Below, piece by piece: positions 1 to 64,000 of a DNA stretch of 64,000 nucleotides; position 1 is the stretch's first letter; every line of letters starts with the position of its first letter. Where the stretch lies: NCBI RefSeq assembly GCF_025548535.1, contig NZ_JAJLQW010000009.1, positions 1 to 64,000 on the forward strand, in the 5' to 3' direction. The notes beneath the pieces were generated by a model, which saw nothing but the letters and a program-made list of their open reading frames with translations, ran no database searches and was not told where the DNA came from. A program made the position numbers and the translations under genes. Origin of the DNA: Undibacterium sp. Jales W-56. Its GTDB lineage: Bacteria > Pseudomonadota > Gammaproteobacteria > Burkholderiales > Burkholderiaceae_D.

Positions 1-164
1 CCTCACCGCTAAAGCCGGTACCTACGCCTGCACTTCTCTTCCTGCCCCCGCCGCTTCTTGCGGCCCTCTCGGACCGCTTCCGCTGCGGGAGCCGAACTAT
101 AGCAAATCCCTTCACTCATTGGCAAGAGGCTTCTTCAAAAATAGTTGCATCGCAATCAGGCTAT
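1..164. other. Left-edge stretch without a supportable gene
   Basis: GC-rich at its left end and AT-richer toward the kinase stop codon. Several short self-complementary runs are present (for example around the CCGCCGCTTCTTGCGG segment), but there is no clear terminator T-run. A reading frame crosses it on the plus strand, but its composition does not look coding. I see no tRNA or recognisable gene end. Confidence 0.4.
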
Positions 165-3100
165 TTAAGTATCTGCACGATATGGTTCAATCTCAGACGA
201 AATTTCTGGCGCAACCAAGGGCAATACCATCGTGAACTTAGTGCCTTTACCTATATGGCTTTCAAGATCAATCGAGCCACCCAATACCCCGGTAACGAGG
301 TTATATGCAATGTGCATCCCCAGCCCTGAGCCACCCTGACCCAATTTAGTGGTAAAAAATGGATCGAAAACACGTTTTTGATCAACATCGGCAATACCTT
401 TACCATCATCGGCAAAGATAATTTCAACATGGGCTTCATCTCTGAGGCGGCTTGATATCCGCATCTCACCGCTTTCTTTGTCGTCGAACGCATGATTCAA
501 TGCATTCGTCATAAAATTCGTAATAATCTGCCCTAAAGGTCCGGGAAAACTATCCATCGCCACATCACCAATCAAATCTGTTTTGAGGGAAAAGGCGCCT
601 TTGTGGAACATAGGTGTCAAGGTCGCGATTACTTCCTCCAAGGCTGATTTCAAATCGAATTGCCTTCTTTGATTGCTTGACTGATCAACTGCAACTTGTT
701 TAAAACTTTTTACGAGTTCACGAGCAATCCCTAGCGTTCGCATTAAGAGTGCCGTTCCCGTACTGGCGCTTTGCAGATAGCTATCCAGAGTAGAGCGGCG
801 TAATTTACCTTCCCCAATATCTTTCAACAGCTCTTTGGTTTTATCCTGCAAGGTGCTGGCAACCGTGACACTATTTCCAATCGGCGTATTTAGTTCATGG
901 GCGACGCCTGCCACCAATGAGCCGAGCGCCGCCATTTTTTCCGAACGGATTAATTCATCCTGGGTTCGCTTTAAGGACTCCATCGCCTCGGCAAGCTCAA
1001 TATTGGCCTGTTCCAGCTTGATCGTTCTTAAACGGACTCGCGCCTCCAATTGAACGGTCATTTCCCGAATTTCTTGCTCGATTTGGTACTGCCTTGTGAC
1101 GTCATGAAAACCAAAAATAAAAACTTTTTCACCGTTCATAGTGAACAGGCGTGCAGAGAGCAAGCAAATCAATGTCTGTCCATTTTGGTGACGATGACGG
1201 ATTTCAAAACGATCAACGCGTCCCTCATTAAATAATTGCCGCATCATCTCATCGCGTTGCTCCGGCTTTTCCCAAAATTGCAATTCCAATGCAGTACGAC
1301 CAAGCACCTGATCTCGCTGGTAACCAAAAAGTGTCAACCAAACGTCGTTTACCTCAATCAATAAAGAAGATGCAACATTCACTAAACCCAGAGCTATCGG
1401 TGACAATTGAAAAATCGTTGAATACTTATATTCATTTTCGCGCAATAGCATTTCAGCTTTTGCCCTGGCGCTCTCTGCCGCAATCTCCTGATCAATATTA
1501 TGAGAGGCCAGTAATAGATAAGTCTCATCGCCGGTAACAAATTTAGATCCAGAAACCCGACATTGAAATATATGACCATCCTTGTGTCGGAAGGCGATTT
1601 GCATGCCGCGTACTTCGCCATCACGCTGGATCAAATCGACCATTTCCTGGCGCTGAGCTACAGAAGCCCAAAGATTTAAATCTCCCGAGGTATGACCGAC
1701 AGCCTCCTCGCGCCTGTAACCGGACAAAGGCTCCCAATTCCGATTAACATCGATGTAATGACCATCCGCCATACGAGTAATTGTTAAGGTATCAGGCACC
1801 AATTGAAAAACGGTTGCAAGAACCGCCTCTCTTTCCCGTAAATTACTCTCCGCACGTTTTCTTGCTTGCTCACTTTCACGAATCTCCGTAATGTCGCGCA
1901 TCGCGGTGAGTAAGTATTTTTGATTGTCAGATTCAAAAACTGTACAAAAAGCTTCCGCTAAAATTGACACGCCATCCTTACCCCTGAATCTGATCTCCTC
2001 GCCACGGACACTATCGCCTTGCTCTAAACGTAGTAGCTGATTGACAAATTGCGTCCTATGCTGATTATCTAACCAGAGATTCAAATCGCGACTGGGATGC
2101 TTGCCAATTGCCTGTTCTCGAACCAAGCCAAACATCGACAACCAATTCGTATTGACATCGACCAAAATCCCGTTGTCCATGCGGATAATGCTAATCGCCT
2201 CGGGAACCAGATCAAATATTTTGACAAACCTCTTCTCTCGCTCCTGTAGCTGCATTAACGCTTCCCTGCGTTGATTTTCAATCCTGCGAAGCTCAGTCCG
2301 ATCTTCCACCAGATACATCAGAAAAGACTCGCCGCCTACCTCAAAACGAACGCCCGAAATATTGACGAAATAATGATGCCCCAGCTTATGCCGATACGTC
2401 GCCTGCAGATCATGCACTTCACCTTGTACACGCATCGCTTCGAGTAAACGATCGCGCTGACTCGTATCCGCCCAAAGATTCAGCTCTAATGAATATTTAC
2501 CTAAAGATTCTTCCCGGCTATAACCGGTAAGCGCTTCCCAGTGCTGATTGACCTCGACATAGCGACCATCCTTTTCCCGGCAAATCACCAGGACATCCGG
2601 CACGAATTGAAAAACTTTTTCAAACAGGGCTTCGCGCTCCCTCAAGATACCTTCTGCTTGCTTGCGAACAGTCATTTCCTCCTGAATTGAGGCGGACAAG
2701 ATCTCTCCCTGCTTTCGCTGCTCCAGAATGATCGCTACCAACAACTGCATTCCTATGCTTAAGTCTAATAAACTGGAGAGCATGAAGCCCCATGGCAGCA
2801 AATTTTCATTCGACCGAATCAAGAGAAAATCGAAGAGAGACAAACCTCTAAGACCGATCAACAGCGCCAGTATTTGGTATCCGCTCCTACTATCTGTACG
2901 CGACGCCTTCCAGAAATTAATTGCAGATGCGCCTAACACGGATCCCGCAAATAAATAGACCGGCAACTCGCGCAATAGGTAATCAAAATTTGTCAAATGC
3001 GAAACGAAAGTCCAAAAAAACAAAAGTGAGAAATACAGAGTAATGCGAGGGATGGCCGTCAACTTATCTAAAAAAATACGCGTACCGCACCAAAAAAAGC

Positions 3101-3329
3101 ATACGAATCCAAGTGAGAAGAAATCGACTCCCATTGCAGATAAAGGGATTTTATCAATGTCGAATAAAACACATAATTGACGAAGAGCCATGCAGGCATA
3201 GGCGATTGTCCAGAATTGGCTTGCACGTGTGCTGACTTTGGCGCAACGCAAATAGAACAAGACAAGCATCGTGATAAAACTGATGCCAATTGCCCAGACT
3301 ATTGCAACGGGTAGAAAAAAAGAGGGCAT
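165..3329 (-). CDS. Membrane sensor histidine kinase with four tandem PAS domains
   Basis: A 1054-residue hybrid-free sensor kinase. The first ~210 residues hold about seven hydrophobic segments, an integral membrane sensing module. Four PAS domains follow (roughly 233-350, 360-480, 500-615 and 625-745). They resemble one another closely, each with a 'VN..W..L.GY/FG...(V)G' core and an 'LNLW' or 'LQFW' motif, so they look like internal duplications. A coiled coil leads into HisKA, with the phosphoacceptor His at about residue 811 in AHELNTP. The HATPase domain has an N-box near 942-946, DDGKG near 974 and a GSGLGM G2 box. It should autophosphorylate and pass phosphate to a receiver protein. 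The natural candidate partner is the receiver gene transcribed divergently about 215 bases away. The signal sensed is unknown. The family is certain; the partner is inference. Confidence 0.93.
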   Translation of the reverse strand: MPSFFLPVAIVWAIGISFITMLVLFYLRCAKVSTRASQFWTIAYACMALRQLCVLFDIDKIPLSAMGVDFFSLGFVCFFWCGTRIFLDKLTAIPRITLYFSLLFFWTFVSHLTNFDYLLRELPVYLFAGSVLGASAINFWKASRTDSRSGYQILALLIGLRGLSLFDFLLIRSNENLLPWGFMLSSLLDLSIGMQLLVAIILEQRKQGEILSASIQEEMTVRKQAEGILREREALFEKVFQFVPDVLVICREKDGRYVEVNQHWEALTGYSREESLGKYSLELNLWADTSQRDRLLEAMRVQGEVHDLQATYRHKLGHHYFVNISGVRFEVGGESFLMYLVEDRTELRRIENQRREALMQLQEREKRFVKIFDLVPEAISIIRMDNGILVDVNTNWLSMFGLVREQAIGKHPSRDLNLWLDNQHRTQFVNQLLRLEQGDSVRGEEIRFRGKDGVSILAEAFCTVFESDNQKYLLTAMRDITEIRESEQARKRAESNLREREAVLATVFQLVPDTLTITRMADGHYIDVNRNWEPLSGYRREEAVGHTSGDLNLWASVAQRQEMVDLIQRDGEVRGMQIAFRHKDGHIFQCRVSGSKFVTGDETYLLLASHNIDQEIAAESARAKAEMLLRENEYKYSTIFQLSPIALGLVNVASSLLIEVNDVWLTLFGYQRDQVLGRTALELQFWEKPEQRDEMMRQLFNEGRVDRFEIRHRHQNGQTLICLLSARLFTMNGEKVFIFGFHDVTRQYQIEQEIREMTVQLEARVRLRTIKLEQANIELAEAMESLKRTQDELIRSEKMAALGSLVAGVAHELNTPIGNSVTVASTLQDKTKELLKDIGEGKLRRSTLDSYLQSASTGTALLMRTLGIARELVKSFKQVAVDQSSNQRRQFDLKSALEEVIATLTPMFHKGAFSLKTDLIGDVAMDSFPGPLGQIITNFMTNALNHAFDDKESGEMRISSRLRDEAHVEIIFADDGKGIADVDQKRVFDPFFTTKLGQGGSGLGMHIAYNLVTGVLGGSIDLESHIGKGTKFTMVLPLVAPEISSEIEPYRADT

Positions 3330-3544
3330 GGAGGACTGTGCTTAGACATGCATAAAACTACTAAATACCACGATGATGAATATTACCACTGGGTATTTGC
3401 ACTAGACCAGTTCGCAATAGAAAAGAGGCGCGCTAATTAGTTGCCCTTTGTTAAAAATAGTGAATCGACCTCTTGATTATCACAAGCGCTTCACATAAGA
3501 TAAAAACAGAGAAAAATTTAATCCAAGCAACAGGGAGAAAACTG

Positions 3545-4198
3545 ATGAAGTTCCAGCACAGTAAGACGCCCGGCTTGTTGAACCTCCAAAGCAACTGCCA
3601 GGCATCGCATCACTTGATGGCCTCTGGCATTCATGTACGGGGATTTAAGCAAACGGGCTTAATTGCACGCCTATTCGACGATTTAATCTCGAGTTGCTCT
3701 GTTGGTCAAAATGATGATGATCTCATTGATTTTCTTGAAGAAGAGCTGGAGACACAAGATCCGGCACTAGCAATGCTTCCCTGGAAAATCTTGATTGCCG
3801 ATGACGATAGCAATGTACACGACACCACATTACTGGCGTTGAGCGGAGTCAAGATCCACGGTCGCCCACTTGAATTTTTACATGCTTATTCGGCAAAAGA
3901 AGCGCGACAATTAGTCATCGACCATTCTGACATCGCCCTCATCTTACTGGATGTCGTCATGGAGACGGTAGATGCTGGCCTGAAGCTCGTGAGCGTCATC
4001 CGTAATGAATTAGGCCGAAATAATTTACGTATCGTATTGCGTACCGGTCAGCCAGGTTATGCGCCGGAGAAACAAGTCAATCATGAATTTGCCATTGACG
4101 GTTATACAACGAAGTCCAAATTGACGCGATCTATTTTGATTTCCGTATTAAATGACACTCTATCTGAAGCGCCGCCAGAACAAAGCCTGCCGAACTGA
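3545..4198 (+). CDS. Stand-alone response regulator receiver protein
   Basis: About 217 residues. The N-terminal ~75 residues are unassigned, and the C-terminal ~130 form a CheY-like receiver. The acidic pair lies in 'ILIADDDSN', the phosphoacceptor Asp in 'LILLDVVM', the conserved Thr in 'RTGQPG' and the Lys in 'TKSKLT'. There is no output domain after the receiver. I prefer the ATG at 3545 because AGGGAGA stands just before it. An in-frame TTG at 3473 would add 24 residues with no better ribosome site. Receivers with this 'RTGQPGYAPE' stretch also occur in DUF3369 regulators, but here the enzymatic or HTH part is absent. It probably works with the divergent four-PAS kinase, as a phosphate sink or through protein contacts. 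A dyad with a T-run follows the stop. Confidence 0.85.
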   Translation: MKFQHSKTPGLLNLQSNCQASHHLMASGIHVRGFKQTGLIARLFDDLISSCSVGQNDDDLIDFLEEELETQDPALAMLPWKILIADDDSNVHDTTLLALSGVKIHGRPLEFLHAYSAKEARQLVIDHSDIALILLDVVMETVDAGLKLVSVIRNELGRNNLRIVLRTGQPGYAPEKQVNHEFAIDGYTTKSKLTRSILISVLNDTLSEAPPEQSLPN

Positions 4199-4230
4199 GC
4201 TGGCTCAGAAGTAATTGCCGCAATAAAAAG

Positions 4231-4259
4231 GAAGTTAGAAAAAACTAATTTCTTTTTTT
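4231..4259 (+). terminator. Rho-independent terminator after the receiver gene
   Basis: An 8-base stem (GAAGTTAG / CTAATTTC, one G-T type mismatch) with an A6 loop runs straight into seven T residues on the plus strand, about 35 bases after the receiver stop codon. Confidence 0.65.
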
Positions 4260-4285
4260 ACCTCAGTATCAGTTTCGCTCCGGCC

Positions 4286-4942
4286 TCATTCCGCATCGAT
4301 CTGCTTAGCTGGCGATGCATCCATAAACGCAGGTAATTGCAGGCAATGCTGGTTGATACTCATCAAAGTAGGTACCTGGCTTAAATCACAATTAAAACGC
4401 TGGGCATTAAAAATTTGCGGAATCAGGCAGCAATCCGCCAGGCCTGGTGCATCGCCGAAGCAAAAACGTCCGGCACATTGCTCTTCAACCAAGCGTTGTT
4501 CTAAGACACGCAAACCCGATAAACACCAATGCTGGTACCAGGTGTTTTTTTGCTCATCACTAAGCCCCAATTCCTTGGACAAATATTTCAGCACACGCAA
4601 ATTATTGATGGGGTGAATTTCACAGGCAATGGCCAATGCAAAAGCACGGACTTTTGCGCGGGCTAGCGGATCTTTAGGCAATATAGCGATCTCTGGATAC
4701 ACTTCTTCCAGATACTCCATAATAGCCAGCGATTGATTAATCGAGATCTCCTGATCCTGGTAGTGGTCCCATAACGCAGGCACCAGGGCATCAGGATTGA
4801 TTTTTTTAAATGCATCCGTTAATTGCTCACCGCCATTTTTTACCAGATGAACCGGGACGACTTCATAATCCAGGCCTTTTAAATTCAGGGCAATACGCAC
4901 CCGATAAGAGGCGGAGCTGCGAAAGTAGCTATAGAGTTTCAT
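4286..4942 (-). CDS. maiA: Maleylacetoacetate/maleylpyruvate isomerase (zeta-class GST)
   Basis: A 218-residue zeta-class glutathione transferase, the usual family length. The N-terminal thioredoxin fold carries the active-site 'SSASYRVRIAL' segment, the family SSxSxRVRIAL motif that binds glutathione. The 'NQSLAIMEYLEE' segment binds the gamma-glutamyl part of glutathione. These enzymes isomerise maleylacetoacetate (tyrosine/homogentisate breakdown) or maleylpyruvate (gentisate pathway, NagL type), using glutathione. The downstream gene on the same strand, 22 bases before it in transcription order, encodes a fumarylacetoacetase-family hydrolase that would act on the product. No dioxygenase lies nearby, so which pathway is served cannot be told from this window. 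Confidence 0.88.
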   Translation of the reverse strand: MKLYSYFRSSASYRVRIALNLKGLDYEVVPVHLVKNGGEQLTDAFKKINPDALVPALWDHYQDQEISINQSLAIMEYLEEVYPEIAILPKDPLARAKVRAFALAIACEIHPINNLRVLKYLSKELGLSDEQKNTWYQHWCLSGLRVLEQRLVEEQCAGRFCFGDAPGLADCCLIPQIFNAQRFNCDLSQVPTLMSINQHCLQLPAFMDASPAKQIDAE

Positions 4943-4964
4943 ATGATTTATTCAGCAAATAGAT

Positions 4965-5669
4965 TCAGCGGTTCGCTCCAGATACGCGCACTTTTAACTC
5001 ACCGACGCCAGCAATACGGGCCTCCATCAAATCACCCGTTTTAACCGCAGCAACGCCCTCAGGCGTGCCAGAAAAAATCAAATCGCCGGGCTGCAGCTCA
5101 TACAGAGTAGATAAAGTCGCGATCACTTCAGCCACGTTCCAGATCAACTTATTGATATCGCTATCTTGTCGCTGCACATTATTGACATCTAGATGAATAT
5201 TGCCCTGGTCTATCCAGCCCGTCTGTGACAAAGGATATATCGGAGAAATCGGTGCCGAAAAATCGAAACCTTTTGCCGTACACCACGGGCGCCCCTGCTC
5301 TTTAGATGCCAATTGCAAATCCCGGCGCGTCATATCCAGACCGACGGCATAACCCCATACATGGGCGGCAGCCGTCTCGACTGCAATATTTTTGCCGCCG
5401 ACACCAATCGCCACGACTAACTCGACTTCATGATGCAGATTGCTGGTCATGCCCGGATAAGGCATGTCACCGATTTGTCCATTGGGTACCGGCAGCACCG
5501 CATCGGCAGGCTTCATAAAAAAGAAAGGCGCCTCGCGTCCGCTCCATCCCATTTCTTTTGCGTGCTCAACGTAGTTCCGGCCGACGCAATAAATCCTATG
5601 CACAGGAAAAAGCGCATCAGAATTCGCCACTGGCACTGAGGGCGTCCTGGGATTGAATACATAGCTCAT
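4965..5669 (-). CDS. Fumarylacetoacetate hydrolase family protein (fumarylpyruvate hydrolase-like)
   Basis: 234 residues, the length of the short FAHD1/fumarylpyruvate hydrolase branch rather than the ~420-residue true fumarylacetoacetase. Family landmarks are 'YCVGRNYVEHAKEMG' near residue 29, 'HHEVELVVAIG' with the metal-binding Glu residues in the middle, 'GYAVGLDMTRRDLQ', and 'GDLIFSGTPEGV' near the C-terminus. It cleaves a carbon-carbon bond of a 3-acylpyruvate with a divalent metal ion. It is transcribed just upstream of the zeta-GST isomerase with a 22-base gap, so the two look like consecutive steps: isomerise maleyl to fumaryl, then hydrolyse to fumarate plus pyruvate or acetoacetate. 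The short length and pairing favour fumarylpyruvate; this is inference. Confidence 0.87.
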   Translation of the reverse strand: MSYVFNPRTPSVPVANSDALFPVHRIYCVGRNYVEHAKEMGWSGREAPFFFMKPADAVLPVPNGQIGDMPYPGMTSNLHHEVELVVAIGVGGKNIAVETAAAHVWGYAVGLDMTRRDLQLASKEQGRPWCTAKGFDFSAPISPIYPLSQTGWIDQGNIHLDVNNVQRQDSDINKLIWNVAEVIATLSTLYELQPGDLIFSGTPEGVAAVKTGDLMEARIAGVGELKVRVSGANR

Positions 5670-5701
5670 AGCATTTCCTTTTTTGGGATGACGATTGCGC
5701 C

Positions 5702-8278
5702 TTAAATTTGACTTACCGTCAGCAAATGCGCAACGCGCAGTTGTTGGGGCGGACTTAATACCGCCGGAGTCGCATAAAAACGCTGTAGCTGTTCAAGACT
5801 GGCACTGTATTGGCTGCCCGATTTCAAGGTCTCTTGCAGCACCTCAACTTGCATCTGTAAGCGCGTTCGTGCTAGTTCGGCAGGGCTGTCAACACCATTC
5901 AATATCTCCAATTGCAAAATAATGGATCCGGCAAGTTCAGCATTACTGAATAAATTGTGCTGGTAGTCCTTGTCATGCGCCTCAAGCGCCTGCACCCAAG
6001 CGGCAAAGCGCTTGTTGAATATCTGATCCAGCGAGGTGAAAATCACTTTTTGCCTGGTTAGATCATCCCATTCAGCGCTCAACACTGGCAACGCCAGTTT
6101 GGCTTGTGCGAAACCGTCTAAAAGCAGACGCTCCGCCTTTTGGCAAAGGTCAAATTTTGATTGCAGCTGTTTTTTCCCCGCTTGAATATCACTCTCTTTC
6201 GCCTGTTCAATTTGTCGCTTCAATTGCAAACAGGCGGCTTGAAATTTTTTCTCGATCATGGCCTCGTCATTACGGGAAACGACACCGATCTCACGCCATG
6301 ATTGCGTGACTTCCCGGAGTAATTTCTGAAGCCCTGACTCATCTTGCAGTCCGGTCGAGGCGACGGCCTGCTCGATACGCGTGCACACAGCCAGCTTGGC
6401 CGCCAAATTCGCTTTACGCTCTTCATCGATTTGGCCAATAACCGTCTTGCGCTGCATGAATAAGGCATCACAAGCGGCGCGGAATTTTTCCCAAAGCTGC
6501 TGCTCATCTTTGCGTCGTAGCGGTAAAGCAAGGGCGCGCTCTTGCCAGCGAGTTTGCAGTTGCCGTAATTGATCCACTGCCTCACGACGCGCAGGATCAA
6601 TCGCCATGGCCTGCTGAATGAACTGCGCTCTCAGCGCTACCTCATTCTTTCTTTGTAGTTCTAGCGGCTGTGACAAAGACTGATAGAGTGCATTGAATGC
6701 AGCATCAAGACCTTGTTTATGTTTGCGATCGACGTTACCGGACTCACGCCAGGCTTGCTTCATTTCGTTTAAAAACTGCGCAACCGATTTCCAGTCCGTG
6801 GCATTTAATAATACATCTGCCTTGCTGCGCCAATCTTGCAGCAAAATTTCAGCTTTTTCCAAATTCTCTGAACGCAGTTGGGCCAGTTGCTGAAAATGTG
6901 CGGCAGCCGGTGCGTACGCCAGATTGCAAGCAGCGTCGAATTTATCCCAAACCTCTTTTGATGCGCCACCGCTGCTTGCCTCCAGCGATTTCCAGCGTTC
7001 TCTCAAACCGCCGATTTTCTTTGCCAGATCATTTGGCTCTAATTCTTGACGCGGCAAATTTTCCGCCGCCTTGATCAACTCATCGCGTGAGATGCTGCCA
7101 CCCCATTTAGCCCAGGACAATAGTCGCCCCAATTCCGACTGGACTTTAAATAGACGCTCTTTTTGCTCAGTACTTAAACCACTGCGCTTGAGATCGACAC
7201 CGCGCAAAGTATCGCGTTCTATTTTCTGCGCCTGCAACGCACTGCCCTGTTCTAGCGCCAGCTCCATTGCGTCTATCGCCTGGATAATCTGACCAGTGCT
7301 GACGATTCGTGCAACTGGCTTATTGTTCGCTGTTGACGATTTTTCTTGCTGGCCGATCTCGGCAATTTTACTGACTAATTGATCGGAATCGCAATCGACA
7401 TTATGTTCAGCTTCGCTAAATAACTCCACATGCACTACTACGTCATCGGGATTTGCACTGTCAGTTTTTGTGCTGCTCTCTTGTTGAGATAGTTGTTGAG
7501 ATAGTTGTTGAGTTTGTCGTTGATTTTGTTGCTGTAGCCATTCCCACTGCTGCCGCACCGCTTGCATTTTTTCCGTAAAGTCGCTCAACAGGTTTTTAGG
7601 CAAACTTGCCGCCTCTGGCTCCGACAGAAATTTCTCGAATTCATGTTGCCATTGATCGAGTTGGATTTGATGCGATGAGTCAGCGATACCCATTGATGCC
7701 GTTAGCAGATAAGATAAATCAATGATTTTTCTTTGCAAAGAAGTCTGTGACGCAATCCTCGCCTGCAATCTTTGGCAAACCTGATCAAATTCCTGTTTCA
7801 GATCATCCGGAAACGATCCGGCCTTTGCAGACATTTTGTCCAATTCAATCAACTGCTGCGGCATCAGCTTTTCATCACGGGCCAGTTGCTGCGCTTGCTC
7901 CAGGCATCGCATTGCCAACTGCCGCTGACGATCCAGCGCCGCCAAGTCGTCCAACCTCGATTGCATTAATTTAGCGACGCGCTTATCGGTATTACGTAAA
8001 GCGTTCGCTACCTTTTGCAAGGCGTCGGCGCTATGCAGGTGCTGTGCAGCGCTATAGCGTCCATCCGCAAAATCACAACTCAGTACGATCTCGACCAGCG
8101 CATTTTCATCCTGAGTCAAGGTTTGAATGCGCGCCAGCACTTCTACGCGCTTTTCTGCATTTTTTTCGGCATTTTCCTGACGCTGACTCTCTTTTTTTTC
8201 CTCATCTGCGGAGGATGTCATGTGCGCCAAAGACGGGGCGGTGAATTTAGGTCGGCGCTTAAAGAGGAAGTCGAACAT
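5702..8278 (-). CDS. DUF349 domain protein, long coiled-coil type
   Basis: About 858 residues from the chosen start 'MFDFLFKRR'. This start fits the family N-terminus better than the upstream in-frame ATG at 8353, which would add 25 residues of unlikely sequence. After a charged low-complexity segment (many E, K, Q), repeated DUF349 helical units run to the C-terminus. They are recognisable by 'W..IG.V.R..(D)..(I)..KF..AC..L' patterns such as 'SWREIGVVSRNDEAMIEKKFQAAC'-like blocks spaced about 75 residues apart. A Q/S-rich linker carries a short tandem repeat. The function of the family is not established; no enzyme motif is visible. It stands alone between the isomerase/hydrolase pair and the divergent deaminase gene. 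Confidence 0.85.
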   Translation of the reverse strand: MFDFLFKRRPKFTAPSLAHMTSSADEEKKESQRQENAEKNAEKRVEVLARIQTLTQDENALVEIVLSCDFADGRYSAAQHLHSADALQKVANALRNTDKRVAKLMQSRLDDLAALDRQRQLAMRCLEQAQQLARDEKLMPQQLIELDKMSAKAGSFPDDLKQEFDQVCQRLQARIASQTSLQRKIIDLSYLLTASMGIADSSHQIQLDQWQHEFEKFLSEPEAASLPKNLLSDFTEKMQAVRQQWEWLQQQNQRQTQQLSQQLSQQESSTKTDSANPDDVVVHVELFSEAEHNVDCDSDQLVSKIAEIGQQEKSSTANNKPVARIVSTGQIIQAIDAMELALEQGSALQAQKIERDTLRGVDLKRSGLSTEQKERLFKVQSELGRLLSWAKWGGSISRDELIKAAENLPRQELEPNDLAKKIGGLRERWKSLEASSGGASKEVWDKFDAACNLAYAPAAAHFQQLAQLRSENLEKAEILLQDWRSKADVLLNATDWKSVAQFLNEMKQAWRESGNVDRKHKQGLDAAFNALYQSLSQPLELQRKNEVALRAQFIQQAMAIDPARREAVDQLRQLQTRWQERALALPLRRKDEQQLWEKFRAACDALFMQRKTVIGQIDEERKANLAAKLAVCTRIEQAVASTGLQDESGLQKLLREVTQSWREIGVVSRNDEAMIEKKFQAACLQLKRQIEQAKESDIQAGKKQLQSKFDLCQKAERLLLDGFAQAKLALPVLSAEWDDLTRQKVIFTSLDQIFNKRFAAWVQALEAHDKDYQHNLFSNAELAGSIILQLEILNGVDSPAELARTRLQMQVEVLQETLKSGSQYSASLEQLQRFYATPAVLSPPQQLRVAHLLTVSQI
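7481..7516. repeat. Twelve-base tandem repeat inside the DUF349 gene
   Basis: TTGTTGAGATAG occurs twice in direct succession, followed by a third partial copy (TTGTTGAGTTTG). In the minus-strand reading frame it encodes repeated QQLS units. The 12-base period keeps frame, so copy-number slippage would only lengthen or shorten the Q-rich linker. Confidence 0.8.
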
Positions 8279-8419
8279 GTGGGTATGTGTAGAGGGTAAA
8301 TGGGTAAAACGTACATCATAACAATATCTGTCAGCTACCACCAATATCCGCACTACTTGAAGACATGCAAGGCCTGCACTATGAGCAGATGCCCCGCTAT
8401 AATCGTGCTATCCGGTTTT

Positions 8420-8464
8420 TACAATATCTTTACAATATTTTTTTACAGTATCTCTTACAGTACC
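8420..8464. repeat. Four tandem TACARTAYY repeats ahead of the deaminase gene
   Basis: TACAATATC (8420), TACAATATT (8431), TACAGTATC (8444) and TACAGTACC (8456) follow one another at 11, 13 and 12 base steps, ending about 30 bases before the deaminase ATG. They could be repeated regulator half-sites on one face of the helix or an AT-rich slippage product. They also overlap where the promoter and leader should be. Confidence 0.55.
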
Positions 8465-8494
8465 TCCTACCAGAATCTTATAAAGTGACACCAC

Positions 8495-9814
8495 ATGACA
8501 AAGACAAGCTGCCTGTATCCGCAATTTCTGATTCCCGTTGAACCACGCGCTACAGTGTTGCGCGACCATGCGCTGGTCATGCAGGACGATAAAATTAAGG
8601 CGATTGTACCTGCCGATCAGGCCAGACAAGACTACCCGGATGCCGACCATACGCTGCTGCCTGAGCATGCCTTGCTACCCGGCCTGGTGAACCTGCATGC
8701 GCATTCTGCCATGAGTCTGTTGCGCGGACTGGCGGATGATTTATCCTTGATGGACTGGCTAAATCATCACATCTGGCCGGCAGAAAAAAAACATGTATCG
8801 GATGAGTTCGTATTCGACGGCAGCGTCCACGCCATGGCGGAAATGATACGCGGCGGTACTACTACCGTGAACGATATGTACTTCTGCCATGAGGCTGTGG
8901 CCCGCGCCGGGATTCACTCTGGCATGCGCACCATTGTCGGCTGCAGCATTCTGGAATTTCCGACCGTCTATGCGAACGATGCCGATGAGTACATCAACAA
9001 AGCATTGGCGGCCCGCCAGAGTTTTGTCGGGCAGGAGCGCATTTCGTTTCGACTGGCGCCGCATGCGCCCTACACCGTAGCAGACGAAACCTTCAGTAAA
9101 ATTATTGCAATCTCAGAAAAAATGGGAATGGACATTCATTGCCATATCCACGAAACCCAGGACGAGATCGATACCAGCCTCAAGCAATACGGCATGCGAC
9201 CGCTACAACGGCTGCATCAACTCGGCCTGCTCAGCCCGGCGCTGATCGCAGCGCATGTGGTGCATGCGAACGATGCCGAGATCGCGCTGCTGGCCAGACA
9301 AGGCGTGCACGTTGCCCACAATCCTGCGAGCAATTTGAAGCTTGCCTCCGGCTTCGCCCGCATCCATGCGATGCAAAATGCCGGCATCCAGGTCGGCATC
9401 GGCACCGATGGCGCTGCCAGCAATAACAAGTTGGATCTGCTCGGCGACTTGCGCATGGCAGCGCTACTCGCAAAAGTCGAATCGGGCAATCCGACCGCCT
9501 TGAATGCCAGCCTCGCGCTGGAAATGGCGACCCTGGCCGGTGCCAGAGCGCTGGGCATGGAACAGCAGATCGGCAGCCTGGTCGCAGGTAAGCAAGCCGA
9601 CGTGATCGCCATCGATTTATCGGCGCTAGAAACGCAGCCGCTGTTCGACCCGATCTCGCAAATCGTGTATGCCGCCGGACGTGAACAAATCAGCCACGTC
9701 TGGGTCAACGGCAAATGCCTGATGCGTAACAGAAGCCTGTGCGATCTGCATATGGATCAATTGCAGGACAAGGCACGCTGGTGGCAAAACAAAATTGCGG
9801 CGACTGCGGCTTAA
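8495..9814 (+). CDS. mtaD: 5-methylthioadenosine/S-adenosylhomocysteine deaminase (TRZ/ATZ amidohydrolase)
   Basis: 439 residues, normal for the family. This is a metal-dependent amidohydrolase with the first metal HxH motif in 'VNLHAHSAM' and the third-strand histidines in 'DIHCHIHET'. The substrate His lies in 'HVVHAND', and the catalytic Asp in 'GIGTDGAASNN'. It should deaminate S-adenosylhomocysteine and 5'-methylthioadenosine to the inosine forms, removing the methyltransferase by-product SAH. The family also contains other aminohydrolases, so the exact substrate is a family-level call. The leader contains four tandem TACARTAYY repeats. The gene is followed after ~60 bases by the broken exopeptidase gene on the same strand. 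Confidence 0.88.
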   Translation: MTKTSCLYPQFLIPVEPRATVLRDHALVMQDDKIKAIVPADQARQDYPDADHTLLPEHALLPGLVNLHAHSAMSLLRGLADDLSLMDWLNHHIWPAEKKHVSDEFVFDGSVHAMAEMIRGGTTTVNDMYFCHEAVARAGIHSGMRTIVGCSILEFPTVYANDADEYINKALAARQSFVGQERISFRLAPHAPYTVADETFSKIIAISEKMGMDIHCHIHETQDEIDTSLKQYGMRPLQRLHQLGLLSPALIAAHVVHANDAEIALLARQGVHVAHNPASNLKLASGFARIHAMQNAGIQVGIGTDGAASNNKLDLLGDLRMAALLAKVESGNPTALNASLALEMATLAGARALGMEQQIGSLVAGKQADVIAIDLSALETQPLFDPISQIVYAAGREQISHVWVNGKCLMRNRSLCDLHMDQLQDKARWWQNKIAATAA

Positions 9815-9875
9815 ACCTCAGCCATTAGACCCGCCGTTCCGCCGACTCCAACCGATCTCCGAGGAAAACCGTTTG

Positions 9876-11681
9876 ATGAAATCGTTCTGTCTCCCGTCTG
9901 TTTTGATTTCCCTTGCATCCCTGGCCGGTCTGGCAGTCAACGCCAGCGCGGCACCGGCGTCCGCCGCAATGGCAACGCCGGCGCTAAGCACCGTGTCTGA
10001 ACGTTCCGGCTTTATCCAAACCGGGCGCTATGATGAAGTGATTGCACTCTGTGCCGAATTCCAAAAAACCTATCCAGATGCGGTGCGCTGCCTGGAATTT
10101 GGCCGCACGCCGGAAGGCCGGCCTATGCTGGCGCTGGTGGCGTCACGCACAGGCGCATTGAGCGCCGCACAGGCCCGGCAGCAAGGTGTGCCGGTCACCT
10201 TGATACAAGGCGGCATTCATGCGGGAGAAATTGATGGCAAGGATGCCGGATTTTTGGCCTTGCGTGAAGCCCTGGACAACACCCGCGCCAAAGGTGCGCT
10301 GGATAAGCAAGTGCTGATCTTCGTGCCCGTGTTTAACATCGACGGCCATGAGCGTTTCGGTCGCTGGAACCGGCCGAACCAGCGCGGCCCGGAAGAAATG
10401 GGCTGGCGCACTACCGCACAAAACGTCAACCTGAACCGCGATTATATGAAGGCGGATTCTGCTGAGATGCAGGCGATGTTAAAGCTGATCAATGACTGGG
10501 ATCCGCTGGCCACCATCGACTTACATGTCACGGACGGCGCCAAGTTCGAGCATGATATTTCTATCCAGGTCGAACCGGTCAATTCGGGCGATGCCGGCTT
10601 GCGTCAATCAGGCCGGCAATTGCGCGATGCCGTCATCGCCGACCTCGCCAGGCAAGGTTCCCTGCCCTTGCCGTTTTATATGTCGTTTGCCAAAGAAGAT
10701 GATCCGCTGTCGGGCTTTGTCGATAGCGTGCCGCCGCCGCGCTTTTCACACGGTTATTTTGCGCTGCGCAATCGTTTCGGCATGCTGGTCGAAACCCATT
10801 CCTAGAAAGAGTATGCGACGCGGGTACGGATTACCTGCAATACGGTGCTTTCGGTCTTAGAGCAGCTTGCAAGGCATGGTGCTGAATGGCGTAAACTGGC
10901 TCTGGCAGCGGATCTGCGAGCAAGGGCGCTGGCCGGTCAGGAGGTCGCGGTCAGCTATCAAACCACCGCCAAGAGTACGCCGGTCGCCTTCCATGGGTAC
11001 GCTTATACCCGCACACCATCCGAAATTTCCGGCGCCTTGATGACGCGCTATGATGAGAGCAAACCGCAGATCTGGAATGTCACGCTGCGCAATGAGATCA
11101 TTCCAGACCTCAGCGTCGTCGCGCCTCAGGCCGGCTATCTCGTGGGCGCCGCCTATGCCGGGACCGTCGCGCAAAAACTGACGCAGCATGGCATACAGTT
11201 CCGTGAATTGAAGTCCGCGTTGCCGCAAACCGCCGTAGAAAGTTACCGCGCCGATAAAGTCGATTTCAGCCCGCAATCTTTTGAGGGACGGCAAATGCTG
11301 AAGCTGCAAGGGAGCTGGAAAGCCGAAACACGTCCTATTCCATCAGGCAGTTTGTTCGTCCCAATTGCTCAGGCAAAAGCCAGCCTGGTGGTCGCGCTGC
11401 TGGAACCAAGCGCGCCCGATGCTCTGGTGAATTGGGGCTGCTTTAACAATGCCTTCGAACGCAAAGAATATATGGAAGCCTATGTCGCGGAAGACGTGGC
11501 GCGCGAACAGCTGGCGGCCGATCCGGCACTTCGCGCCGAATTCAATCAGCGTATTGCCAGCGATCCTGCTTTTGCCAAAAATCCCGCGGCGAGATTGGAT
11601 TTTTTTGCCCGCCGCCATTCCTCATGGGACGAGCGCTTCAATTTATATCCCGTACTGAGAACAGCGGTAGCACCGCAATAA
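9876..11681 (+). pseudogene. M14-type zinc carboxypeptidase family gene broken by an in-frame TAG
   Basis: Two consecutive open stretches in the same frame are separated by one TAG at 10803-10805; read through, they give one protein of about 601 residues. The start is the ATG at 9876 after GAGGAAAAC, giving a signal peptide ('MKSFCLPSVLISLASLAGLA', cleaved near 'ASAAPA'). The zinc-binding HxxE is in 'GGIHAGEIDGKD' and the third zinc ligand His in 'TIDLHVTDG'. The general-base Glu lies in 'LVETHS', immediately before the stop. The sequence resumes as 'KEYATRVRIT' without a frameshift. In relatives the residue after 'THS' is usually Trp or Leu, so TGG or TTG to TAG explains the stop. The second half has only a GTG at 10845 without a ribosome site. 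The truncated product keeps the metal ligands but loses the rest of the fold. I infer a recent loss of function, because the rest of the frame is intact. Confidence 0.82.
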
Positions 11682-11695
11682 GGCATTAAGCCGCT

Positions 11696-12127
11696 TCAAT
11701 ACGGCGGCGGCCCCCACGTCAGTGCAAAGCTGAACGCCATCAGCACGGCATACGGAAAAGCGACGGTGGGGCGTAGCGCCTGCGTCAGATAGTCCATCAG
11801 CAAGCCAGCCCATCCGGGACGATCGTTCTGCCATTCGGTGTGCAACTGAAACGACAGACCGCACGCATCTTGCGATTGCAGATGTGATTCAATGCGCACG
11901 ATCCTGATCCCGAGTCGCGCTTGCGATGTCCTGACGATGGCTTCTTGCAGGCACAAGCTTGCCAGCAGGCCCGCGATCATCCAGGCGCTGAAACTAAACA
12001 TCGCGGTCACGACAAACAGGGCGAAAGCGCTTAATTTAATCCAGAGGCAACTACGCTCCAACGCCTCGATATTATTTTGCAGCACCATCCATTCTTGCTC
12101 CAGCCCGTTAAGGGTAGTTACCGACAT
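11696..12127 (-). CDS. Small membrane protein of unknown function, two hydrophobic segments or more
   Basis: 143 residues from 'MSVTTLNG', chosen over an ATG 16 codons upstream because AAAGGAAAT lies just before it. There is a short amphipathic N-terminus and a long hydrophobic hairpin at about residues 30-65. A hydrophilic middle follows ('IESHLQSQDACGLSF'), then another hydrophobic segment near the C-terminus. I do not recognise the family. The promoter region contains a perfect AATATACT-N7-AGTATATT palindrome and a 15-base word also present upstream of the neighbouring DUF1345 gene. The two genes are therefore probably controlled by the same regulator. Both are on the minus strand, 151 bases apart. 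Confidence 0.7.
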   Translation of the reverse strand: MSVTTLNGLEQEWMVLQNNIEALERSCLWIKLSAFALFVVTAMFSFSAWMIAGLLASLCLQEAIVRTSQARLGIRIVRIESHLQSQDACGLSFQLHTEWQNDRPGWAGLLMDYLTQALRPTVAFPYAVLMAFSFALTWGPPPY

Positions 12128-12226
12128 GGTATTTCCTTTCGCTTGAGTATAGACTTTGCAACATATACTCCCCATAAATCACCAAAAAATCATGTCAATT
12201 CTGCATATCTGTATTGCGGCATAGAA

Positions 12227-12249
12227 AATATACTATATCCCAGTATATT
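12227..12249. promoter_or_regulatory. Palindromic operator AATATACT-N7-AGTATATT, copy 1
   Basis: Perfect 8-base inverted arms around ATATCCC, about 100 bases upstream of the 143-residue membrane-protein start on the minus strand. An additional half-site, ATATACTCCCC, lies closer to the gene at 12164-12174. The same palindrome with a 6-base spacer lies upstream of DUF1345, and a 7-of-8 match lies between the EamA and frmA genes. The binding protein is unknown. Confidence 0.55.
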
Positions 12250-12278
12250 AAACCACCGTATTCTGGATTGCGCAGAAA

Positions 12279-12935
12279 CTATGCCCCGACCAGACCGGCA
12301 GCGATGTTGATTGAGAACCCCAAAATCGCCACGTTAAATAAAAAACTCAACAGTGATTGAGCAAGCACGGTCTTGCGCATGGCACGCGACATGATCGATA
12401 CATCAGAAGTTTGCACTGCCATGGCAATGGTGAATGAAAAATACAAAAAATCCCAATAATCGGGATGTTGCTCATCATCCGGAAAACGCAGGGCACGCTG
12501 GCTTCTGGGCGACCGGTAAAACAGTAAGGCATAATGAAATGTGAATACCATTGCCAGCAAACACCAAGAACCAAGCACCGTCACACCGGTAAACGCATAT
12601 TTCAGGAAGCGGATATCTTCCGGCATTCCCTTCATATTGGCTAATTGAAAAACAATCGCGACCAGACTAGCAGTGGCAGACAATGACAAAATCACCAATA
12701 CCGCGACGGCGCTCTCATCCTCCTGCATCGCAATTTTGTTGACGCTTTCATGGTTCGCACAAGTCATGAGCCAGCCGATTAACAAAAGATACATCCAGAC
12801 CCCTACATTCCAGCCGATTAAGGCGCGAGTCATCCAATCCATACTGCCAGGCAAAACAAAACTCGCGGCCAGGCCCAAGGCAAAAGTCAGTGCCAAGCGT
12901 GGCCGGTTATGAACAAATTTTTTTACTGAATGCAT
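12279..12935 (-). CDS. DUF1345 integral membrane protein
   Basis: 218 residues with five hydrophobic segments: near 15-32, 38-58, 75-98, 112-133 and 190-212. Between the fourth and fifth is the family signature region 'HPDYWDFLYFSFTIAMAVQTSDV', whose 'FLYFSFTIAMAVQTSD' resembles the pore loop region of two-TM ion channels. DUF1345 has no established function; an ion-channel-like role is only a suggestion from that segment. Its upstream region has a perfect AATATACT-N6-AGTATATT palindrome 61-82 bases before the start codon, and this region also serves the divergent signalling operon. Confidence 0.82.
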   Translation of the reverse strand: MHSVKKFVHNRPRLALTFALGLAASFVLPGSMDWMTRALIGWNVGVWMYLLLIGWLMTCANHESVNKIAMQEDESAVAVLVILSLSATASLVAIVFQLANMKGMPEDIRFLKYAFTGVTVLGSWCLLAMVFTFHYALLFYRSPRSQRALRFPDDEQHPDYWDFLYFSFTIAMAVQTSDVSIMSRAMRKTVLAQSLLSFLFNVAILGFSINIAAGLVGA

Positions 12936-12995
12936 GAAGAAACTACCTTTGTGTGTAGGAAAAGCAACCTGGATTATCCATCGATATGGTCAATC

Positions 12996-13017
12996 AATAT
13001 ACTTACCGTAGTATATT
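12996..13017. promoter_or_regulatory. Palindromic operator AATATACT-N6-AGTATATT, copy 2
   Basis: Perfect 8-base inverted arms with spacer TACCGT between the divergent DUF1345 gene and the signalling operon. A 15-base word, AAAATCATGTCAATT (13043-13057), follows it and also occurs at 12186-12200 near copy 1. Both words are therefore shared by two promoters within 1 kb. Confidence 0.55.
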
Positions 13018-13100
13018 AGGGTCTACACTGCTGAAGAGAAACAAAATCATGTCAATTGGATCAAAATTTATTACACTGTAAGTGCCATGAGACCTCAATT

Positions 13101-13418
13101 ATGAACCAGCGACATCAATATTTACCTTTGTCAAAAATTTCCGCAGGTATGGTGCTGGCGGATGATTTACTGGATAAACAAGGGCATGTGTTACTGCCTG
13201 CGGGCGTCATATTGACAGCCGGCATGCTGACCTCAGTTGAGAATCATCATATTCGCCAATTATCGGTGTTCACGGACAATGAGCCAGACACCGACATGGA
13301 CGATCTGAAGCAACATCAATTAGAGCGCCTGGATATCCTGTTCCGACATGTCGATGATCAAATACCAACCAGTATCTTGCTCGATTATCTGCGCTCTTAC
13401 CGGAGTGATGCGATATGA
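13101..13418 (+). CDS. Orphan N-terminal regulatory module of HD-GYP type (DUF3391-like)
   Basis: 105 residues from 'MNQRHQYLPL'. An upstream TTG at 13056 would lengthen it but has no ribosome site. The central part, 'GMVLADDLLDKQGHVLLPAGVILT', matches the short beta-rich segment that usually precedes an HD-GYP or HDOD domain in c-di-GMP phosphodiesterases, but here no enzymatic domain follows on the same polypeptide. The stop overlaps the start of the HDOD gene by four bases (ATGA), so the two are translationally coupled and probably act as one split regulator. It is the first gene of a three-gene signalling operon. Confidence 0.65.
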   Translation: MNQRHQYLPLSKISAGMVLADDLLDKQGHVLLPAGVILTAGMLTSVENHHIRQLSVFTDNEPDTDMDDLKQHQLERLDILFRHVDDQIPTSILLDYLRSYRSDAI

Positions 13419-14281
13419 CTCAGGACCTTGCTGCGCCGGATAGCCAGCACCTGTTGCTGGCCGATGTAGTCAAACACATCAAGGAATTGCCTACGCTCCC
13501 GCTGGTCGCCCAGGATTTACTCTCCAACCTGGATGATGACAATATCAGTCTGGACGAGATTTCGGAAAAAGTGGCGCGCGATCAATCGCTGGCAGCAGGT
13601 GTGCTGCGCGCAGCGAACTCTTCTTTTTACGGCAGCAATTCCAAGGTAGTCACGATTCAGCAAGCCGTCTCCATGCTGGGCATACGCAGAGTCAAAAATC
13701 TGATACGGCTGACCGCAATCAGCAATAGCTTTCCCCCTTCACGCTGCAGGAATTTTGATTTCCAGGCATTCTGGAGCCATAGCATTGCGACCGCCGAGTG
13801 CGCGGAGTTAATCTCCAGAACACTGCATATGAAACATGATTTCGCTTTCACTGCGGGTTTACTGCACGATATTGGAAGATTGGTATTGGTGACTCGCTTT
13901 CCCGCCCAATATGAACAAGTGATTCTACACCGGCAGCAAGAGGATTGTTATTTGCTGCAAGCGGAGCAGGCGGTGATGGGAATTGACCATGTGGTCGCCG
14001 GACTGGCGCTGGCCGATCAATGGCAGTTTTCCGAAGCGATTCACGATGCGATCCGCGGTCATCATGATCCTGAAATTGAAGGACTCAATTCGGTCGCCTC
14101 CATCGTGCATATCGCGAACGCCGTTGTTCACGGACTCGATCTGAGTCATATTGAAGATGATCTTGTTCCGCTCATCTCGGAAACGGCATGGAATACTGTG
14201 CGGCTGGATAAATCGGATTATTTAAGAATCTTTCGCGAAACCGAGATGCGGCTTGATGCGATTAACGGCATTATTTTATAA
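13415..14281 (+). CDS. HDOD domain signalling protein
   Basis: 288 residues. An HDOD domain occupies about residues 20-220: 'LPTLPLVAQDLL', 'ARDQSLAAGVLRAANSSFYG', 'IQQAVSMLGIRRVKNL' and 'FWSHSIATAECAELI'. An HD-like motif, 'FTAGLLHDIGRLVL', carries the His-Asp pair, although HDOD proteins generally lack phosphohydrolase activity. The protein is likely an adaptor in a c-di-GMP or two-component network. It is translationally coupled to the preceding regulatory module (4-base overlap), and 17 bases separate it from the diguanylate cyclase gene. The operon context supports a role tied to cyclic nucleotide signalling. Confidence 0.88.
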   Translation: MTQDLAAPDSQHLLLADVVKHIKELPTLPLVAQDLLSNLDDDNISLDEISEKVARDQSLAAGVLRAANSSFYGSNSKVVTIQQAVSMLGIRRVKNLIRLTAISNSFPPSRCRNFDFQAFWSHSIATAECAELISRTLHMKHDFAFTAGLLHDIGRLVLVTRFPAQYEQVILHRQQEDCYLLQAEQAVMGIDHVVAGLALADQWQFSEAIHDAIRGHHDPEIEGLNSVASIVHIANAVVHGLDLSHIEDDLVPLISETAWNTVRLDKSDYLRIFRETEMRLDAINGIIL

Positions 14282-14298
14282 ATTTTTGACAGTCATTC

Positions 14299-15303
14299 AT
14301 GTATTTGGAAAAAACTCTTTTGGAACCCTTAATGCTCTTCGGTGATGCCGATTATAAAATTGATCGCATTCATTTATTCCGCGATATCTCCGAGGAAAAT
14401 CTTGAGCGCATAGTAAAGATTATTCAAGATTGCGCTATCGTAAAAGCCCGTACAGGCCAGATCGTACTGGATACCCATAGCTCCGGCGCCAGGCTCTATG
14501 TAGTACTGCAAGGCGTGCTGGGCATCACCCGGCAAGATGCCAATAGCAATCAACTAGAAACGGCAATCACCCAATATCTGCCAGGAGAATGTGTGGGTGA
14601 AATTTCCGTGCTGGATGAAGAAATTCATTCATCGACGATCAGCGCTCTGGCCGACAGCGAGTTGCTGGTCATCGAAGCAGAAACTTTATGGCGCTTAATC
14701 GATGAGTCAAATGGCGTCGCTAAAAATCTATTGCAACTGCTGTCGTTCCGCATCCGTGCGGCCAACGCACAAATCCGCAATCGCCAGAAAGTTGGCGAAT
14801 TTTATCGTCAGTTATCGATGGTGGATGGGCTGACCGGTTTGCATAACCGCGCTTGGCTGAATAGTCAGTTGCCTGGAATGATAGAACATGCGCATGCGAC
14901 CGGCAGTCCGCTCAGCATTATCATGGTGGACCTGGATCATTTTAAACGCTTCAATGACGACTACGGACATCTGGTCGGTGACGATGCCTTGCAGAGCGCG
15001 GCAAAAGTCATGAATGCCGGGCTGCGTCCTTCCGATTTTGCGGCCCGTTATGGTGGCGAGGAGATGATGGTGATTTTACCCGGCACCAATCAAAAATCCG
15101 CGCTTGCGGTAGCAGATAGGCTATGCAGCCGGCTGCGCAAAACACGGGTATTTGAAGATAGGGAAAAGCCGTTGCCGCATATTACCGGCTCGTTTGGCGT
15201 GGCGACTTTGGCGCAGGGACAAGATGCTGCTGCGCTGATCGCGATTGCCGATGCGGCCCTGTATCGGGCTAAAGGCGAAGGCCGCAATCGGGTTGCCTAT
15301 TGA
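14299..15303 (+). CDS. Diguanylate cyclase with N-terminal cyclic-nucleotide-binding domain
   Basis: 334 residues. The N-terminal cNMP-binding-like beta barrel (about 25-145) includes 'GARLYVVLQGVLGI' and 'LPGECVGEISVLDEE', the phosphate-binding-cassette region, though without the classic Arg of strong cAMP binders. The C-terminal GGDEF domain (about 170-334) begins at 'DGLTGLHNRAWL' and has 'MVDLDHFKRFND'. The active site reads GGEEM instead of GGDEF; the first four positions keep the allowed pattern, so activity is likely. An RxxD inhibitory site ('RPSD') sits five residues before it, so product feedback is expected. It should make c-di-GMP from two GTP. It is last in the operon and is followed by a strong terminator. 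Confidence 0.92.
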   Translation: MYLEKTLLEPLMLFGDADYKIDRIHLFRDISEENLERIVKIIQDCAIVKARTGQIVLDTHSSGARLYVVLQGVLGITRQDANSNQLETAITQYLPGECVGEISVLDEEIHSSTISALADSELLVIEAETLWRLIDESNGVAKNLLQLLSFRIRAANAQIRNRQKVGEFYRQLSMVDGLTGLHNRAWLNSQLPGMIEHAHATGSPLSIIMVDLDHFKRFNDDYGHLVGDDALQSAAKVMNAGLRPSDFAARYGGEEMMVILPGTNQKSALAVADRLCSRLRKTRVFEDREKPLPHITGSFGVATLAQGQDAAALIAIADAALYRAKGEGRNRVAY

Positions 15304-15330
15304 GCCGTATTTCAGCCGGCGCCGTCAAAT

Positions 15331-15369
15331 AAAAAACCTGCAAATATTTTATTATCTGCAGGTTTTTTT
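15331..15369. terminator. Bidirectional terminator between diguanylate cyclase and OmpW genes
   Basis: A 12-base inverted repeat, AAAAAACCTGCA / TGCAGGTTTTTT, with a T-run on both strands between convergent genes. A second CCGGCTG / CAGCCGG hairpin with an A7 loop lies immediately beside it (15374-15394). Confidence 0.85.
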
Positions 15370-15408
15370 CGCTCCGGCTGAAAAAAACAGCCGGAATGAC
15401 TTTATTGC

Positions 15409-16092
15409 CTAGAAATGATAACCGACGCCGATCACAATCGCGACCGGATCAAGTTTAATTGCCTGCGTCTGTCCAGTGGAGTAATGCGCTGTCGTTTTCA
15501 GGTAAGTTTTAGTCACGGCCGCATCGAGATACCATTTTTCATTGAGTGCATAGGCTGCGCCCAGTTGCGCTGTCACACCAAATTTATGATCGATTTTGAA
15601 CGTAGTTGGTGTCGAGCTGCCTGTATTCGTCAATGCGGTCAATTGACCGGAGCCGGTTTCCTTCTGGAAGTAGGCATAGGTCAAACCCAGACCGACATAA
15701 GGGCGGAAAGCGGATTTCGCCTGAAAGAAGCGATATTGTGCAAACAAGGTTGGCGGCAATACTTCAGCGGTACCCAATTTACCGGTGCCGCTGATAGAAC
15801 CCGCGCCAATCAGATTGTGTTTGTACGGCAAACCTACGGCAAATTCCGCAGAGATATTATCCGTGAACATATAGTTACCGACCAGTACAGGTTCAGTATC
15901 GCTACCGACTTCCACCTTTGTACCTGGTAATGCCGGGGCGCTCAAATCGCCGCTGTTGACTTTTGGCGTGATTTGGTTAATCCCTAATTTGGCAGACCAA
16001 GTACCCGCGGATTGAGCCGAGGCAGCGACGCTCGCCGTCATCGAAACAGCGATCGCCAGCAGCTTCATCGCAGTGTTAAAACTTTTATTCAT
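15409..16092 (-). CDS. ompW: OmpW family outer membrane protein
   Basis: 227 residues from 'MNKSFNTAMK', chosen because GGGAGAC lies just before this ATG; a start 12 codons upstream lacks one. The signal peptide ends at 'ASVAASAQSA'. The mature protein alternates hydrophobic beta strands, with family blocks 'DTEPVLVGNYMFTDNISAEF', 'LPPTLFAQYRFF', 'FRPYVGLGLTYAYF' and the C-terminal 'VIGVGYHF', which ends in the Phe required for outer-membrane insertion. OmpW forms an eight-stranded barrel that passes small hydrophobic molecules. It is convergent with the diguanylate cyclase gene and stands alone. Confidence 0.93.
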   Translation of the reverse strand: MNKSFNTAMKLLAIAVSMTASVAASAQSAGTWSAKLGINQITPKVNSGDLSAPALPGTKVEVGSDTEPVLVGNYMFTDNISAEFAVGLPYKHNLIGAGSISGTGKLGTAEVLPPTLFAQYRFFQAKSAFRPYVGLGLTYAYFQKETGSGQLTALTNTGSSTPTTFKIDHKFGVTAQLGAAYALNEKWYLDAAVTKTYLKTTAHYSTGQTQAIKLDPVAIVIGVGYHF

Positions 16093-16250
16093 ATTGTCTC
16101 CCGATCCTTTTGATTGATGACATCTCAAATAGTCATCTACATAATTCGATAAAGTTGCCTGTCTCCCTGGTCGTCATCGTTTTCATACAAATACCGATGA
16201 GATCCGGGAGAAAGTCTGCAAGGGTTCACCCTGCAACCAAGACTGGGAGC

Positions 16251-17498
16251 TTATAACCAGCCTCGTGCAACCATTTCTTTAGATACATAACGTGCCAACA
16301 ACAGGTAACCGTATGGTGTTGGATGTACGGAGTCAGCATACTGGTAGTTATCAACGGAACCGGAGATGGTGTTTGACTTGTTGCACACCAGCGAAGAGCC
16401 TAACGGATTTTTTGCCGGTGTCAGATCGCATGCTGGCGTGGTGACATTCGTCAAACCGTAAATAGCTGGATTGGCGAACTGATCGCGGTTGACCGTGTAG
16501 GCATCCACATACAATACATTGGCGTTACCATCCAGACCCGCTTTCAACTGGGAATTAAAGGCATTCACCATATTGAAAATCAAGGTTTGGGTCGATGCGC
16601 TGGTGCTTAAGCCGAACGGCGTTTGGCTAACGTCAGGCAGATTCACCACTGTCACATATTTAGCGCCTTTGCCGATGATCAGCGTCTTGACATAGCCAGC
16701 CAGTTCAGCACCTGCCGTACCCATGGCAGTTACAACCAACGGCGCGTTCGTTTGTATGTATGCGCCTGCCGCTGCTGCGCCAACGGTAGGCGACAACGTA
16801 GCAACTGCGGCGGCTTGACAATTGCTGGCCTGTGCGTCAGCAGGTACGCATTTGCCTGCTGCGATATCTGCCTGAATCTGACCAGGCACAGCGGCAGTCA
16901 CTGCCGCAGTTGCCGCAGCGGTAGCACCCGCCGAGAAACCTGCCAATTGAATAAATACGTCATTACCGCCAGCCATTACGAAGACGATCTCGTCACCCTT
17001 GAAGGACCCGCCATTGATTGCCAGATGATTTTGGATTTGCGTCACGACAGGTACGGTTAATTGACCTAAAACTGCATTCGAGCCACCCAGCAATTTATTG
17101 CCTGGGCCGACTGGATTCGTGACACGAGCGCCACCTTGCGCATACGAAGTACAACCTGGGTGATTCACGACGGGAACGCTAAAACCCTGAGAGGCCAAAC
17201 CTTGCAAACCTGTTTGTGCCGGGCATGGTGCAGGCAATCCCAACTGAGCAGCCATCAATTCCGTCCAGTTTTTAGCATTGTTTTTGCCATTGGCATCCAC
17301 ATCATTGACGCTATATTTACCGCCTTTTAAGGCAGCTACCGTGCCTACGGCATAAGAGCCGACGTCACTTAAGCTATCGCCAAACGATACCTGGGCACTG
17401 AATTTGAGTTTAGTGGTTTGATCACCGCCACCGCCACCGCCGCAACCAGCCAGTACAGCCGCTGCAAGCAATGCCAGTGCAAAATTGGATTGACGCAT
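16251..17498 (-). CDS. SGNH/GDSL-family lipoprotein hydrolase
   Basis: 415 residues. The lipobox 'LLAAAVLAGCGGGGGGD' puts the lipidated Cys at about residue 19, followed by a Gly linker. The nucleophile block is 'VSFGDSLSDVGSY', block III is 'AGGNDVF', and the catalytic Asp-His pair lies in 'YADSVHPTPYGY' near the C-terminus. This makes it a lipid-anchored esterase or lipase of the periplasm or outer membrane. An unusual Ala/Thr-rich insertion of about 60 residues sits after the GND block, including two Cys ('GKCVPADAQASNC') that could form a disulphide. Substrate unknown. The motifs make the family call secure. Confidence 0.9.
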   Translation of the reverse strand: MRQSNFALALLAAAVLAGCGGGGGGDQTTKLKFSAQVSFGDSLSDVGSYAVGTVAALKGGKYSVNDVDANGKNNAKNWTELMAAQLGLPAPCPAQTGLQGLASQGFSVPVVNHPGCTSYAQGGARVTNPVGPGNKLLGGSNAVLGQLTVPVVTQIQNHLAINGGSFKGDEIVFVMAGGNDVFIQLAGFSAGATAAATAAVTAAVPGQIQADIAAGKCVPADAQASNCQAAAVATLSPTVGAAAAGAYIQTNAPLVVTAMGTAGAELAGYVKTLIIGKGAKYVTVVNLPDVSQTPFGLSTSASTQTLIFNMVNAFNSQLKAGLDGNANVLYVDAYTVNRDQFANPAIYGLTNVTTPACDLTPAKNPLGSSLVCNKSNTISGSVDNYQYADSVHPTPYGYLLLARYVSKEMVARGWL

Positions 17499-17626
17499 TT
17501 TGTCTCCTAATGGGGGAATATTTTTTAAAGATTAAGTGAACGGTCGTGCTAGTCACCGTGCGCTCAGTATGTCATCAGGATTTTTACCTGAATAGAGAAA
17601 ATTACAATTCTAGAGTAAACATTCTT

Positions 17627-17667
17627 AAAAAAACAACGCATGTTTATTCATCGATAAACATGCGTTG
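17627..17667 (-). terminator. Rho-independent terminator of the RND efflux operon
   Basis: A perfect 14-base inverted repeat (CAACGCATGTTTAT / ATAAACATGCGTTG) with a six-base loop. Read on the minus strand it is followed directly by seven T residues. It lies about 40 bases after the permease stop codon. Confidence 0.9.
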
Positions 17668-17703
17668 CTACGTAGACAATTATTTCAAATGTACAACAAA
17701 TTA

Positions 17704-20700
17704 TCAAGTCTTATTTGCATCTAAGGATGCGCCGGCGATCTTGCTATTACGACTGAAATAACCCTGCACTTGTCGCCCCCATTTATCTAAATAGGTATAA
17801 GCAATAGGCACAACCAGCAGCGTAAGCAAGGTCGAGGTGATAATCCCGCCGATCACGGCACGTCCCATCGGCGCTTGCGACTCCGCCCCCTCACTGAAAC
17901 CGATCGCCATCGGCAACATACCGAAAATCATCGCCAGGGTTGTCATCATGATGGGGCGCAATCTGACCTGCCCCGCCGCCAGAATTGCATCATGCTGCGA
18001 CATGCCTTGACGTTGCGATTGATTGATGAAGTCGACTAACAAAATCGCGTTCTTGGTGACCAATCCCATCAGCATGATAAAACCGATGATGGAAAAGATA
18101 TTCAGGGTGCTACCGGTAATCAATAAAGCCAGCAACACACCGATCAAAGAAAACGGCAAGGAAGTCATGATTGCCAGCGGCTGCAAAAAACTGCCGAATT
18201 GCGATGCCAGGATCAGATAAATAAAGATCACCGCGATCCCTAAAGCTGCCAGTGCGGCATTAAAAGAGTCCTGCATCTCCTTGGTCTGCCCACCCACATC
18301 GAAGCGGTAACCGGCTGGCAGCTCAATGGTTTTGACCAGATTTTGCACTTCTTTACCGACATCTCCGGCGGGCCGGCCTTCAACATTCGCATAAATCGCT
18401 GCACGACGCTGCAAGTCCTGGCGTTTAATAACCCGTGGACTGGTACCGGGAATAAATTGCACCACCTGACGCAGGGGTACCATCACGGGCATTCCCATCG
18501 CATCAAGATTGCTGCTAGCCAGAGATAAATCTGCCAGATCCGCAATCTTCTGACGGCCCGACTTCGGCAGCTGGACATTGATTTCATAATTCTGTCCATC
18601 TGGCGCCAGCCACTGACCGATATTGTCGCCCGCTACAAACGGCCGCAAGGCCGCGCCGATCTGCTGAACGGATAAACCCAGATCATTTGCCAACTCATTG
18701 TTCACCTTTACCAAGACGGTCGGGTTGGCACCGGTCAAACTACTTTCCAGGTCCGCAATACCTTTAATTGCACTTAACTTCAACATCACCTGGTCAATCA
18801 CTCCTTGTAATTTATCCGCGTCGGGTCCCAGAACTGCGACGTAAATCGGCTTATCAAATCCAACGCCGAGATCGACGCCCGGCACCGACTTCAGGCGCTT
18901 GCGGATATCTGATTCGATTTCTTTTTGTGGTTTTCTATGACTGATACGAGGCAGGGTCAGCTTCAAATTGATCTGCGCGGCATTGCGCTCCCCCTCCACG
19001 CCGACGCTGGTATTCATGGTCACGATCTCGGGCATTTCTTTCAGGATTGCCTCGACCTGCATGGTCTTTTCGTTGGTATAAGTCAGGCTGGATCCAACCG
19101 GCGTTTTGAGATTCAGTGAAATCTGGCTGTCATCCGTTTCCGGGGCAAATTCAGTGCCGATAAAAGGCAGCAGAAAAAAACTTCCCACGAAAAGTGCAAA
19201 GGTCAAAACCAGCGTCGTCTTACGTCGCCGCAATACCAATTCCAGAATACGCCCGTACAAGCTGTGCAATTGCTCGATGCCATGCTCAATCCGTTCCATC
19301 ATGCGCGCCAGCCACGGGAGGCGACTAAATCGTCCTTCAGCCGGATCGTGCCAGACCGAAGACAACATCGGATCCAAAGTAAAGCTTACGAACAGTGATA
19401 CCAGAACCGCAACTGTGACCGTGATACCGAATTGCAAAAAATACCGCCCTATCATGCCCTTCATAAATGCGACGGGTATGAATACCGCCACAATAGCGAA
19501 GGTCGTTGCCATGACGGCTAAGCCAATTTCATTGGTGCCATCTGCGGCGGCTTGCTTGTGGCCTTTTCCCATACCCAGATGGCGAACGATGTTTTCCCTG
19601 ACCACAATCGCATCATCGATTAAGAGACCAATACAAAGGGACAGCGCCATCAGGGTCATGAAATTCAAGGTAAAACCAAAGGCCTTCAAAGCGATGAACG
19701 TCGCGATGACAGAAATCGGCAAGGTCAGACCGGTAATGATGGTACTGCGCCAGGAATGCAAAAACAAAAATACAATCAGGATAGTCAATCCCGCGCCTTC
19801 GAGGATGGTTTCTTTGACGCCTTTCAATGACTGCTTCACATTGTCCGCGTTGTTGTAATTGACGTTCATGACGACATCGGCCGGCAATCTCTTTTTCAGA
19901 TCATCGAGCGCTTCCATGATGCCGTCTCCCACATCCACAATATTCGCATCCTGGATCTTGGTCACAGAGATGCTAATTGCCCGCACGCCGTTCACACGTG
20001 AAATCGAAAACTCTTCGCGTTCACCGTCTTGAATATCGGCGACCTGTTCCAGATACACGGGTGCGTTGGCGCGACGTGCGACGATAATTTTATTGAATCC
20101 GCGCGGATCCGTTATTTTTCCCTCTAAGCGCACCAGTTGATCTTTAGCGCCTTGAGTGATCAGCCCTGCCGGCATATTTTGATTGGTCGACTGGATTGCC
20201 GACAGCACCTCATTAACGCCGACATGATTGGCTGCCATGCGATCCGGATTTAACTTAACCTGCACCTGGCGCACCACAGCACCACGCACATCGACCCGAC
20301 CGACACCGGCGACACTCTGTAATTTTTTGGCGATGATCTGATCGGTCAGATTGGATAACTCGCGCAAACTTCGTTCCGATGAACGGATCGACATTTCCAC
20401 CACCGGACGTTCATTACCATCGCTGCCACCGCGCACAATGAAAGGGTCTTTCACGTCTTTCGGAAAGCCCGGGCGAATCTGCGCTACTTTGTCGCGGACT
20501 TCCTGCAACACCTTATCGGGATTCACCGACAACTGGAATTCGGTCCAGATGCCGGCACGACCTTCGTAAGAACTTGCCATGATGCGCTTCACGCCGCTGA
20601 TGGTGTTAAGTACATTCTCTACCGGCTTGGTAATGTCGTTCTCGACGATCTCAGGCGATGCCCCCGGATACTGCACTTCCATCCAGACCCCGACCGACTG

Positions 20701-20820
20701 TACGTTTGGCATCTGCTCCAGACCCAAGCCCTGGTAGGAAAACAAACCCAGTACCATCAATGCCACCATCACCATAGTGGCAAAAACAGGATTCTGAATA
20801 CTGACCTTGGTAATCCACAT
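17704..20820 (-). CDS. RND efflux pump inner-membrane permease (HAE1 family)
   Basis: 1038 residues, the normal size for AcrB-like pumps. The N-terminal helix begins 'MWITKVSIQNPVFATMVM'. Two large periplasmic loops and twelve transmembrane segments follow. The proton-relay residues are present: the Asp pair in 'GLLIDDAIVVREN' (helix 4) and the Lys in 'MGLVTKNAILLVDF' (helix 10). It should be a proton-driven trimeric exporter of hydrophobic or amphipathic compounds, and it does not have the heavy-metal (CusA-type) hallmark layout. The adaptor gene lies immediately upstream (3-base gap). No TolC-like outer-membrane factor is present, so the pump probably borrows one encoded elsewhere. Confidence 0.95.
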   Translation of the reverse strand: MWITKVSIQNPVFATMVMVALMVLGLFSYQGLGLEQMPNVQSVGVWMEVQYPGASPEIVENDITKPVENVLNTISGVKRIMASSYEGRAGIWTEFQLSVNPDKVLQEVRDKVAQIRPGFPKDVKDPFIVRGGSDGNERPVVEMSIRSSERSLRELSNLTDQIIAKKLQSVAGVGRVDVRGAVVRQVQVKLNPDRMAANHVGVNEVLSAIQSTNQNMPAGLITQGAKDQLVRLEGKITDPRGFNKIIVARRANAPVYLEQVADIQDGEREEFSISRVNGVRAISISVTKIQDANIVDVGDGIMEALDDLKKRLPADVVMNVNYNNADNVKQSLKGVKETILEGAGLTILIVFLFLHSWRSTIITGLTLPISVIATFIALKAFGFTLNFMTLMALSLCIGLLIDDAIVVRENIVRHLGMGKGHKQAAADGTNEIGLAVMATTFAIVAVFIPVAFMKGMIGRYFLQFGITVTVAVLVSLFVSFTLDPMLSSVWHDPAEGRFSRLPWLARMMERIEHGIEQLHSLYGRILELVLRRRKTTLVLTFALFVGSFFLLPFIGTEFAPETDDSQISLNLKTPVGSSLTYTNEKTMQVEAILKEMPEIVTMNTSVGVEGERNAAQINLKLTLPRISHRKPQKEIESDIRKRLKSVPGVDLGVGFDKPIYVAVLGPDADKLQGVIDQVMLKLSAIKGIADLESSLTGANPTVLVKVNNELANDLGLSVQQIGAALRPFVAGDNIGQWLAPDGQNYEINVQLPKSGRQKIADLADLSLASSNLDAMGMPVMVPLRQVVQFIPGTSPRVIKRQDLQRRAAIYANVEGRPAGDVGKEVQNLVKTIELPAGYRFDVGGQTKEMQDSFNAALAALGIAVIFIYLILASQFGSFLQPLAIMTSLPFSLIGVLLALLITGSTLNIFSIIGFIMLMGLVTKNAILLVDFINQSQRQGMSQHDAILAAGQVRLRPIMMTTLAMIFGMLPMAIGFSEGAESQAPMGRAVIGGIITSTLLTLLVVPIAYTYLDKWGRQVQGYFSRNSKIAGASLDANKT

Positions 20821-20823
20821 GGC

Positions 20824-22038
20824 TTAACCTTTGATTTTATCTGACGTCGGGTCAGCCGCGGGCACGGAGGCCACTGCCGCTTTTGGCATGCTCACCTTGC
20901 TGCCCGGCTTAATATTGCCCAGCTTGGTAGAAATAAGCTGCATGCCAGGTTCCAGTCCCTGAAGCACCTGCACCACGCCCTCATCTTCATTGCGCAAACC
21001 CAGTTTGACTGCTTGCTGCTGAATCTGATTGTTAACTATCAGGTAGACGACATCGCTGCCATTATGCTGACGTATCGCCGCTACCGGCATGACGGGTAAA
21101 GCACTGTTTTTTTCCAGCGTCAGAGCGCCTTTAGCGAACATGCCGCCTTTCAACGCACCATCTACGTTCTCTACCGCGACATACACCAGCATCGAGCGGG
21201 ATCCTGCCTCGGCGGCAGGATTAATGCGCGCGACTTTGCCGGCAAATGAGCGTGTGCCGAAACCATCGACAGAAAATTTTACGTTTTGACCGATTTTGAC
21301 GCGGGGAATTTCGCTGGAAGGAACTTGCGCCTCCAATACCAGCTGCGCGAGATTGACGATACTGAACAAAGGACTGTCCGGCGATACCTTGTCGCCCGCT
21401 TGTACGCTGCGCTTGCTGATGATGCCGTCAACTGGCGATTTAACCAGGGTATCGGCAAGCGCAAGTTGCGCGACCTCACGCTGCGAAGTCGCCGACTTCA
21501 GACTTGCCTGTGCCAGATCCAGGCTATTTTGCGTAGTATCGAACGCATTTTGCGAAATATAGTTCTGCTTCAGCAATGCTTCATTTGAATGCCGGTTTTT
21601 TTGCGCCAATGCCAGACGCGCCTGCGCCTCATCGACTGCCGCATCCTGAATATTCAAACGCGCTCGCAAATCAGCGCTGTCAAAGCGCGCAATGACTTGC
21701 CCCTTTCTGACCGGCATCCCCTCCTGCACCAGGGTTTCATGCACTTCCGCAGCCACCTTTGCGCGTACTGTCGTCTGACTTACCGGCATCAGGGAACCGG
21801 AGATCGGCAAATTCAGGCTTAATTCGCGGGCCGCCACTTTAATGACATCGACAGCCGCCAATTCATATACCGGCTCTTTTTTAGCATTCGCCTTTTCGTC
21901 CGCTTTGGCCTGCCCGGTGGTTGCCTTGGCATACATCATCCAGCCGCCACCGGCAGCCAGGGCGACGAGCAGGCCCAGCACAGGCAAACGCCAACGTCGT
22001 TGTGACATTGAAGACAAAATGGGAGTGTCTATTTTCAT
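20824..22038 (-). CDS. RND efflux periplasmic adaptor (membrane fusion protein)
   Basis: 404 residues. An N-terminal membrane anchor covers about 15-33. A beta-barrel and lipoyl half-motif follow ('VRAKVAAEVHETLVQEGMPV'), then a coiled-coil hairpin ('DAAVDEAQARLALAQKN...'), the second lipoyl half ('DTLVKSPVDGIISKRSVQ'), and a C-terminal beta-barrel ('NAEVP..'-like region through 'VVQVLQGLEPGMQLI'). It bridges the permease and an outer-membrane channel. It is first in a two-gene operon, with its stop three bases before the permease start. The leader contains no recognised repressor gene or operator. Confidence 0.93.
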   Translation of the reverse strand: MKIDTPILSSMSQRRWRLPVLGLLVALAAGGGWMMYAKATTGQAKADEKANAKKEPVYELAAVDVIKVAARELSLNLPISGSLMPVSQTTVRAKVAAEVHETLVQEGMPVRKGQVIARFDSADLRARLNIQDAAVDEAQARLALAQKNRHSNEALLKQNYISQNAFDTTQNSLDLAQASLKSATSQREVAQLALADTLVKSPVDGIISKRSVQAGDKVSPDSPLFSIVNLAQLVLEAQVPSSEIPRVKIGQNVKFSVDGFGTRSFAGKVARINPAAEAGSRSMLVYVAVENVDGALKGGMFAKGALTLEKNSALPVMPVAAIRQHNGSDVVYLIVNNQIQQQAVKLGLRNEDEGVVQVLQGLEPGMQLISTKLGNIKPGSKVSMPKAAVASVPAADPTSDKIKG

Positions 22039-22437
22039 GATCTGATCTGGTAGGATTTTTTATGAGTGGAGTAATTACTCTTGCTGTAATGCACCGGTCG
22101 TTATTTTTATAATGGCAACTCGCAATGCTCAGACCGGGTTGATCGAAATAAGTTCGACAAATCCTCATGGTCTGGGCTTCAGATTTTCAATCTCCGCAGA
22201 AGCAAGCATGCAGCAGGCCCCCGATATATATCCACAATATAATCTATAGTTTGGGGGAAAACGGAGAATTTGAATAAAACGGATGAGTAAATAGCCCAGC
22301 GATTTTATTCATCCGGGGAATCGTAACGATATCGAGGTAAAAACTCGAGAGGAATGCAAAAACCGATTTGCGCAAGGAAATATCGATTCATCACAACTGA
22401 TGCCCAAGCTGGCCACCAGTTGCCGGTCATGACCGAA
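22039..22437. other. 399-base intergenic region: RND operon leader and DoxX 3' end
   Basis: AT-rich DNA holding the promoter of the RND operon (minus strand) and the end of the DoxX transcript. A hairpin CGGATGAGTAAAT / ATTTTATTCATCCG (22280-22315, one bulge and one mismatch) without a T-run is the only clear structure. A weaker CCCCC...GGGGG pairing spans 22218-22257. I see no gene. Confidence 0.5.
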
Positions 22438-22902
22438 TTACGATCTGGCAGTTGCTTTGATCCAGTTATCCAGCGAAATTTTTCCCGCGCCAAACACCAG
22501 CAAAACCAGGAGCAACAATCCCCAATACAAATGGTCGTTGATCGCCGCTGGACATTCAAATTTCCAGAGTTGCGGATACGAAATCACGGCCATCGCATTC
22601 ACCGCGAAAAGACCGAGGGCCGCGGGTCGTGAGAATAATCCTGTGATCAGCAGCAATGGAAAAAATAATTCTCCGCCGGCCCCCATTACGGCAGCCAGTT
22701 CAGGTGGGAGTAATGGGACGGTGTATTCCTCGCGGAACAATGAGAGCGTTCCTTCCCAGTCGCGGATTTTTATTAAACCCGCTTTAAAAAATTGCCAGCC
22801 TACAAAAATACGCAGCCCCAGATTAAGCAAAGCACCGCCCCACTCTTGCAGCGCTCCATCAAATCGAGTCGTCAGTTGATGTAAGCGTAAAAATTGATTC
22901 AT
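22438..22902 (-). CDS. DoxX family membrane protein, bufferin-locus type
   Basis: 154 residues, four hydrophobic segments, the DoxX layout: 'LNLGLRIFVGWQFFKAGLIKI' is the conserved first helix with its Arg and Gly, followed by 'GELFFPLLLITGLFSRPAALGLFAVN'. A family member with this signature is the fourth gene of the gigABCD and related DUF2282-DUF692-DUF2063 operons. Here it lies on the same strand just downstream of the DUF2063 gene but is separated from it by a 209-base MITE-like element. Its biochemical role in the locus is unsettled; membrane redox partner is the usual suggestion. The gene itself looks intact. Confidence 0.88.
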   Translation of the reverse strand: MNQFLRLHQLTTRFDGALQEWGGALLNLGLRIFVGWQFFKAGLIKIRDWEGTLSLFREEYTVPLLPPELAAVMGAGGELFFPLLLITGLFSRPAALGLFAVNAMAVISYPQLWKFECPAAINDHLYWGLLLLVLLVFGAGKISLDNWIKATARS

Positions 22903-22926
22903 ATTCTTCTCCGTTATTGTGATGTG

Positions 22927-23135
22927 TAGGATTTACGCAAAACAGAACACTGCTTGCCGCGATCTGCATTGAACCCGCAGGCTGGATGCGGCTTTCCGGG
23001 CCATTTCGTGCCGACAGGCGCATCCAGCTTGCGGGTTCGTTTCATATCGGCATTCCATGAAGTTGCTTACTCTTGTTCTTCCTCTGTGTCTCCGTGTCTC
23101 GGTAGTGAGAGGTTTTGGTTTTTGCGTAAGTCCTA
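22927..23135. mobile_element. MITE-like element with TA-flanked terminal inverted repeats
   Basis: Ends are GGATTTACGCAAAAC (22929) and the inverse of GGACTTACGCAAAAA (ending 23133), matching at 13 of 15 positions. Each end is flanked by TA, as in IS630/Tc1-type target duplication. Inside is a 20-base stem (22971-22990 with 23019-23038, 19 of 20 matched) around a 28-base loop. No reading frame of transposase size fits in 209 bases, so it could only move by a transposase supplied in trans. It sits between the DUF2063 gene and DoxX, so it interrupts what is a contiguous operon in relatives. Confidence 0.68.
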
Positions 23136-23167
23136 ACTAGGTATGAGTCGAAGTGGGTAGGCGTTTC

Positions 23168-23989
23168 TTACATTGTATGTTGGCTCATTTCGGTAGCGCA
23201 AAATAATTCCCATTGAAACCATTGCTGGAGCTGTTCGGTAATCTGAAATTCAGCATCGCATTCAACAGCAAGCTCCAGGGCTTGCCCTACATTCGCCCCT
23301 TTAGATAAAGCATCCAGGGCCAGGTAGCAAGCCGTATCGATGATGCGGACAGCGGGCATCCAATGCTGCCGGTGAATCAGCATGTGATTTTTACGGTGAA
23401 TCTCGGCAGGGAAATGCACCTCACCGAGATGCTGATGCGCAAGCCAGATTTCGGCGCTCGCCCAGTCGGAGACGATTAATTTGCAGGCAGGATTTAAGTG
23501 TAAATGGGCTTCAGAAAACTGCATCCCGGACTGGCCGATGAGTTCAGGCAAAGTCAGTGCCGGTTTGTTCTCTGCATAGTATGTCTGATGAACCTGCCAC
23601 TCCAGCCTCGCCACCTCAGAGAAATAAGGATAATCGGTGCAAACGCCGAATTCTTCCTCCTCCAAAAAAGTCGCCAGAAAAAATCCGAACTCGTTCAGGT
23701 CTCCCGACGGCGAAGGGTAGCGTCGGCCGTATTCTCTAGCCATCTGCTGGAAGAATTCCGCACCGACCAATTGATACAGAACCGGGTAGGCGTTTTTGAG
23801 AGCCTGGTTCCAGATTGCAGTCAGGTTGCCGCGATAAGTCGCGAATCGCGCTTTCGCCTGCTGAGATTTGGCGCTAAACATGGTTAATTCGGCGGCGTCA
23901 ACTGCCGGAGCTAATAGCTGCTCGGAAAAGCGTAATTGCAGTTCGGCCAGCGTATCTATATTGAGCGAAGAGAGGTGACTGCCGGTCAT
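23168..23989 (-). CDS. bufC: DUF2063 protein, bufferin maturation partner (HvfC/BufC/GigC type)
   Basis: 273 residues. The N-terminal DUF2063 domain shows '[55 protein letters not shown]', quoted here only by its landmarks: 'RFATYRGN', '[10 protein letters not shown]' and '[10 protein letters not shown]'. The C-terminal half contains a WD..HLE-like '[12 protein letters not shown]' helix. In studied loci this protein partners the DUF692 enzyme and helps recognise the precursor peptide; it has no catalytic motif of its own. Its start overlaps the DUF692 stop by four bases (ATGA), indicating translational coupling and a stable pair. Family name as 'DNA-binding' in older annotations has no support here. 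Confidence 0.9.
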
Positions 23990-24852
23990 ACAGGCACCTT
24001 GCCAGCAGTCCGGTATTGCGCCGCTTTAAGCGCCTCGGCCAGCAGCACCGGCAAGGCGGGAATATCCGTATCCCATTCAAGCAACACCGGAATATCGGCG
24101 CCGAACAAGGCACAGGTCTTTTCATACAACGCCCAGACCTGGGGAGCAACTGTGCAGCCGTGATGATCGATCAGGCAATCGTCGCTCTGCAGATGTCCAG
24201 CCAGATGAATTTCGCGTATCACACCAGCCGGAAGATGCGCAAATTCCGCCAATGCGGCTTCGGCGCTCTCGCCATGATTATGCTGATTGACAAAGAGATT
24301 ATTGACATCCAGTAAAATGCCGCAACCTGTGCGACGCGCAAGCTCAACCAGGAACGCTGCCTCAGACATTTCATCTTCGGCAAACCGCAGGTAGGTTGAT
24401 ACGTTTTCAATTAAGACGGATCGTTGCAACACGGTCTGTAACTGATCGACACGTTGACACATCAAGCTCAAGGCATCTTGTCTTAACGGCAGCGGCAACA
24501 AATCGTTCAGGTGACGCCCTGCAATAGCGCCCCAGCACAGATGTTCTGACACCAGAGCAGGCTGTATTCGCTGCACCAGATTTTTCAGTTTATGCAAATG
24601 GCTTTCGTTAAAGCCTTGCGCTGAACCCAAGCCCAGACCCACACCATGCAAGCTGATGGGATAATCCTGGCGTAGTGTCTGCAACACATGCAGATCGTAA
24701 CCACCATCGCCAAAATAATTTTCTGAATGAACCTCCAGCCAATCTATCTCAATCGATGCATTCAGAAAATCGCGGTAATGCTGGCTGCGCAAACCGATCC
24801 CGACGCCAAGCCCAGGACCGGTTTGATGCATTGAGTCAAAAGTAGCGCTCAA
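23986..24852 (-). CDS. bufB: DUF692 iron-dependent peptide maturase (HvfB/BufB/GigB, MbnB-like)
   Basis: 288 residues, a TIM-barrel of the MbnB/DUF692 family. Metal and active-site landmarks: 'HSENYFGD' (42-49), '[10 protein letters not shown]' (67-76), 'SEHLCW' (102-107), 'ENVSTY' (149-154), '[15 protein letters not shown]' (180-194), 'EIHLAGH' (214-220), 'DHHG' (229-232) and 'EWDTDIP' (259-265). The family uses two or three iron ions to oxidise cysteine side chains of a precursor peptide into heterocycles. The precursor gene lies 16 bases upstream and the partner protein overlaps the stop, so this is a complete maturation set. The expected product is a copper-binding modified peptide. Identity is strong; product chemistry is inferred from studied relatives. 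Confidence 0.93.
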
Positions 24853-24868
24853 TTAATCTCTTGGCCAA

Positions 24869-25117
24869 TTAAGCTTTATCCAGCTTGCCGCCCATTTTTT
24901 CGCAAGTACCGGCGGGGACTTTTTTCCATTCATTGGCATCCATGTCCTTCTTGCCTTGACCTGCGCAAGAATGAGAGCCTGTCTTGGTTGCGCAATCGTT
25001 TTGACCGGCTTTGGCGATGCCAAAACATTTTTCTGTTTTTGCCGGCTCTGCTGCCAATGCGACCGTGGAACCGACCAAACTTGCCAATGCAACTGCAATC
25101 AATGCCTTGTTATTCAT
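24869..25117 (-). CDS. bufA: DUF2282 bufferin precursor peptide (HvfA/BufA/GigA type)
   Basis: 82 residues. Signal peptide '[22 protein letters not shown]' then a short core with four cysteines at 31, 42, 51 and 72. The spacing and words match the family: '[16 protein letters not shown]' then 'SHSCAGQ' and finally 'VPAGTCEK'. The precursor is exported to the periplasm after modification by the DUF692/DUF2063 pair; in studied bufferins two Cys become thiooxazoles and the other two form a disulphide. AGGAGA stands five bases before ATG, a strong site. The leader has an ECF-sigma-like promoter about 66 bases upstream. The expected role is periplasmic copper (and other soft-metal) buffering. A different frame over the same DNA gives a peptide with no conserved features and is not real. 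Confidence 0.93.
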
Positions 25118-25183
25118 GTTTATCTCCTGATAAATTTAAAGAAAGACTCGTAAAAAAGTTTAATAAAAATCACTTACGATCAA

Positions 25184-25211
25184 TAGTCGGGCAAAGCCAG
25201 GATACCTTACA
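25184..25211 (-). promoter_or_regulatory. ECF-sigma-like promoter of the bufferin operon
   Basis: On the minus strand TGTAAG, 16 bases, CGACTA: the spacing and the CGAC/CGTC -10 pattern are those of extracytoplasmic-function sigma factors. Several DUF2282 loci in other proteobacteria are under such sigma factors. The start codon lies about 66 bases downstream. No sigma or anti-sigma gene is in the window. This is inference from one site. Confidence 0.45.
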
Positions 25212-25512
25212 CAATTTTTTCAAAAATGTCCTGCCCTGCTTTTTCTATGCATAGTAGCGATACCCTGCAGAGATAGTTACGCTACGCCCGGCTGATCGGA
25301 TTCAATATAATAGGCAATACCTGACTATGCTACCTTGCAAAGAAACACAAAAACCATAATGACAGCTCCAGATAAACAAAGCGATCTGGTGTATCCTGCC
25401 AGCCCTTACAAGACGGGCACATCATTGCCGGAGAAACAATTCGGTAGTATCTGAAGCAAATAGCAATGGCGGTCGCGACTATCGTAATTTACATTAACAA
25501 ATCAGGAACCAT
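25212..25512. other. Upstream remainder of the bufferin/S4 divergent region
   Basis: About 300 bases between the candidate bufferin promoter and the S4-domain gene. Contains no recognised gene. AT-rich toward the S4 gene, where its own promoter should be (AGGAACC just before its ATG serves as ribosome site). Confidence 0.5.
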
Positions 25513-25728
25513 ATGCAAGACCTTAGCTTTAGCCTTGAAGGTGAATTTGTTGAACTCAACCAGTTATTAAAACTCGTTGGCCTGTGTGACAGCGGCGGCG
25601 CCGGCAAAGTCATCGTCGCCAGCGGCTCTGTCAAAGTGGACGGCAAACAAGAATTGCGTAAAACCGCCAAAATCCGCGCTGGTCAAACCGTCGTTTTAGG
25701 CGATGTACGCATCAAAGTCACTGCGTAA
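25513..25728 (+). CDS. Small S4-domain RNA-binding protein (YbcJ/YaaA type)
   Basis: 71 residues, a bare S4 domain: 'VELNQLLKLVGLCDSGGAGKVIVASGSVKVDGK' core and 'LRKTAKIRAGQTVVLGD' end, the pattern shared with YbcJ and YaaA proteins. S4 domains bind structured RNA in translation factors, pseudouridine synthases and heat-shock proteins; the stand-alone form probably binds rRNA or tRNA. AGGAACC precedes the ATG. It is divergent from the bufferin operon with a shared 400-base leader, but there is no evidence of a functional link. Confidence 0.87.
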   Translation: MQDLSFSLEGEFVELNQLLKLVGLCDSGGAGKVIVASGSVKVDGKQELRKTAKIRAGQTVVLGDVRIKVTA

Positions 25729-25789
25729 TCCATGCGTAGTCAATGTGTATAAATGCCCCGATTGAATAAGCAATCCCCTGTAAGTCGAG

Positions 25790-26209
25790 TTACGCAGGCT
25801 GAGTCGCCAGACTCGCGGCTTCACTGGTCATAAAGCGCGCCAGCATATTGTCCATGGTATCGACATGATGCTCGAACCATAGTGGCAGTTCTTCCGCCAA
25901 GCGTGGTGCCAGATCCAGCTCCCCCGCTTCGACGATCCTGCGGCGCACTTCACGCATCACCTGCAAGACCGCATCATGTTCCGTCATATGACAACCGGCC
26001 GGTGGAAAAGAATGACTGTTCATCCATTGATTCTCTTGCTCAAAATGCTCTACAGAATGTGCTATCAAGGCGTCCAGCCTGGCGATAAAAGTAGCCGGAT
26101 TATCTTCAGACAGCGCGGCGCATAGGATCACGAACTCCTGATGCGTCTCATCCATGGGCGCGTACTGCAATTTCAATCGATCTGACCATCCCCAGTTGGC
26201 ATCGCTCAT
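25790..26209 (-). CDS. Bacteriohemerythrin
   Basis: 139 residues, a four-helix hemerythrin domain. The di-iron ligands are visible in order: His in 'DETHQEF', His and Glu in 'HSVEHFEQENQWM', His in 'CHMTEHDAVL', and the His/Asp set in 'WFEHHVDTMDN'. It should bind oxygen reversibly at a di-iron centre, as storage, sensing or delivery to oxygen-using enzymes. The N-terminus 'WGWSDRLKLQYAPMDETH' matches the single-domain bacteriohemerythrins. It is a single gene with its own ribosome site (AAAGGAGCC) before the ATG. Confidence 0.92.
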   Translation of the reverse strand: MSDANWGWSDRLKLQYAPMDETHQEFVILCAALSEDNPATFIARLDALIAHSVEHFEQENQWMNSHSFPPAGCHMTEHDAVLQVMREVRRRIVEAGELDLAPRLAEELPLWFEHHVDTMDNMLARFMTSEAASLATQPA

Positions 26210-26323
26210 TACGGCTCCTTTAACTCAATAAGAATACCGGCGAAATTATCACTGATCCGGGATTTTTCCGCTTGAGAGAGTTGAGGAAATCCGTACAAGT
26301 CGGCTTTTAAAACGCAGTGCAAA

Positions 26324-26358
26324 AAAAAAAGCACAGCGTCTGAGGCTGTGCTTTTTTT
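26324..26358 (-). terminator. Rho-independent terminator after yjfB
   Basis: AAAAAAAGCACAGC / GCTGTGCTTTTTTT with a seven-base loop, giving a long T-run on the minus strand about 18 bases after the yjfB stop. The plus strand also has T7, so it can serve both directions. Confidence 0.88.
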
Positions 26359-26375
26359 GCAACGAGAGTGAGTAT

Positions 26376-26576
26376 CTAGGCGGTCGTATTGATATTTCTT
26401 CCGAGATTTGGCGGTAAATTCGATATCGCCTTATTATCTGGAATCGCTTCGATCAATGCGGTCGCGCTCTCTGCGCTGACATCCAATGCTTTTTTCAGAA
26501 CGGCAACACTGACTTCCTGGCTAACGCCCACATCTGCCAAAGTTGTTGATACGCTGGCAATTCCTGTAATATCCAT
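26376..26576 (-). CDS. YjfB family putative motility protein
   Basis: 66 residues matching the YjfB family: 'MDITGIASVSTTLADVGVSQEVSVAVLKKALDVSAESATALIEAIP', recognised by its 'ALDVSAESA' centre and Ala/Val/Ser-rich helical N-terminus. Family members are small, often found with flagellar or motility genes and have no established biochemical role. Here no flagellar gene is near. It ends at a strong terminator and starts 27 bases before the mobB stop region on the same strand, so co-transcription with mobB is possible. Confidence 0.82.
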   Translation of the reverse strand: MDITGIASVSTTLADVGVSQEVSVAVLKKALDVSAESATALIEAIPDNKAISNLPPNLGRNINTTA

Positions 26577-26603
26577 GACAATCTCCCATAACTACGTATC
26601 TTA

Positions 26604-27164
26604 TTATCGGCATGAAGTCGGTTCGACTTTAGGGTCGAACAAGAATAAATTTTTTGCTAAAGACGATTGAATCCAGGCAAGCACCTGTTCTGGCCGATTC
26701 AAATCCAGCCAGGCCAGATCCGTTCGCAGATCATCGGGCCTGGCGGCATCAGAAGCGACTGCAACAATATATTGATCGTGCGGATATAAAGCCGGTTTGC
26801 CCAGACTGGGTCGCCTGATCTCGATTTTCGAAATCGCCTCCCACTTGTATCCCTCTATCAGAGTCAAATCCGCCGGGGCAAGCCTGGGCAACAGGGCCAG
26901 CAGGCCCGGCTCTTCCTGTTCGCGCAATTCACTGGTAATCGCATAACGAAATGGAGAAGCCAGCAACACTTCGTTTGCACCGGCCCGGCGAAAACGAGCA
27001 CTGTCTTTATGGGAAGGCTCTAAAATGATGTCGTGATGACTATGCTTCACCACATTCACCGTCAAGCCACTGCCGCTCAGTTCAGCGATCAGGTATTCAA
27101 GTAAAGTCGTTTTGCCGCTGCCGGACCAGCCGACTATGCCAAGTAAATGGTGGGACATCCGCAT
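26604..27164 (-). CDS. mobB: Molybdopterin-guanine dinucleotide biosynthesis adaptor MobB
   Basis: 186 residues. The P-loop '[18 protein letters not shown]' lies at the N-terminus, then '[10 protein letters not shown]', '[14 protein letters not shown]' and 'LTLIEGYKW', all family landmarks. MobB is a GTP-binding adaptor that increases MobA-catalysed attachment of GMP to molybdopterin. Two Met codons at residues 1 and 3 are both possible; the first is kept. No mobA or molybdoenzyme gene is in the window. Between its start and the ppc stop (about 110 bases) no terminator is visible, so read-through from ppc is possible. Confidence 0.9.
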
Positions 27165-27276
27165 TCCTAAATCAATGTATCTCGTTTTCGATGCGCTTTT
27201 GCCAAGCGCAGCAGATTCTACATTGAATTATTGTTCAGGCCGCCAGCCATTCAATTTGCGCCGACATGGACTTGAG

Positions 27277-30057
27277 TTAACCGCTATTGCGCAGACCCGC
27301 CGCAATGCCATTGATCGACAAGTGGATACCGCGACGCACGCGTTCGTCCGGATCACCATTACGATAGCGTTCCAGCAACTCAACCTGCACGTGATTCAAA
27401 GGCGACAAGTAAGGAAAACGATTACTGATAGAGCGTTTCAGCAAAGGATTCGCGGACAACAATTCGGACTGGCCTGAGATCGCCGTCAAAGCTGCAATCG
27501 CGGCCTCGTGCTCGGCCTTCAATCTCGGAAAAATCCGGTTGCGCAAGGCTTCATCCTTGACCAACTGCGCGTAACGACTGGCGATACCGATATCGCTCTT
27601 GGCCAGCACCATCTCCATATTCGACAACACGGTGGAGAAGAACGACCAGCTCTTAAACATCGCTTGTAAGGTCTGCAAACCATGATCCGGATGCGCCTTC
27701 AGATAGCTCTGCACTGCCGAACCAAAACCAAACCAGCCCGGCAACATCAGGCGGCATTGCGACCAGCTAAATACCCAGGGAATAGCGCGCAAGTCTTCAA
27801 TCGCGGTCGACTTTTTACGCGATGCCGGACGGCTACCGATGTTCAGACCGGCTATCTCGGAGATCACGGTCGATTCCCAGAAATACTGCTCGAAGCCCTC
27901 GGTCTCGTACACCATATTCCGGTAAGCGCGGAAGGCATGATCCGACAACTCTTCCATGACTTTTAAAAATTCCGCTGGCGGCTCCGGTTCGGTATGCGAT
28001 AACAAACTGGCTTCCAGGGTTGCCGCTGCCAGCACTTCGAGATTGCGCCGGCCAACTTCTGGATTGCCGTACTTCGCGGTAATCACTTCGCCCTGCTCGG
28101 TCAGGCGAATCTGCCCTTGTACCGCGCCGGCCGGTTGTGCCAGGATCGCCTGATAGCTAGGGCCGCCGCCGCGCCCGACTGAACCGCCGCGACCGTGGAA
28201 TAAGCGCAAACGCACCTGATGCTTGGCGAAGATGGTGACCAGGTCCAGCTCGGCTTTATACAGCTCCCAACCCGAGGTCAGGAAACCGCCGTCCTTGTTA
28301 CTGTCGGAATAACCGAGCATGACTTCCTGCGCGTTGCCACGACTGCTCAACAGACGGGCATACGCTGGCAGAGCCAGCAAGCGATCCATCACCGGCGCAC
28401 TGTTTTGCAAGTCGCCGATGGTTTCAAACAAAGGAATGATATTGACATCCAGCCTGCCTTCCAGCGGATGCAATAAGCCGGCTTCCTTCAATAGCACAGC
28501 CAGTTCCAGCATATCGGAGACGCCATCCGTTTTGGAGATGATGCAGTTAGGTACTGCGCCTTTGCCATAGCGCAGTTGCGCCGTGCGGGCGCCGCGGTAG
28601 ATCGCCAGTTCGGATTGGGTTTCTTCCGAATAGTTGAGATACGGCGATGCCAATGGCCGGGAAGAAGCAATCTCCTGTGCCAGCAAGACAATGCGCTGCT
28701 CTTCATTGAGCTGCAGATAATCGGTACCGGGATTGGCGGCTTCCAGCAACTCGGCAACCACTCTCTCATGTACATCGGAATTTTGACGCAAGTCGATCGG
28801 GGCGAGATAAAAACCAAACACCCGCACCGCACGGCGCAAGTGACGCAGGCGACCGCGCGTCAACGCAGCGGAGCCGTTATCGAATAAAGACTGGTGCACG
28901 ATATCGAGATCGGCTACCAACTGCTCTGCACTTGCATACGCTTCGGCATCGCCGGATGCATGGATTGCAGGTTCAGCGCCCAGCAACTGCTTGTAGGTTT
29001 TTGCCAGACGCGCATAAATACCGCTAACCGCCAGGCGATATGGTTCATCCGAGCGATGCGGCGAGTGATCTGGCGAACCTTGCGCCAGCGCCAGCAGTTC
29101 TGGCGATACCTGCACCAGCAGATTCGCCATCGACAATTGCGATCCTAAGGTATGCAATTCACCCAGATAAAAAGTGAAGGCGCGGTTCGCCTGCATCGCC
29201 AGGGTTTTTTCCAGCACGCTGGCAGTCACGAAAGGATTGCCATCGCGGTCGCCGCCGATCCAGCTGCCCAGCTTCATGAAGCTAGGCAAATCAACGGCCT
29301 GTTTATTTCCGTCCTTGCTGCTCAGCAGATCTTCCAGTCCGGCGTACAGGCTAGGCAATTCACGCAGGAAGGTGTAATCGTAAAAACTCAGGCCATTTTC
29401 CACCTCATCGAGCACCGATAATTTGGAGGTACGCAGCATGCGGGTCTGCCACAGCGTCAGTACCGCGCGGTTCAGCGCCTCTTCATTGGCCGCCGATTCT
29501 TCCGGGGTCAATTGCATACGATCGCGCTCATCCAGCAAACGGGTGATCACCATCTGGCAATTCAAAATACTTTTACGCTGGACCTCAGTCGGGTGCGCAG
29601 TCAAGACCGGGCTGACTTCCGCGGTCTGGAAAAAATCGAGCAATTGCCGGGTGCTGTGGCCTGCGTTGTATAAGGACTCAATCGTGTGCGCCAGACTGCC
29701 CGCGCGCGGTGCAGAACCGGCGATCAGATGCTTGCGAGTGCGACGGATGTGATGCTGATCCTCGGCCAGATTGACCAGATGCGAAAAATAGCTAAACGCA
29801 CGAATCACTTGCGTGGTCTGGTCGTTGGTCAGCGTATCGAGTGTCGATTCCAGCGCATCGCGCGCGGCCTCGTCGGCATCACGACGGAAGCGGATCGAAT
29901 TTTGCCGCACCGTTTCAATCAGATCAAAAATTTCGTCGCCATGCTGATTGCGCACAGTGTCGCCGAGTATGCGGCCAAGACGGCGGATATCGTCACGCAG
30001 ACTTTGGTCTTTGTCGTCTTCGGTCAGATCGATTTTGGGTTGGAGATGTGCATTCAT
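27277..30057 (-). CDS. ppc: Phosphoenolpyruvate carboxylase
   Basis: 926 residues from '[11 protein letters not shown]'; an ATG 30 codons upstream lacks support and adds residues unlike the family. Catalytic landmarks: '[13 protein letters not shown]' (active-site His), '[15 protein letters not shown]', '[14 protein letters not shown]', '[14 protein letters not shown]' and the C-terminal '[10 protein letters not shown]'. It converts phosphoenolpyruvate and bicarbonate to oxaloacetate, refilling the TCA cycle. It follows pgi on the same strand after about 150 bases, next to the edd-eda Entner-Doudoroff genes, which supply the phosphoenolpyruvate. Allosteric control by acetyl-CoA and aspartate is expected from the family but cannot be read here. 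Confidence 0.97.
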
Positions 30058-30206
30058 ACGGGCAAATTTTACGGGGCGAGAGGAAATCAGGTGATGAAAA
30101 AATTTCGTCCATCTTTGCACACAAGATGACTCTACGGCAGCGTGCAAAGACCGGACTAGCGCAATAACATGACGGACAACTTACCAGTTTTATAATCGCT
30201 TATGGA

Positions 30207-31841
30207 TTAAGCGGCCTTGCTCAATTTATCGCGCTTGCCAATCGCATTCAACAAACCGCGGGTCGAGCTATCGTAATCTTCTTTGACCGCAGACGGATCC
30301 AGACTGATCAGCTGTTGCGCCAGGGATTTACCCAGTTCTACGCCCCACTGGTCGAAAGCATTGATATCCCAGATTACGGATTGCACGAATACCTTGTGCT
30401 CGTACAACGCGATCAGCGCACCGAGCGAACGCGGCGTCAGCGAATCGAGCAGCAAGGTCGAGGTCGGGCGATTGCCTTCGAATACGCGCGGTGCCAGCAT
30501 CTTCTCCGGCAGCTCACCTAATTCGGCGCGCACTTCCAGCATATCCTTGCCCCATGCCATCGCCTTGGATTGGGCAAAACAATTCGCCAGCAAGGCCTTA
30601 TTATGACTTGGCAAACCCGCGTCGTCGTCGGCGACCACGATAAAATCGGTCGGGATAATCGTCGCGCCCTGATGCAGCAACTGGAAGTAGGCATGCTGCC
30701 CATTAGTGCCGGCTTCACCGAATAAAATCGGCGAGGTCGCGTAATCAACGCGCTGGCCTTCTCTGGTCACCGATTTGCCATTGCTCTCCATTTCGAGCTG
30801 CTGCAAATACGCCGGCAAGCGCGTCATGCGTTGATGATACGGCGCAATCGACAAGGCTTGCAGGCCGAGGAAATTGATATTCCAGATACCGATCAATGCC
30901 ATCAATACCGGCAGATTCTGCTCCAGCGGCGCCTGGGCAAAATGCAGATCCATTTCATGCGCACCGGCCAGCATTTCCTCAAAACGATCGGCGCCGACAT
31001 ACAGCGCAATCGACAGGCCAATCGCACTCCACATCGAATAACGGCCGCCTGCCCAGTTCCAGAATGGGAACACGTTTTCTTCGGCAATCCCAAATTCGGC
31101 TGCCGCTTTGACATTGGTGCTCAGCGCCACAAAATGCTGGCGAATTTGCTCTGCCGGACAGCCATGCGCCAGCATCCATTCCCTTGCGGTGCGGGCGTTG
31201 GTCAGCGTCTCCATGGTGGTGAAGGTTTTGGAGGCGACCACGAACAGGGTAGTTTCGGGATCGGCGTTTTTCAGCGCATCGGCGACATGGCGGCCATCGA
31301 CATTGGAGACGAAATGCAGGGACAGATTTTTTTGCGACCACGGTGCCAGGGCGATGCAGGCCATTTGCGGGCCGAGGTCGGAACCACCGATCCCGATATT
31401 CACGATCGTACGTATCGCCTTGCCGGTATAACCGAGCCAGCGCCCTTCGCGCACGGCATCGCTGAAGGTGCGCATTTGCGCCAATACCTGATGCACATCC
31501 GCCGCGATATTTTCGCCATTCAGATAAAACGACTCGCCTTTCGGCAAACGCAATACGGTGTGCAATACCGCACGGTTTTCGGTATGGTTAATCGCTTCGC
31601 CGCGCAACATCGCATCGCGCCGGCTCTCGACTTCTTGCTGCCTTGCCAGCGCCAGTAAATTCAGCTTGGCCGTGGTGTCAATCCTTTGTTTGGAATAATC
31701 CAGCAAGATGCCGCAAGCCGACGCAGAAAAATGCGTGAAACGTTGCGGATCGGCGCGGAATAACTCTTTCAAACCAGGCAGATTGGTGGCACGTTGCTGC
31801 AACAGACACCAGAGAGGGGTACGGGAAACGGAGGTAACCAT
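30207..31841 (-). CDS. pgi: Glucose-6-phosphate isomerase
   Basis: 544 residues, normal for the family. 'VNIGIGGSDLGPQM' and 'FVVASKTFTTMETLTNAR' bind the sugar phosphate. 'MESNGKSV' and 'GTNGQHAYFQLLHQG' carry the catalytic Glu and His, and the C-terminal 'WGVELGKSLAQQL' is the PROSITE signature. It interconverts glucose-6-phosphate and fructose-6-phosphate, here mostly to route gluconeogenic or fructose carbon into the zwf/edd/eda pathway. It is on the same strand as edd and eda, 153 bases after the eda stop, and precedes ppc. Confidence 0.96.
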   Translation of the reverse strand: MVTSVSRTPLWCLLQQRATNLPGLKELFRADPQRFTHFSASACGILLDYSKQRIDTTAKLNLLALARQQEVESRRDAMLRGEAINHTENRAVLHTVLRLPKGESFYLNGENIAADVHQVLAQMRTFSDAVREGRWLGYTGKAIRTIVNIGIGGSDLGPQMACIALAPWSQKNLSLHFVSNVDGRHVADALKNADPETTLFVVASKTFTTMETLTNARTAREWMLAHGCPAEQIRQHFVALSTNVKAAAEFGIAEENVFPFWNWAGGRYSMWSAIGLSIALYVGADRFEEMLAGAHEMDLHFAQAPLEQNLPVLMALIGIWNINFLGLQALSIAPYHQRMTRLPAYLQQLEMESNGKSVTREGQRVDYATSPILFGEAGTNGQHAYFQLLHQGATIIPTDFIVVADDDAGLPSHNKALLANCFAQSKAMAWGKDMLEVRAELGELPEKMLAPRVFEGNRPTSTLLLDSLTPRSLGALIALYEHKVFVQSVIWDINAFDQWGVELGKSLAQQLISLDPSAVKEDYDSSTRGLLNAIGKRDKLSKAA

Positions 31842-31994
31842 GATCGAGCGCTTTAGGGTGACGGAGAGTGCAAAGAATTAAAAGACAAAGCAGGCAATAA
31901 GCGTTTTATAGGGAGTATCGTATATAAACCATCTAATCCGCATATGATGATTAGTGTTTTTAGATATTTAATACAATATACCCTACCAGTATGG

Positions 31995-32633
31995 CTACTT
32001 TCCTGCAGCCGCAGCCTGCGCCGCCAAGACACCGATGGCCTGCCAGTCACCCGCATTGATCAGCGCTGCCGGGCACATCCAGGAACCGCCGACGCACAGG
32101 ATATTTTTTTGCTGCAGCAAACCTGGCGTTGCTTCCACCGTCACGCCGCCGGTCAGGCAAAAACGCACGTCAGGAAATGGGCCGCCCAAGGCTTTCGCCA
32201 TCTTGGTGCTGCCGACGATATCGGACGGGAACAGTTTGACGACATCAAAACCATGCTCCAGCGCCAGCATCAGATCACTCGCGCCACCGACACCTGGGAA
32301 GTAAGGCAAACCCGATTCCGCCGCCGCTTTCGCCAGTGCAGGCGTAATGCCCGGACTGATCCCGAATGCAGCGCCCGCGTATTTGACGGCATCCAATTGC
32401 GCATACGTCAAAATCGTCCCGGCACCGACGGTGACGTCGGGGCAAGCCTGGACCACTTCGCGCAACACCGTCATTGCATTCGGCGTGCGCAGCGTGATCT
32501 CGACTGCCGGCAAACCGTTCTCGGCCAAGGTGGTGACGCAGCGAATCGCCTGATCCACATCGTCGGTCACCAGAATCGGCAATACGCGGATTTGTTCTAA
32601 TTGCTGAATGATGCTTTGCTTGGTATGGATCAT
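31995..32633 (-). CDS. eda: 2-dehydro-3-deoxy-6-phosphogluconate aldolase
   Basis: 212 residues, class I KDPG/KHG aldolase. 'AVEITLRTPNAMTVLR' carries the catalytic Glu, 'GAGTILTYAQLDAVKYAGAAFGISPG' binds the phosphate region (landmarks 'GAGTI' and 'FGISPG'), and the Schiff-base Lys lies in 'FDVVKLFPSD'. It cleaves KDPG to pyruvate and glyceraldehyde-3-phosphate, the second step of the Entner-Doudoroff pathway. It is 36 bases after edd in the same operon. The promoter of the operon, with its HexR-like site, is upstream of edd. Confidence 0.97.
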   Translation of the reverse strand: MIHTKQSIIQQLEQIRVLPILVTDDVDQAIRCVTTLAENGLPAVEITLRTPNAMTVLREVVQACPDVTVGAGTILTYAQLDAVKYAGAAFGISPGITPALAKAAAESGLPYFPGVGGASDLMLALEHGFDVVKLFPSDIVGSTKMAKALGGPFPDVRFCLTGGVTVEATPGLLQQKNILCVGGSWMCPAALINAGDWQAIGVLAAQAAAAGK

Positions 32634-32669
32634 GATGGTCTCGCTCCCGCTATACAGTTAGATGGTGCT

Positions 32670-34532
32670 TTAATCGATAAACAAAGTGGATGCGCCGTGC
32701 TCAGGCGCAGTCACGACACGGCGCTGCGCGGCAAATAATTCACGGCCATAGTCAAAGGTTTCGCTGGTTGATGGCTGGCGTACGGCACGGCTCGTCCACT
32801 CGGCCTCATCGACCAGGGCGCGCAACTCGCCGGTATGGACATTCACCTCAATCAGGTCGCCGTCACGCACCTTGCCCAGCGGACCGCCTTGCGCCACTTC
32901 AGGACTGACATGCAAGGCTGCCGGCACTTTGCCGCTGGCACCGGACATCCGGCCATCGGTAACCAGGGCGACCTTATAACCTGCCGACATCAGGCTGCCG
33001 AGCACTGGCGTGAAGTGATGCAACTCCGGCATACCGTTCGCTTGCGGGCCCTGGAAAATCACCACGGCGACAAAATCCTTATTCAGTTCACCGGCTTTAT
33101 ATGCGCCAACCAGGGCGTCTTGCGACTCAAACACGATCGCTGGCGCACGCACTATCCAGGCGTCTTCCGGCACGGCCGAGGCTTTGACAATGGCACGCCC
33201 CAGATTGCCTTGCAACAGACGCAAGCCACCGGTCGCGGCAAAGGGTTCGGTGACATTGCGCACCACGTCTTTATTCGTAGAAACTGCTGGCGAAGCTTGC
33301 CACTGGACTTGATTGCCGTTAGCGCTCTCCACCAGAACCGGGCGATGGATATGACCCGCTAAACCTTGATTACCATAGACCGTTTTGACATCGGCATGCA
33401 TCAAGCCGCCGGACAGTAATTCGCGGATCACGAAGGTCGGACCGCCGGCATCTTCGAACGCATTCACATCCGCGGTACCGTTAGGATAAATGCGTGTCAG
33501 CAGAGGAATCACTGAAGACAATTCATCAAAATCCTGCCAGTCGATCAGGATGCCTGCGGCACGCGCCACTGCGATCCAGTGGATCGTATGATTGGTCGAG
33601 CCGCCGGTTGCCAGCAAGGAGATCACGGCATTGACGATGGTTTTTTCATTCACCAGTTCGCCGATCGGCGTGTAGTTGCCGCTTTGCTCAGTCAATTGCA
33701 ACACGCGCTCCACCGCAGCGTCGGTCAATACGTGGCGCAGCGGATCGGACGGGTGCACGAAAGCGGCGCCCGGCAAATGCAGGCCCATCGCCTCCAGCAG
33801 CATCTGGTTGCTATTCGCCGTGCCGTAGAAGGTACAGGTACCGGCGCTGTGATAGGCGGCGCTCTCGGCGGCCAGCAATTCTGCTTTCGTCGCTTTACCT
33901 TGCGCATAGCGTTCGCGCACTGCGGCTTTTTCTTTATTCGACAAACCGGAACCCATAGGGCCTGCCGGAATGAAGATCGTCGGCAGATGGCCGAAGGCCA
34001 GCGCACCGATCAATAAGCCCGGCACGATCTTGTCGCAAATTCCCAGGCACAAAGCCGCGTCAAACGCATCATGCGAGAGCGCTACCGCAGTCGCCTGGGC
34101 AATCACATCGCGCGAGAACAGCGACAATTCCATGCCAGGACGACCTTGCGTCACGCCATCGCACATTGCCGGCACCGCACCGGCCACCTGCGCGGTGCCG
34201 CCGAAGCGCAAAGCGGTCTGGCGAATTTGCTGCGGATAGGGTTCGTAGGGCTGATGTGCGGACAGCATGTCGTTATAGGCAGTGACGATACCGATGTTCG
34301 GTTTCTGCGCCTGATTCAGCCAGATTTTGCTGCCGCTATCCATCGCCGCATTGGCATGCGCCTGATTCGCACAGGATAGGCTGGCACGACGCGGACCGCG
34401 CCCGGCCATTTTTTGCACCCGCGCCAGATAGGCGCTGCGCAAGACCTTGCTGCGTTCAGCGATACGCTGGGTCACGCGGGCAACGACAGGATGAATTTCG
34501 GGTAATGCAAGTACGGAGTTGGATGTTGTCAT
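32670..34532 (-). CDS. edd: Phosphogluconate dehydratase
   Basis: 620 residues of the IlvD/Edd family. The iron-sulfur Cys residues lie in 'SCANQAHANAAMDSG' region, 'AVPAMCDGVTQG' and 'CLGICDKIVPG'; 'GTCTFYGTANSNQML' and 'SGASGKVPAALHVSPE' are signature blocks. It dehydrates 6-phosphogluconate to KDPG, using an oxygen-sensitive [4Fe-4S] cluster. It is first in edd-eda(-pgi-ppc), divergent from zwf-pgl-hexR. Its apparent -35 box overlaps a HexR-like palindrome. Confidence 0.96.
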   Translation of the reverse strand: MTTSNSVLALPEIHPVVARVTQRIAERSKVLRSAYLARVQKMAGRGPRRASLSCANQAHANAAMDSGSKIWLNQAQKPNIGIVTAYNDMLSAHQPYEPYPQQIRQTALRFGGTAQVAGAVPAMCDGVTQGRPGMELSLFSRDVIAQATAVALSHDAFDAALCLGICDKIVPGLLIGALAFGHLPTIFIPAGPMGSGLSNKEKAAVRERYAQGKATKAELLAAESAAYHSAGTCTFYGTANSNQMLLEAMGLHLPGAAFVHPSDPLRHVLTDAAVERVLQLTEQSGNYTPIGELVNEKTIVNAVISLLATGGSTNHTIHWIAVARAAGILIDWQDFDELSSVIPLLTRIYPNGTADVNAFEDAGGPTFVIRELLSGGLMHADVKTVYGNQGLAGHIHRPVLVESANGNQVQWQASPAVSTNKDVVRNVTEPFAATGGLRLLQGNLGRAIVKASAVPEDAWIVRAPAIVFESQDALVGAYKAGELNKDFVAVVIFQGPQANGMPELHHFTPVLGSLMSAGYKVALVTDGRMSGASGKVPAALHVSPEVAQGGPLGKVRDGDLIEVNVHTGELRALVDEAEWTSRAVRQPSTSETFDYGRELFAAQRRVVTAPEHGASTLFID

Positions 34533-34570
34533 GGCAGACTAGCCTCATGCTTTTTTCGGATACTATAAAG

Positions 34571-34606
34571 ATAGCATAAAACTCAAATTTCTGTAACAAA
34601 CTTTCA
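34571..34606 (-). promoter_or_regulatory. Candidate edd promoter with HexR-like operator
   Basis: On the minus strand TTGTTA, 17 bases, TGCTAT. The 15-base word at 34592-34606, TGTAACAAACTTTCA, matches the published HexR consensus TGTAATTAAATTACA at 11 of 15 positions and covers the -35 box, so HexR binding would block the edd promoter. Confidence 0.55.
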
Positions 34607-34653
34607 TTTAATCAAATAATTTCATCAAATGTCGATAAAAAAGACAAGTTTAT

Positions 34654-34692
34654 CGTAATGAAACTACATTTCTGATTGAATTCTGGCATAAT
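34654..34692 (+). promoter_or_regulatory. Candidate zwf promoter with HexR-like operator
   Basis: CTACAT, 17 bases, CATAAT on the plus strand. The overlapping word CGTAATGAAACTACA (34654-34668) matches the HexR consensus at 12 of 15 and covers the -35 box. Together with the edd site it places both divergent operons under the product of hexR, encoded at the end of this operon. Confidence 0.58.
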
Positions 34693-34796
34693 CAAGAAAA
34701 ATAAAAACATATTAAGTTCATACTAGTTGCTTGATAAGTGCTGCGCAATGAGTGCTTATCTCAATATTTCCAACCCAGAACAACCTTGGAGTCAGC

Positions 34797-36266
34797 ATGA
34801 CCACATTTGTATTGTTTGGCGGCACCGGCGATCTCGCCAAGCGCAAGATCATCCCTGCCCTGTATAGCGCTTTTGTGAACGGACGTTTAGATGCTGACTT
34901 TCAATTTATCGGTGCCGCACGCGAAGCCCTGTCCGACGAAGACTTCCGCAGCCGCGTCGCCGCCAGCATAGAATCGTATGGCGCCAAGAGTGCTGACAAA
35001 GACGCCGGTCACAGCGAAAAAACCGCAGCCTTCCTGACTCTCACGCATTACTCCAAAATCGATGCGCGTGAAGCCGGCGATTTTGATGCCCTCAAAAAAC
35101 AGATCAAGACCAGCGACGCCAATGCGACGCTGTTCTATCTGGCGACCGGCCCCGACCTGTTCGTGCCTATCGTAGAGCAACTCTCCAAACACGGCCTGGT
35201 CGCAGGCAATGCCCGCGTCGTGCTGGAAAAACCTTTGGGACGCGACGCCCAATCGGCCAAAGAAATCAATGCCTCACTACGCAGCTATCTGCGCGAAAAC
35301 CAGATTTATCGTATTGATCATTATCTCGGTAAAGAGATGGTGCAAAACCTGCTGGCATTGCGCTTTGCGAACGCCTTCCTCGAACCTTTGTGGAATCGCA
35401 AATCGATCCAGGATGTACAGATTTCGATCTCGGAGCAAGTCGGCGTCGAATCACGCGGCGATTTCTACGACCGCACCGGCGCCTTGCGTGACATGGTGCA
35501 AAACCATTTGCTGCAACTGGTCTCCATCGTTGCGATGGAGCCGCCGGTCAATGCCAATCCCGATGCGATTCGCGATGAAAAAGTCAAAGTGCTGCGCGCC
35601 CTGCGTAAATTTACCCCGGAAGATATCAGCAAAAAAACCGTGCGCGGCCAGTATCGCGCCGGTGCGGTCGACGGCCAGCCGGTGATTTCGTATCAGGCCG
35701 AACCCGGCGTGCCACCTGCATCGCGTACCGAAACCTTCGTTGCGATCAAGGCGGAAATCGATAACTGGCGCTGGGCCGGCGTACCGTTTTATCTACGCAC
35801 CGGCAAGCGCATGGCGAGCCGCAGCGCCGAGATCACGATTAATTTCAAGCCGATTCCGTATTCGATTTTTGGCAGCGCGCAAAGCAATTTGCGCTCGAAT
35901 CGCCTGGTGATTTCTTTGCAGCCGGAAGAGAGCGTGCAACTGTTCTTGAAGGCCAAAGAGCCGGGTGAAGGCATCCGCTTATCCGATGTCGCGCTGAATC
36001 TGGATTTTGCCGAAGCCTCGAATTCGCGTCGGGTTGAATCGTATGAGCGCCTGTTGCTCGACGCGATGCATGGCGACCTAACCTTGTTTGTGCGTGATGA
36101 TGAACTCAGTGCAGCATGGGCATGGATCGATCCGATCATGACTGCATGGCAGAACGATAGCGAAGGTTTGAAATCGTATATTGCCGGTAGCTGGGGGCCT
36201 TCGGCTTCGAGTTATTTGCTGGCGCAAAACGGTGCTGCCTGGGGTGAAGAATATGTTGAGGGCTGA
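34797..36266 (+). CDS. zwf: Glucose-6-phosphate 1-dehydrogenase
   Basis: 489 residues from 'MTTFVLFGGTGDLAKRK'; CTTGGAG precedes this ATG, and the upstream in-frame ATG would add 15 residues before the nucleotide-binding Gly motif. 'GGTGDLAKRK' binds NADP and 'RIDHYLGKEMVQN' carries the catalytic His and substrate Lys. It oxidises glucose-6-phosphate to 6-phosphogluconolactone and makes NADPH. It overlaps pgl by 14 bases and is the first gene of zwf-pgl-hexR. Confidence 0.97.
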   Translation: MTTFVLFGGTGDLAKRKIIPALYSAFVNGRLDADFQFIGAAREALSDEDFRSRVAASIESYGAKSADKDAGHSEKTAAFLTLTHYSKIDAREAGDFDALKKQIKTSDANATLFYLATGPDLFVPIVEQLSKHGLVAGNARVVLEKPLGRDAQSAKEINASLRSYLRENQIYRIDHYLGKEMVQNLLALRFANAFLEPLWNRKSIQDVQISISEQVGVESRGDFYDRTGALRDMVQNHLLQLVSIVAMEPPVNANPDAIRDEKVKVLRALRKFTPEDISKKTVRGQYRAGAVDGQPVISYQAEPGVPPASRTETFVAIKAEIDNWRWAGVPFYLRTGKRMASRSAEITINFKPIPYSIFGSAQSNLRSNRLVISLQPEESVQLFLKAKEPGEGIRLSDVALNLDFAEASNSRRVESYERLLLDAMHGDLTLFVRDDELSAAWAWIDPIMTAWQNDSEGLKSYIAGSWGPSASSYLLAQNGAAWGEEYVEG

Positions 36267-36942
36267 CAGCATAGTATTGCATAGCTTCGCGAATTTCGCC
36301 GAACTCAGCGAAGCGCTAACGGCGGAATGGCTGGACATCATCGATACCGCAGCAGCGGCGCGGCTTCCAGCCTGTTTTGCCCTTGCAGGCGGCTCCACGC
36401 CTGCGCCTATATATCGTCGCCTCGATCAATTGTTGTCGGATCGCGACAGCAGTAACGTGAAACTGGTGGCGACCGACGAGCGCTGGGTGGATGATGCGGA
36501 TGCGCAAAGCAATGAAGGTCTATTCAAGCAAAGCATGGCGCAATCGTATGGCAAGCAATGGAAATTAATCTCGCTGAAAAATGCAGCGCGCACGCCGGAG
36601 GTGGCGACGGAAGCCATCAGCCATCGTCTAGCCGAGCAAATTCCGCAGGCATTCAGCGCGGTATTATTGGGCATGGGGACGGACGGACATATCGCCTCGC
36701 TGTTCCCGAATGCGCCGACGCGGCATGATGATCTGGCCTGCCTGGCAGCCCTGCATCCGCAAACCCGCCAAAGCCGTATGTCGCTGTCGTTACCGCGCCT
36801 GCTGAATACCGATCGTATCTGGCTGGTGATCAGCGGCGCGGAAAAGCGGCGCGTGCTGGAAAATGCAGCGGCCGGCCATCTGCCAATCGCTGCCCTGCTG
36901 AACGAAGCGCATTGTGATGTTGATGTATTTTGGTGTCCGTAA
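36253..36942 (+). CDS. pgl: 6-phosphogluconolactonase
   Basis: 229 residues from 'MLRADSIVLHSF', the start that overlaps the zwf end by 14 bases and has GGTGAAG upstream; earlier in-frame codons lie deep in zwf. 'ALAGGSTPAPIYRRL' binds substrate phosphate, 'DERWVDDADAQSN' and 'LLGMGTDGHIASLFP' are the signature blocks. It hydrolyses the lactone made by Zwf to 6-phosphogluconate. Coupled to zwf by overlap and followed by hexR after about 20 bases. Confidence 0.95.
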   Translation: MLRADSIVLHSFANFAELSEALTAEWLDIIDTAAAARLPACFALAGGSTPAPIYRRLDQLLSDRDSSNVKLVATDERWVDDADAQSNEGLFKQSMAQSYGKQWKLISLKNAARTPEVATEAISHRLAEQIPQAFSAVLLGMGTDGHIASLFPNAPTRHDDLACLAALHPQTRQSRMSLSLPRLLNTDRIWLVISGAEKRRVLENAAAGHLPIAALLNEAHCDVDVFWCP

Positions 36943-36964
36943 AATAACTTCCTATAAAAATTCC

Positions 36965-37867
36965 ATGCCAAACTCCGTATCCCGTCTTCTCGATCCCAAG
37001 CCGATTCCATCTGAAAAAGGTTTGCTGGCGCGCATACGCACCGCCAGTACGGCGCTGAGCCGTGCCGAGCGGCAGGTCGCGGAGTTTCTACTGCAAAAGC
37101 CGCATGATGCACTGGAGATGTCGATCCGGGTGTTGGCGCAGGCTTGCAATGTCAGCGAACCGACGGTTGCGCGCTTTTCGCAGTCGATGGGTTTTGACGG
37201 CTTTAAAACCTTCAAACTGGCATTTGCCAAGAGCCTGGCGACCGGCATCCCGTTTTTGCACCTCGATGTGAATCAAGCCGATTCGGTACGCGATGTGCTG
37301 CCGAAAGTGTTTGACCGCACCATTGCTGCATTGATGGAAGCGCGCAATTCCGCCAACACCGCGAGCTTTGAAGCCGCAGTCAATCTGCTGTCGCGGGCCC
37401 GCCGCATAGAATGCTATGGCCTCGGTTATTCGGGCGCATTGGCGATTGATGCGCAGTTAAAATTTTTCCGTTTCGGGATTCCGACCACGGTATTTTGCGA
37501 TGCGCATTTGCAAGCGCAATCGGCATCCCTGCTGAACAGCGATTGCGTGGTGGTCGCCTTCTCGCGCACCGGTCGCACCCGCGACATGATCCGCAGCGTG
37601 CAACTCGCCAAAGGTGCAGGGGCCAAAGTGCTGGTGCTATGCGCCAGCGGCGGTCCACTGGCCGAACTCGCCGATGTGCATCTGAGCGTGGATGTTGAAG
37701 AAGATCCCGATATCTACACGCCGATGACCTCGCGCCTCGCGCATCTGACCTACATCGATGCGCTGGCAGTGGCGGTCACGCTGCAACGCGGCCCTGCGGC
37801 GATCGATATGCTGGAGCGCGCCAAGGCCAGCATCAGTGAAAAACGGCTGGACTCGAAAATAGAGTAA
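36965..37867 (+). CDS. hexR: HexR, RpiR-family regulator of central carbon genes
   Basis: 300 residues from 'MPNSVSRLLD'. N-terminal RpiR helix-turn-helix (about 20-90: 'LSRAERQVAEFLLQ', 'CNVSEPTVARFSQSMGFDGFKTFKL' landmarks) and C-terminal SIS sugar-phosphate domain ('YGLGYSGALAIDAQLKFFRFG', 'VVVAFSRTGRTRDM'). HexR represses zwf and edd-eda in pseudomonads and shewanellae and leaves DNA when it binds KDPG. Its position as third gene of zwf-pgl-hexR gives autoregulation, and two operator-like palindromes lie between zwf and edd. Confidence 0.92.
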   Translation: MPNSVSRLLDPKPIPSEKGLLARIRTASTALSRAERQVAEFLLQKPHDALEMSIRVLAQACNVSEPTVARFSQSMGFDGFKTFKLAFAKSLATGIPFLHLDVNQADSVRDVLPKVFDRTIAALMEARNSANTASFEAAVNLLSRARRIECYGLGYSGALAIDAQLKFFRFGIPTTVFCDAHLQAQSASLLNSDCVVVAFSRTGRTRDMIRSVQLAKGAGAKVLVLCASGGPLAELADVHLSVDVEEDPDIYTPMTSRLAHLTYIDALAVAVTLQRGPAAIDMLERAKASISEKRLDSKIE

Positions 37868-37955
37868 GCCCCCGAAGACCTCCCCGCATCGCAAAACCCA
37901 GATCGTCATACAATGACGGCTTACGTCCATTTTAGCGGCAAGGCCAGCTCCGACC

Positions 37956-38897
37956 ATGATGCAAACCCTGATACAACTCGCCCATCAATACGGCCTGATC
38001 ATCGTCTTCAGCAATGTCTTGCTGATGCAACTGGGGTTGCCGATTCCGACCGTCCCGACGCTGATCGTATCCGGCACGCTGGCAGCGGATGGCCATGTTT
38101 CTTTAGCTGCCTTGCTGGCGGTGACAGTGCTGGCAAGCCTGATTGGCGACACGGTCTGGTATCTGATCGGACAGCGCCATGGTTTGCGGGTGATGACATT
38201 TTTATGCCGCCTGTCCTTGTCGCCCGATTCCTGCGTGCGCCAGACCGAGACGCGTTTTGAGCGCTGGGGACTGACCACGCTCCTGGTCGCAAAGTTTATT
38301 CCCGGCTTGTCCCTGATCGTTGCCCCTATGGCCGGCGCATTGCGATTACCGCGAACGGCATTCTTGTTGTTTGATACGGCCGGTATCTTTTTATGGGCGA
38401 GTCTGGCCATCGGGTTTGGCTGGTTATTTCATCCTGATATCGAGCTGATCAGCCGGAAATTGATGGCAATGGGTAACGGTGCGCTGGTCATCATCGGTGC
38501 CGCATTGATGATCTACATCGGCTACAAATGGTGGCAGCGCCGGCGCTTTCAAAAAATCCTGGCGATCGCCCGCATCAGCGTCAATGAACTGGTCGACCTG
38601 ATGGATTCCGGCAACGCGCCGGTGATCGTCGATATACGCTCGCCATCGGTGCGTAGTCTGGATGCCCGCCACATTCCTGGGGCAAAAATGATTTCACTCA
38701 ATGAATGGCAGGCGCTGATACCGCATGTACAGCCGGACAGCGATATTGTGGTGTATTGCAATTGCCCGAATGAAGCCTCGGCCGCGCAAATGGCGAAGCT
38801 GCTGATGGGGCGCGGCTACAAGCGTGCACGCCCATTGCTGGGCGGATTAGATGCCTGGGTCGAAGCGGGACACGAAATCCACACTTATCCATCCTGA
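37956..38897 (+). CDS. DedA membrane protein fused to a C-terminal rhodanese domain
   Basis: 313 residues. N-terminal DedA/SNARE-associated domain (about 1-190) with 'LGLPIPTVPTLIVSGTLA', 'GDTVWYLIGQRHG' and 'AKFIPGLSLIVAPMAGALR', the family transmembrane pattern. After a short linker a rhodanese domain (about 205-310) with 'VIVDIRSPSVRSLDARHIPGA', the catalytic Cys loop 'YCNCPNEASA' and 'LLGGLDAWVEAGH'. DedA proteins act as lipid flippase or proton-linked transporters; the rhodanese half may transfer sulfur or sense thiols at the membrane. Single gene between hexR and a strong hairpin. The start at 37956 is one of two adjacent Met codons. Confidence 0.92.
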   Translation: MMQTLIQLAHQYGLIIVFSNVLLMQLGLPIPTVPTLIVSGTLAADGHVSLAALLAVTVLASLIGDTVWYLIGQRHGLRVMTFLCRLSLSPDSCVRQTETRFERWGLTTLLVAKFIPGLSLIVAPMAGALRLPRTAFLLFDTAGIFLWASLAIGFGWLFHPDIELISRKLMAMGNGALVIIGAALMIYIGYKWWQRRRFQKILAIARISVNELVDLMDSGNAPVIVDIRSPSVRSLDARHIPGAKMISLNEWQALIPHVQPDSDIVVYCNCPNEASAAQMAKLLMGRGYKRARPLLGGLDAWVEAGHEIHTYPS

Positions 38898-38923
38898 TAT
38901 TTTCTGGCTACACAAAATGCATC

Positions 38924-38955
38924 GGGGGCTTGAGCTGCGATCAGCTCAAGCCCCC
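38924..38955. terminator. Strong 14-base hairpin between dedA-rhodanese and ribA
   Basis: GGGGGCTTGAGCTG / CAGCTCAAGCCCCC, perfectly paired, four-base loop CGAT. No good T-run on either side, so it may stop transcription from both convergent genes or protect 3' ends rather than act as a classic terminator. Confidence 0.7.
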
Positions 38956-39015
38956 CTGACTTATTGTGAATCTTATTGTCGATTTTTTATTGTCGACTCA
39001 AGACCAGCGAGAAAA

Positions 39016-39648
39016 TCACAATTCAGGCTGGATCAGGTGGCCCAGCTTGGTCGCCTTGGTGCTCAGATAGCGCTCATTGTGCGGATTGCGCCGGATGATC
39101 AGCGGGATATGCTCTTTCACCGTGATTTTCAGGCCTTCCATCGCCGCGATTTTGCGCGGATTATTCGTCATCAGTTTGAGCGAACTAATTCCCAGGTGTT
39201 TCAGCATGGGATCGCACAAACTGTAATTGCGCAGATCAGCCGCAAAGCCGAGTTGCTGATTCGCTTCAACGGTATCCGCTCCCTGATCCTGCAGATGGTA
39301 AGCGCGAACCTTGTTCAGCAAACCGATACCGCGCCCTTCCTGGCGCAGGTACAGCAGGACGCCGCGACCTTCTTGCGCAATTTTCTGCAATGCCATTTCG
39401 AGTTGCGGCCCGCAATCGCAGCGCAGGCTGAACAAAGCATCGCCGGTCAGGCATTCGGAATGAATGCGTGCCAGCACCGGCTCGCCATTGGCAACATCGC
39501 CCAGCGTCAAGGCGATATGTTCCTTGCCGGTATCCGGCTCCACAAACGCATGCATCTGAAAAGTTGCCCAGGTGGTCGGCAAATTACAGGAGGTCACGTA
39601 CTCTAATGCCTGATCAGGACGACTCACAGGCGCATCATTGCTAGGCAT
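39016..39648 (-). CDS. ribA: GTP cyclohydrolase II
   Basis: 210 residues, the monofunctional RibA length. Zinc Cys residues in '[25 protein letters not shown]', here read as 'HSECLTGDA' and 'RCDCGPQ'. The GTP-binding '[19 protein letters not shown]' and '[13 protein letters not shown]' follow. First step of riboflavin synthesis: GTP to diamino-hydroxy-ribosylaminopyrimidine phosphate, formate and pyrophosphate. No riboflavin operon gene adjoins it; the minus-strand gene is isolated, with a 380-base leader in which I see no FMN riboswitch fold. Confidence 0.95.
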
Positions 39649-40032
39649 ATATTTCTCACGAATTATTCTTAAGACCGCAACACCATCGACTTCAGTAAAG
39701 TTTGATTGTGCCGCTACATCATACCGCTACGGCGCTGCTACTCCGGTCTGGATTGCAGGAAAACGAAAACATCACTTCCTGACTTCAACATTTGCTTTAT
39801 TACTATTTTTTGTAAGGATGGCGATCAACCGCGTTAGCAAGAGTATAAACGACAGCGGACTTTTGCATTCTGCTCGCGCACCAGCTATAGAGTTTTTCAT
39901 CCAAATTGGTCTGTCTACCATCTGCATACTTGCACGCTTACTTGTAAGATATATGGGCAAACCTCGGATTTCCAAGCATCAATAAAAAAACCCACGACTT
40001 TCGTGGGTTTTTAGCGAAGAATTGAAGATCCA
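39649..40032. other. 384-base intergenic region: ribA leader and fbp terminator
   Basis: Upstream of ribA on the minus strand. It holds the fbp terminator near its right end and the ribA promoter. A plus-strand reading frame here (39638-39985) overlaps the ribA start, has no family and no ribosome site, and is not counted as a gene. Confidence 0.55.
39986..40012 (-). terminator. Rho-independent terminator after fbp
   Basis: AAAAACCCACGA / TCGTGGGTTTTT with a three-base loop; T-run of at least seven on the minus strand, about 20 bases after the fbp stop. Confidence 0.9.
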
Positions 40033-41034
40033 TTATTCCTGATGATAACGGGTCACCAGCTCAACTTCATTTTTGGAGCCGAGGAATACCGGCACCCGCT
40101 GATGCAATTTTGTTGGCTGGATATCCAGCATACGCTGCCTGCCGTCGGTCGATGCGCCGCCCGCCTGTTCTACGATGAAGGACATGGGATTCGCCTCATA
40201 CATCAGGCGCAGCTTGCCCGGCTTGTCCGGTTCACGCGCATCGGCTGGATACATGAAGATGCCGCCGCGATTCAAAATACGATGAACGTCCGCCACCATC
40301 GATGCGATCCAGCGCATATTGAAGTCCTTGCCACGCGGGCCGGTAACGCCTGCCTGCATTTCATTGACATAACGCGTGACTGGCGGCTGCCAGTGGCGGG
40401 CGTTCGATGCATTGATCGCATATTCCTTGGTATCAGGCGGAATCTGCATATTGCGCTGGGTCAGTACCCAGGAGCCCATCTCGCGGTCCAACGTGAAGCA
40501 ATTCACACCGTTGCCGGTGGTCAGCACCAGTACCGTTTGCGGGCCGTACACCGCATAACCTGCGGCAACTTGTTTGTTACCGGCTTGCATGAAGTCTTTT
40601 TCAGTCGGTGTCGCCATGCCGTCCGGCGCTTTGAGCACCGAGAAAATCGTGCCGATCGAGACGTTCACATCGATGTTGCTGGAACCATCGAGTGGATCGA
40701 ACAGCAGCATGTATTCGCCCATAGGATAGCGATTCGGGATCGGATGGATGCTTTCCATTTCTTCCGATGCCATCGCAGCCAGATGACCGCCCCATTCATT
40801 CGCTTCGAGCAGGATTTCATTCGACAGGATGTCGAGCTTCTTTTGTACTTCACCCTGAATATTCTCAGTGCTTGCGGTTCCCAGGACTTCCCCCAAAGCA
40901 CCCTTGCCGACGGCATGGCTAATGGTCTTGCAGGCACGCGCAACGACTTCGATCAATAAGCGCAATTCGGCAGGGATAGAATTGTTCAGGCGTTGTTCTT
41001 CCACCAGATATTGCGTGAGACTGACACGTTTCAT
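40033..41034 (-). CDS. fbp: Fructose-1,6-bisphosphatase class I
   Basis: 333 residues. The metal-binding signature '[20 protein letters not shown]' (landmark DPLDGSSN), '[11 protein letters not shown]' and '[16 protein letters not shown]' mark the class I fold. It removes the C1 phosphate from fructose-1,6-bisphosphate, the committed step of gluconeogenesis. Its neighbours toward the left complete the sugar-phosphate block. It is transcribed after pepN on the same strand with a 54-base gap, so co-transcription is possible, and ends at a clear terminator. Confidence 0.96.
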
Positions 41035-41088
41035 GAGTTTCCTTGTTTAACCCGGCCCTGTAGCGAGAGCCGGGGTGGTTCATCAATA

Positions 41089-43770
41089 TTAAGAAGCTAA
41101 AGCCTTGCTGACCACTTCCAATACATCTTTGGACAGATTTTTGGTATCGGCGACTTTTTGCAGCGCGACTTTCATATGGGCTTGTAAATTCTTTGGATAT
41201 TTTTTCCATCGATCCATGCTGCGCGCCAGACGGGCGGCCACTTGCGGATTGATCTTGTTCAAGGCAATCACCAGCTCCGCCCACAAGACGTAACCGCTGC
41301 CGTCCGTCGCGTGGAAGCGCGCTGGATTGGCGTTGCAGAAGCTGAACACCAGGCTGCGCGCACGGTTAGGATTGCTCAGGGTAAAAGCCGGATGCTTCAT
41401 CAATTCACGTACTTTGGCGACATCGGTAGTGCGTGCAGTGCCTTGCAGCATGAACCATTTATCGATGACCAGCGCTTCTTTTTTGAAGTCTTTATAAAAC
41501 TGATGCAGCGCCTGTGCAGCGGCTTTGGTGTTTTTGGCGGAACCCGAAAAATTCGTCAGCGCAGTCAAGGCTGCCAAACGATCGGTCATGTTTTCCGCTT
41601 CGGCGAACTGGGTCCTGGCCAGATCAAAAGTCGCGTCGTCCGGCCATTCCAACAGGTAGGACAGCGACAAATTCTTGAGTCCGCGTTTGGCCGCAGATAC
41701 CGCGTCCGGGCTGTATTTACCCGGCGTCAGATTCTCTTCGTAGGCGGTCAGGAAATCGGCTTTCAGATGTTGCGTCAGGCTAGCGCGCATGAACTTTCTG
41801 GCCTCATGGATGGCTTGCGGATCGACTACGCTAAATTCTTCGGCAATCATCGCTTCCGAAGGCAGGGTCAGTACCAGTTCGCGGAAAGCCGGATCCAGCG
41901 TTTTGTCGTTCAAGGTTTTACGCAAGGCATTCACGAACATCGCATCCAATTCCAGGGGTTCGGATTGTTGCACCGCTTTGGTCAGTTTAACCAGGCGACG
42001 CGTCGCCAGACGCTGCCCTGCTTCCCAGCGATTGAATGGATCGCTGTCGTGTGCCAGCAAGTGGCCGAGTTGTTCATCGCTGTAATTGATTTCCAGAACG
42101 ACCGGCGCGGAGAAATTGCGCAAGATCGATGGCGTCGGTTGCTCGGCAATACCAGTGAAGCGGAAGCTCTGGCTCGGCTTGGTCAACTCCAATACCAAGG
42201 TCGTAGCTGCACCGTCGGTTGGCATTGCGCCGTCCAGCACCAAAGGCAAATCCTGACCGGACTTATCCAGCAAGCCGACAGCGACGGGAATATGGAAAGG
42301 GAGTTTTTTCGCCTGACCGGCAGTAGGCAGGCTTGATTGCGTCAAGGTAATTTCATACGTCTTGGCCTCTGCATCAAACTTGCTTTCGACCTTGACCCGC
42401 GGCGTACCGGACTGGCTGTACCAACGCTCGAATTGCGTCAGATCACGGCCGGATGAATCGGCCATCGCGGCGCGGAAATCATCGCATTCCACCGCTTGTC
42501 CATCGTGACGTTCAAAATATAAATCCATCCCTTTACGGAAGCCCTCATGCCCCAGCAAGGTGTAATACATGCGCACGACTTCTGCGCCTTTTTCATAAAT
42601 CGTAACGGTATAAAAATTATTGATTTCTACAAAAGAATCTGGCCGCACCGGATGCGCCATCGGGCCTGCGTCTTCGGAGAACTGGACTTGACGCAGCAAG
42701 CGCACATCTTCAATACGCTTTACCGCGCGGCCGGTAGCCGTACCGACCAGATCGGCAGAGAATTCCTGGTCGCGGAATACCGTCAAACCTTCTTTCAAAG
42801 ATAGCTGAAACCAGTCGCGGCAAGTCACGCGATTACCGGTCCAGTTATGAAAATATTCGTGGCCGACCACCGATTCAATGCCGGCGTAATCGACGTCGGT
42901 AGCAATGCGCGGATTCGCTAAGACAAACTTGGTATTGAAAATATTCAAGCCCTTGTTTTCCATCGCGCCCATATTGAAATCGCCGGTCGCGACGATCATG
43001 AAGCGATCCAGATCCAGCTCCAGGCCAAAGCGCTCTTCATCCCAGCGTATGCTGTTTTTCAGGGAGTCCATGGCATGCTGGGTTTTGTCCAGATTGCCGT
43101 CCTCGACCCAGACTTGCAACAAGGCTTTACGGCCGGATTTGAGCTTGAATTTTTCTTCCTGACAAACCAGTTTGCCAGCAACCAGGGCGAACAGATACGA
43201 TGGTTTCTTGAAAGGGTCTTCCCACTTCGCGTAGTGGCGGCCGTCGCCCAGATCCCCCTCTTCAATCAGATTGCCGTTGGACAGCAAGACTGGGTATTTC
43301 TTTTTGTCGGCGCGCAGCATCACGGTGTATTTCGCCATGACATCGGGGCGATCCGGGAACCAGGTGATCTTACGAAAACCTTCGGCTTCGCATTGGGTGA
43401 TGAAATTGTGATTCGAGGTGTACAAACCGGATAAGGAGGTATTCTTGACCGGCTTGATCAGCGTTTCAATCTCCAGCGTTACCTGATCGGGCGCATTCGC
43501 AATGCGCAATATCTCGCCTTCGATTTTGTAGGCGGATTTTTTCAGGTTGACACCGTTCATGCGCAGTTGCAGCAACTTCAGTGACTCCCCGAACAGCACG
43601 ATCTCTTTTTCGCTACTCTCGTGATTGCGCCGCATCACCATTCTGGTGGCGACATGCGTGGCATCCGGGTCGAGATCAAAACCCATTTCAACGGTATCTA
43701 CCCAATAACCCGGAGCGATGTAATCTTTGCGGAAGATAGTGACAGGTGTATCAGCAGTGTCTGTGCGCAT
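41089..43770 (-). CDS. pepN: Aminopeptidase N (M1 family)
   Basis: 893 residues, typical of bacterial PepN. The exopeptidase motif 'GAMENKGLNIF' and the zinc motif 'VVGHEYFHNWTGNRVT' (HExxH with the second Glu further along) identify an M1 metallopeptidase. The C-terminal half is a helical repeat domain ('FVNALRKTLNDKTLDPAFRELVL'-like). It removes N-terminal residues from cytoplasmic peptides. The start 'MRTDTADTPVTIFRKDY' fits family alignments. The long antisense reading frame across it is a codon-usage shadow. Confidence 0.96.
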   Translation of the reverse strand: MRTDTADTPVTIFRKDYIAPGYWVDTVEMGFDLDPDATHVATRMVMRRNHESSEKEIVLFGESLKLLQLRMNGVNLKKSAYKIEGEILRIANAPDQVTLEIETLIKPVKNTSLSGLYTSNHNFITQCEAEGFRKITWFPDRPDVMAKYTVMLRADKKKYPVLLSNGNLIEEGDLGDGRHYAKWEDPFKKPSYLFALVAGKLVCQEEKFKLKSGRKALLQVWVEDGNLDKTQHAMDSLKNSIRWDEERFGLELDLDRFMIVATGDFNMGAMENKGLNIFNTKFVLANPRIATDVDYAGIESVVGHEYFHNWTGNRVTCRDWFQLSLKEGLTVFRDQEFSADLVGTATGRAVKRIEDVRLLRQVQFSEDAGPMAHPVRPDSFVEINNFYTVTIYEKGAEVVRMYYTLLGHEGFRKGMDLYFERHDGQAVECDDFRAAMADSSGRDLTQFERWYSQSGTPRVKVESKFDAEAKTYEITLTQSSLPTAGQAKKLPFHIPVAVGLLDKSGQDLPLVLDGAMPTDGAATTLVLELTKPSQSFRFTGIAEQPTPSILRNFSAPVVLEINYSDEQLGHLLAHDSDPFNRWEAGQRLATRRLVKLTKAVQQSEPLELDAMFVNALRKTLNDKTLDPAFRELVLTLPSEAMIAEEFSVVDPQAIHEARKFMRASLTQHLKADFLTAYEENLTPGKYSPDAVSAAKRGLKNLSLSYLLEWPDDATFDLARTQFAEAENMTDRLAALTALTNFSGSAKNTKAAAQALHQFYKDFKKEALVIDKWFMLQGTARTTDVAKVRELMKHPAFTLSNPNRARSLVFSFCNANPARFHATDGSGYVLWAELVIALNKINPQVAARLARSMDRWKKYPKNLQAHMKVALQKVADTKNLSKDVLEVVSKALAS

Positions 43771-44151
43771 GAGTTCGAATGCCTTGTAAAAATAAAAGCG
43801 AAAAAGGGAGCACTATTCAACATAGGGCAAAGGCTACTATTTTACCAAGCTGTACAGTAAGTCTTCACCTGCTTTGCGCATTACCATAGAAAATTCGGTA
43901 AAAATTCAGAATAAACCGATTGTTTGGCACCTACTGCTACCGAATTTGATTTGCATCGAAAATTTTCGTCAATGCCTTAGCTGGCCCTGGTGCGGCAAGG
44001 CAGATCGCAGAAGCCGAACAGAGACGCGCAAAGATGCAAGGCCGGGCGGGTGGTTTTGCGGATAAACGGAGTTTAAAGGCGTGACAAAACGTAACGAAGA
44101 GAACTTACTCCGCCCCACATCATCTACAATAAAAAGGAGAGGAGATTTGCC
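43771..44151. other. 381-base intergenic region between pepN and the DUF4136 lipoprotein gene
   Basis: Contains divergent promoters by layout. No inverted repeat with a T-run and no gene seen. The plus-strand gene has AAGGAGAGGAGA before its ATG, a strong ribosome site. Confidence 0.5.
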
Positions 44152-44820
44152 ATGAAAATCACACATCGTTATTGTTATGCAATATTCTTATTCTGTTACG
44201 GACTATTACTCAGTGGATGCGCGACGACGGTCGGTAGCCGCGTCAGCGTGTTTCACGAATGGCCGGCGGAGTTGAAAAATAAGAGCTTTGTCGTGGACAA
44301 ATCCGAGCAACAACAAAACAGCCCCGAATTCAAGGCCTACGAATTGCTATTGCGCGAAAAGCTGAAAGGTATTGGCCTGCTTGAAGCGGATACCGCGAAT
44401 CAAGCGCATGCTGCGCTCTCAGTAAGCATGCACTACGCCAGCAACCTGAGCGAAATCCAATTGTCATCGCCCTGGAATTTGGCGCTATATGATCCATTCT
44501 GGCGTTTGCATTTCAACCGGGGTTGGCTGCCTCACAGTTATTTTTATCGCCGCCCATACTTTTACTACCCGTATTACAGCATTGCGCCAGACAGCATGTT
44601 CTTATCGGACATCAGTGTGCGGCGCTATTTTCTGCATCAGCTGGAAGTCACTATCGCAGACAAAGCCAGCGGTAAAAAACTCACTGAAATCAAAGCCAGC
44701 ACGGAGCAATTAAACCCTGAAATCCATACGTATATGCATTACCTGATGGACAGCGCCTTTTTGAATTTCCCCGGCACCAGCGGCACAACAGTCGATGTTG
44801 AACTGCCCCTGGAAAAGTAA
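44152..44820 (+). CDS. DUF4136 lipoprotein
   Basis: 222 residues. The lipobox 'LFCYGLLLSGCATT' sets the lipidated Cys near residue 23. The rest is the DUF4136 fold: 'FHEWPAELKNKSFVV' near the start, the 'AHAALSVSMHYA' core and a C-terminal 'GTSGTTVDVELPL'. An aromatic stretch with many Tyr/Phe ('SYFYRRPYFYYPYYS') in the middle is unusual in charge and may be a surface loop. Function of the family is unknown. Ends at a bidirectional terminator. Confidence 0.85.
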   Translation: MKITHRYCYAIFLFCYGLLLSGCATTVGSRVSVFHEWPAELKNKSFVVDKSEQQQNSPEFKAYELLLREKLKGIGLLEADTANQAHAALSVSMHYASNLSEIQLSSPWNLALYDPFWRLHFNRGWLPHSYFYRRPYFYYPYYSIAPDSMFLSDISVRRYFLHQLEVTIADKASGKKLTEIKASTEQLNPEIHTYMHYLMDSAFLNFPGTSGTTVDVELPLEK

Positions 44821-44830
44821 ATTGTCAGTA

Positions 44831-44861
44831 AAAAAGCGACTCAAAAATCGAGTCGCTTTTT
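44831..44861. terminator. Bidirectional terminator between DUF4136 and DUF1631 genes
   Basis: AAAAAGCGACTC / GAGTCGCTTTTT with a seven-base loop and T-run on both strands, between convergent genes. Confidence 0.9.
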
Positions 44862-44886
44862 ATTGACCATACCCAAGAATAAAGCA

Positions 44887-47043
44887 TCAGGCTGGCGGAT
44901 CCCTCAATGCTTCCAGCAAGGCGCGATCGACCACTGAATCGGCAAGAATCTGCACTGCCTCTCCTGTACGGAATTTATTCGCCAGTTCTTCGCTGGAAAT
45001 CGAAAACGAATCATGTCCTTGACGGTTCGTAAAAATATAGCGGGTGCGTTTAGGGCTGACCCAGGCGAGCTTAAAGCGCGCCGTAGAATCATTGTTGCGT
45101 GCAAAATCAATCCAGACGCCACGCGCCAGGGTTTCCAGCATCAGCGTCCATTCATCTTCGGGCTGATCTATCTGGTCCTGCACATGCCGGTTCAGGCGCC
45201 GTTCGCTCGCGCGTTGGGCGATATTCACGGCGATTTCTAATTGCCGGCGCGGCGAGAATTCCAGCGGTGCGCGTGCAATCGCAGCGTGGCGCTCGGCGAG
45301 TTTGGAGAAGAAAATAACCCGGTCCGGCTCATCCCATTTAATCGCATTCAACCAGGCATTCAGCAAGGTCAGCATGGCAGGCAATTTGCTGACTAACTCC
45401 TTGCGTTCTTCGGCGCTGTTTTTCGGCTTCAGGCTCCAGATCAGGTCGTCCATGGTCTTCAGCGCATTTTCCAAGGCATTCGGCTTTTGATCCTTGACGC
45501 TATGCGCAATCGTCAGAATACGTATCCAATGCTCTTGCAAAAAAGTTTCCAGGAAACCCGCAACTTCGCCCGTCTCCACCCGCAACGATACGTCGTTCTC
45601 GGCGAATTCGCGCGCCAGCCGCATCTTCTCTTGCTTGAGCGCCTCTGCCACCGGCTGAACTATCGCCTCGTCGGTCTTTTGCTCTTCTTCCTTAAGGAAG
45701 TTTTCCAGGTCGGAGACCACATCGGAGAACAGATCAATCTGCTGATCAAATTCTTGCTGAACCCGCTCAACTATCCCCTCTATCATCTGATACAGAGGAT
45801 CCTCGCTACTGCTGTCCGTATTCAGCAATACGCTGGACTTGGCCAAGGTGTCGATCAGGACCCGCGCAGGATGCGTGTCCTTGAAAAAGAAGTCCTTATC
45901 CATCAAGGCAACTTTAAGCGTCGGAATCTGTAACTGACCGATCAAGCCTTTAATATCGGCAGGAATACTAGGATCGTTAAAGACAAAATCAAAAATCCGC
46001 GCCAACAGTTCTATCGTATTTTGATCGATATGCGTCAGATTATCGGTCGGTGCCTGCTGCGATAATTGACGCAGCGGAGAGGCGCTCATACCGCCGGCGA
46101 TCGAGCCCAAATTGTCATTTCTTTGTATGCTGGTCAGGTAATCAAAGAACTGCCGGTCTATCGTGACGGTATCGGCTTTTTCGCCGTAATTACCGGCGTT
46201 GCTCTGATTACCGGTCCACTCCAGCGTATGATCTTTGCCTGTTGCTTCCGCATTCACGGGCTGGCCGGAAAATATATTCCTGAGCTTGTTATGCAAATAC
46301 GGGTCGCGATCAGCGATATCGTCCGAGCGTGTCGTCTCGTTTTTTCGCTGATTTTTTTTATACGAGTCGGTAATGTCAGGCAGGATGCCGCGGGCGATCA
46401 GGGCATCGTTAACTTCTGTCAGAATCGGCTGCAATTGCAAGAAAAGCTGGGGTTGCATCAAGCGCAACACCAGATGATGCGATTCTGGCGCGGTGTCGAA
46501 CTCCATCCAGGCCTGATACACCGCATGCACAAATACTTCCGGTCGAAACGGATTCTGCGATACGCTGATCGGTGTGCGGCGCAGCACATGGCCAATGCGT
46601 ATATTCAGCGCGACCAATTGTTCGGCATTGCTGACTTCCAACGCCTGGCACAGATTGCGCATCAAGACCTTGCTTTCCATTTCCTCAAAAGTCACCAGGG
46701 AAAAATCCTGCTTTTCCTCATCCTTCTTCGACTTTTTACGGGTATTAACGGTGCTGACCTCTTTTGCCAGGGCCGCATTGATCTGGCCCGCCACCAGGCG
46801 ATAAAAGCTCGTGCCATTTCTCTTCAGTAACTGATACGACTGGAAGCTGGTGCTGGCCTCTTCCGGGCGCACCGTCTGATCGGAGATTTTGAACAGCGCT
46901 TCGCTCAGGCGCGTAGAAAATGCCTCAAGCTGGGATGACACCCGATTGGTCGCAACCGGCACCAGGCTTTGTAAAATCAGCAGCCTGCTTGAGCTGGAAA
47001 ACTCACTTTTTTTTGTTGTGTTGTGAAGTGGGATAGTGTCCAT
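44887..47043 (-). CDS. DUF1631 protein
   Basis: 718 residues of the DUF1631 family, recognised by 'QDFSLVTFEEMESKVLMRNLCQALE', here by its landmarks 'LVTFEEME' and 'NPFRPEVF', and by the C-terminal PilZ-like beta region ('FARNNDSTARFKLAWVSPKRTRYIFTNRQG', landmark 'RFKLAWVSPKRTRYIFTNR'). In several members that C-terminal half resembles a PilZ fold and could bind c-di-GMP, consistent with the diguanylate cyclase operon 30 kb away, but the RxxxR motif is not obvious here. Otherwise unknown. Its own terminator and a small membrane-peptide gene lie around it. Confidence 0.82.
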   Translation of the reverse strand: MDTIPLHNTTKKSEFSSSSRLLILQSLVPVATNRVSSQLEAFSTRLSEALFKISDQTVRPEEASTSFQSYQLLKRNGTSFYRLVAGQINAALAKEVSTVNTRKKSKKDEEKQDFSLVTFEEMESKVLMRNLCQALEVSNAEQLVALNIRIGHVLRRTPISVSQNPFRPEVFVHAVYQAWMEFDTAPESHHLVLRLMQPQLFLQLQPILTEVNDALIARGILPDITDSYKKNQRKNETTRSDDIADRDPYLHNKLRNIFSGQPVNAEATGKDHTLEWTGNQSNAGNYGEKADTVTIDRQFFDYLTSIQRNDNLGSIAGGMSASPLRQLSQQAPTDNLTHIDQNTIELLARIFDFVFNDPSIPADIKGLIGQLQIPTLKVALMDKDFFFKDTHPARVLIDTLAKSSVLLNTDSSSEDPLYQMIEGIVERVQQEFDQQIDLFSDVVSDLENFLKEEEQKTDEAIVQPVAEALKQEKMRLAREFAENDVSLRVETGEVAGFLETFLQEHWIRILTIAHSVKDQKPNALENALKTMDDLIWSLKPKNSAEERKELVSKLPAMLTLLNAWLNAIKWDEPDRVIFFSKLAERHAAIARAPLEFSPRRQLEIAVNIAQRASERRLNRHVQDQIDQPEDEWTLMLETLARGVWIDFARNNDSTARFKLAWVSPKRTRYIFTNRQGHDSFSISSEELANKFRTGEAVQILADSVVDRALLEALRDPPA

Positions 47044-47143
47044 CGCGTAGGTCCGTTAACGGTTTCAACCTTTATTGCAAGCATTTTGCAACCATTCACT
47101 GAGGGAAATGTACCTTTTACGTTTTTATTTGAATTACCCTCAT

Positions 47144-47290
47144 TTAATTCGAGTAAATCGCTTCTGAGACAAAAGTAATGAGAACGATCAACATCACAGC
47201 TAGCACCAGCACCATCAATAAACGCCCGAATTTAGGACTGCCGTCGGATGGCGGGGGGATTTTCTGCTCTTGTTGCTCTGGCGCACTCAT
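47144..47290 (-). CDS. 48-residue single-span membrane peptide
   Basis: Charged Pro/Gln-rich N-terminus ('MSAPEQQEQKIPPPSDG') then 'KFGRLLMVLVLAVMLIVLITFVSE', a clear 20-residue hydrophobic span, then a short tail. The hydropathy pattern and codon use look coding, and it lies between DUF1631 and qor on the minus strand. GAGATACT precedes the ATG, a modest ribosome site. No family known to me. It may regulate or anchor a partner in the membrane. Confidence 0.5.
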   Translation of the reverse strand: MSAPEQQEQKIPPPSDGSPKFGRLLMVLVLAVMLIVLITFVSEAIYSN

Positions 47291-47362
47291 AGTATCTCGT
47301 CAGTAATCTCTCAGATTCAGGATGTTAACAGACGCGGGCCGATATGGTGGATAAGTATTGCG

Positions 47363-48349
47363 TTATGGAATCAGGATAGACGAACCTGTTGTTTTTCGCG
47401 CTTCCAGATCGCGATGCGCCTGCGCTGCCTCACTCAGGGCGTAACGTTGTCGTATATCAATACTTACTTTACCACTCTCGACCATGGCAAATAAATGGGC
47501 AGCCATTTGCTCCAGATCGGCGCGCTTCGCAGTGTAATTCATCAAGCTTGGACGGGTAATAAATAGCGAGCCACGCGATGCCAGTTCTTGCAAGCCAAAC
47601 GCCGGAACCGGTCCCGAAGCACTGCCAAAACTGACCATCATGCCCAGCGGCGACAGACAATCGAGCGAGCCGGTAAACGTATCTTTGCCGATCGAGTCGT
47701 ACACCACAGGCACACCCTTGCCTTCGGTAATTTCTTTGACGCGTTCAACAAAATTCTCTTTGTTGTAGTTAATCACATGCGTACAACCGTGGGTTTTTGC
47801 CAGTTCGCCTTTTTCATCTGAACCGACGGTACCGATCATTTTAACGCCGATGGCGCGTGCCCATTGACAGGCAATCAAGCCGACGCCGCCCGCCGCCGCA
47901 TGGAATAAAATCGTCTCGCCGCCTTTGAGCGGGAAAGTCCGGTGAAATAAATACTGCACCGTCAGCCCTTGCAGCATCATGCCTGCCGCGGTCTCGAAAT
48001 CGATGCTGTCCGGTAGTCGCACCAGGTTATCCGCCGGCATCACGCGCGCCTCAGCATAAGCGCCGTTCGGACGACCTGCGTACGCGACGCGGTCACCGGG
48101 CTTGACATGGGTCACCCCGTCGCCGACCGCTTCTACCACGCCGGACGCTTCCATCCCCAGGCCGGCAGGCAAAGGCTGGGGATATAAACCAGTACGGAAA
48201 TACACGTCGATAAAATTCAGACCACAAGCGGCATGCCGCACCAATGCCTCGCCGGAACCGGGTTGCCCCAGCGGCACATCAACAAACTCCATGACTTCCG
48301 GACCGCCGGTTTGTTGAATTCGGATTGCTTTTGTTGTAGATGTGGTCAT
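47363..48349 (-). CDS. qorA: NADPH-dependent quinone oxidoreductase (zinc-free MDR superfamily)
   Basis: 328 residues from 'MTTSTTKAIRI'; GGAAGAG stands just before this ATG, while an ATG four codons upstream lacks one. 'AAAGGVGLIACQWARAIG' is the NADPH-binding Gly motif; there are no zinc-binding Cys clusters, so it is the quinone oxidoreductase branch rather than an alcohol dehydrogenase. It reduces quinones with NADPH, often avoiding toxic semiquinones. It is the last of a group on the minus strand that also includes the EamA transporter, 33 bases upstream. Confidence 0.9.
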   Translation of the reverse strand: MTTSTTKAIRIQQTGGPEVMEFVDVPLGQPGSGEALVRHAACGLNFIDVYFRTGLYPQPLPAGLGMEASGVVEAVGDGVTHVKPGDRVAYAGRPNGAYAEARVMPADNLVRLPDSIDFETAAGMMLQGLTVQYLFHRTFPLKGGETILFHAAAGGVGLIACQWARAIGVKMIGTVGSDEKGELAKTHGCTHVINYNKENFVERVKEITEGKGVPVVYDSIGKDTFTGSLDCLSPLGMMVSFGSASGPVPAFGLQELASRGSLFITRPSLMNYTAKRADLEQMAAHLFAMVESGKVSIDIRQRYALSEAAQAHRDLEARKTTGSSILIP

Positions 48350-48382
48350 GGTCTCTTCCATTGATTTAGGTGAATGAAAAAT

Positions 48383-49300
48383 CTACTTCTTTCTCGATAA
48401 CAGATACATACCGCCTATGACTAAAACCGTTCCTGCCAACTGCCAGCCGGTAATCGGTTCATTTAAAAAAAACGCGCCCAAAAACAAAGTCGATACCGGC
48501 CCTATCATGCCTGCTTGCGACGCAGTCGGCGCACCGATACGCTGTACCGCAATCATCGTCAAAAACACCGGCAGCACCGTACAAAAAATCGCATTCACCA
48601 GTGACAGCCAATACACCGCAGCAGGCTGCACCAGCATGCTGGTCGGACGCAATACGAAGAACTGCCCTATGCAGGCCACGCTGGAAACACACATCGCATA
48701 CGACACCAGGCGCAAGGTGCCCAGCCGCATCACCAGCTGTCCCGACTGTATCAGGTACAAGGCATAAGAAATCGCCGCCCCCAAGACCAATGCCGCCCCC
48801 AGCATCACGTCGGCACCGCCGAATTGCAGATCATGTAAAAACACCAGCACGATCCCCAGATACGACACGCCCAATGCCGCCCATTCAATCCGGCTGACTT
48901 TACGCTGCAAAAAGAATACCGAAATCAATAACACAAACGATGGCGTCAAAAACAAAATCAGCCGCTCCAGACCCGCCGTAATGTATTGCAAACCTAAAAA
49001 ATCCAGGAAGCTCGATAAATAATAGCCAACCAGGCCCAGGCCAACCAGACGCCAGCGATCGGCGACCGTCAGCGCCCCGCCCTTATGTGCCTGCCAGATC
49101 GCTATCGCAGCGAATACCGGCAGGGAAAACAGCATACGAAACGTAATCAAGGTCACCGCATCGACGTGATAACGATAAATCAGTTTAGCGACAATCGCCT
49201 TGGTGGAAAATAAAACGGCGCCGGTGATTGCAATGCTCAGGCCGATCAAGTACTGGTGTCGTTCGTGGGTGCTGCGGTGGTGAGTCGATTGAGTAGTCAT
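48383..49300 (-). CDS. EamA/DMT family transporter
   Basis: 305 residues, ten hydrophobic helices in two EamA halves ('GAVLFSTKAIVAKLIYRY' opens the first, 'IFCTVLPVFLTMIAVQRIG' and 'GPVSTLFLGAFFLNEPI' mark the second, as in RhaT/EamA exporters). Substrate unknown; family members export amino acids or metabolites. It begins about 360 bases from the frmA start in a divergent layout, with an AATATACT-type palindrome in between, so it may be co-regulated with formaldehyde detoxification or with the DUF1345 promoters. Confidence 0.9.
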   Translation of the reverse strand: MTTQSTHHRSTHERHQYLIGLSIAITGAVLFSTKAIVAKLIYRYHVDAVTLITFRMLFSLPVFAAIAIWQAHKGGALTVADRWRLVGLGLVGYYLSSFLDFLGLQYITAGLERLILFLTPSFVLLISVFFLQRKVSRIEWAALGVSYLGIVLVFLHDLQFGGADVMLGAALVLGAAISYALYLIQSGQLVMRLGTLRLVSYAMCVSSVACIGQFFVLRPTSMLVQPAAVYWLSLVNAIFCTVLPVFLTMIAVQRIGAPTASQAGMIGPVSTLFLGAFFLNEPITGWQLAGTVLVIGGMYLLSRKK

Positions 49301-49411
49301 GCCAAATATTGTAAGGGCATATCCGATTCTGCGTACTTAGGACAAATCCGTATTGCGTGTTTGCTGCGCCTGTTAATAAGCTTAGGAAAAACCATGATGG
49401 CGAGAAAAATA

Positions 49412-49434
49412 TATATACTCCCACTAAGTATATT
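49412..49434. promoter_or_regulatory. Palindromic operator, copy 3 (TATATACT-N7-AGTATATT)
   Basis: Arms match the two upstream copies at 7 of 8 and 8 of 8 positions, spacer CCCACTA. An extra half-site GGGGAGTATATG lies at 49487-49498. It lies between the EamA and frmA genes, 112-134 bases from the EamA start. The binding protein is unknown; a CsoR/FrmR-type repressor was considered but those sites are G-tract based and the match is not good enough to name it. Confidence 0.5.
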
Positions 49435-49659
49435 TTCAATAACTAATTACCATAAGCGGATAACACAATCTTTTTTGAAATAATAAGGGGAGTATATGAA
49501 TTACTGGATTTAAAATGGAATTTTGCCGAAATGGCATAATACCCGCCAACATGCATCATCAAGAAATGCGTAACGACCACAACTACATCGTTCAGCGCGC
49601 CGGTAACGACTTAATGCATGGCATCCACATCGCCCCACCCGAATACGCAAAGGACAGAC

Positions 49660-50766
49660 ATGAAAACCAAAGCAGCAGTCGCATGGCAAGCCGGCAAACC
49701 TCTGACGATTGAAGAAGTGGAGTTAGGCGGCCCGAAAGCCGGCGAAGTCCTGGTCGAAATCAAAGCCACCGGCATTTGCCACACCGATTACTACACCCTG
49801 TCCGGTGCCGATCCTGAAGGCATCTTCCCGGCGATTCTCGGACATGAAGGCGCGGGCGTCGTGGTCGATGTCGGTCCCGGCGTCAAGAGTTTGAAAAAAG
49901 ACGATCATGTGATTCCGCTGTACACACCGGAATGCCGCGAATGCAAATTCTGCCTGTCCCAAAAAACCAATCTCTGTCAGGCGATTCGCAGCACCCAGGG
50001 CCGCGGCCTGATGCCGGACGCAACCAGTCGTTTTTCTTTAGATGGCAAGCCGCTGTATCACTATATGGGTACATCGACCTTCTCGAATTACATCGTGGTA
50101 CCCGAGATCGCCCTGGCAAAAATCCGCGAAGACGCACCATTCGACAAGGTCTGCTACATCGGCTGCGGCGTGACGACGGGCGTAGGCGCAGTCTTGTTCA
50201 CCGCCAAAGTGGAAGCGGGTGCCAATGTGGTCGTGTTCGGTCTCGGCGGTATCGGCCTGAATGTGATCCAGGCGGCACGCATGGTCGGCGCGAATAAAAT
50301 CATCGGCGTCGATATCAATCCGAATCGTGAAGCAATGGCACGCAAATTCGGCATGACCCACTTCGTCAATCCAAACGAAGTCGGCAATGTGGTTGATGCG
50401 ATCATCGGCCTGACCGATGGCGGCGCCGATTATAGTTTTGAGTGCATAGGCAACACTACCACCATGCGTCAATCGCTGGAATCCTGCCATAAAGGCTGGG
50501 GCCAGTCGATCATCATCGGCGTCGCTGCGGCCGGCCAGGAAATCAGCACACGTCCGTTCCAGCTGGTCACCGGCCGTGTCTGGAAAGGTTCGGCTTTCGG
50601 CGGCGCACGCGGCCGCACCGATGTACCGAAAATCGTCGACTGGTACATGGAAGGCAAACTGAATATCGACGACCTGATCACGCACAAATTGCCTTTGGAA
50701 CGCATCAACGAAGGCTTCGATCTGATGAAGAGCGGCGAATCGATTCGCTCTGTTGTTGAGTTCTGA
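49660..50766 (+). CDS. frmA: S-(hydroxymethyl)glutathione dehydrogenase (class III ADH)
   Basis: 368 residues from 'MKTKAAVAW'; the upstream in-frame ATG is 14 codons earlier with no ribosome site. Catalytic zinc: Cys in 'ATGICHTDYYTL', 'GHEGAGVVVDVG' with the His, and 'CIG'-type later ligand; structural zinc Cys cluster in 'CRECKFCLSQKTNLC'. NAD binding 'FGLGGIGLNVIQ'. It oxidises the formaldehyde-glutathione adduct to S-formylglutathione. fghA follows after 10 bases, completing the two-step route. No frmR repressor is adjacent. Confidence 0.96.
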   Translation: MKTKAAVAWQAGKPLTIEEVELGGPKAGEVLVEIKATGICHTDYYTLSGADPEGIFPAILGHEGAGVVVDVGPGVKSLKKDDHVIPLYTPECRECKFCLSQKTNLCQAIRSTQGRGLMPDATSRFSLDGKPLYHYMGTSTFSNYIVVPEIALAKIREDAPFDKVCYIGCGVTTGVGAVLFTAKVEAGANVVVFGLGGIGLNVIQAARMVGANKIIGVDINPNREAMARKFGMTHFVNPNEVGNVVDAIIGLTDGGADYSFECIGNTTTMRQSLESCHKGWGQSIIIGVAAAGQEISTRPFQLVTGRVWKGSAFGGARGRTDVPKIVDWYMEGKLNIDDLITHKLPLERINEGFDLMKSGESIRSVVEF

Positions 50767-50776
50767 GGTAACTGCG

Positions 50777-51649
50777 ATGGGAACTCAAATAACCGCCGCC
50801 GCTTTAGAAATAATCAGCGAACACGCCTGCTACGGCGGCGTGCAAGGTTTTTATCGTCACGAGTCCAGCGAGATTGGCTTGCCGATGCGGTTTTCGGTAT
50901 TCCAGCCGCCGCAGGCCAAAGACCGCGCCGTGCCCGTCCTGTTCTATCTGGCGGGACTGACCTGCAGCGAAGAAACCTTCATGATCAAAGCCGGGGCTCA
51001 ACGACTGGCGGCGCAACTCGGCCTCATGCTGGTCGCGCCGGATACCAGTCCGCGCGGGGCGAATATCGCGGGCGACGGCGACCACTGGGATTTCGGTGTG
51101 GCGGCCGGTTTTTACCTCGATGCAATACAAGCACCGTGGGAAAAACATTACCGTATGTATTCCTACGTCGTGCATGAATTGCGCCAAAAGATACTCAAGA
51201 ATTTCGCCGCGCGCGAAGACCGTACCGGCATCTTTGGCCACTCCATGGGCGGTCATGGGGCTTTGACGCTAGCCTTGCGTAACCGGGACATTTACCGCTC
51301 AGTCTCTGCCTTCGCACCGATCGCAGCCCCGACCAAATGCCCCTGGGGACAAAAAGCATTCAACGGCTATCTGGGACCGGATCAAAGCACCTGGCTAGAT
51401 TACGACGCCTCGATCTTGATGGCGAACACCAGCACCCCTTTCCCGCACGGGATTTTGATCGATCAGGGTCTGGCGGATAAGTTTTTGGCGGAACAATTAT
51501 TGCCGCAAGAATTTGAAGCCGCCTGCAACACAGCGAACCAGCCCTTAACGCTGCGACGCCATGAAGGCTATGATCATGGCTACTACTTCATCACGAGTTT
51601 CATCGACGATCATCTGCGTTTTCATGCGGCAATTTTGAATGCGGCATGA
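50777..51649 (+). CDS. fghA: S-formylglutathione hydrolase
   Basis: 290 residues from 'MGTQITAAALE'; GAGGTAACTG precedes this ATG, and an ATG eight codons earlier overlaps frmA. Alpha/beta hydrolase with the nucleophile 'GHSMGGHGA' and the His in 'HEGYDHGYYF', both standard for the esterase D family. It releases formate and regenerates glutathione after FrmA. Coupled to frmA with a 10-base gap. Confidence 0.96.
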   Translation: MGTQITAAALEIISEHACYGGVQGFYRHESSEIGLPMRFSVFQPPQAKDRAVPVLFYLAGLTCSEETFMIKAGAQRLAAQLGLMLVAPDTSPRGANIAGDGDHWDFGVAAGFYLDAIQAPWEKHYRMYSYVVHELRQKILKNFAAREDRTGIFGHSMGGHGALTLALRNRDIYRSVSAFAPIAAPTKCPWGQKAFNGYLGPDQSTWLDYDASILMANTSTPFPHGILIDQGLADKFLAEQLLPQEFEAACNTANQPLTLRRHEGYDHGYYFITSFIDDHLRFHAAILNAA

Positions 51650-51800
51650 TGAGAAAAGATATTGACTCTGATTGCGGCTTACAAAGAAAATAAGGTAACC
51701 GCAGAAACGCACAGAGCGCAGAGCAAACAGGATTTGCTTTGCGTTATTTGCATCTCTCCGCTAAATGATCGTCTTGGTGTTGTTTTACGTCCCGTCGACT

Positions 51801-53420
51801 CTATCTTTTCTTCAAAATAGAACCGAGCACACCGCGAATAATCTCCCGTCCGACCTGCGATCCTATCGTCCGTACCGCCGACTTGACCATGGTTTCAGCC
51901 ACATTATCGCGACGGCGGATTCCTCCGCTACCTCCTAGCAAATTGCCAAACACACTTTTCAGCGTATCGCCAATACCGCCTTGTTCCTGGGTTTGTTCCC
52001 GTGTTTGTTCTTGTCTTTGTGCAGGGATCGTCGGTACTGACTCGGGTGCTGGACTACTTGCTGTACTGCCGCCGGAATTACCCCAGCCGTCACCGAGACC
52101 GCCGGAGCTATTGGCTGGCGGCGCACTCTGCGCATGGTTGTTGGCGACTCTGCCTTTGAGTTTTTCGTAAGCCGAGTCGCGATCTATGGTTTTTTCATAC
52201 ACGCCTGCGACAATCGAACTGGCCATCATTTGCTGACGCTCTTCAGCAGAGATCGGTCCGATTTGCGATGCGGGCGGCAAGATGAAACCGCGCTGGACGA
52301 TATTCGGCCGGCCCTTTTCATCGAGAAAGGAAATCAATGCCTCACCCACACCGAGTTCGCTGATGACTTGTGCGGTATCGAGGTCGGGATTCGGACGGAA
52401 AGTCTCTGCCGCTGCCTGCACCGCTTTCTGGTCGCGCGGTGTGTAGGCGCGTAAGGCATGCTGGACGCGATTGCCAAGCTGCCCCAGCACCGTGTCAGGA
52501 ATATCGAGCGGATTTTGCGTGACGAAATACACGCCGACACCTTTGGAACGGATCAGGCGCACCACTTGCTCAATTTTTTGCAGCAAGACTTTAGGAGCTT
52601 CGTCGAACAGCAAATGCGCTTCATCGAAGAAGAACACCATCTTAGGCTGATCGAGATCGCCGACTTCGGGCAAATGCTCATACAACTCGGATAGCATCCA
52701 CAACAAGAAAGTCGAATACAGGCGCGGCGATTGCAGCAACTGGTCGGCGGCGAGGATATTCACTATACCTTTGCCGCTGGCGTCGGTTTGCAGCATATCG
52801 TCGAGATTCAGCATCGGCTCGCCAAAGAATTGCTCGCCGCCCTGCTCGGAAATCGCCAGCAGACCGCGCTGTATCGCACCGATGCTGGCGGCAGAGATAT
52901 TGCCGTATTCGGTCTGGAATTCGCTGGCGTTGTCACCCAGATGCTGCAACATCGCACGCAGGTCTTTGCTGTCCAGCAGGAGCAAGCCGTTGTCATCGGC
53001 GATTTTAAAGGCGAGCTGTAATACGCCTTCCTGGGTTTCATTCAGGTTCAGCATACGGCCCAGCATCAGCGGCCCCAGATCCGAGATCGTGGCGCGTACC
53101 GGATGCCCTTGTTTGCCGAACACATCCCAGAATGTCACGGGACAAGCCTGCCAGCTTGGCGCATCAACGCCAATTTGCTCGCAACGCTGCTGCATTTTAG
53201 GACTAAGCTGGCCTGCGTTTGCCATGCCGGACAGGTCGCCCTTGACGTCCGCCATGAAGACCGGCACGCCGATGTCCGAGAAAGCCTGCGCCATGACTTG
53301 CAATGTCACGGTCTTGCCAGTGCCGGTCGCGCCGGTGATGCAACCGTGGCGATTCGCCCAATCTGACAACAAATGCAGTTCCTGCACTTGATTTTTTGCG
53401 ATAAGCAGTGGTTTTGACAT
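51801..53420 (-). CDS. HerA-like ATPase of the DUF853/YjgR family
   Basis: 539 residues from '[15 protein letters not shown]'; the earlier in-frame ATG is 13 codons upstream. P-loop '[17 protein letters not shown]', Walker B in '[17 protein letters not shown]', then '[38 protein letters not shown]', quoted here by its landmark '[18 protein letters not shown]'. The C-terminal 70 residues are Ser/Gly/Gln-rich and end in a short basic helix. HerA-type ATPases form hexameric pumps; the DUF853 branch has no clear role. Single gene, divergent from yebC across about 130 bases. Confidence 0.9.
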
Positions 53421-53551
53421 GGTTTTGGTCGCTCTCCAAGGGGATTTGAATAAAATCACTATGTTAAAATGGCAGACTTCATTATAGAACCGAAGCTAAG
53501 GGAATTTGCCTGGCTTTAGGTGAGCAATTGCCAATTCAAGAGAGAGCGATC

Positions 53552-54277
53552 ATGGCAGGACATAGTAAATGGGCCAATATCAAGCATAAAAAAGCGGCCA
53601 CCGATGCAAAACGCGGCAAAATCTGGACTCGTTTAATCAAGGAAATTACAGTTGCAGCACGCATGGGCGGCGACGATGTCGCCTCGAATCCACGTCTGCG
53701 CCTGGCGGTCGACAAAGCAGCTGGCGCGAATATGCCGAAAGAAAACGTCACGCGCGCGATACAACGCGGTAGCGGTACGCTGGAAGGCGCAAACTACGAA
53801 GAGATCCGCTACGAGGGCTACGGCATCGGCGGCGCAGCGATCATCGTTGACTGCATGACCGACAACCGGGTGCGTACCGTGGCAGAAGTACGCCACGCAT
53901 TCAGCAAATTCGGTGGCAATATGGGCACCGAAGGATCGGTCGCGTTTTTGTTCACGCATTGCGGTCAGATGCTGTTTGCCCCCGGCACCAATGAAGATGC
54001 CCTGATGGAAGCCGCATTGGAAACCGGTGCCGACGACGTCCTTACCGACGACGAAGGTGGCATCGAAGTGCTGTGCCAGCCTTACGATATGTCCGGCATC
54101 AAAGACGCGCTGGAAAAAGCCGGATTCATCCCGGAAGTCGCTGAAGTCATCATGAAGCCCGGCACAGAAACCGTGTTCACCGGCGACGACGCGATCAAGA
54201 TGCAAAAATTACTGGATGCGCTGGAAAATCTGGATGACGTGCAGGAAGTCTTCACCAACGCCATCATCGAAGATTAA
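53552..54277 (+). CDS. yebC: YebC/PmpR family protein
   Basis: 241 residues from '[32 protein letters not shown]', recognised by the landmark '[14 protein letters not shown]'; AGAGAGCG is upstream. Family landmarks '[16 protein letters not shown]' and '[15 protein letters not shown]'. YebC proteins are translation-related: recent work places them with ribosomes that stall on proline stretches; older work calls them transcriptional regulators. The next gene is purD; a perfect hairpin lies between. Confidence 0.94.
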
Positions 54278-54284
54278 ATCTGAC

Positions 54285-54313
54285 TTGCATTTGCAGAATT
54301 GCTGCAAATGCAA
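54285..54313. other. Perfect 12-base hairpin between yebC and purD
   Basis: TTGCATTTGCAG / CTGCAAATGCAA with a five-base loop. No T-run follows, so it is not a classic terminator; an mRNA-stabilising or attenuating role is possible. It is located 8 bases after the yebC stop and 28 bases before purD. Confidence 0.6.
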
Positions 54314-54340
54314 ATCAGCCATTGAAAAAAGAAAGCTGTT

Positions 54341-55615
54341 ATGAAAATTCTCGTCGTTGGCTCTGGTGGCCGTGAACACGCATTAGCCTGGAAACTCGCT
54401 CAATCGGAACGCGTTCAGACCATTTTTGTCGCTCCCGGCAATGGCGGTACCGCGCAAGATATCCGCCTGAAAAACGTGGCGCTGACCGATTCAGTTGCGT
54501 TGGCGGATTTCGTTGAAAAAGAGCAGATCGGCCTGACCGTGGTCGGCCCCGAAGTGCCTTTGGCCGCGGGTATCGTCAACGTGTTCCGCGCCCGTGGCCT
54601 GAAAATTTTTGGCCCGAGCAAAGAAGCAGCACAATTGGAAAGCTCCAAGGATTTTGCCAAATCCTTCATGCAGCGTCATGCGATTCCAACCGCTGAATAC
54701 CAGACTTTTTCAGATCTGGCCGCTGCACATGATTACATCGCGCAAAAAGGCGCGCCGATCGTGATCAAGGCCGATGGTTTAGCTGCAGGCAAAGGCGTGG
54801 TAGTCGCCATGACGCTGGAAGAAGCGCATGCCGCCGTCGATATGATGTTGTCCGACAACAAGCTCGGCGACGCCGGTGCACGCGTCGTGATTGAAGAATT
54901 CCTGGCGGGCGAAGAAGCGAGTTTCATCGTCATGGTCGATGGCAAAAACATTTTGCCCCTGGCAACCAGCCAGGATCACAAACGCCTGCTTGATAATGAC
55001 GAAGGGCCGAATACCGGCGGCATGGGCGCCTATTCCCCTGCACCTATCGTGACGCCGCAACTGCATGCGCGCGTGATGCGCGAAATCATCGTACCTACCG
55101 TGCAAGGCATGGCGAAAGACGGTATCGTATTCACCGGCTTCCTGTACGCCGGCCTGATGATCGATGACAACGGCAATCCTAAAACCCTGGAATTCAATTG
55201 CCGCATGGGCGATCCCGAGACCCAACCTATCATGGCGCGTCTGAAAACCGATCTGGTCAATGTCATGGAGCACGCCGTCAACGGCACGCTCGACGCAGTG
55301 GAGCTTGAGTGGGATCGCCGTACCGCGATGGGCGTCGTGATGGCCGCAGCAGGCTACCCGGATGCACCGCGCAAAGGCGACGTCATTACCGGCATTCCGG
55401 CCGAGACCGCCGATTGCGTGACTTTCCATGCCGGTACCGCATTGAAAGACGGCGCGCTGACGGCAACCGGCGGGCGCGTGTTGTGCGTGGTCGGGCTGGG
55501 CGACACCGTGAAGCTGGCACAAAAACATGCCTACGAAGTGCTTGAAAAAATCCACTTCGAGGGCGCCCAATATCGTCGCGATATTGGCTGGCGCGCAATG
55601 AACAAGAAGCACTAA
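54341..55615 (+). CDS. purD: Phosphoribosylamine-glycine ligase
   Basis: 424 residues, ATP-grasp fold. 'VVGSGGREHALAWKLAQS' N-terminal substrate loop, the lid 'GAPIVIKADGLAAGKGVVVA' and the metal site 'LEFNCRMGDPETQPIM'. It joins 5-phosphoribosylamine and glycine to GAR, step two of purine synthesis. It lies downstream of the yebC hairpin and 23 bases before hemF, in a plus-strand housekeeping run. Confidence 0.97.
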   Translation: MKILVVGSGGREHALAWKLAQSERVQTIFVAPGNGGTAQDIRLKNVALTDSVALADFVEKEQIGLTVVGPEVPLAAGIVNVFRARGLKIFGPSKEAAQLESSKDFAKSFMQRHAIPTAEYQTFSDLAAAHDYIAQKGAPIVIKADGLAAGKGVVVAMTLEEAHAAVDMMLSDNKLGDAGARVVIEEFLAGEEASFIVMVDGKNILPLATSQDHKRLLDNDEGPNTGGMGAYSPAPIVTPQLHARVMREIIVPTVQGMAKDGIVFTGFLYAGLMIDDNGNPKTLEFNCRMGDPETQPIMARLKTDLVNVMEHAVNGTLDAVELEWDRRTAMGVVMAAAGYPDAPRKGDVITGIPAETADCVTFHAGTALKDGALTATGGRVLCVVGLGDTVKLAQKHAYEVLEKIHFEGAQYRRDIGWRAMNKKH

Positions 55616-55638
55616 TCACTTTATGACAATCAGAACGC

Positions 55639-56538
55639 ATGACTGACTCACACGCCGTAAAAACCTATCTGCTAGACTTGCAATCCAGGATAGTCGCCAC
55701 GCTGGAAAACATCGACGGCAAGGCCTTTATCACCGATAGCTGGGACAGACCGGAAGGCGGCGGCGGGATCTCTCGCGTGATTGAAGAAGGCAATGTATTC
55801 GAACGTGGCGGGGTGAATTTTTCGCACGTGATGGGCAACAACCTGCCGCCCTCCGCGGCGGCGCACAGGCCGGAACTGGCGGGCCGCAAATGGGAAGCCA
55901 TGGGCGTGTCGCTGGTACTGCATCCGCGCAATCCGTATGCGCCTACAGTGCATATGAATGTGCGCTTCTTCATCACATATGCCGAAGGTAAGCCGGATGT
56001 CTGGTGGTTTGGCGGCGGCATGGATCTGACGCCTTATTATGGCTTTGTCGAAGACGCACGGCATTTTCATCAATGCTGCAAAGAAGCTTTAAGCCCGTTT
56101 GGTCAGGACTTGCACCCGCGCTTTAAAAAGTGGTGCGACGAATATTTTTATCTCAAGCATCGCAAAGAAGCGCGCGGTGTTGGCGGTATTTTTTTTGATG
56201 ATTTTAATGAACTCGATTTTGCGACCAGCTTTGCGATGACGCAAAGTGTCGGCGATGCATTTGTACCGGCGTATAGTGCGATCCTTGAAAAGCGCAAAGA
56301 TATGTCCTATGGTGAACGCGAGCGAGACTTTCAGGCATATCGCCGCGGTCGTTATGTCGAGTTCAATCTGGTGTTTGATCGCGGTACGCTATTTGGCCTG
56401 CAATCGGGCGGTCGCACAGAATCGATACTGATGTCGATGCCGCCGATAGTAAAATGGCGTTATGACTGGGCGCCGGAAGAACATAGCGCCGAAGCGGCAC
56501 TAGCGACAGAATTCTTGCCGCACAGGGAATGGGTTTAA
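55639..56538 (+). CDS. hemF: Oxygen-dependent coproporphyrinogen III oxidase
   Basis: 299 residues. '[22 protein letters not shown]', '[14 protein letters not shown]' and '[16 protein letters not shown]' are the family blocks, the last being the PROSITE signature. Converts coproporphyrinogen III to protoporphyrinogen IX with oxygen, for heme. Its TAA is directly followed by the ATG of nadD with no gap, so the two are coupled. Confidence 0.97.
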
Positions 56539-57327
56539 ATGAGTTCGCCATCGGATTCCGTTGCGACAAGTGCTCAGACGAATCCGCCGGCTCAGCATGA
56601 ACAGCGCGATTCGTACAGCGAAGATAGCCAGGCGCAGCAATGTATCGTTGTACTGGGCGGCAGTTTCGACCCTGTGCATCTCGGTCATCTGGCGCTGGCA
56701 AAACGGTTTATCAGCTTATTATACCCGCAAGAGTTGCGCATCATACCGGCTGGGAACCCATGGCAAAAGAAGGGTTTGATCGCCAGCGCAGCGCAACGAT
56801 GCGCGATGCTGGAATTGGCGTTTGCAGCACAATTCGATTGCAAGCTGACGATAGACCTGCAAGAAATACAGCGGGCTGAACAACAGCAGGCAACATATAC
56901 CATCGATACCTTGCGCGCGCTGCGGGCAGAGTATGGAGACCAGACTTCCATCGTTTTTTTAATCGGTGCCGACCAGTTGCAGAATCTGTCTAACTGGCAC
57001 CAATGGCAAGATTTGTTTGGTCTGGCGCATATCTGCGCGGCCTCACGACCCGGCTTCCAACTGGATCAGACAAACTCGCCGCAGACAGCAATGTCAGTAG
57101 CACAGCAAGTACAGCAGCAAGTGCTGCAAAAATTCAAGCAAGGAGCGGCAACACCGGAACAAATTCGCACTACCCCCGCCGGGCGGACTTATCTGGCAGA
57201 GGATCTCCTCGTCGATATTTCCGCCACACAGATTCGTGACGATCTGCAGCGTGGACAGCTAACAACATCGCTAGTGCCTCCCAAGGTGCTAGACTATCTA
57301 CAACAACATCATATATACGAAAAATAA
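56539..57327 (+). CDS. nadD: Nicotinate-nucleotide adenylyltransferase
   Basis: 262 residues. A ~33-residue Ser/Gln-rich N-terminal tail precedes 'VVLGGSFDPVHLGHLALA', where the HxGH motif marks the adenylyl-transfer site. 'ISATQIRDDL' near the C-terminus is the second ATP-binding block (ISxTxxR). Makes nicotinate adenine dinucleotide from nicotinate mononucleotide and ATP. Start directly abuts hemF; its stop overlaps the rsfS start (TAATG). Confidence 0.95.
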   Translation: MSSPSDSVATSAQTNPPAQHEQRDSYSEDSQAQQCIVVLGGSFDPVHLGHLALAKRFISLLYPQELRIIPAGNPWQKKGLIASAAQRCAMLELAFAAQFDCKLTIDLQEIQRAEQQQATYTIDTLRALRAEYGDQTSIVFLIGADQLQNLSNWHQWQDLFGLAHICAASRPGFQLDQTNSPQTAMSVAQQVQQQVLQKFKQGAATPEQIRTTPAGRTYLAEDLLVDISATQIRDDLQRGQLTTSLVPPKVLDYLQQHHIYEK

Positions 57328-58034
57328 TGGATATCAAACAATTACAAACACTGGTCTTTGACGCTCTGGAAGACGTAAAAGCACAAGACATCCTGGTCTA
57401 CGACACCACCCACCTGACCAGTCTGTTCGATCGTGTGGCGATTGCCTCCGGTACCTCGAATCGTCAGACCAAAGCGCTGGCGGCATCAGTCCGCGATAAA
57501 GTCAAACAACATGGCGGCGATGTCATCGGCATGGAAGGTGAAGGTACCGGTGAATGGGTGCTGGTCGATCTGGGCGACATGGTCGTCCACATCATGCAAC
57601 CGGCAATTCGCGCCTACTATCGTCTGGAAGAAATCTGGGGCGACAAAGAAGTCAAATTCGGCGCTGCCAAACGCGGCACGAAGAAATTGCCAACGGCTTC
57701 AGAAGACGAGGATGTCAAACCTAAGCGTGCCAGCCGCGCCAAGTCTGCAGCCGTCGAAGTGACCCACGACATGATGGCCAGCCAAACAACGCTTGACGAT
57801 GAGCCGAAGAAAACCACGCGCAAACCACGCGCTGCCAAAGCAGCCAGTGCCGATGCGCCGGCAAAACCCGTTCGCAAATCAACCGCAGCCGCAGGCAGCA
57901 CTGGCGTGAAAAAAACCAGCAGCAAAACACCGAGCGGTACCCGCGTCAAAGTTGCCGCAACCAAGACCGCCGTCGCCTCTGCAAAAAAAGCCGCGGACAA
58001 GAAAGCCACCACGCGTCGTAAAACAGCAGAATAA
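57327..58034 (+). CDS. rsfS: Ribosomal silencing factor RsfS with a long basic tail
   Basis: 235 residues. The RsfS core ends near residue 115: 'MDIKQLQTLVFDALEDVKAQDILVYD', 'ASGTSNRQTKALAASVRDKVK' landmarks, and 'VLVDLGDMVVHIMQP'. After it come about 120 residues rich in Lys, Ala, Thr and Arg ('RKPRAAKAAS', 'VRKSTAAAGS', 'ATKTAVASAKKAADKK', 'ATTRRKTAE'), like a histone H1 or AlgP tail. RsfS binds L14 on the 50S subunit and prevents joining with 30S during starvation. The tail is not in E. coli RsfS and may bind rRNA or DNA. The start overlaps nadD by one base. Confidence 0.93.
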   Translation: MDIKQLQTLVFDALEDVKAQDILVYDTTHLTSLFDRVAIASGTSNRQTKALAASVRDKVKQHGGDVIGMEGEGTGEWVLVDLGDMVVHIMQPAIRAYYRLEEIWGDKEVKFGAAKRGTKKLPTASEDEDVKPKRASRAKSAAVEVTHDMMASQTTLDDEPKKTTRKPRAAKAASADAPAKPVRKSTAAAGSTGVKKTSSKTPSGTRVKVAATKTAVASAKKAADKKATTRRKTAE

Positions 58035-58082
58035 GCAAGTTCTCATCGTGCACAAACATGTTTGATATGACATGTCCAAGAT

Positions 58083-58112
58083 AGGCTTCTGTGTCACACA
58101 GAGGCCTTTTTT
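58083..58112 (+). terminator. Rho-independent terminator after rsfS
   Basis: AGGCTTCTGTG / CACAGAGGCCT around TCA, one G-T pair, followed by six T residues on the plus strand. It separates rsfS from rlmH, though the latter could still be reached by read-through. Confidence 0.85.
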
Positions 58113-58147
58113 ATTACGGTTTTTCTCAGCTATTTATTCAAGATTGT

Positions 58148-58618
58148 ATGCAACTCATCATCGCTGCCGTTGGCCACAAAATGCCCGCCTGGATTGAAGA
58201 TGGCTTTAATGAATACAGCAAGCGCATGCCGCCCGAATGCCGGATTCATCTGAAAGAAATCAAGCCGGTCGAGCGCTCCGGCAGTAAAACAGCCGAAACC
58301 GTCATGGGGCTGGAGCGCGTCAAGATAGAAGCGGTACTGCCCAAGAATGCCCGCATCATTGCACTAGATGAACGCGGCAAGGACCTGACCAGCGTGGCCC
58401 TGTCGCAGCAATTGACCGCCTGGCAGCAAGATGGACGGGACGTGGCTTTTATCATCGGCGGCGCAGATGGGCTGGATGCCGAATTCAAGGCCAGGGCCGA
58501 TATGCTGATCCGCATTTCCAGCCTGACGCTGCCGCATGGGATGGTTCGTGTCCTGCTCGCCGAGCAGCTCTACCGCGCTTATTCGATTACACAAAATCAT
58601 CCGTATCATCGGGTTTAA
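58148..58618 (+). CDS. rlmH: 23S rRNA (pseudouridine1915-N3)-methyltransferase
   Basis: 156 residues from '[15 protein letters not shown]'. SPOUT-fold methyltransferase; '[12 protein letters not shown]' binds S-adenosylmethionine, and '[22 protein letters not shown]' with the C-terminal 'NHPYHRV' forms the knot and substrate tail. Methylates pseudouridine 1915 in helix 69 of 23S rRNA on assembled 70S ribosomes. Commonly follows rsfS in betaproteobacteria. Confidence 0.96.
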
Positions 58619-58684
58619 GCGCAGCCTGACATCCTGGCGCACAATAACCGGATTCCATCAGATAAAAAAAGCCGAGGAGACACC

Positions 58685-59305
58685 ATGCCCATCGCCGACA
58701 ATAAAATATATCTCGCTTCCAAGAGCCCGCGTCGTCGTGAACTCTTGCGCCAGATCGGTATCGACTTTGAAATATTGCTGCTCAGGGATTTAGCGCCACG
58801 CGGTCCCGATGTCAGCGAACAGGTGCTGCCAAATGAACTGCCGCTCGATTATGTCAGCCGCGTCACCCAGGAAAAAGCCGAAGCCGCCTGGACCATCATG
58901 CAGCATCGCAGACTGACAATGCGCCCGGTACTGGCAGCTGATACCACCGTAGTCATCGACGATCAGATTCTAGGTAAACCATCCGATCAGGCTGAGGCGC
59001 GCGCCATGCTGGCTAAGCTGTCCGGACAACAGCATGCCGTGCTGACCAGCATCGCGGTGGTCAGCACGCACGGCCGCTGGCATCTCACGCAACGCTCGGA
59101 AGTCACTTTCGCGACGCTATCGGAACAGCAGATTTCAGACTATTGTCTATCCGCCGAGCCGTATGACAAAGCCGGCGGATACGGCATCCAGGGCAGCGCG
59201 GCACGCTTTATTTCCCACATCAGCGGCAGTTATTCTGGCATCATGGGCTTACCCTTATTTGAGACGGTCCAGCTGTTGCGACAAGCAGGTATTCATATCC
59301 CCTAA
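58685..59305 (+). CDS. maf: Maf-like nucleotide pyrophosphatase (dTTP/UTP type)
   Basis: 206 residues. 'IYLASKSPRRRELLRQIGI' and 'LAADTTVVIDD' are the substrate-binding loops. 'PYDKAGGYGIQG' near the C-terminus, with Tyr/Lys/Gly as in YhdE-type Maf, points to dTTP and UTP hydrolysis. Acts as housecleaning pyrophosphatase and is linked to septum control in some bacteria. In the rlmH-maf-rng run. Confidence 0.92.
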   Translation: MPIADNKIYLASKSPRRRELLRQIGIDFEILLLRDLAPRGPDVSEQVLPNELPLDYVSRVTQEKAEAAWTIMQHRRLTMRPVLAADTTVVIDDQILGKPSDQAEARAMLAKLSGQQHAVLTSIAVVSTHGRWHLTQRSEVTFATLSEQQISDYCLSAEPYDKAGGYGIQGSAARFISHISGSYSGIMGLPLFETVQLLRQAGIHIP

Positions 59306-59323
59306 TTGGTATTTTATTGATCT

Positions 59324-60784
59324 ATGAGCGAAAATCTCCTCATCAACATCACCCCGCAGGAAACCCGGGTCGCCTTGATTTTTCAAGGTGCAGTACAAGA
59401 GCTGCATATCGAGCGCACCCTGTCGCGCGGTCTGGTCGGCAATGTCTATCTCGGCAAAGTGGTGCGGGTACTGCCTGGCATGCAATCGGCATTTATTGAT
59501 ATCGGCCTGGAGCGTGCTGCGTTTTTGCATGTCGCCGATATCTGGGATGCACGTTCGCAAGAAGGCGGCAACGTCCTGACGCCGATTGAAAAACTCTTGT
59601 TCGACGGTCAATCGGTTACGGTACAGGTCATCAAAGATCCTATCGGCACCAAGGGTGCCCGACTCTCCACCCAGATTTCGATTGCAGGACGCATGCTGGT
59701 CTACCTGCCGCAAGATTCCCATATCGGGATTTCGCAACGCATCGAGAATGAAGCCGAGCGGGAAGCGTTGCGCGCCAAAGTCCTGAGCCTGCAGCAGCCG
59801 GATGAAAGAGGTGGCTTCATCGTCAGGACCATGGCAGAAGATGCATCCGACGAAGATCTCAAATCCGACGTCGAATACCTGCGCCGTACATGGGCGAATA
59901 TTACCCAGATGGCGAAGACCCAGCCGCCCACCACCCTGCTCTACCAGGACCTGAATCTGGCGCAACGCGTACTGCGCGATTTCGTGAATGAAGAAACCGC
60001 AAGCATCCAGGTTGATTCGCGTGAAAATTATCAGATGCTGGTCGATTTTGGCGCTACCTATACACCCTCGGTACTACCGAAACTCCAGCACTACACAGGT
60101 GAACGTCCGCTGTTCGATCTCTACGGCGTCGAAGAAGAAATCGAGCGTGCGCTGGGACGCCGGGTCGATCTGAAATCCGGCGGCTACCTGATCGTCGATC
60201 AGACCGAGGCCATGACAACGATCGACGTGAATACCGGCAGCTTCGTCGCCGGACGCAATTTCGACGACACCATCTTCAAAACCAATCTGGAAGCGGCACA
60301 CGCCATCGCCCGCCAGCTGCGCCTGCGCAATCTGGGCGGCATCATCATCCTCGATATCATCGATATGGAGAATGAAGAGCATAAGGCCGCGGTCCTGGCG
60401 GAACTGAACAAGGCCTTGTCACGCGACCGCACCAAGCTGTCGATCTCGAATTTCTCGGCCCTAGGCCTGGTCGAAGTCACGCGCAAACGCACCAGGGAAT
60501 CCCTGGCGCATATCTTGTGCGAGCCCTGCCCTGCTTGCAGCGGCAAAGGCCAGGTAAAAACTGCCCGCACCATTTGCTACGAAATCCTGCGCGAACTGCT
60601 GCGCGAAGCCAAGCAATTCAATCCTAAAGAATTCCGCATCATGGCATCGCAAGTGGTCGTCGATATGTTTCTTGAAGAAGAATCCCAGCATCTGGCCATG
60701 TTAGGCGATTTCATCGGCAAACCGATTTCACTGCAAGTCGAGAATGTCTTCCACCAAGAGCAGTACGACATTATCTTGATGTAA
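59324..60784 (+). CDS. rng: Ribonuclease G
   Basis: 486 residues, shorter than RNase E and lacking its C-terminal scaffold. The S1 domain (about 36-120: 'VYLGKVVRVLPGMQSAFIDIG') precedes the catalytic core with metal-binding Asp in 'TIDVNTGSFVAGRNF' and 'IIILDIIDM'. The zinc-link 'CEPCPACSGKG' joins dimers. It processes 16S rRNA 5' ends and degrades some mRNAs. Follows maf after 18 bases. Confidence 0.96.
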   Translation: MSENLLINITPQETRVALIFQGAVQELHIERTLSRGLVGNVYLGKVVRVLPGMQSAFIDIGLERAAFLHVADIWDARSQEGGNVLTPIEKLLFDGQSVTVQVIKDPIGTKGARLSTQISIAGRMLVYLPQDSHIGISQRIENEAEREALRAKVLSLQQPDERGGFIVRTMAEDASDEDLKSDVEYLRRTWANITQMAKTQPPTTLLYQDLNLAQRVLRDFVNEETASIQVDSRENYQMLVDFGATYTPSVLPKLQHYTGERPLFDLYGVEEEIERALGRRVDLKSGGYLIVDQTEAMTTIDVNTGSFVAGRNFDDTIFKTNLEAAHAIARQLRLRNLGGIIILDIIDMENEEHKAAVLAELNKALSRDRTKLSISNFSALGLVEVTRKRTRESLAHILCEPCPACSGKGQVKTARTICYEILRELLREAKQFNPKEFRIMASQVVVDMFLEEESQHLAMLGDFIGKPISLQVENVFHQEQYDIILM

Positions 60785-60825
60785 ATTGCAATGATGTACG
60801 GTCAACCGAAGTCGATGCAAAAGCG

Positions 60826-61863
60826 ATGAAAAAGGTGATGAACGACAGACACATCTGGGTTGATTATGCGAGGGGCATCGGCATCATGCTGGTGGTCTAT
60901 GCGCATGTCGCACGCGGCCTGCGAAATGCCGGGCTGCCATTGGATAAAGCCAGCTATATGCTGATCGACAGCGTGATCTATAGCTTTCACATGTCCTTGT
61001 TTTTTTTCCTGTCCGGCTTGTTTTTCCTGGCGTCGCTAGACAAATACGGCGCTGGCAAGCTGATGCGCGGCAAAGTCGCTACGATTGTTTATCCGTATCT
61101 GATCTGGTCGCTGTTACAGGGTTTTATCGAAGTATCTTTATCTGCGTATACGAATGCAAAAACCAGCGTCGGCGAGGTGCTGGCATTACTCTGGATGCCG
61201 CGCGCGCACTTCTGGTTTTTATATGTGTTGTTCCTGATTTTTGGACTCGCAGTGCTGGTGTATCGTCAGCATCAGGCGCGCCGGCACGGCATGATTATCT
61301 TATCTGCTGCGGCTTTCTGGGTGCTGCACTTATATCTTGCTTTACCGTTCCCGTTTGACTATCTGGCGAATTATTTTATCTTTTTCGTACTCGGCATCAG
61401 CGTCCCCAGCCTGCTCAAGCAAATAGAGGCGCGCCCCGCTCTCTACGTACTGGCAAGCTTGAGCATCTTCATTGCTTTGCAGACTTTGTTCCATAGAACA
61501 TTGCACTTAATTTACACCGACCATAGTTTGCTGCTCATCAGCTTGTCGTGCTCGGGAATTATCCTGGTCACCAGCATGTCGATGTGGCTAAGCCGCATGC
61601 GCTTCACTCACTGGCTGGGCGTCATCGGGCAATATTCCCTGCCCATTTATCTGATGCACATCCTGGCGGCAAGCGGCACCAGAATTATTCTCAGTAAAAT
61701 AATGCACATCGATGATGTGGCGACGCAGCTCTTGCTGGCCTGTCTTGCCGGCATTCTGTTGCCGATGCTTGTTTATCGGTGCGCGCAAATGCCCTCGCTC
61801 CGTTTGCTGGACTATCTATTTACCCCGCCAAAGTGCTGGTCGATCGGCGTGCTGCGTAAGTAA
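60826..61863 (+). CDS. Membrane acyltransferase, family 3 (OafA/NodX/fucose acetylase type)
   Basis: 345 residues, about ten transmembrane helices. Family-3 acyltransferase landmarks: 'WVDYARGIGIMLVVYAHV' with the Arg and His near the N-terminus, and 'SFHMSLFFFLSGLFF'. Transfers acyl groups, often acetyl, to sugars of surface polysaccharide or lipids. Adjacent waaF and msbA in the opposite direction suggest a role in envelope modification, which is inference. ATG choices at 60826 and 60838 are both possible. Confidence 0.85.
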   Translation: MKKVMNDRHIWVDYARGIGIMLVVYAHVARGLRNAGLPLDKASYMLIDSVIYSFHMSLFFFLSGLFFLASLDKYGAGKLMRGKVATIVYPYLIWSLLQGFIEVSLSAYTNAKTSVGEVLALLWMPRAHFWFLYVLFLIFGLAVLVYRQHQARRHGMIILSAAAFWVLHLYLALPFPFDYLANYFIFFVLGISVPSLLKQIEARPALYVLASLSIFIALQTLFHRTLHLIYTDHSLLLISLSCSGIILVTSMSMWLSRMRFTHWLGVIGQYSLPIYLMHILAASGTRIILSKIMHIDDVATQLLLACLAGILLPMLVYRCAQMPSLRLLDYLFTPPKCWSIGVLRK

Positions 61864-61902
61864 AAAAATTTGAGAAAATCGCTCGCAATACATCGCCGCA
61901 CC

Positions 61903-62970
61903 TCAGCCACGCACGGGGTGCTGCAGGATCGCCTGTAAAGGCGCCCAGACCATCTCTGCACTCAGTTTCTGCATGCAGTCATGATGACCTAAAGGACATT
62001 CGCGCTGTTTGCATGGCGCGCAACTCAGGTGTAAAGAAAGCGAATGCGCGACATCGGAAAATGGCGGTGCATGCTCCGGATCGGTAGGGCCATACAGTGC
62101 GATCACCGGACGATTCAAGGCCGAGGCGATATGCAACAAGCCGGAATCATTACTCACCATCGCAGCGGCTCTGGCGATCAATGCGATGGCCTGATCCAGA
62201 CTGGTCTTGCCGGCGAAATGATGTACCGATGGCGACAAAGCCTTAATCTCATCGCAGACTGCGCTATCTTTCGGCGAGCCTAGCAAGACGATTTGCGTCT
62301 CTGGATTCGCTACCGCTACCTGATCCGCGAGTTGCGCAAAATGCGAGGCCGGCCAGCGTTTCGCATTGCCAAATTCTGCGCCCGGCGCAAAACAAATTAA
62401 GGGCTTGAGCAGTGACAAACCGAGTTGCGTAAAGGTCGCTGCGATTTGCGTTTCGTTCACAAACAGCGACGGTCGCGCAATAGGCATCGTTATCTGGGTT
62501 GCCGGTTCTGTAGCTAGCGCGGCATAAAAAGGCACCATCGCTCTGGGCGCTGCAGGATCGTCATGATGCATGAGATTGATCAGGACGTAGCGACTCTCGC
62601 CTTTATACCCGACACGCTTGGGAATGCCGGCCAGCCAGGGGATCAGCGCAAACTTCAAGGTGTTCGGCAAAACATAGGCCGCGACGTAGCCGCGTTGACG
62701 CAGTTGCCGCGCATAGCGCCAGCGCTCGCGCAATTGCAGCGCTCCGTGCTTGAATGGGGTCTCCAGCACCGTGTCGACTTCTGCCATCGCCCGCAGCACC
62801 GGGGCGACCCAGGCAGCTGCCAATACATCAATCGCATGCTCCGGATGCTGCTGCTTCAATAAGCGCAACAGCGGCTGCGCCATCACTGCATCGCCGATCC
62901 AGTTCGGTGCAATGACTAGAATCCGCGGCGCATTCGCGCAAGCGGGAAAAGGTGCAGAAGGCACACTCAT
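61903..62970 (-). CDS. waaF: ADP-heptose:LPS heptosyltransferase II
   Basis: 355 residues, glycosyltransferase family 9. 'APNWIGDAVMAQPLLRLLK' near the N-terminus, 'FAPGAEFGNAKRWP' in the middle and 'SNDSGLLHIASALNRPVIALYGPTDP' (landmarks 'SNDSGLLH' and 'YGPTDP') at the nucleotide-binding site. Adds the second heptose to the LPS inner core. The start overlaps the msbA stop by four bases (ATGA), so the two are translated together. Confidence 0.94.
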   Translation of the reverse strand: MSVPSAPFPACANAPRILVIAPNWIGDAVMAQPLLRLLKQQHPEHAIDVLAAAWVAPVLRAMAEVDTVLETPFKHGALQLRERWRYARQLRQRGYVAAYVLPNTLKFALIPWLAGIPKRVGYKGESRYVLINLMHHDDPAAPRAMVPFYAALATEPATQITMPIARPSLFVNETQIAATFTQLGLSLLKPLICFAPGAEFGNAKRWPASHFAQLADQVAVANPETQIVLLGSPKDSAVCDEIKALSPSVHHFAGKTSLDQAIALIARAAAMVSNDSGLLHIASALNRPVIALYGPTDPEHAPPFSDVAHSLSLHLSCAPCKQRECPLGHHDCMQKLSAEMVWAPLQAILQHPVRG

Positions 62971-64000
62971 GTTGATGCGGTGAATTGCAAGCGGTACAGA
63001 TTGGCGTACACACCGTCTTTCGCCAATAACTCGGCATGTGTGCCGATCTCACCGAGCATGCCATCCACCAGCACGGCAATGCGGCTGGCGCGTTCTATGG
63101 TCGATAAGCGATGCGCAATCACCAGCGTGGTTCGGCCTTGCATTAATTCATCGAGAGCCGATTGCACCGCACGCTCCGATTCCGAATCCAGCGCCGACGT
63201 TGCTTCATCGAGTATCAGGATCGGGGCATCTTTATAAATCGCCCTGGCAATCGCCAGACGCTGGCGCTGTCCGCCGGACAAGCGGCTGCCGTTATCGCCG
63301 ATCATGGTGCTCAAGCCTTCCGGCAGTTCTCGTACCACGTCTTCCAGATGCGCTGCAGTCACTGCGGCGGCGATACGGGCAGCATCGGGCTGCGGATCGC
63401 CATACGCAATATTCGCCGCCACCGTATCATCGAACAGCACGACGCTCTGGCTGACCATGGCGATCTGTGCACGCAAGCTCGCCAGAGAAATCTGATTCAA
63501 AGGCATGCCATCCAATAGAATCTCACCGGCACTGGCCTGATAAAAACGCGGCACCAGATTTACCAGCGAGGTCTTGCCGCCACCCGACATACCGACCAGC
63601 GCCAGCGTCTCGCCGGGCTGGATGCTGAGGTTGATCTGCTGCAGGGCGACTTGCTCTTGCCCCGGATAACTAAAACTGGCGTTGATAAATTCCAGCTTGC
63701 CTTGCGCTCTGGCGGACAAGGGATTGCCGCTATCGTGCTCAGGCTCGGCATCGATCATGGAAAACACCGACTCTGCGGCCGCCATGCCGCGTTGCATGGG
63801 GCCGTTCAGATCGGCGAGACGCTTCAAGGGTGCCAACAACAGCATCATCGCCATAATAAATTCGACGAAATTGCCTACCGAAGTCTTATTCTGAATCACC
63901 GCCAGCATCACCACGATCGATACCGCACAGGCCGCCAATATTTGCGTGACCGGGGTGGTGGTCGCCACGGCGACTGTGGTCTTCATGGCATAGCCGCGCA
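62967..64000 (-). CDS. msbA: Lipid A export ABC transporter MsbA, truncated at the window edge
   Basis: The C-terminal ~344 codons of an ABC half-transporter; the reading frame stays open through the last base of the window, so the N-terminal transmembrane helices lie outside. What is visible: the last membrane helices ('FIMAMMLLLAPLKRLADLNGPMQRG' landmark), then the ATPase with Walker A 'VGMSGGGKTSL', Q-loop 'AMVSQSVVLFDD', signature 'RLSGGQRQRLAIARAI' and Walker B 'PILILDEATSALDSESE'. Flips lipid A-core across the inner membrane. It is transcribed before waaF and is coupled to it. Confidence 0.93.
   Translation of the reverse strand, partial: RGYAMKTTVAVATTTPVTQILAACAVSIVVMLAVIQNKTSVGNFVEFIMAMMLLLAPLKRLADLNGPMQRGMAAAESVFSMIDAEPEHDSGNPLSARAQGKLEFINASFSYPGQEQVALQQINLSIQPGETLALVGMSGGGKTSLVNLVPRFYQASAGEILLDGMPLNQISLASLRAQIAMVSQSVVLFDDTVAANIAYGDPQPDAARIAAAVTAAHLEDVVRELPEGLSTMIGDNGSRLSGGQRQRLAIARAIYKDAPILILDEATSALDSESERAVQSALDELMQGRTTLVIAHRLSTIERASRIAVLVDGMLGEIGTHAELLAKDGVYANLYRLQFTAST

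Follow-up and report, generated by a model that had tools for sequence, protein, structure and literature searches.

A Buf1-type bufferin locus in Undibacterium sp. Jales W-56 and the promoter-like word that it shares with oxidative-repair genes

The window analysed here, a 64,000-nucleotide stretch of Undibacterium sp. Jales W-56, carries what its genes indicate is an unremarkable and complete set of genes for a modified peptide that binds copper in the periplasm (bufferin). We read it as a Buf1-type locus that makes such a peptide under ECF-type control, and give this reading as a whole a probability of about 0.8. It builds on features seen directly, namely the genes, their families and order, conserved cysteines and enzyme residues, promoter-like words and the conservation of word positions.

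Gene content and predicted products

Positions 22438-25117 of the minus strand hold four genes in the canonical order bufA1 (DUF2282), bufB (DUF692/MNIO), bufC (DUF2063) and doxX. The first, bufA1 (24869-25117, minus strand), codes for an 82-residue bufferin-1 precursor; a check of the open reading frames reproduced the four cysteines listed in the initial annotation, Cys31, Cys42, Cys51 and Cys72, in the words EKC, NDCA, HSCAGQ and GTCEK. It is followed on the same strand by bufB (23986-24852; 288 residues, TTG start) for the DUF692/MNIO maturase, bufC (23168-23989; 273 residues) for a DUF2063 partner protein of PME type 1, and doxX (22438-22902; 154 residues) for a membrane protein of the gigT/hvfX type. 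The coordinates bear out the overlap of bufB and bufC by the 4 nt ATGA, with doxX next in line across a 265-nt gap, most of which is a 209-bp repeated element. The A-B-C order, often with D added, is found again in the majority of 110 compared loci, which come from two overlapping sets and in many cases were retrieved through a BufB match, and thus the arrangement is not due to chance; the precursor is located elsewhere in L111, L128 and L145, and none is shown in L097 and L146. A second bufferin locus, of the BufA2 type, lies elsewhere in the same Undibacterium-type genome.

The initial family assignments were borne out by profile searches, with scores of 85.4 bits for BufA1 against PF10048 (cut-off 22.4, E 2.5e-24), 330.7 for BufB against PF05114 (cut-off 25), 65.1 for BufC against PF09836 (cut-off 27.2) and 60.4 for DoxX against PF07681 (cut-off 23.6). 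Among the NCBIfam models, BufB passes that for BufB-type MNIO enzymes (NF050167, 357 bits vs a cut-off of 310) and stays below the methanobactin-type MbnB equivalog (TIGR04159, 45 vs 325); BufA1 reaches no equivalog (28.5 vs 60 for the BufA2 model), BufC falls below the HvfC cut-off (26 vs 142) and DoxX below that of the HvfX family NF050144 (54 vs 80).

The four cysteines of BufA1 are invariant in all 26 sequences chosen for alignment A1. Its N-terminus has a hydrophobic start and, read by eye, ALA before A23; it probably carries a Sec signal peptide that is cut at this point. The EGKCG repeats that mark the oxazolin/captophorin precursors of hvf, fon and ngo are absent from its 82 residues, and its predicted structure, being poor (pLDDT 58), was left out of the argument. 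In Buf1, thiooxazole formation is reported for the two central cysteines only, and a disulfide for the outermost two (PMC12452194); by analogy, the central pair in BufA1 would be Cys42 and Cys51 and the outer pair Cys31 and Cys72. The earlier proposal that the cysteines are turned into thiooxazoles would thus need narrowing to the central pair. Its companion, a periplasmic metal-buffering modified peptide, gains support from the Buf1 family membership, which would imply it (PMC12452194).

The candidate DUF692 metal ligands, on which the initial annotation had staked its reading, are retained in BufB, with His/Asp/Glu/Asn candidates conserved across the 110 compared loci. PDB entry 3bww and MbnB are among its relatives, and the kept residues N185, D229 and H231 are taken as the counterparts of HvfB N175, D242 and H244, which are reported to be essential (PMC13419390). 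BufC had no sequence match in the PDB up to E 1. Its predicted structure (pLDDT 90) was matched by Foldseek to the TglHI partner chain 8hi7_A (E 5.8e-06) and to NGO1945 (3dee, E 2.9e-03), and in this modelled form BufC is a DUF2063 partner with an RRE-like fold.

On this basis, BufA1 would be synthesised with its signal peptide and presented by BufC to the iron enzyme BufB, which would oxidise Cys42 and Cys51 to 5-thiooxazoles in the cytoplasm. The modified precursor would be exported through Sec, the Cys31-Cys72 disulfide would form, and the mature BufA1 of ~6.2 kDa would bind surplus copper in the periplasm, with DoxX as an accessory membrane protein; the thiooxazoles, disulfide, export and copper binding are carried over from papers on homologues. 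Given a cut before A23, the calculated monoisotopic mass is 6224.96 Da for the reduced peptide without modification and 6214.88 Da once two thiooxazoles and one disulfide are counted. The idea of a methanotroph gathering copper for pMMO was dropped because the named relatives are Undibacterium; PF02461 matched neither this genome nor the controls, so that its silence here is no sign of absence.

Promoter-like words before bufA1 and doxX

At 25184-25211 on the minus strand, 66 nt before the bufA1 ATG, stands the word TGTAAG-N16-CGACTA, which we infer to be an ECF promoter. It precedes bufA1 exactly in 23 of 30 same-genus loci, at 57-139 nt from the start codon in 22 of these and at 327 nt in one; two further loci show a 17-nt spacing, one of them with a mismatch, and the word is missing in five, of which three belong to genomes with the type of sigma factor described below. 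Among 76 named loci, a degenerate word precedes bufA in 33 as against one for the reversed control, 13 of the 33 being the mostly Undibacterium loci of the range L071-L085. Since relatives share ancestry, these locus counts are not independent. Exactly 6 nt past the -10-like element lies a GTAAG block (25173-25177, minus strand), which 20 out of the 23 distinct Undibacterium bufA1 leader sequences show as GTA(A/G), against none of 18 from other loci; in these sequences its conservation is confined to the Undibacterium bufA1 leaders.

A DNA-binding regulator might occupy the word instead: by hand count, 15 of the 23 distinct Undibacterium bufA1 sequences have another conserved stretch that produces an ACTAY-N5-GTAGT dyad across the -10-like element. 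We consider this quite unlikely: neither the window's own copy nor the listed msrA and doxX copies contain the dyad, and the two halves of the word, which are not palindromic and lie at a constant distance of 16-17 nt, have the form of published sigmaF and sigmaE promoters (PMC3511200, PMC2893595), with the start-codon distances given above telling the same way.

A second copy of the putative promoter, TGTAAG-N16-CGACTC with one mismatch (23145-23172, minus strand), overlaps the bufC stop codon, faces doxX and would serve it. The same register is kept in seven relatives, and of the 21 loci with an adjacent doxX, 11 carry the word with at most one mismatch. Nine nucleotides after its -10-like element begins the 209-bp MITE-like element with terminal inverted repeats (I3; 22927-23135), which lies in the doxX leader, has a fold z of -6.6 and recurs in at least 39 other places of the genome (40 of 157 candidates scored). 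None of the 21 relatives with an adjacent doxX has it between bufC and doxX. A 73% fragment of it was also seen in L042, beyond doxX. Standing between the second word and doxX, this repeat might be taken as a sign that the locus has decayed or lost its function in Jales W-56, a view that we find scarcely credible given four open reading frames, a doxX ribosome site and start in place and the conserved BufB residues.

The word before bufA is associated with an adjacent doxX. In the named loci, the best 80 of 196 with 14 dropped for contig ends, missing hits or short upstream sequence, the counts for both, word only, doxX only and neither are 26, 2, 19 and 19 (Fisher p 1.8e-4, kinship ignored). 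They are 18, 0, 2 and 5 in the 30 same-genus loci with five dropped, where L043 and L057 count as lacking the word only because of the 327-nt distance and one mismatch; the two sets overlap, partly in the same genomes. A subset picked after the data had been seen (24, 2, 2 and 14) was not relied on.

Co-targets and the candidate sigma factor

The word stands within one mismatch before msrA in nine of 20 orthologues, as against 243 of 20,000 control windows (1.2%), the copy in the Jales W-56 genome being exact. Three of the nine (this genome, G004 and G020) were known beforehand from the motif search, which leaves six of 17. The count covers the 20 best orthologues (at least 67% identity) of 23 genus genomes, without G023-G035; G016 (40%) had four mismatches, no locus was obtained for G019 and G022, and second msrA copies were left out. 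About 107 nt upstream of the Jales W-56 msrP gene (NCBIfam MsrP, 487 vs 207 bits) stands a word with one mismatch, recognised post hoc, and a thioredoxin-like pair also has the word. A methionine sulfoxide reductase co-target with the same word, the hallmark sought from the sigmaE-MseR and RpoE2-HrsE systems, is thus found in both msrA and msrP.

Exact copies number four in the Jales W-56 genome vs none for the reversed word, 32 vs 42 over the 23 genus genomes and, with one mismatch allowed in Jales W-56, 17 vs 32, the latter two without excess. Because the word is genome-wide no commoner than its reversed control, only its positions count as evidence, and motif enrichment was rejected as an argument. 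Of 36 exact sites, 31 were read; four of these 31 are without a gene in place and one stands before an unrecognised ORF. Among 13 one-mismatch sites in Jales W-56, one is the doxX word; the ORFs behind eight others were inspected and comprise msrP, a transglycosylase-domain gene 203 nt on and six without a clear co-target. From these positions we infer an ECF-sigma regulon that joins the bufferin, methionine-sulfoxide repair and DoxX, and that would extend to the thioredoxin-like genes.

Such company raises the alternative that the peptide serves mainly against a stress other than copper, be it gold, chromate, hypochlorite or further oxidants, and is a scavenger of a redox or soft-metal kind produced alongside Msr enzymes and redoxins. 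The word common to msrA, msrP and the thioredoxin-like pair speaks for it, as do reports that the Caulobacter operon responds to chromate and cadmium (PMC3511200) and that hypochlorite elicits a response of the H. influenzae cluster (PMC7907618). We judge it rather improbable, as Caulobacter Buf1 is reported to bind copper and improve growth in it (PMC12452194) and the C. metallidurans gig genes are copper-induced (PMC10304878); the copper role and a role in other stress are compatible.

Copper binding under ECF control being the preferred reading, the ECF sigma factor that probably drives transcription before bufA1 has a candidate at C16:175966-176532 (C16:176 kb), followed by a 70-residue zf-HC2/antisigmaE protein above the antisigmaE cut-off (69 vs 50 bits). 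Of 30 loci fetched, 24 were read, and 20 of these have an ECF sigma followed by a small C..HxxxCxxC anti-sigma; this sigma/zinc anti-sigma pair is our candidate regulator of the word. In all 24 loci read (six of 30 fetched were unparsed), the stretch that starts 350 nt ahead of the sigma gene and ends 200 nt inside it is free of the word, and an autoregulated sigma was therefore rejected. The Jales W-56 sigma gene has a one-mismatch CGTCTA copy close to its 3' end, 107 nt ahead of the anti-sigma gene. In G008 (73% complete), the word is present and a C16-type sigma was not found. Caulobacter-type control via NrsF was rejected for Jales W-56, which has no PF06532 match, the control having matched in Caulobacter.

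Another ECF sigma of this genome could read the word, which we hold to be less likely than not. There are 13 Sigma70_r2 matches, the surroundings of the other sigma genes were assessed only by eye, and the pairing of the C16 sigma with the word draws on the small anti-sigma protein and on two genomes from which this sigma is missing. The sigma at C14:103965 also precedes a zinc-finger protein, of 219 residues (zf-HC2, 24.9 vs 22.2 bits). This protein, however, falls far under the NCBIfam anti-sigma cut-off (25.7 vs 100), whereas the 70-residue one passes antisigmaE, and the C16-type sigma, the word and an adjacent doxX are jointly missing in G027 and G033.

Relation to known regulons and significance

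The Caulobacter vibrioides bufferin-1 operon CC3254-CC3257 has the same four-cysteine DUF2282 precursor, DUF692, DUF2063 and DoxX genes in the same order (PMC3511200, PMC12452194). There, sigmaF is reported to drive the two buf operons, together with an MsrP-type gene (YedY), from an ECF promoter that likewise has N16 spacing (PMC3511200). It differs in the membrane anti-sigma NrsF, in the word GTAACC-N16-CGAA as against TGTAAG-N16-CGACTA, and in an msrA independent of sigmaF and outside that regulon (PMC3511200). Cupriavidus metallidurans gigPABT comprises the same four genes, is induced by copper and gold and lies divergent from the ECF sigma gene rpoQ (PMC10304878), whereas the bufferin locus here has no adjacent sigma gene. 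In C. pinatubonensis (L113), a degenerate word with N17 stands upstream of bufA.

Haemophilus influenzae RpoE2-HrsE, with its small anti-sigma, is reported to control msrAB and a DoxX/UPF0276/DUF2063 cluster (PMC7907618), which we equate with hvf, a term which that paper does not use; the MNIO, DUF2063 and DoxX-like genes and the methionine sulfoxide reductase are shared with the present case. The initial annotation had placed all four families in hvf; as HvfA belongs to the EGKCG/oxazolin family and not to DUF2282, only three are in common (PMC12452194). In Neisseria meningitidis sigmaE-MseR, a ZAS anti-sigma likewise adjoins the sigma, msrAB and a doxX operon are targets, and the word is GTMAGBWTT-N12/13-CGTCTAAH, with GTMAG at -35 and CGTCTA at -10 (PMC2893595). 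Unlike this, the -10 here is CGACTA, and the sigma gene lies outside the doxX operon without an upstream word.

The locus itself is one more bufferin beside thousands known. What is new is the putative shared stress-type promoter, which may switch on the bufferin together with oxidative-repair genes. The promoter work is the more useful part: PMC10304878 identified no promoter for the gig operon of betaproteobacteria, whose control can now be tested directly through a conserved word and its named co-targets. A wider reading, to which we give even odds, is that in Oxalobacteraceae and their neighbours the bufferin locus is a branch of an ECF regulon with zinc-thiol sensing, in which a thiooxazole peptide that binds copper is linked to DoxX and to the repair of methionine and thiols by way of msrA, msrP and thioredoxin-like proteins. 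It would include a doxX promoter built into the bufC stop codon, two regulatory types of Buf1 loci (doxX nearly always present with the promoter, in about half without it) and, in Jales W-56, a MITE that makes the doxX leader a long folded RNA. The promoter work also suggests that bufferins are part of a periplasmic redox-damage response, beyond copper resistance alone.

The Buf1 locus and its neighbourhood

The minus-strand genes bufA1 (25117-24869), bufB (24852-23986), bufC (23989-23168) and doxX (22902-22438) code for members of the DUF2282, DUF692 (MNIO enzyme), DUF2063 and DoxX families, respectively, each scoring above its Pfam curated cut-off; BufB also matches the NCBIfam BufB equivalog (357 bits, cut-off 310). 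The initial annotation had claimed a complete bufferin locus from the sequence alone and had proposed profile checks of DUF2282, DUF692 and DUF2063. All of these families pass, establishing a full bufferin-1 (Buf1) locus with four families above the Pfam cut-offs, and a re-reading of the ORFs found the annotated Cys positions, Cys words, ATGA overlap and coordinates to be right. The candidate metal-ligand residues of DUF692, whose loss the annotation had named as counting against it, are kept in all compared loci. A complete Buf1 locus here is a correct and ordinary finding, of a kind already known.

Passages of three papers (PMC12452194, PMC13097082, PMC13419390) describe Buf1 precursors with a Sec signal peptide and four Cys, of which the central pair is converted to thiooxazoles and the outer pair is joined in a disulfide; they present 5-thiooxazoles in all characterised MNIO-PME1 products and copper binding as general among these. 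The four Cys of BufA1 are invariant in all 26 precursors of a hand-chosen alignment. In BufB, H69, H104, E149, D182, N185, H216, D229, H231 and E259 align to 3bww; the first six are conserved in 110/110 loci, D229 and H231 in 109/109 and E259 in 108/108, with the loci drawn from two overlapping sets. On our reading of the alignment, guided by HvfB N175, D242 and H244 as printed in PMC13419390, these would be the metal ligands. The predicted BufC model (pLDDT 90) matches NGO1945 and, in the TglHI complex, chain A, taken here to be the partner TglI; that of BufA1 was too poor in quality for use.

The genome has one DUF2282 match and two DUF692 matches. The second DUF692 gene (contig C16, 189 kb) is preceded by a BufA2 precursor (100.9 bits, cut-off 60) and followed by a DUF2063 gene, forming a BufA2-type locus (3470-6442 of compared locus L188, equivalent to C16:187-190 kb). 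An EamA-family transporter gene lies behind its bufC2, and an ECF sigma/anti-sigma pair ~12 kb off. In H. influenzae, a dmt gene sits between msrAB and rpoE2, according to PMC7907618.

Downstream of doxX, on the same strand, lie RND permease and adaptor genes (17704-22038); the permease reaches none of the NCBIfam cut-offs listed and the adaptor only that of the general RND adaptor model. Nothing points to their being part of the buf unit. Upstream of the locus are genes for a hemerythrin-domain protein (25790-26209) and a YjfB-type putative motility protein (26376-26576).

A promoter-like word and its genomic distribution

Aligning the regions upstream of bufA1 brought out the word TGTAAG-N16-CGACTA, which we read as an ECF-sigma promoter with CGACTA as its -10-like element. 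An exact copy lies within 400 nt upstream of bufA1 in 23/30 loci of the genus. In L056 and L057 the spacing is N17, with one mismatch as well in L057 (seen in the alignment), and the word is absent from the remaining five (L058-L061, L070). A degenerate form, [TG]GTAA[GC]-N15-18-CG[ATG]C, was found within 300 nt before bufA in 33 of 76 usable named loci, versus 1/76 of the same loci for the reversed-sequence control. Thirteen of these 33 belong to L071-L085, mostly Undibacterium, and the other carriers include Massilia, Pseudoduganella, Janthinobacterium, Herbaspirillum and Cupriavidus.

Exactly 6 nt past the bufA1 -10-like element, a GTA(A/G) block is seen in the window (25173-25177) and in relatives (L041-L069). 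It is present in 20/23 distinct Undibacterium sequences and 0/18 elsewhere, frequently alongside a dyad spanning the -10, and is possibly an operator or leader element.

The genome has four exact words: before bufA1, the methionine-sulfoxide repair gene msrA, an AhpC/TSA-fold protein pair and, 322 nt ahead, a DUF7482 gene. A one-mismatch copy lies ~107 nt upstream of the second such repair gene, msrP (487 bits against its NCBIfam model, cut-off 207), and bufA2 has, by eye, a variant with N17 and CGACTG. Across 37 genomes there are 36 exact sites, 31 of which were read: 13 precede bufA1, three msrA, two each bufA2, doxX and YHS-domain genes, and one each genes for DUF1223, thioredoxin, a SoxA/TsdA-type cytochrome c and DUF7482, while one overlaps an unrecognised ORF and four have no ORF in place (the YHS, DUF1223, thioredoxin, cytochrome and one msrA families were assigned by profile, the others partly by eye).

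The exact word gives 32 sites versus 42 for its reverse in 23 genus genomes, and with one mismatch 17 versus 32 in the Jales W-56 genome; the evidence for the word as a promoter is its position only, and the counts stand against it. Among the 20 best msrA orthologues of the genus, picked by protein rather than motif, the best upstream word has at most one mismatch in nine and at most two in 13. Of 20,000 random windows of 206 nt, drawn from the fetched loci without excluding real sites, 243 match at the one-mismatch level. Leaving out the three genomes known beforehand from the motif search (Jales W-56, G004 and G020), 6/17 are within one mismatch.

The bufC-doxX interval and an inserted repeat

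The word also recurs between bufC and doxX, within one mismatch in 11/21 loci with adjacent doxX (raw count), and in seven its own TAA is the bufC stop codon. The window copy (23145-23172, with CGACTC) is arranged as in these relatives. Its bufC-doxX gap is 265 nt, versus 51-141 nt in the 11 word-bearing relatives; the difference is due to a 209-bp element (22927-23135), bounded by terminal inverted repeats of 16 bp and inserted 9 nt after the -10-like element. Both the ribosome site and the start of doxX are preserved. The repeat family is 205-210 bp long, with TAGGAYTTACGCAAAA ends in its terminal inverted repeats and an inner 37-nt hairpin. As an RNA, the 209-bp copy gives a much more stable fold than shuffled sequences do (z -6.6). 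Scoring 40 of 157 candidates gave 40 further matches, one being the opposite strand of another copy, and thus 39 places elsewhere in the genome. The element was found in this interval in none of the 21 relatives with adjacent doxX; in L042 a 73% fragment lies on the far side of doxX. Among eight copies viewed, seven of them parsed, a flanking duplication (TCTAA) is clear only in L010.

A candidate sigma factor and comparable regulons

Among 13 Sigma70_r2 matches in the genome, the gene at C16:175966-176532 is followed by one whose 70-aa product has the pattern C..H-x3-C-x2-C and matches antisigmaE of NCBIfam (69 bits, cut-off 50). Another sigma gene, at C14:103965, precedes one for a 219-aa zf-HC2 protein, far under the NCBIfam anti-sigma cut-off; as this sigma is likewise trailed by a zf-HC2 protein, the choice of the C16 sigma is not exclusive. 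Orthologues of the latter (E <1e-60) occur in 32/36 genus genomes, Jales W-56 included, and were not found in G007 and G008 (65% and 73% complete) or in the complete G027 and G033. The word precedes bufA1 in G008; G027 and G033 have neither the sigma, the word nor an adjacent doxX; G003, G012 and G029 have the sigma and no word before bufA1. That the C16 sigma reads the word is plausible. Within the sigma gene itself (C16:176043-176070) is a one-mismatch word with a Neisseria-like -10, CGTCTA, 107 nt before the anti-sigma gene.

Similar regulatory wiring is in print for H. influenzae RpoE2 (PMC7907618), meningococcal sigmaE (PMC2893595) and Caulobacter sigmaF (PMC3511200). The last has YedY as a target but differs by NrsF, which has no match in the Jales W-56 genome, and by msrA lying outside the regulon. 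Titles and abstract openings, in a search mostly outside subscription journals, yielded no report of the word as a promoter in Oxalobacteraceae. The msrP copy counts for the regulatory reading, the C14 zinc-finger anti-sigma and the count controls count against it, and these roughly cancel. It is this regulatory reading that we consider the part of the analysis worth keeping.
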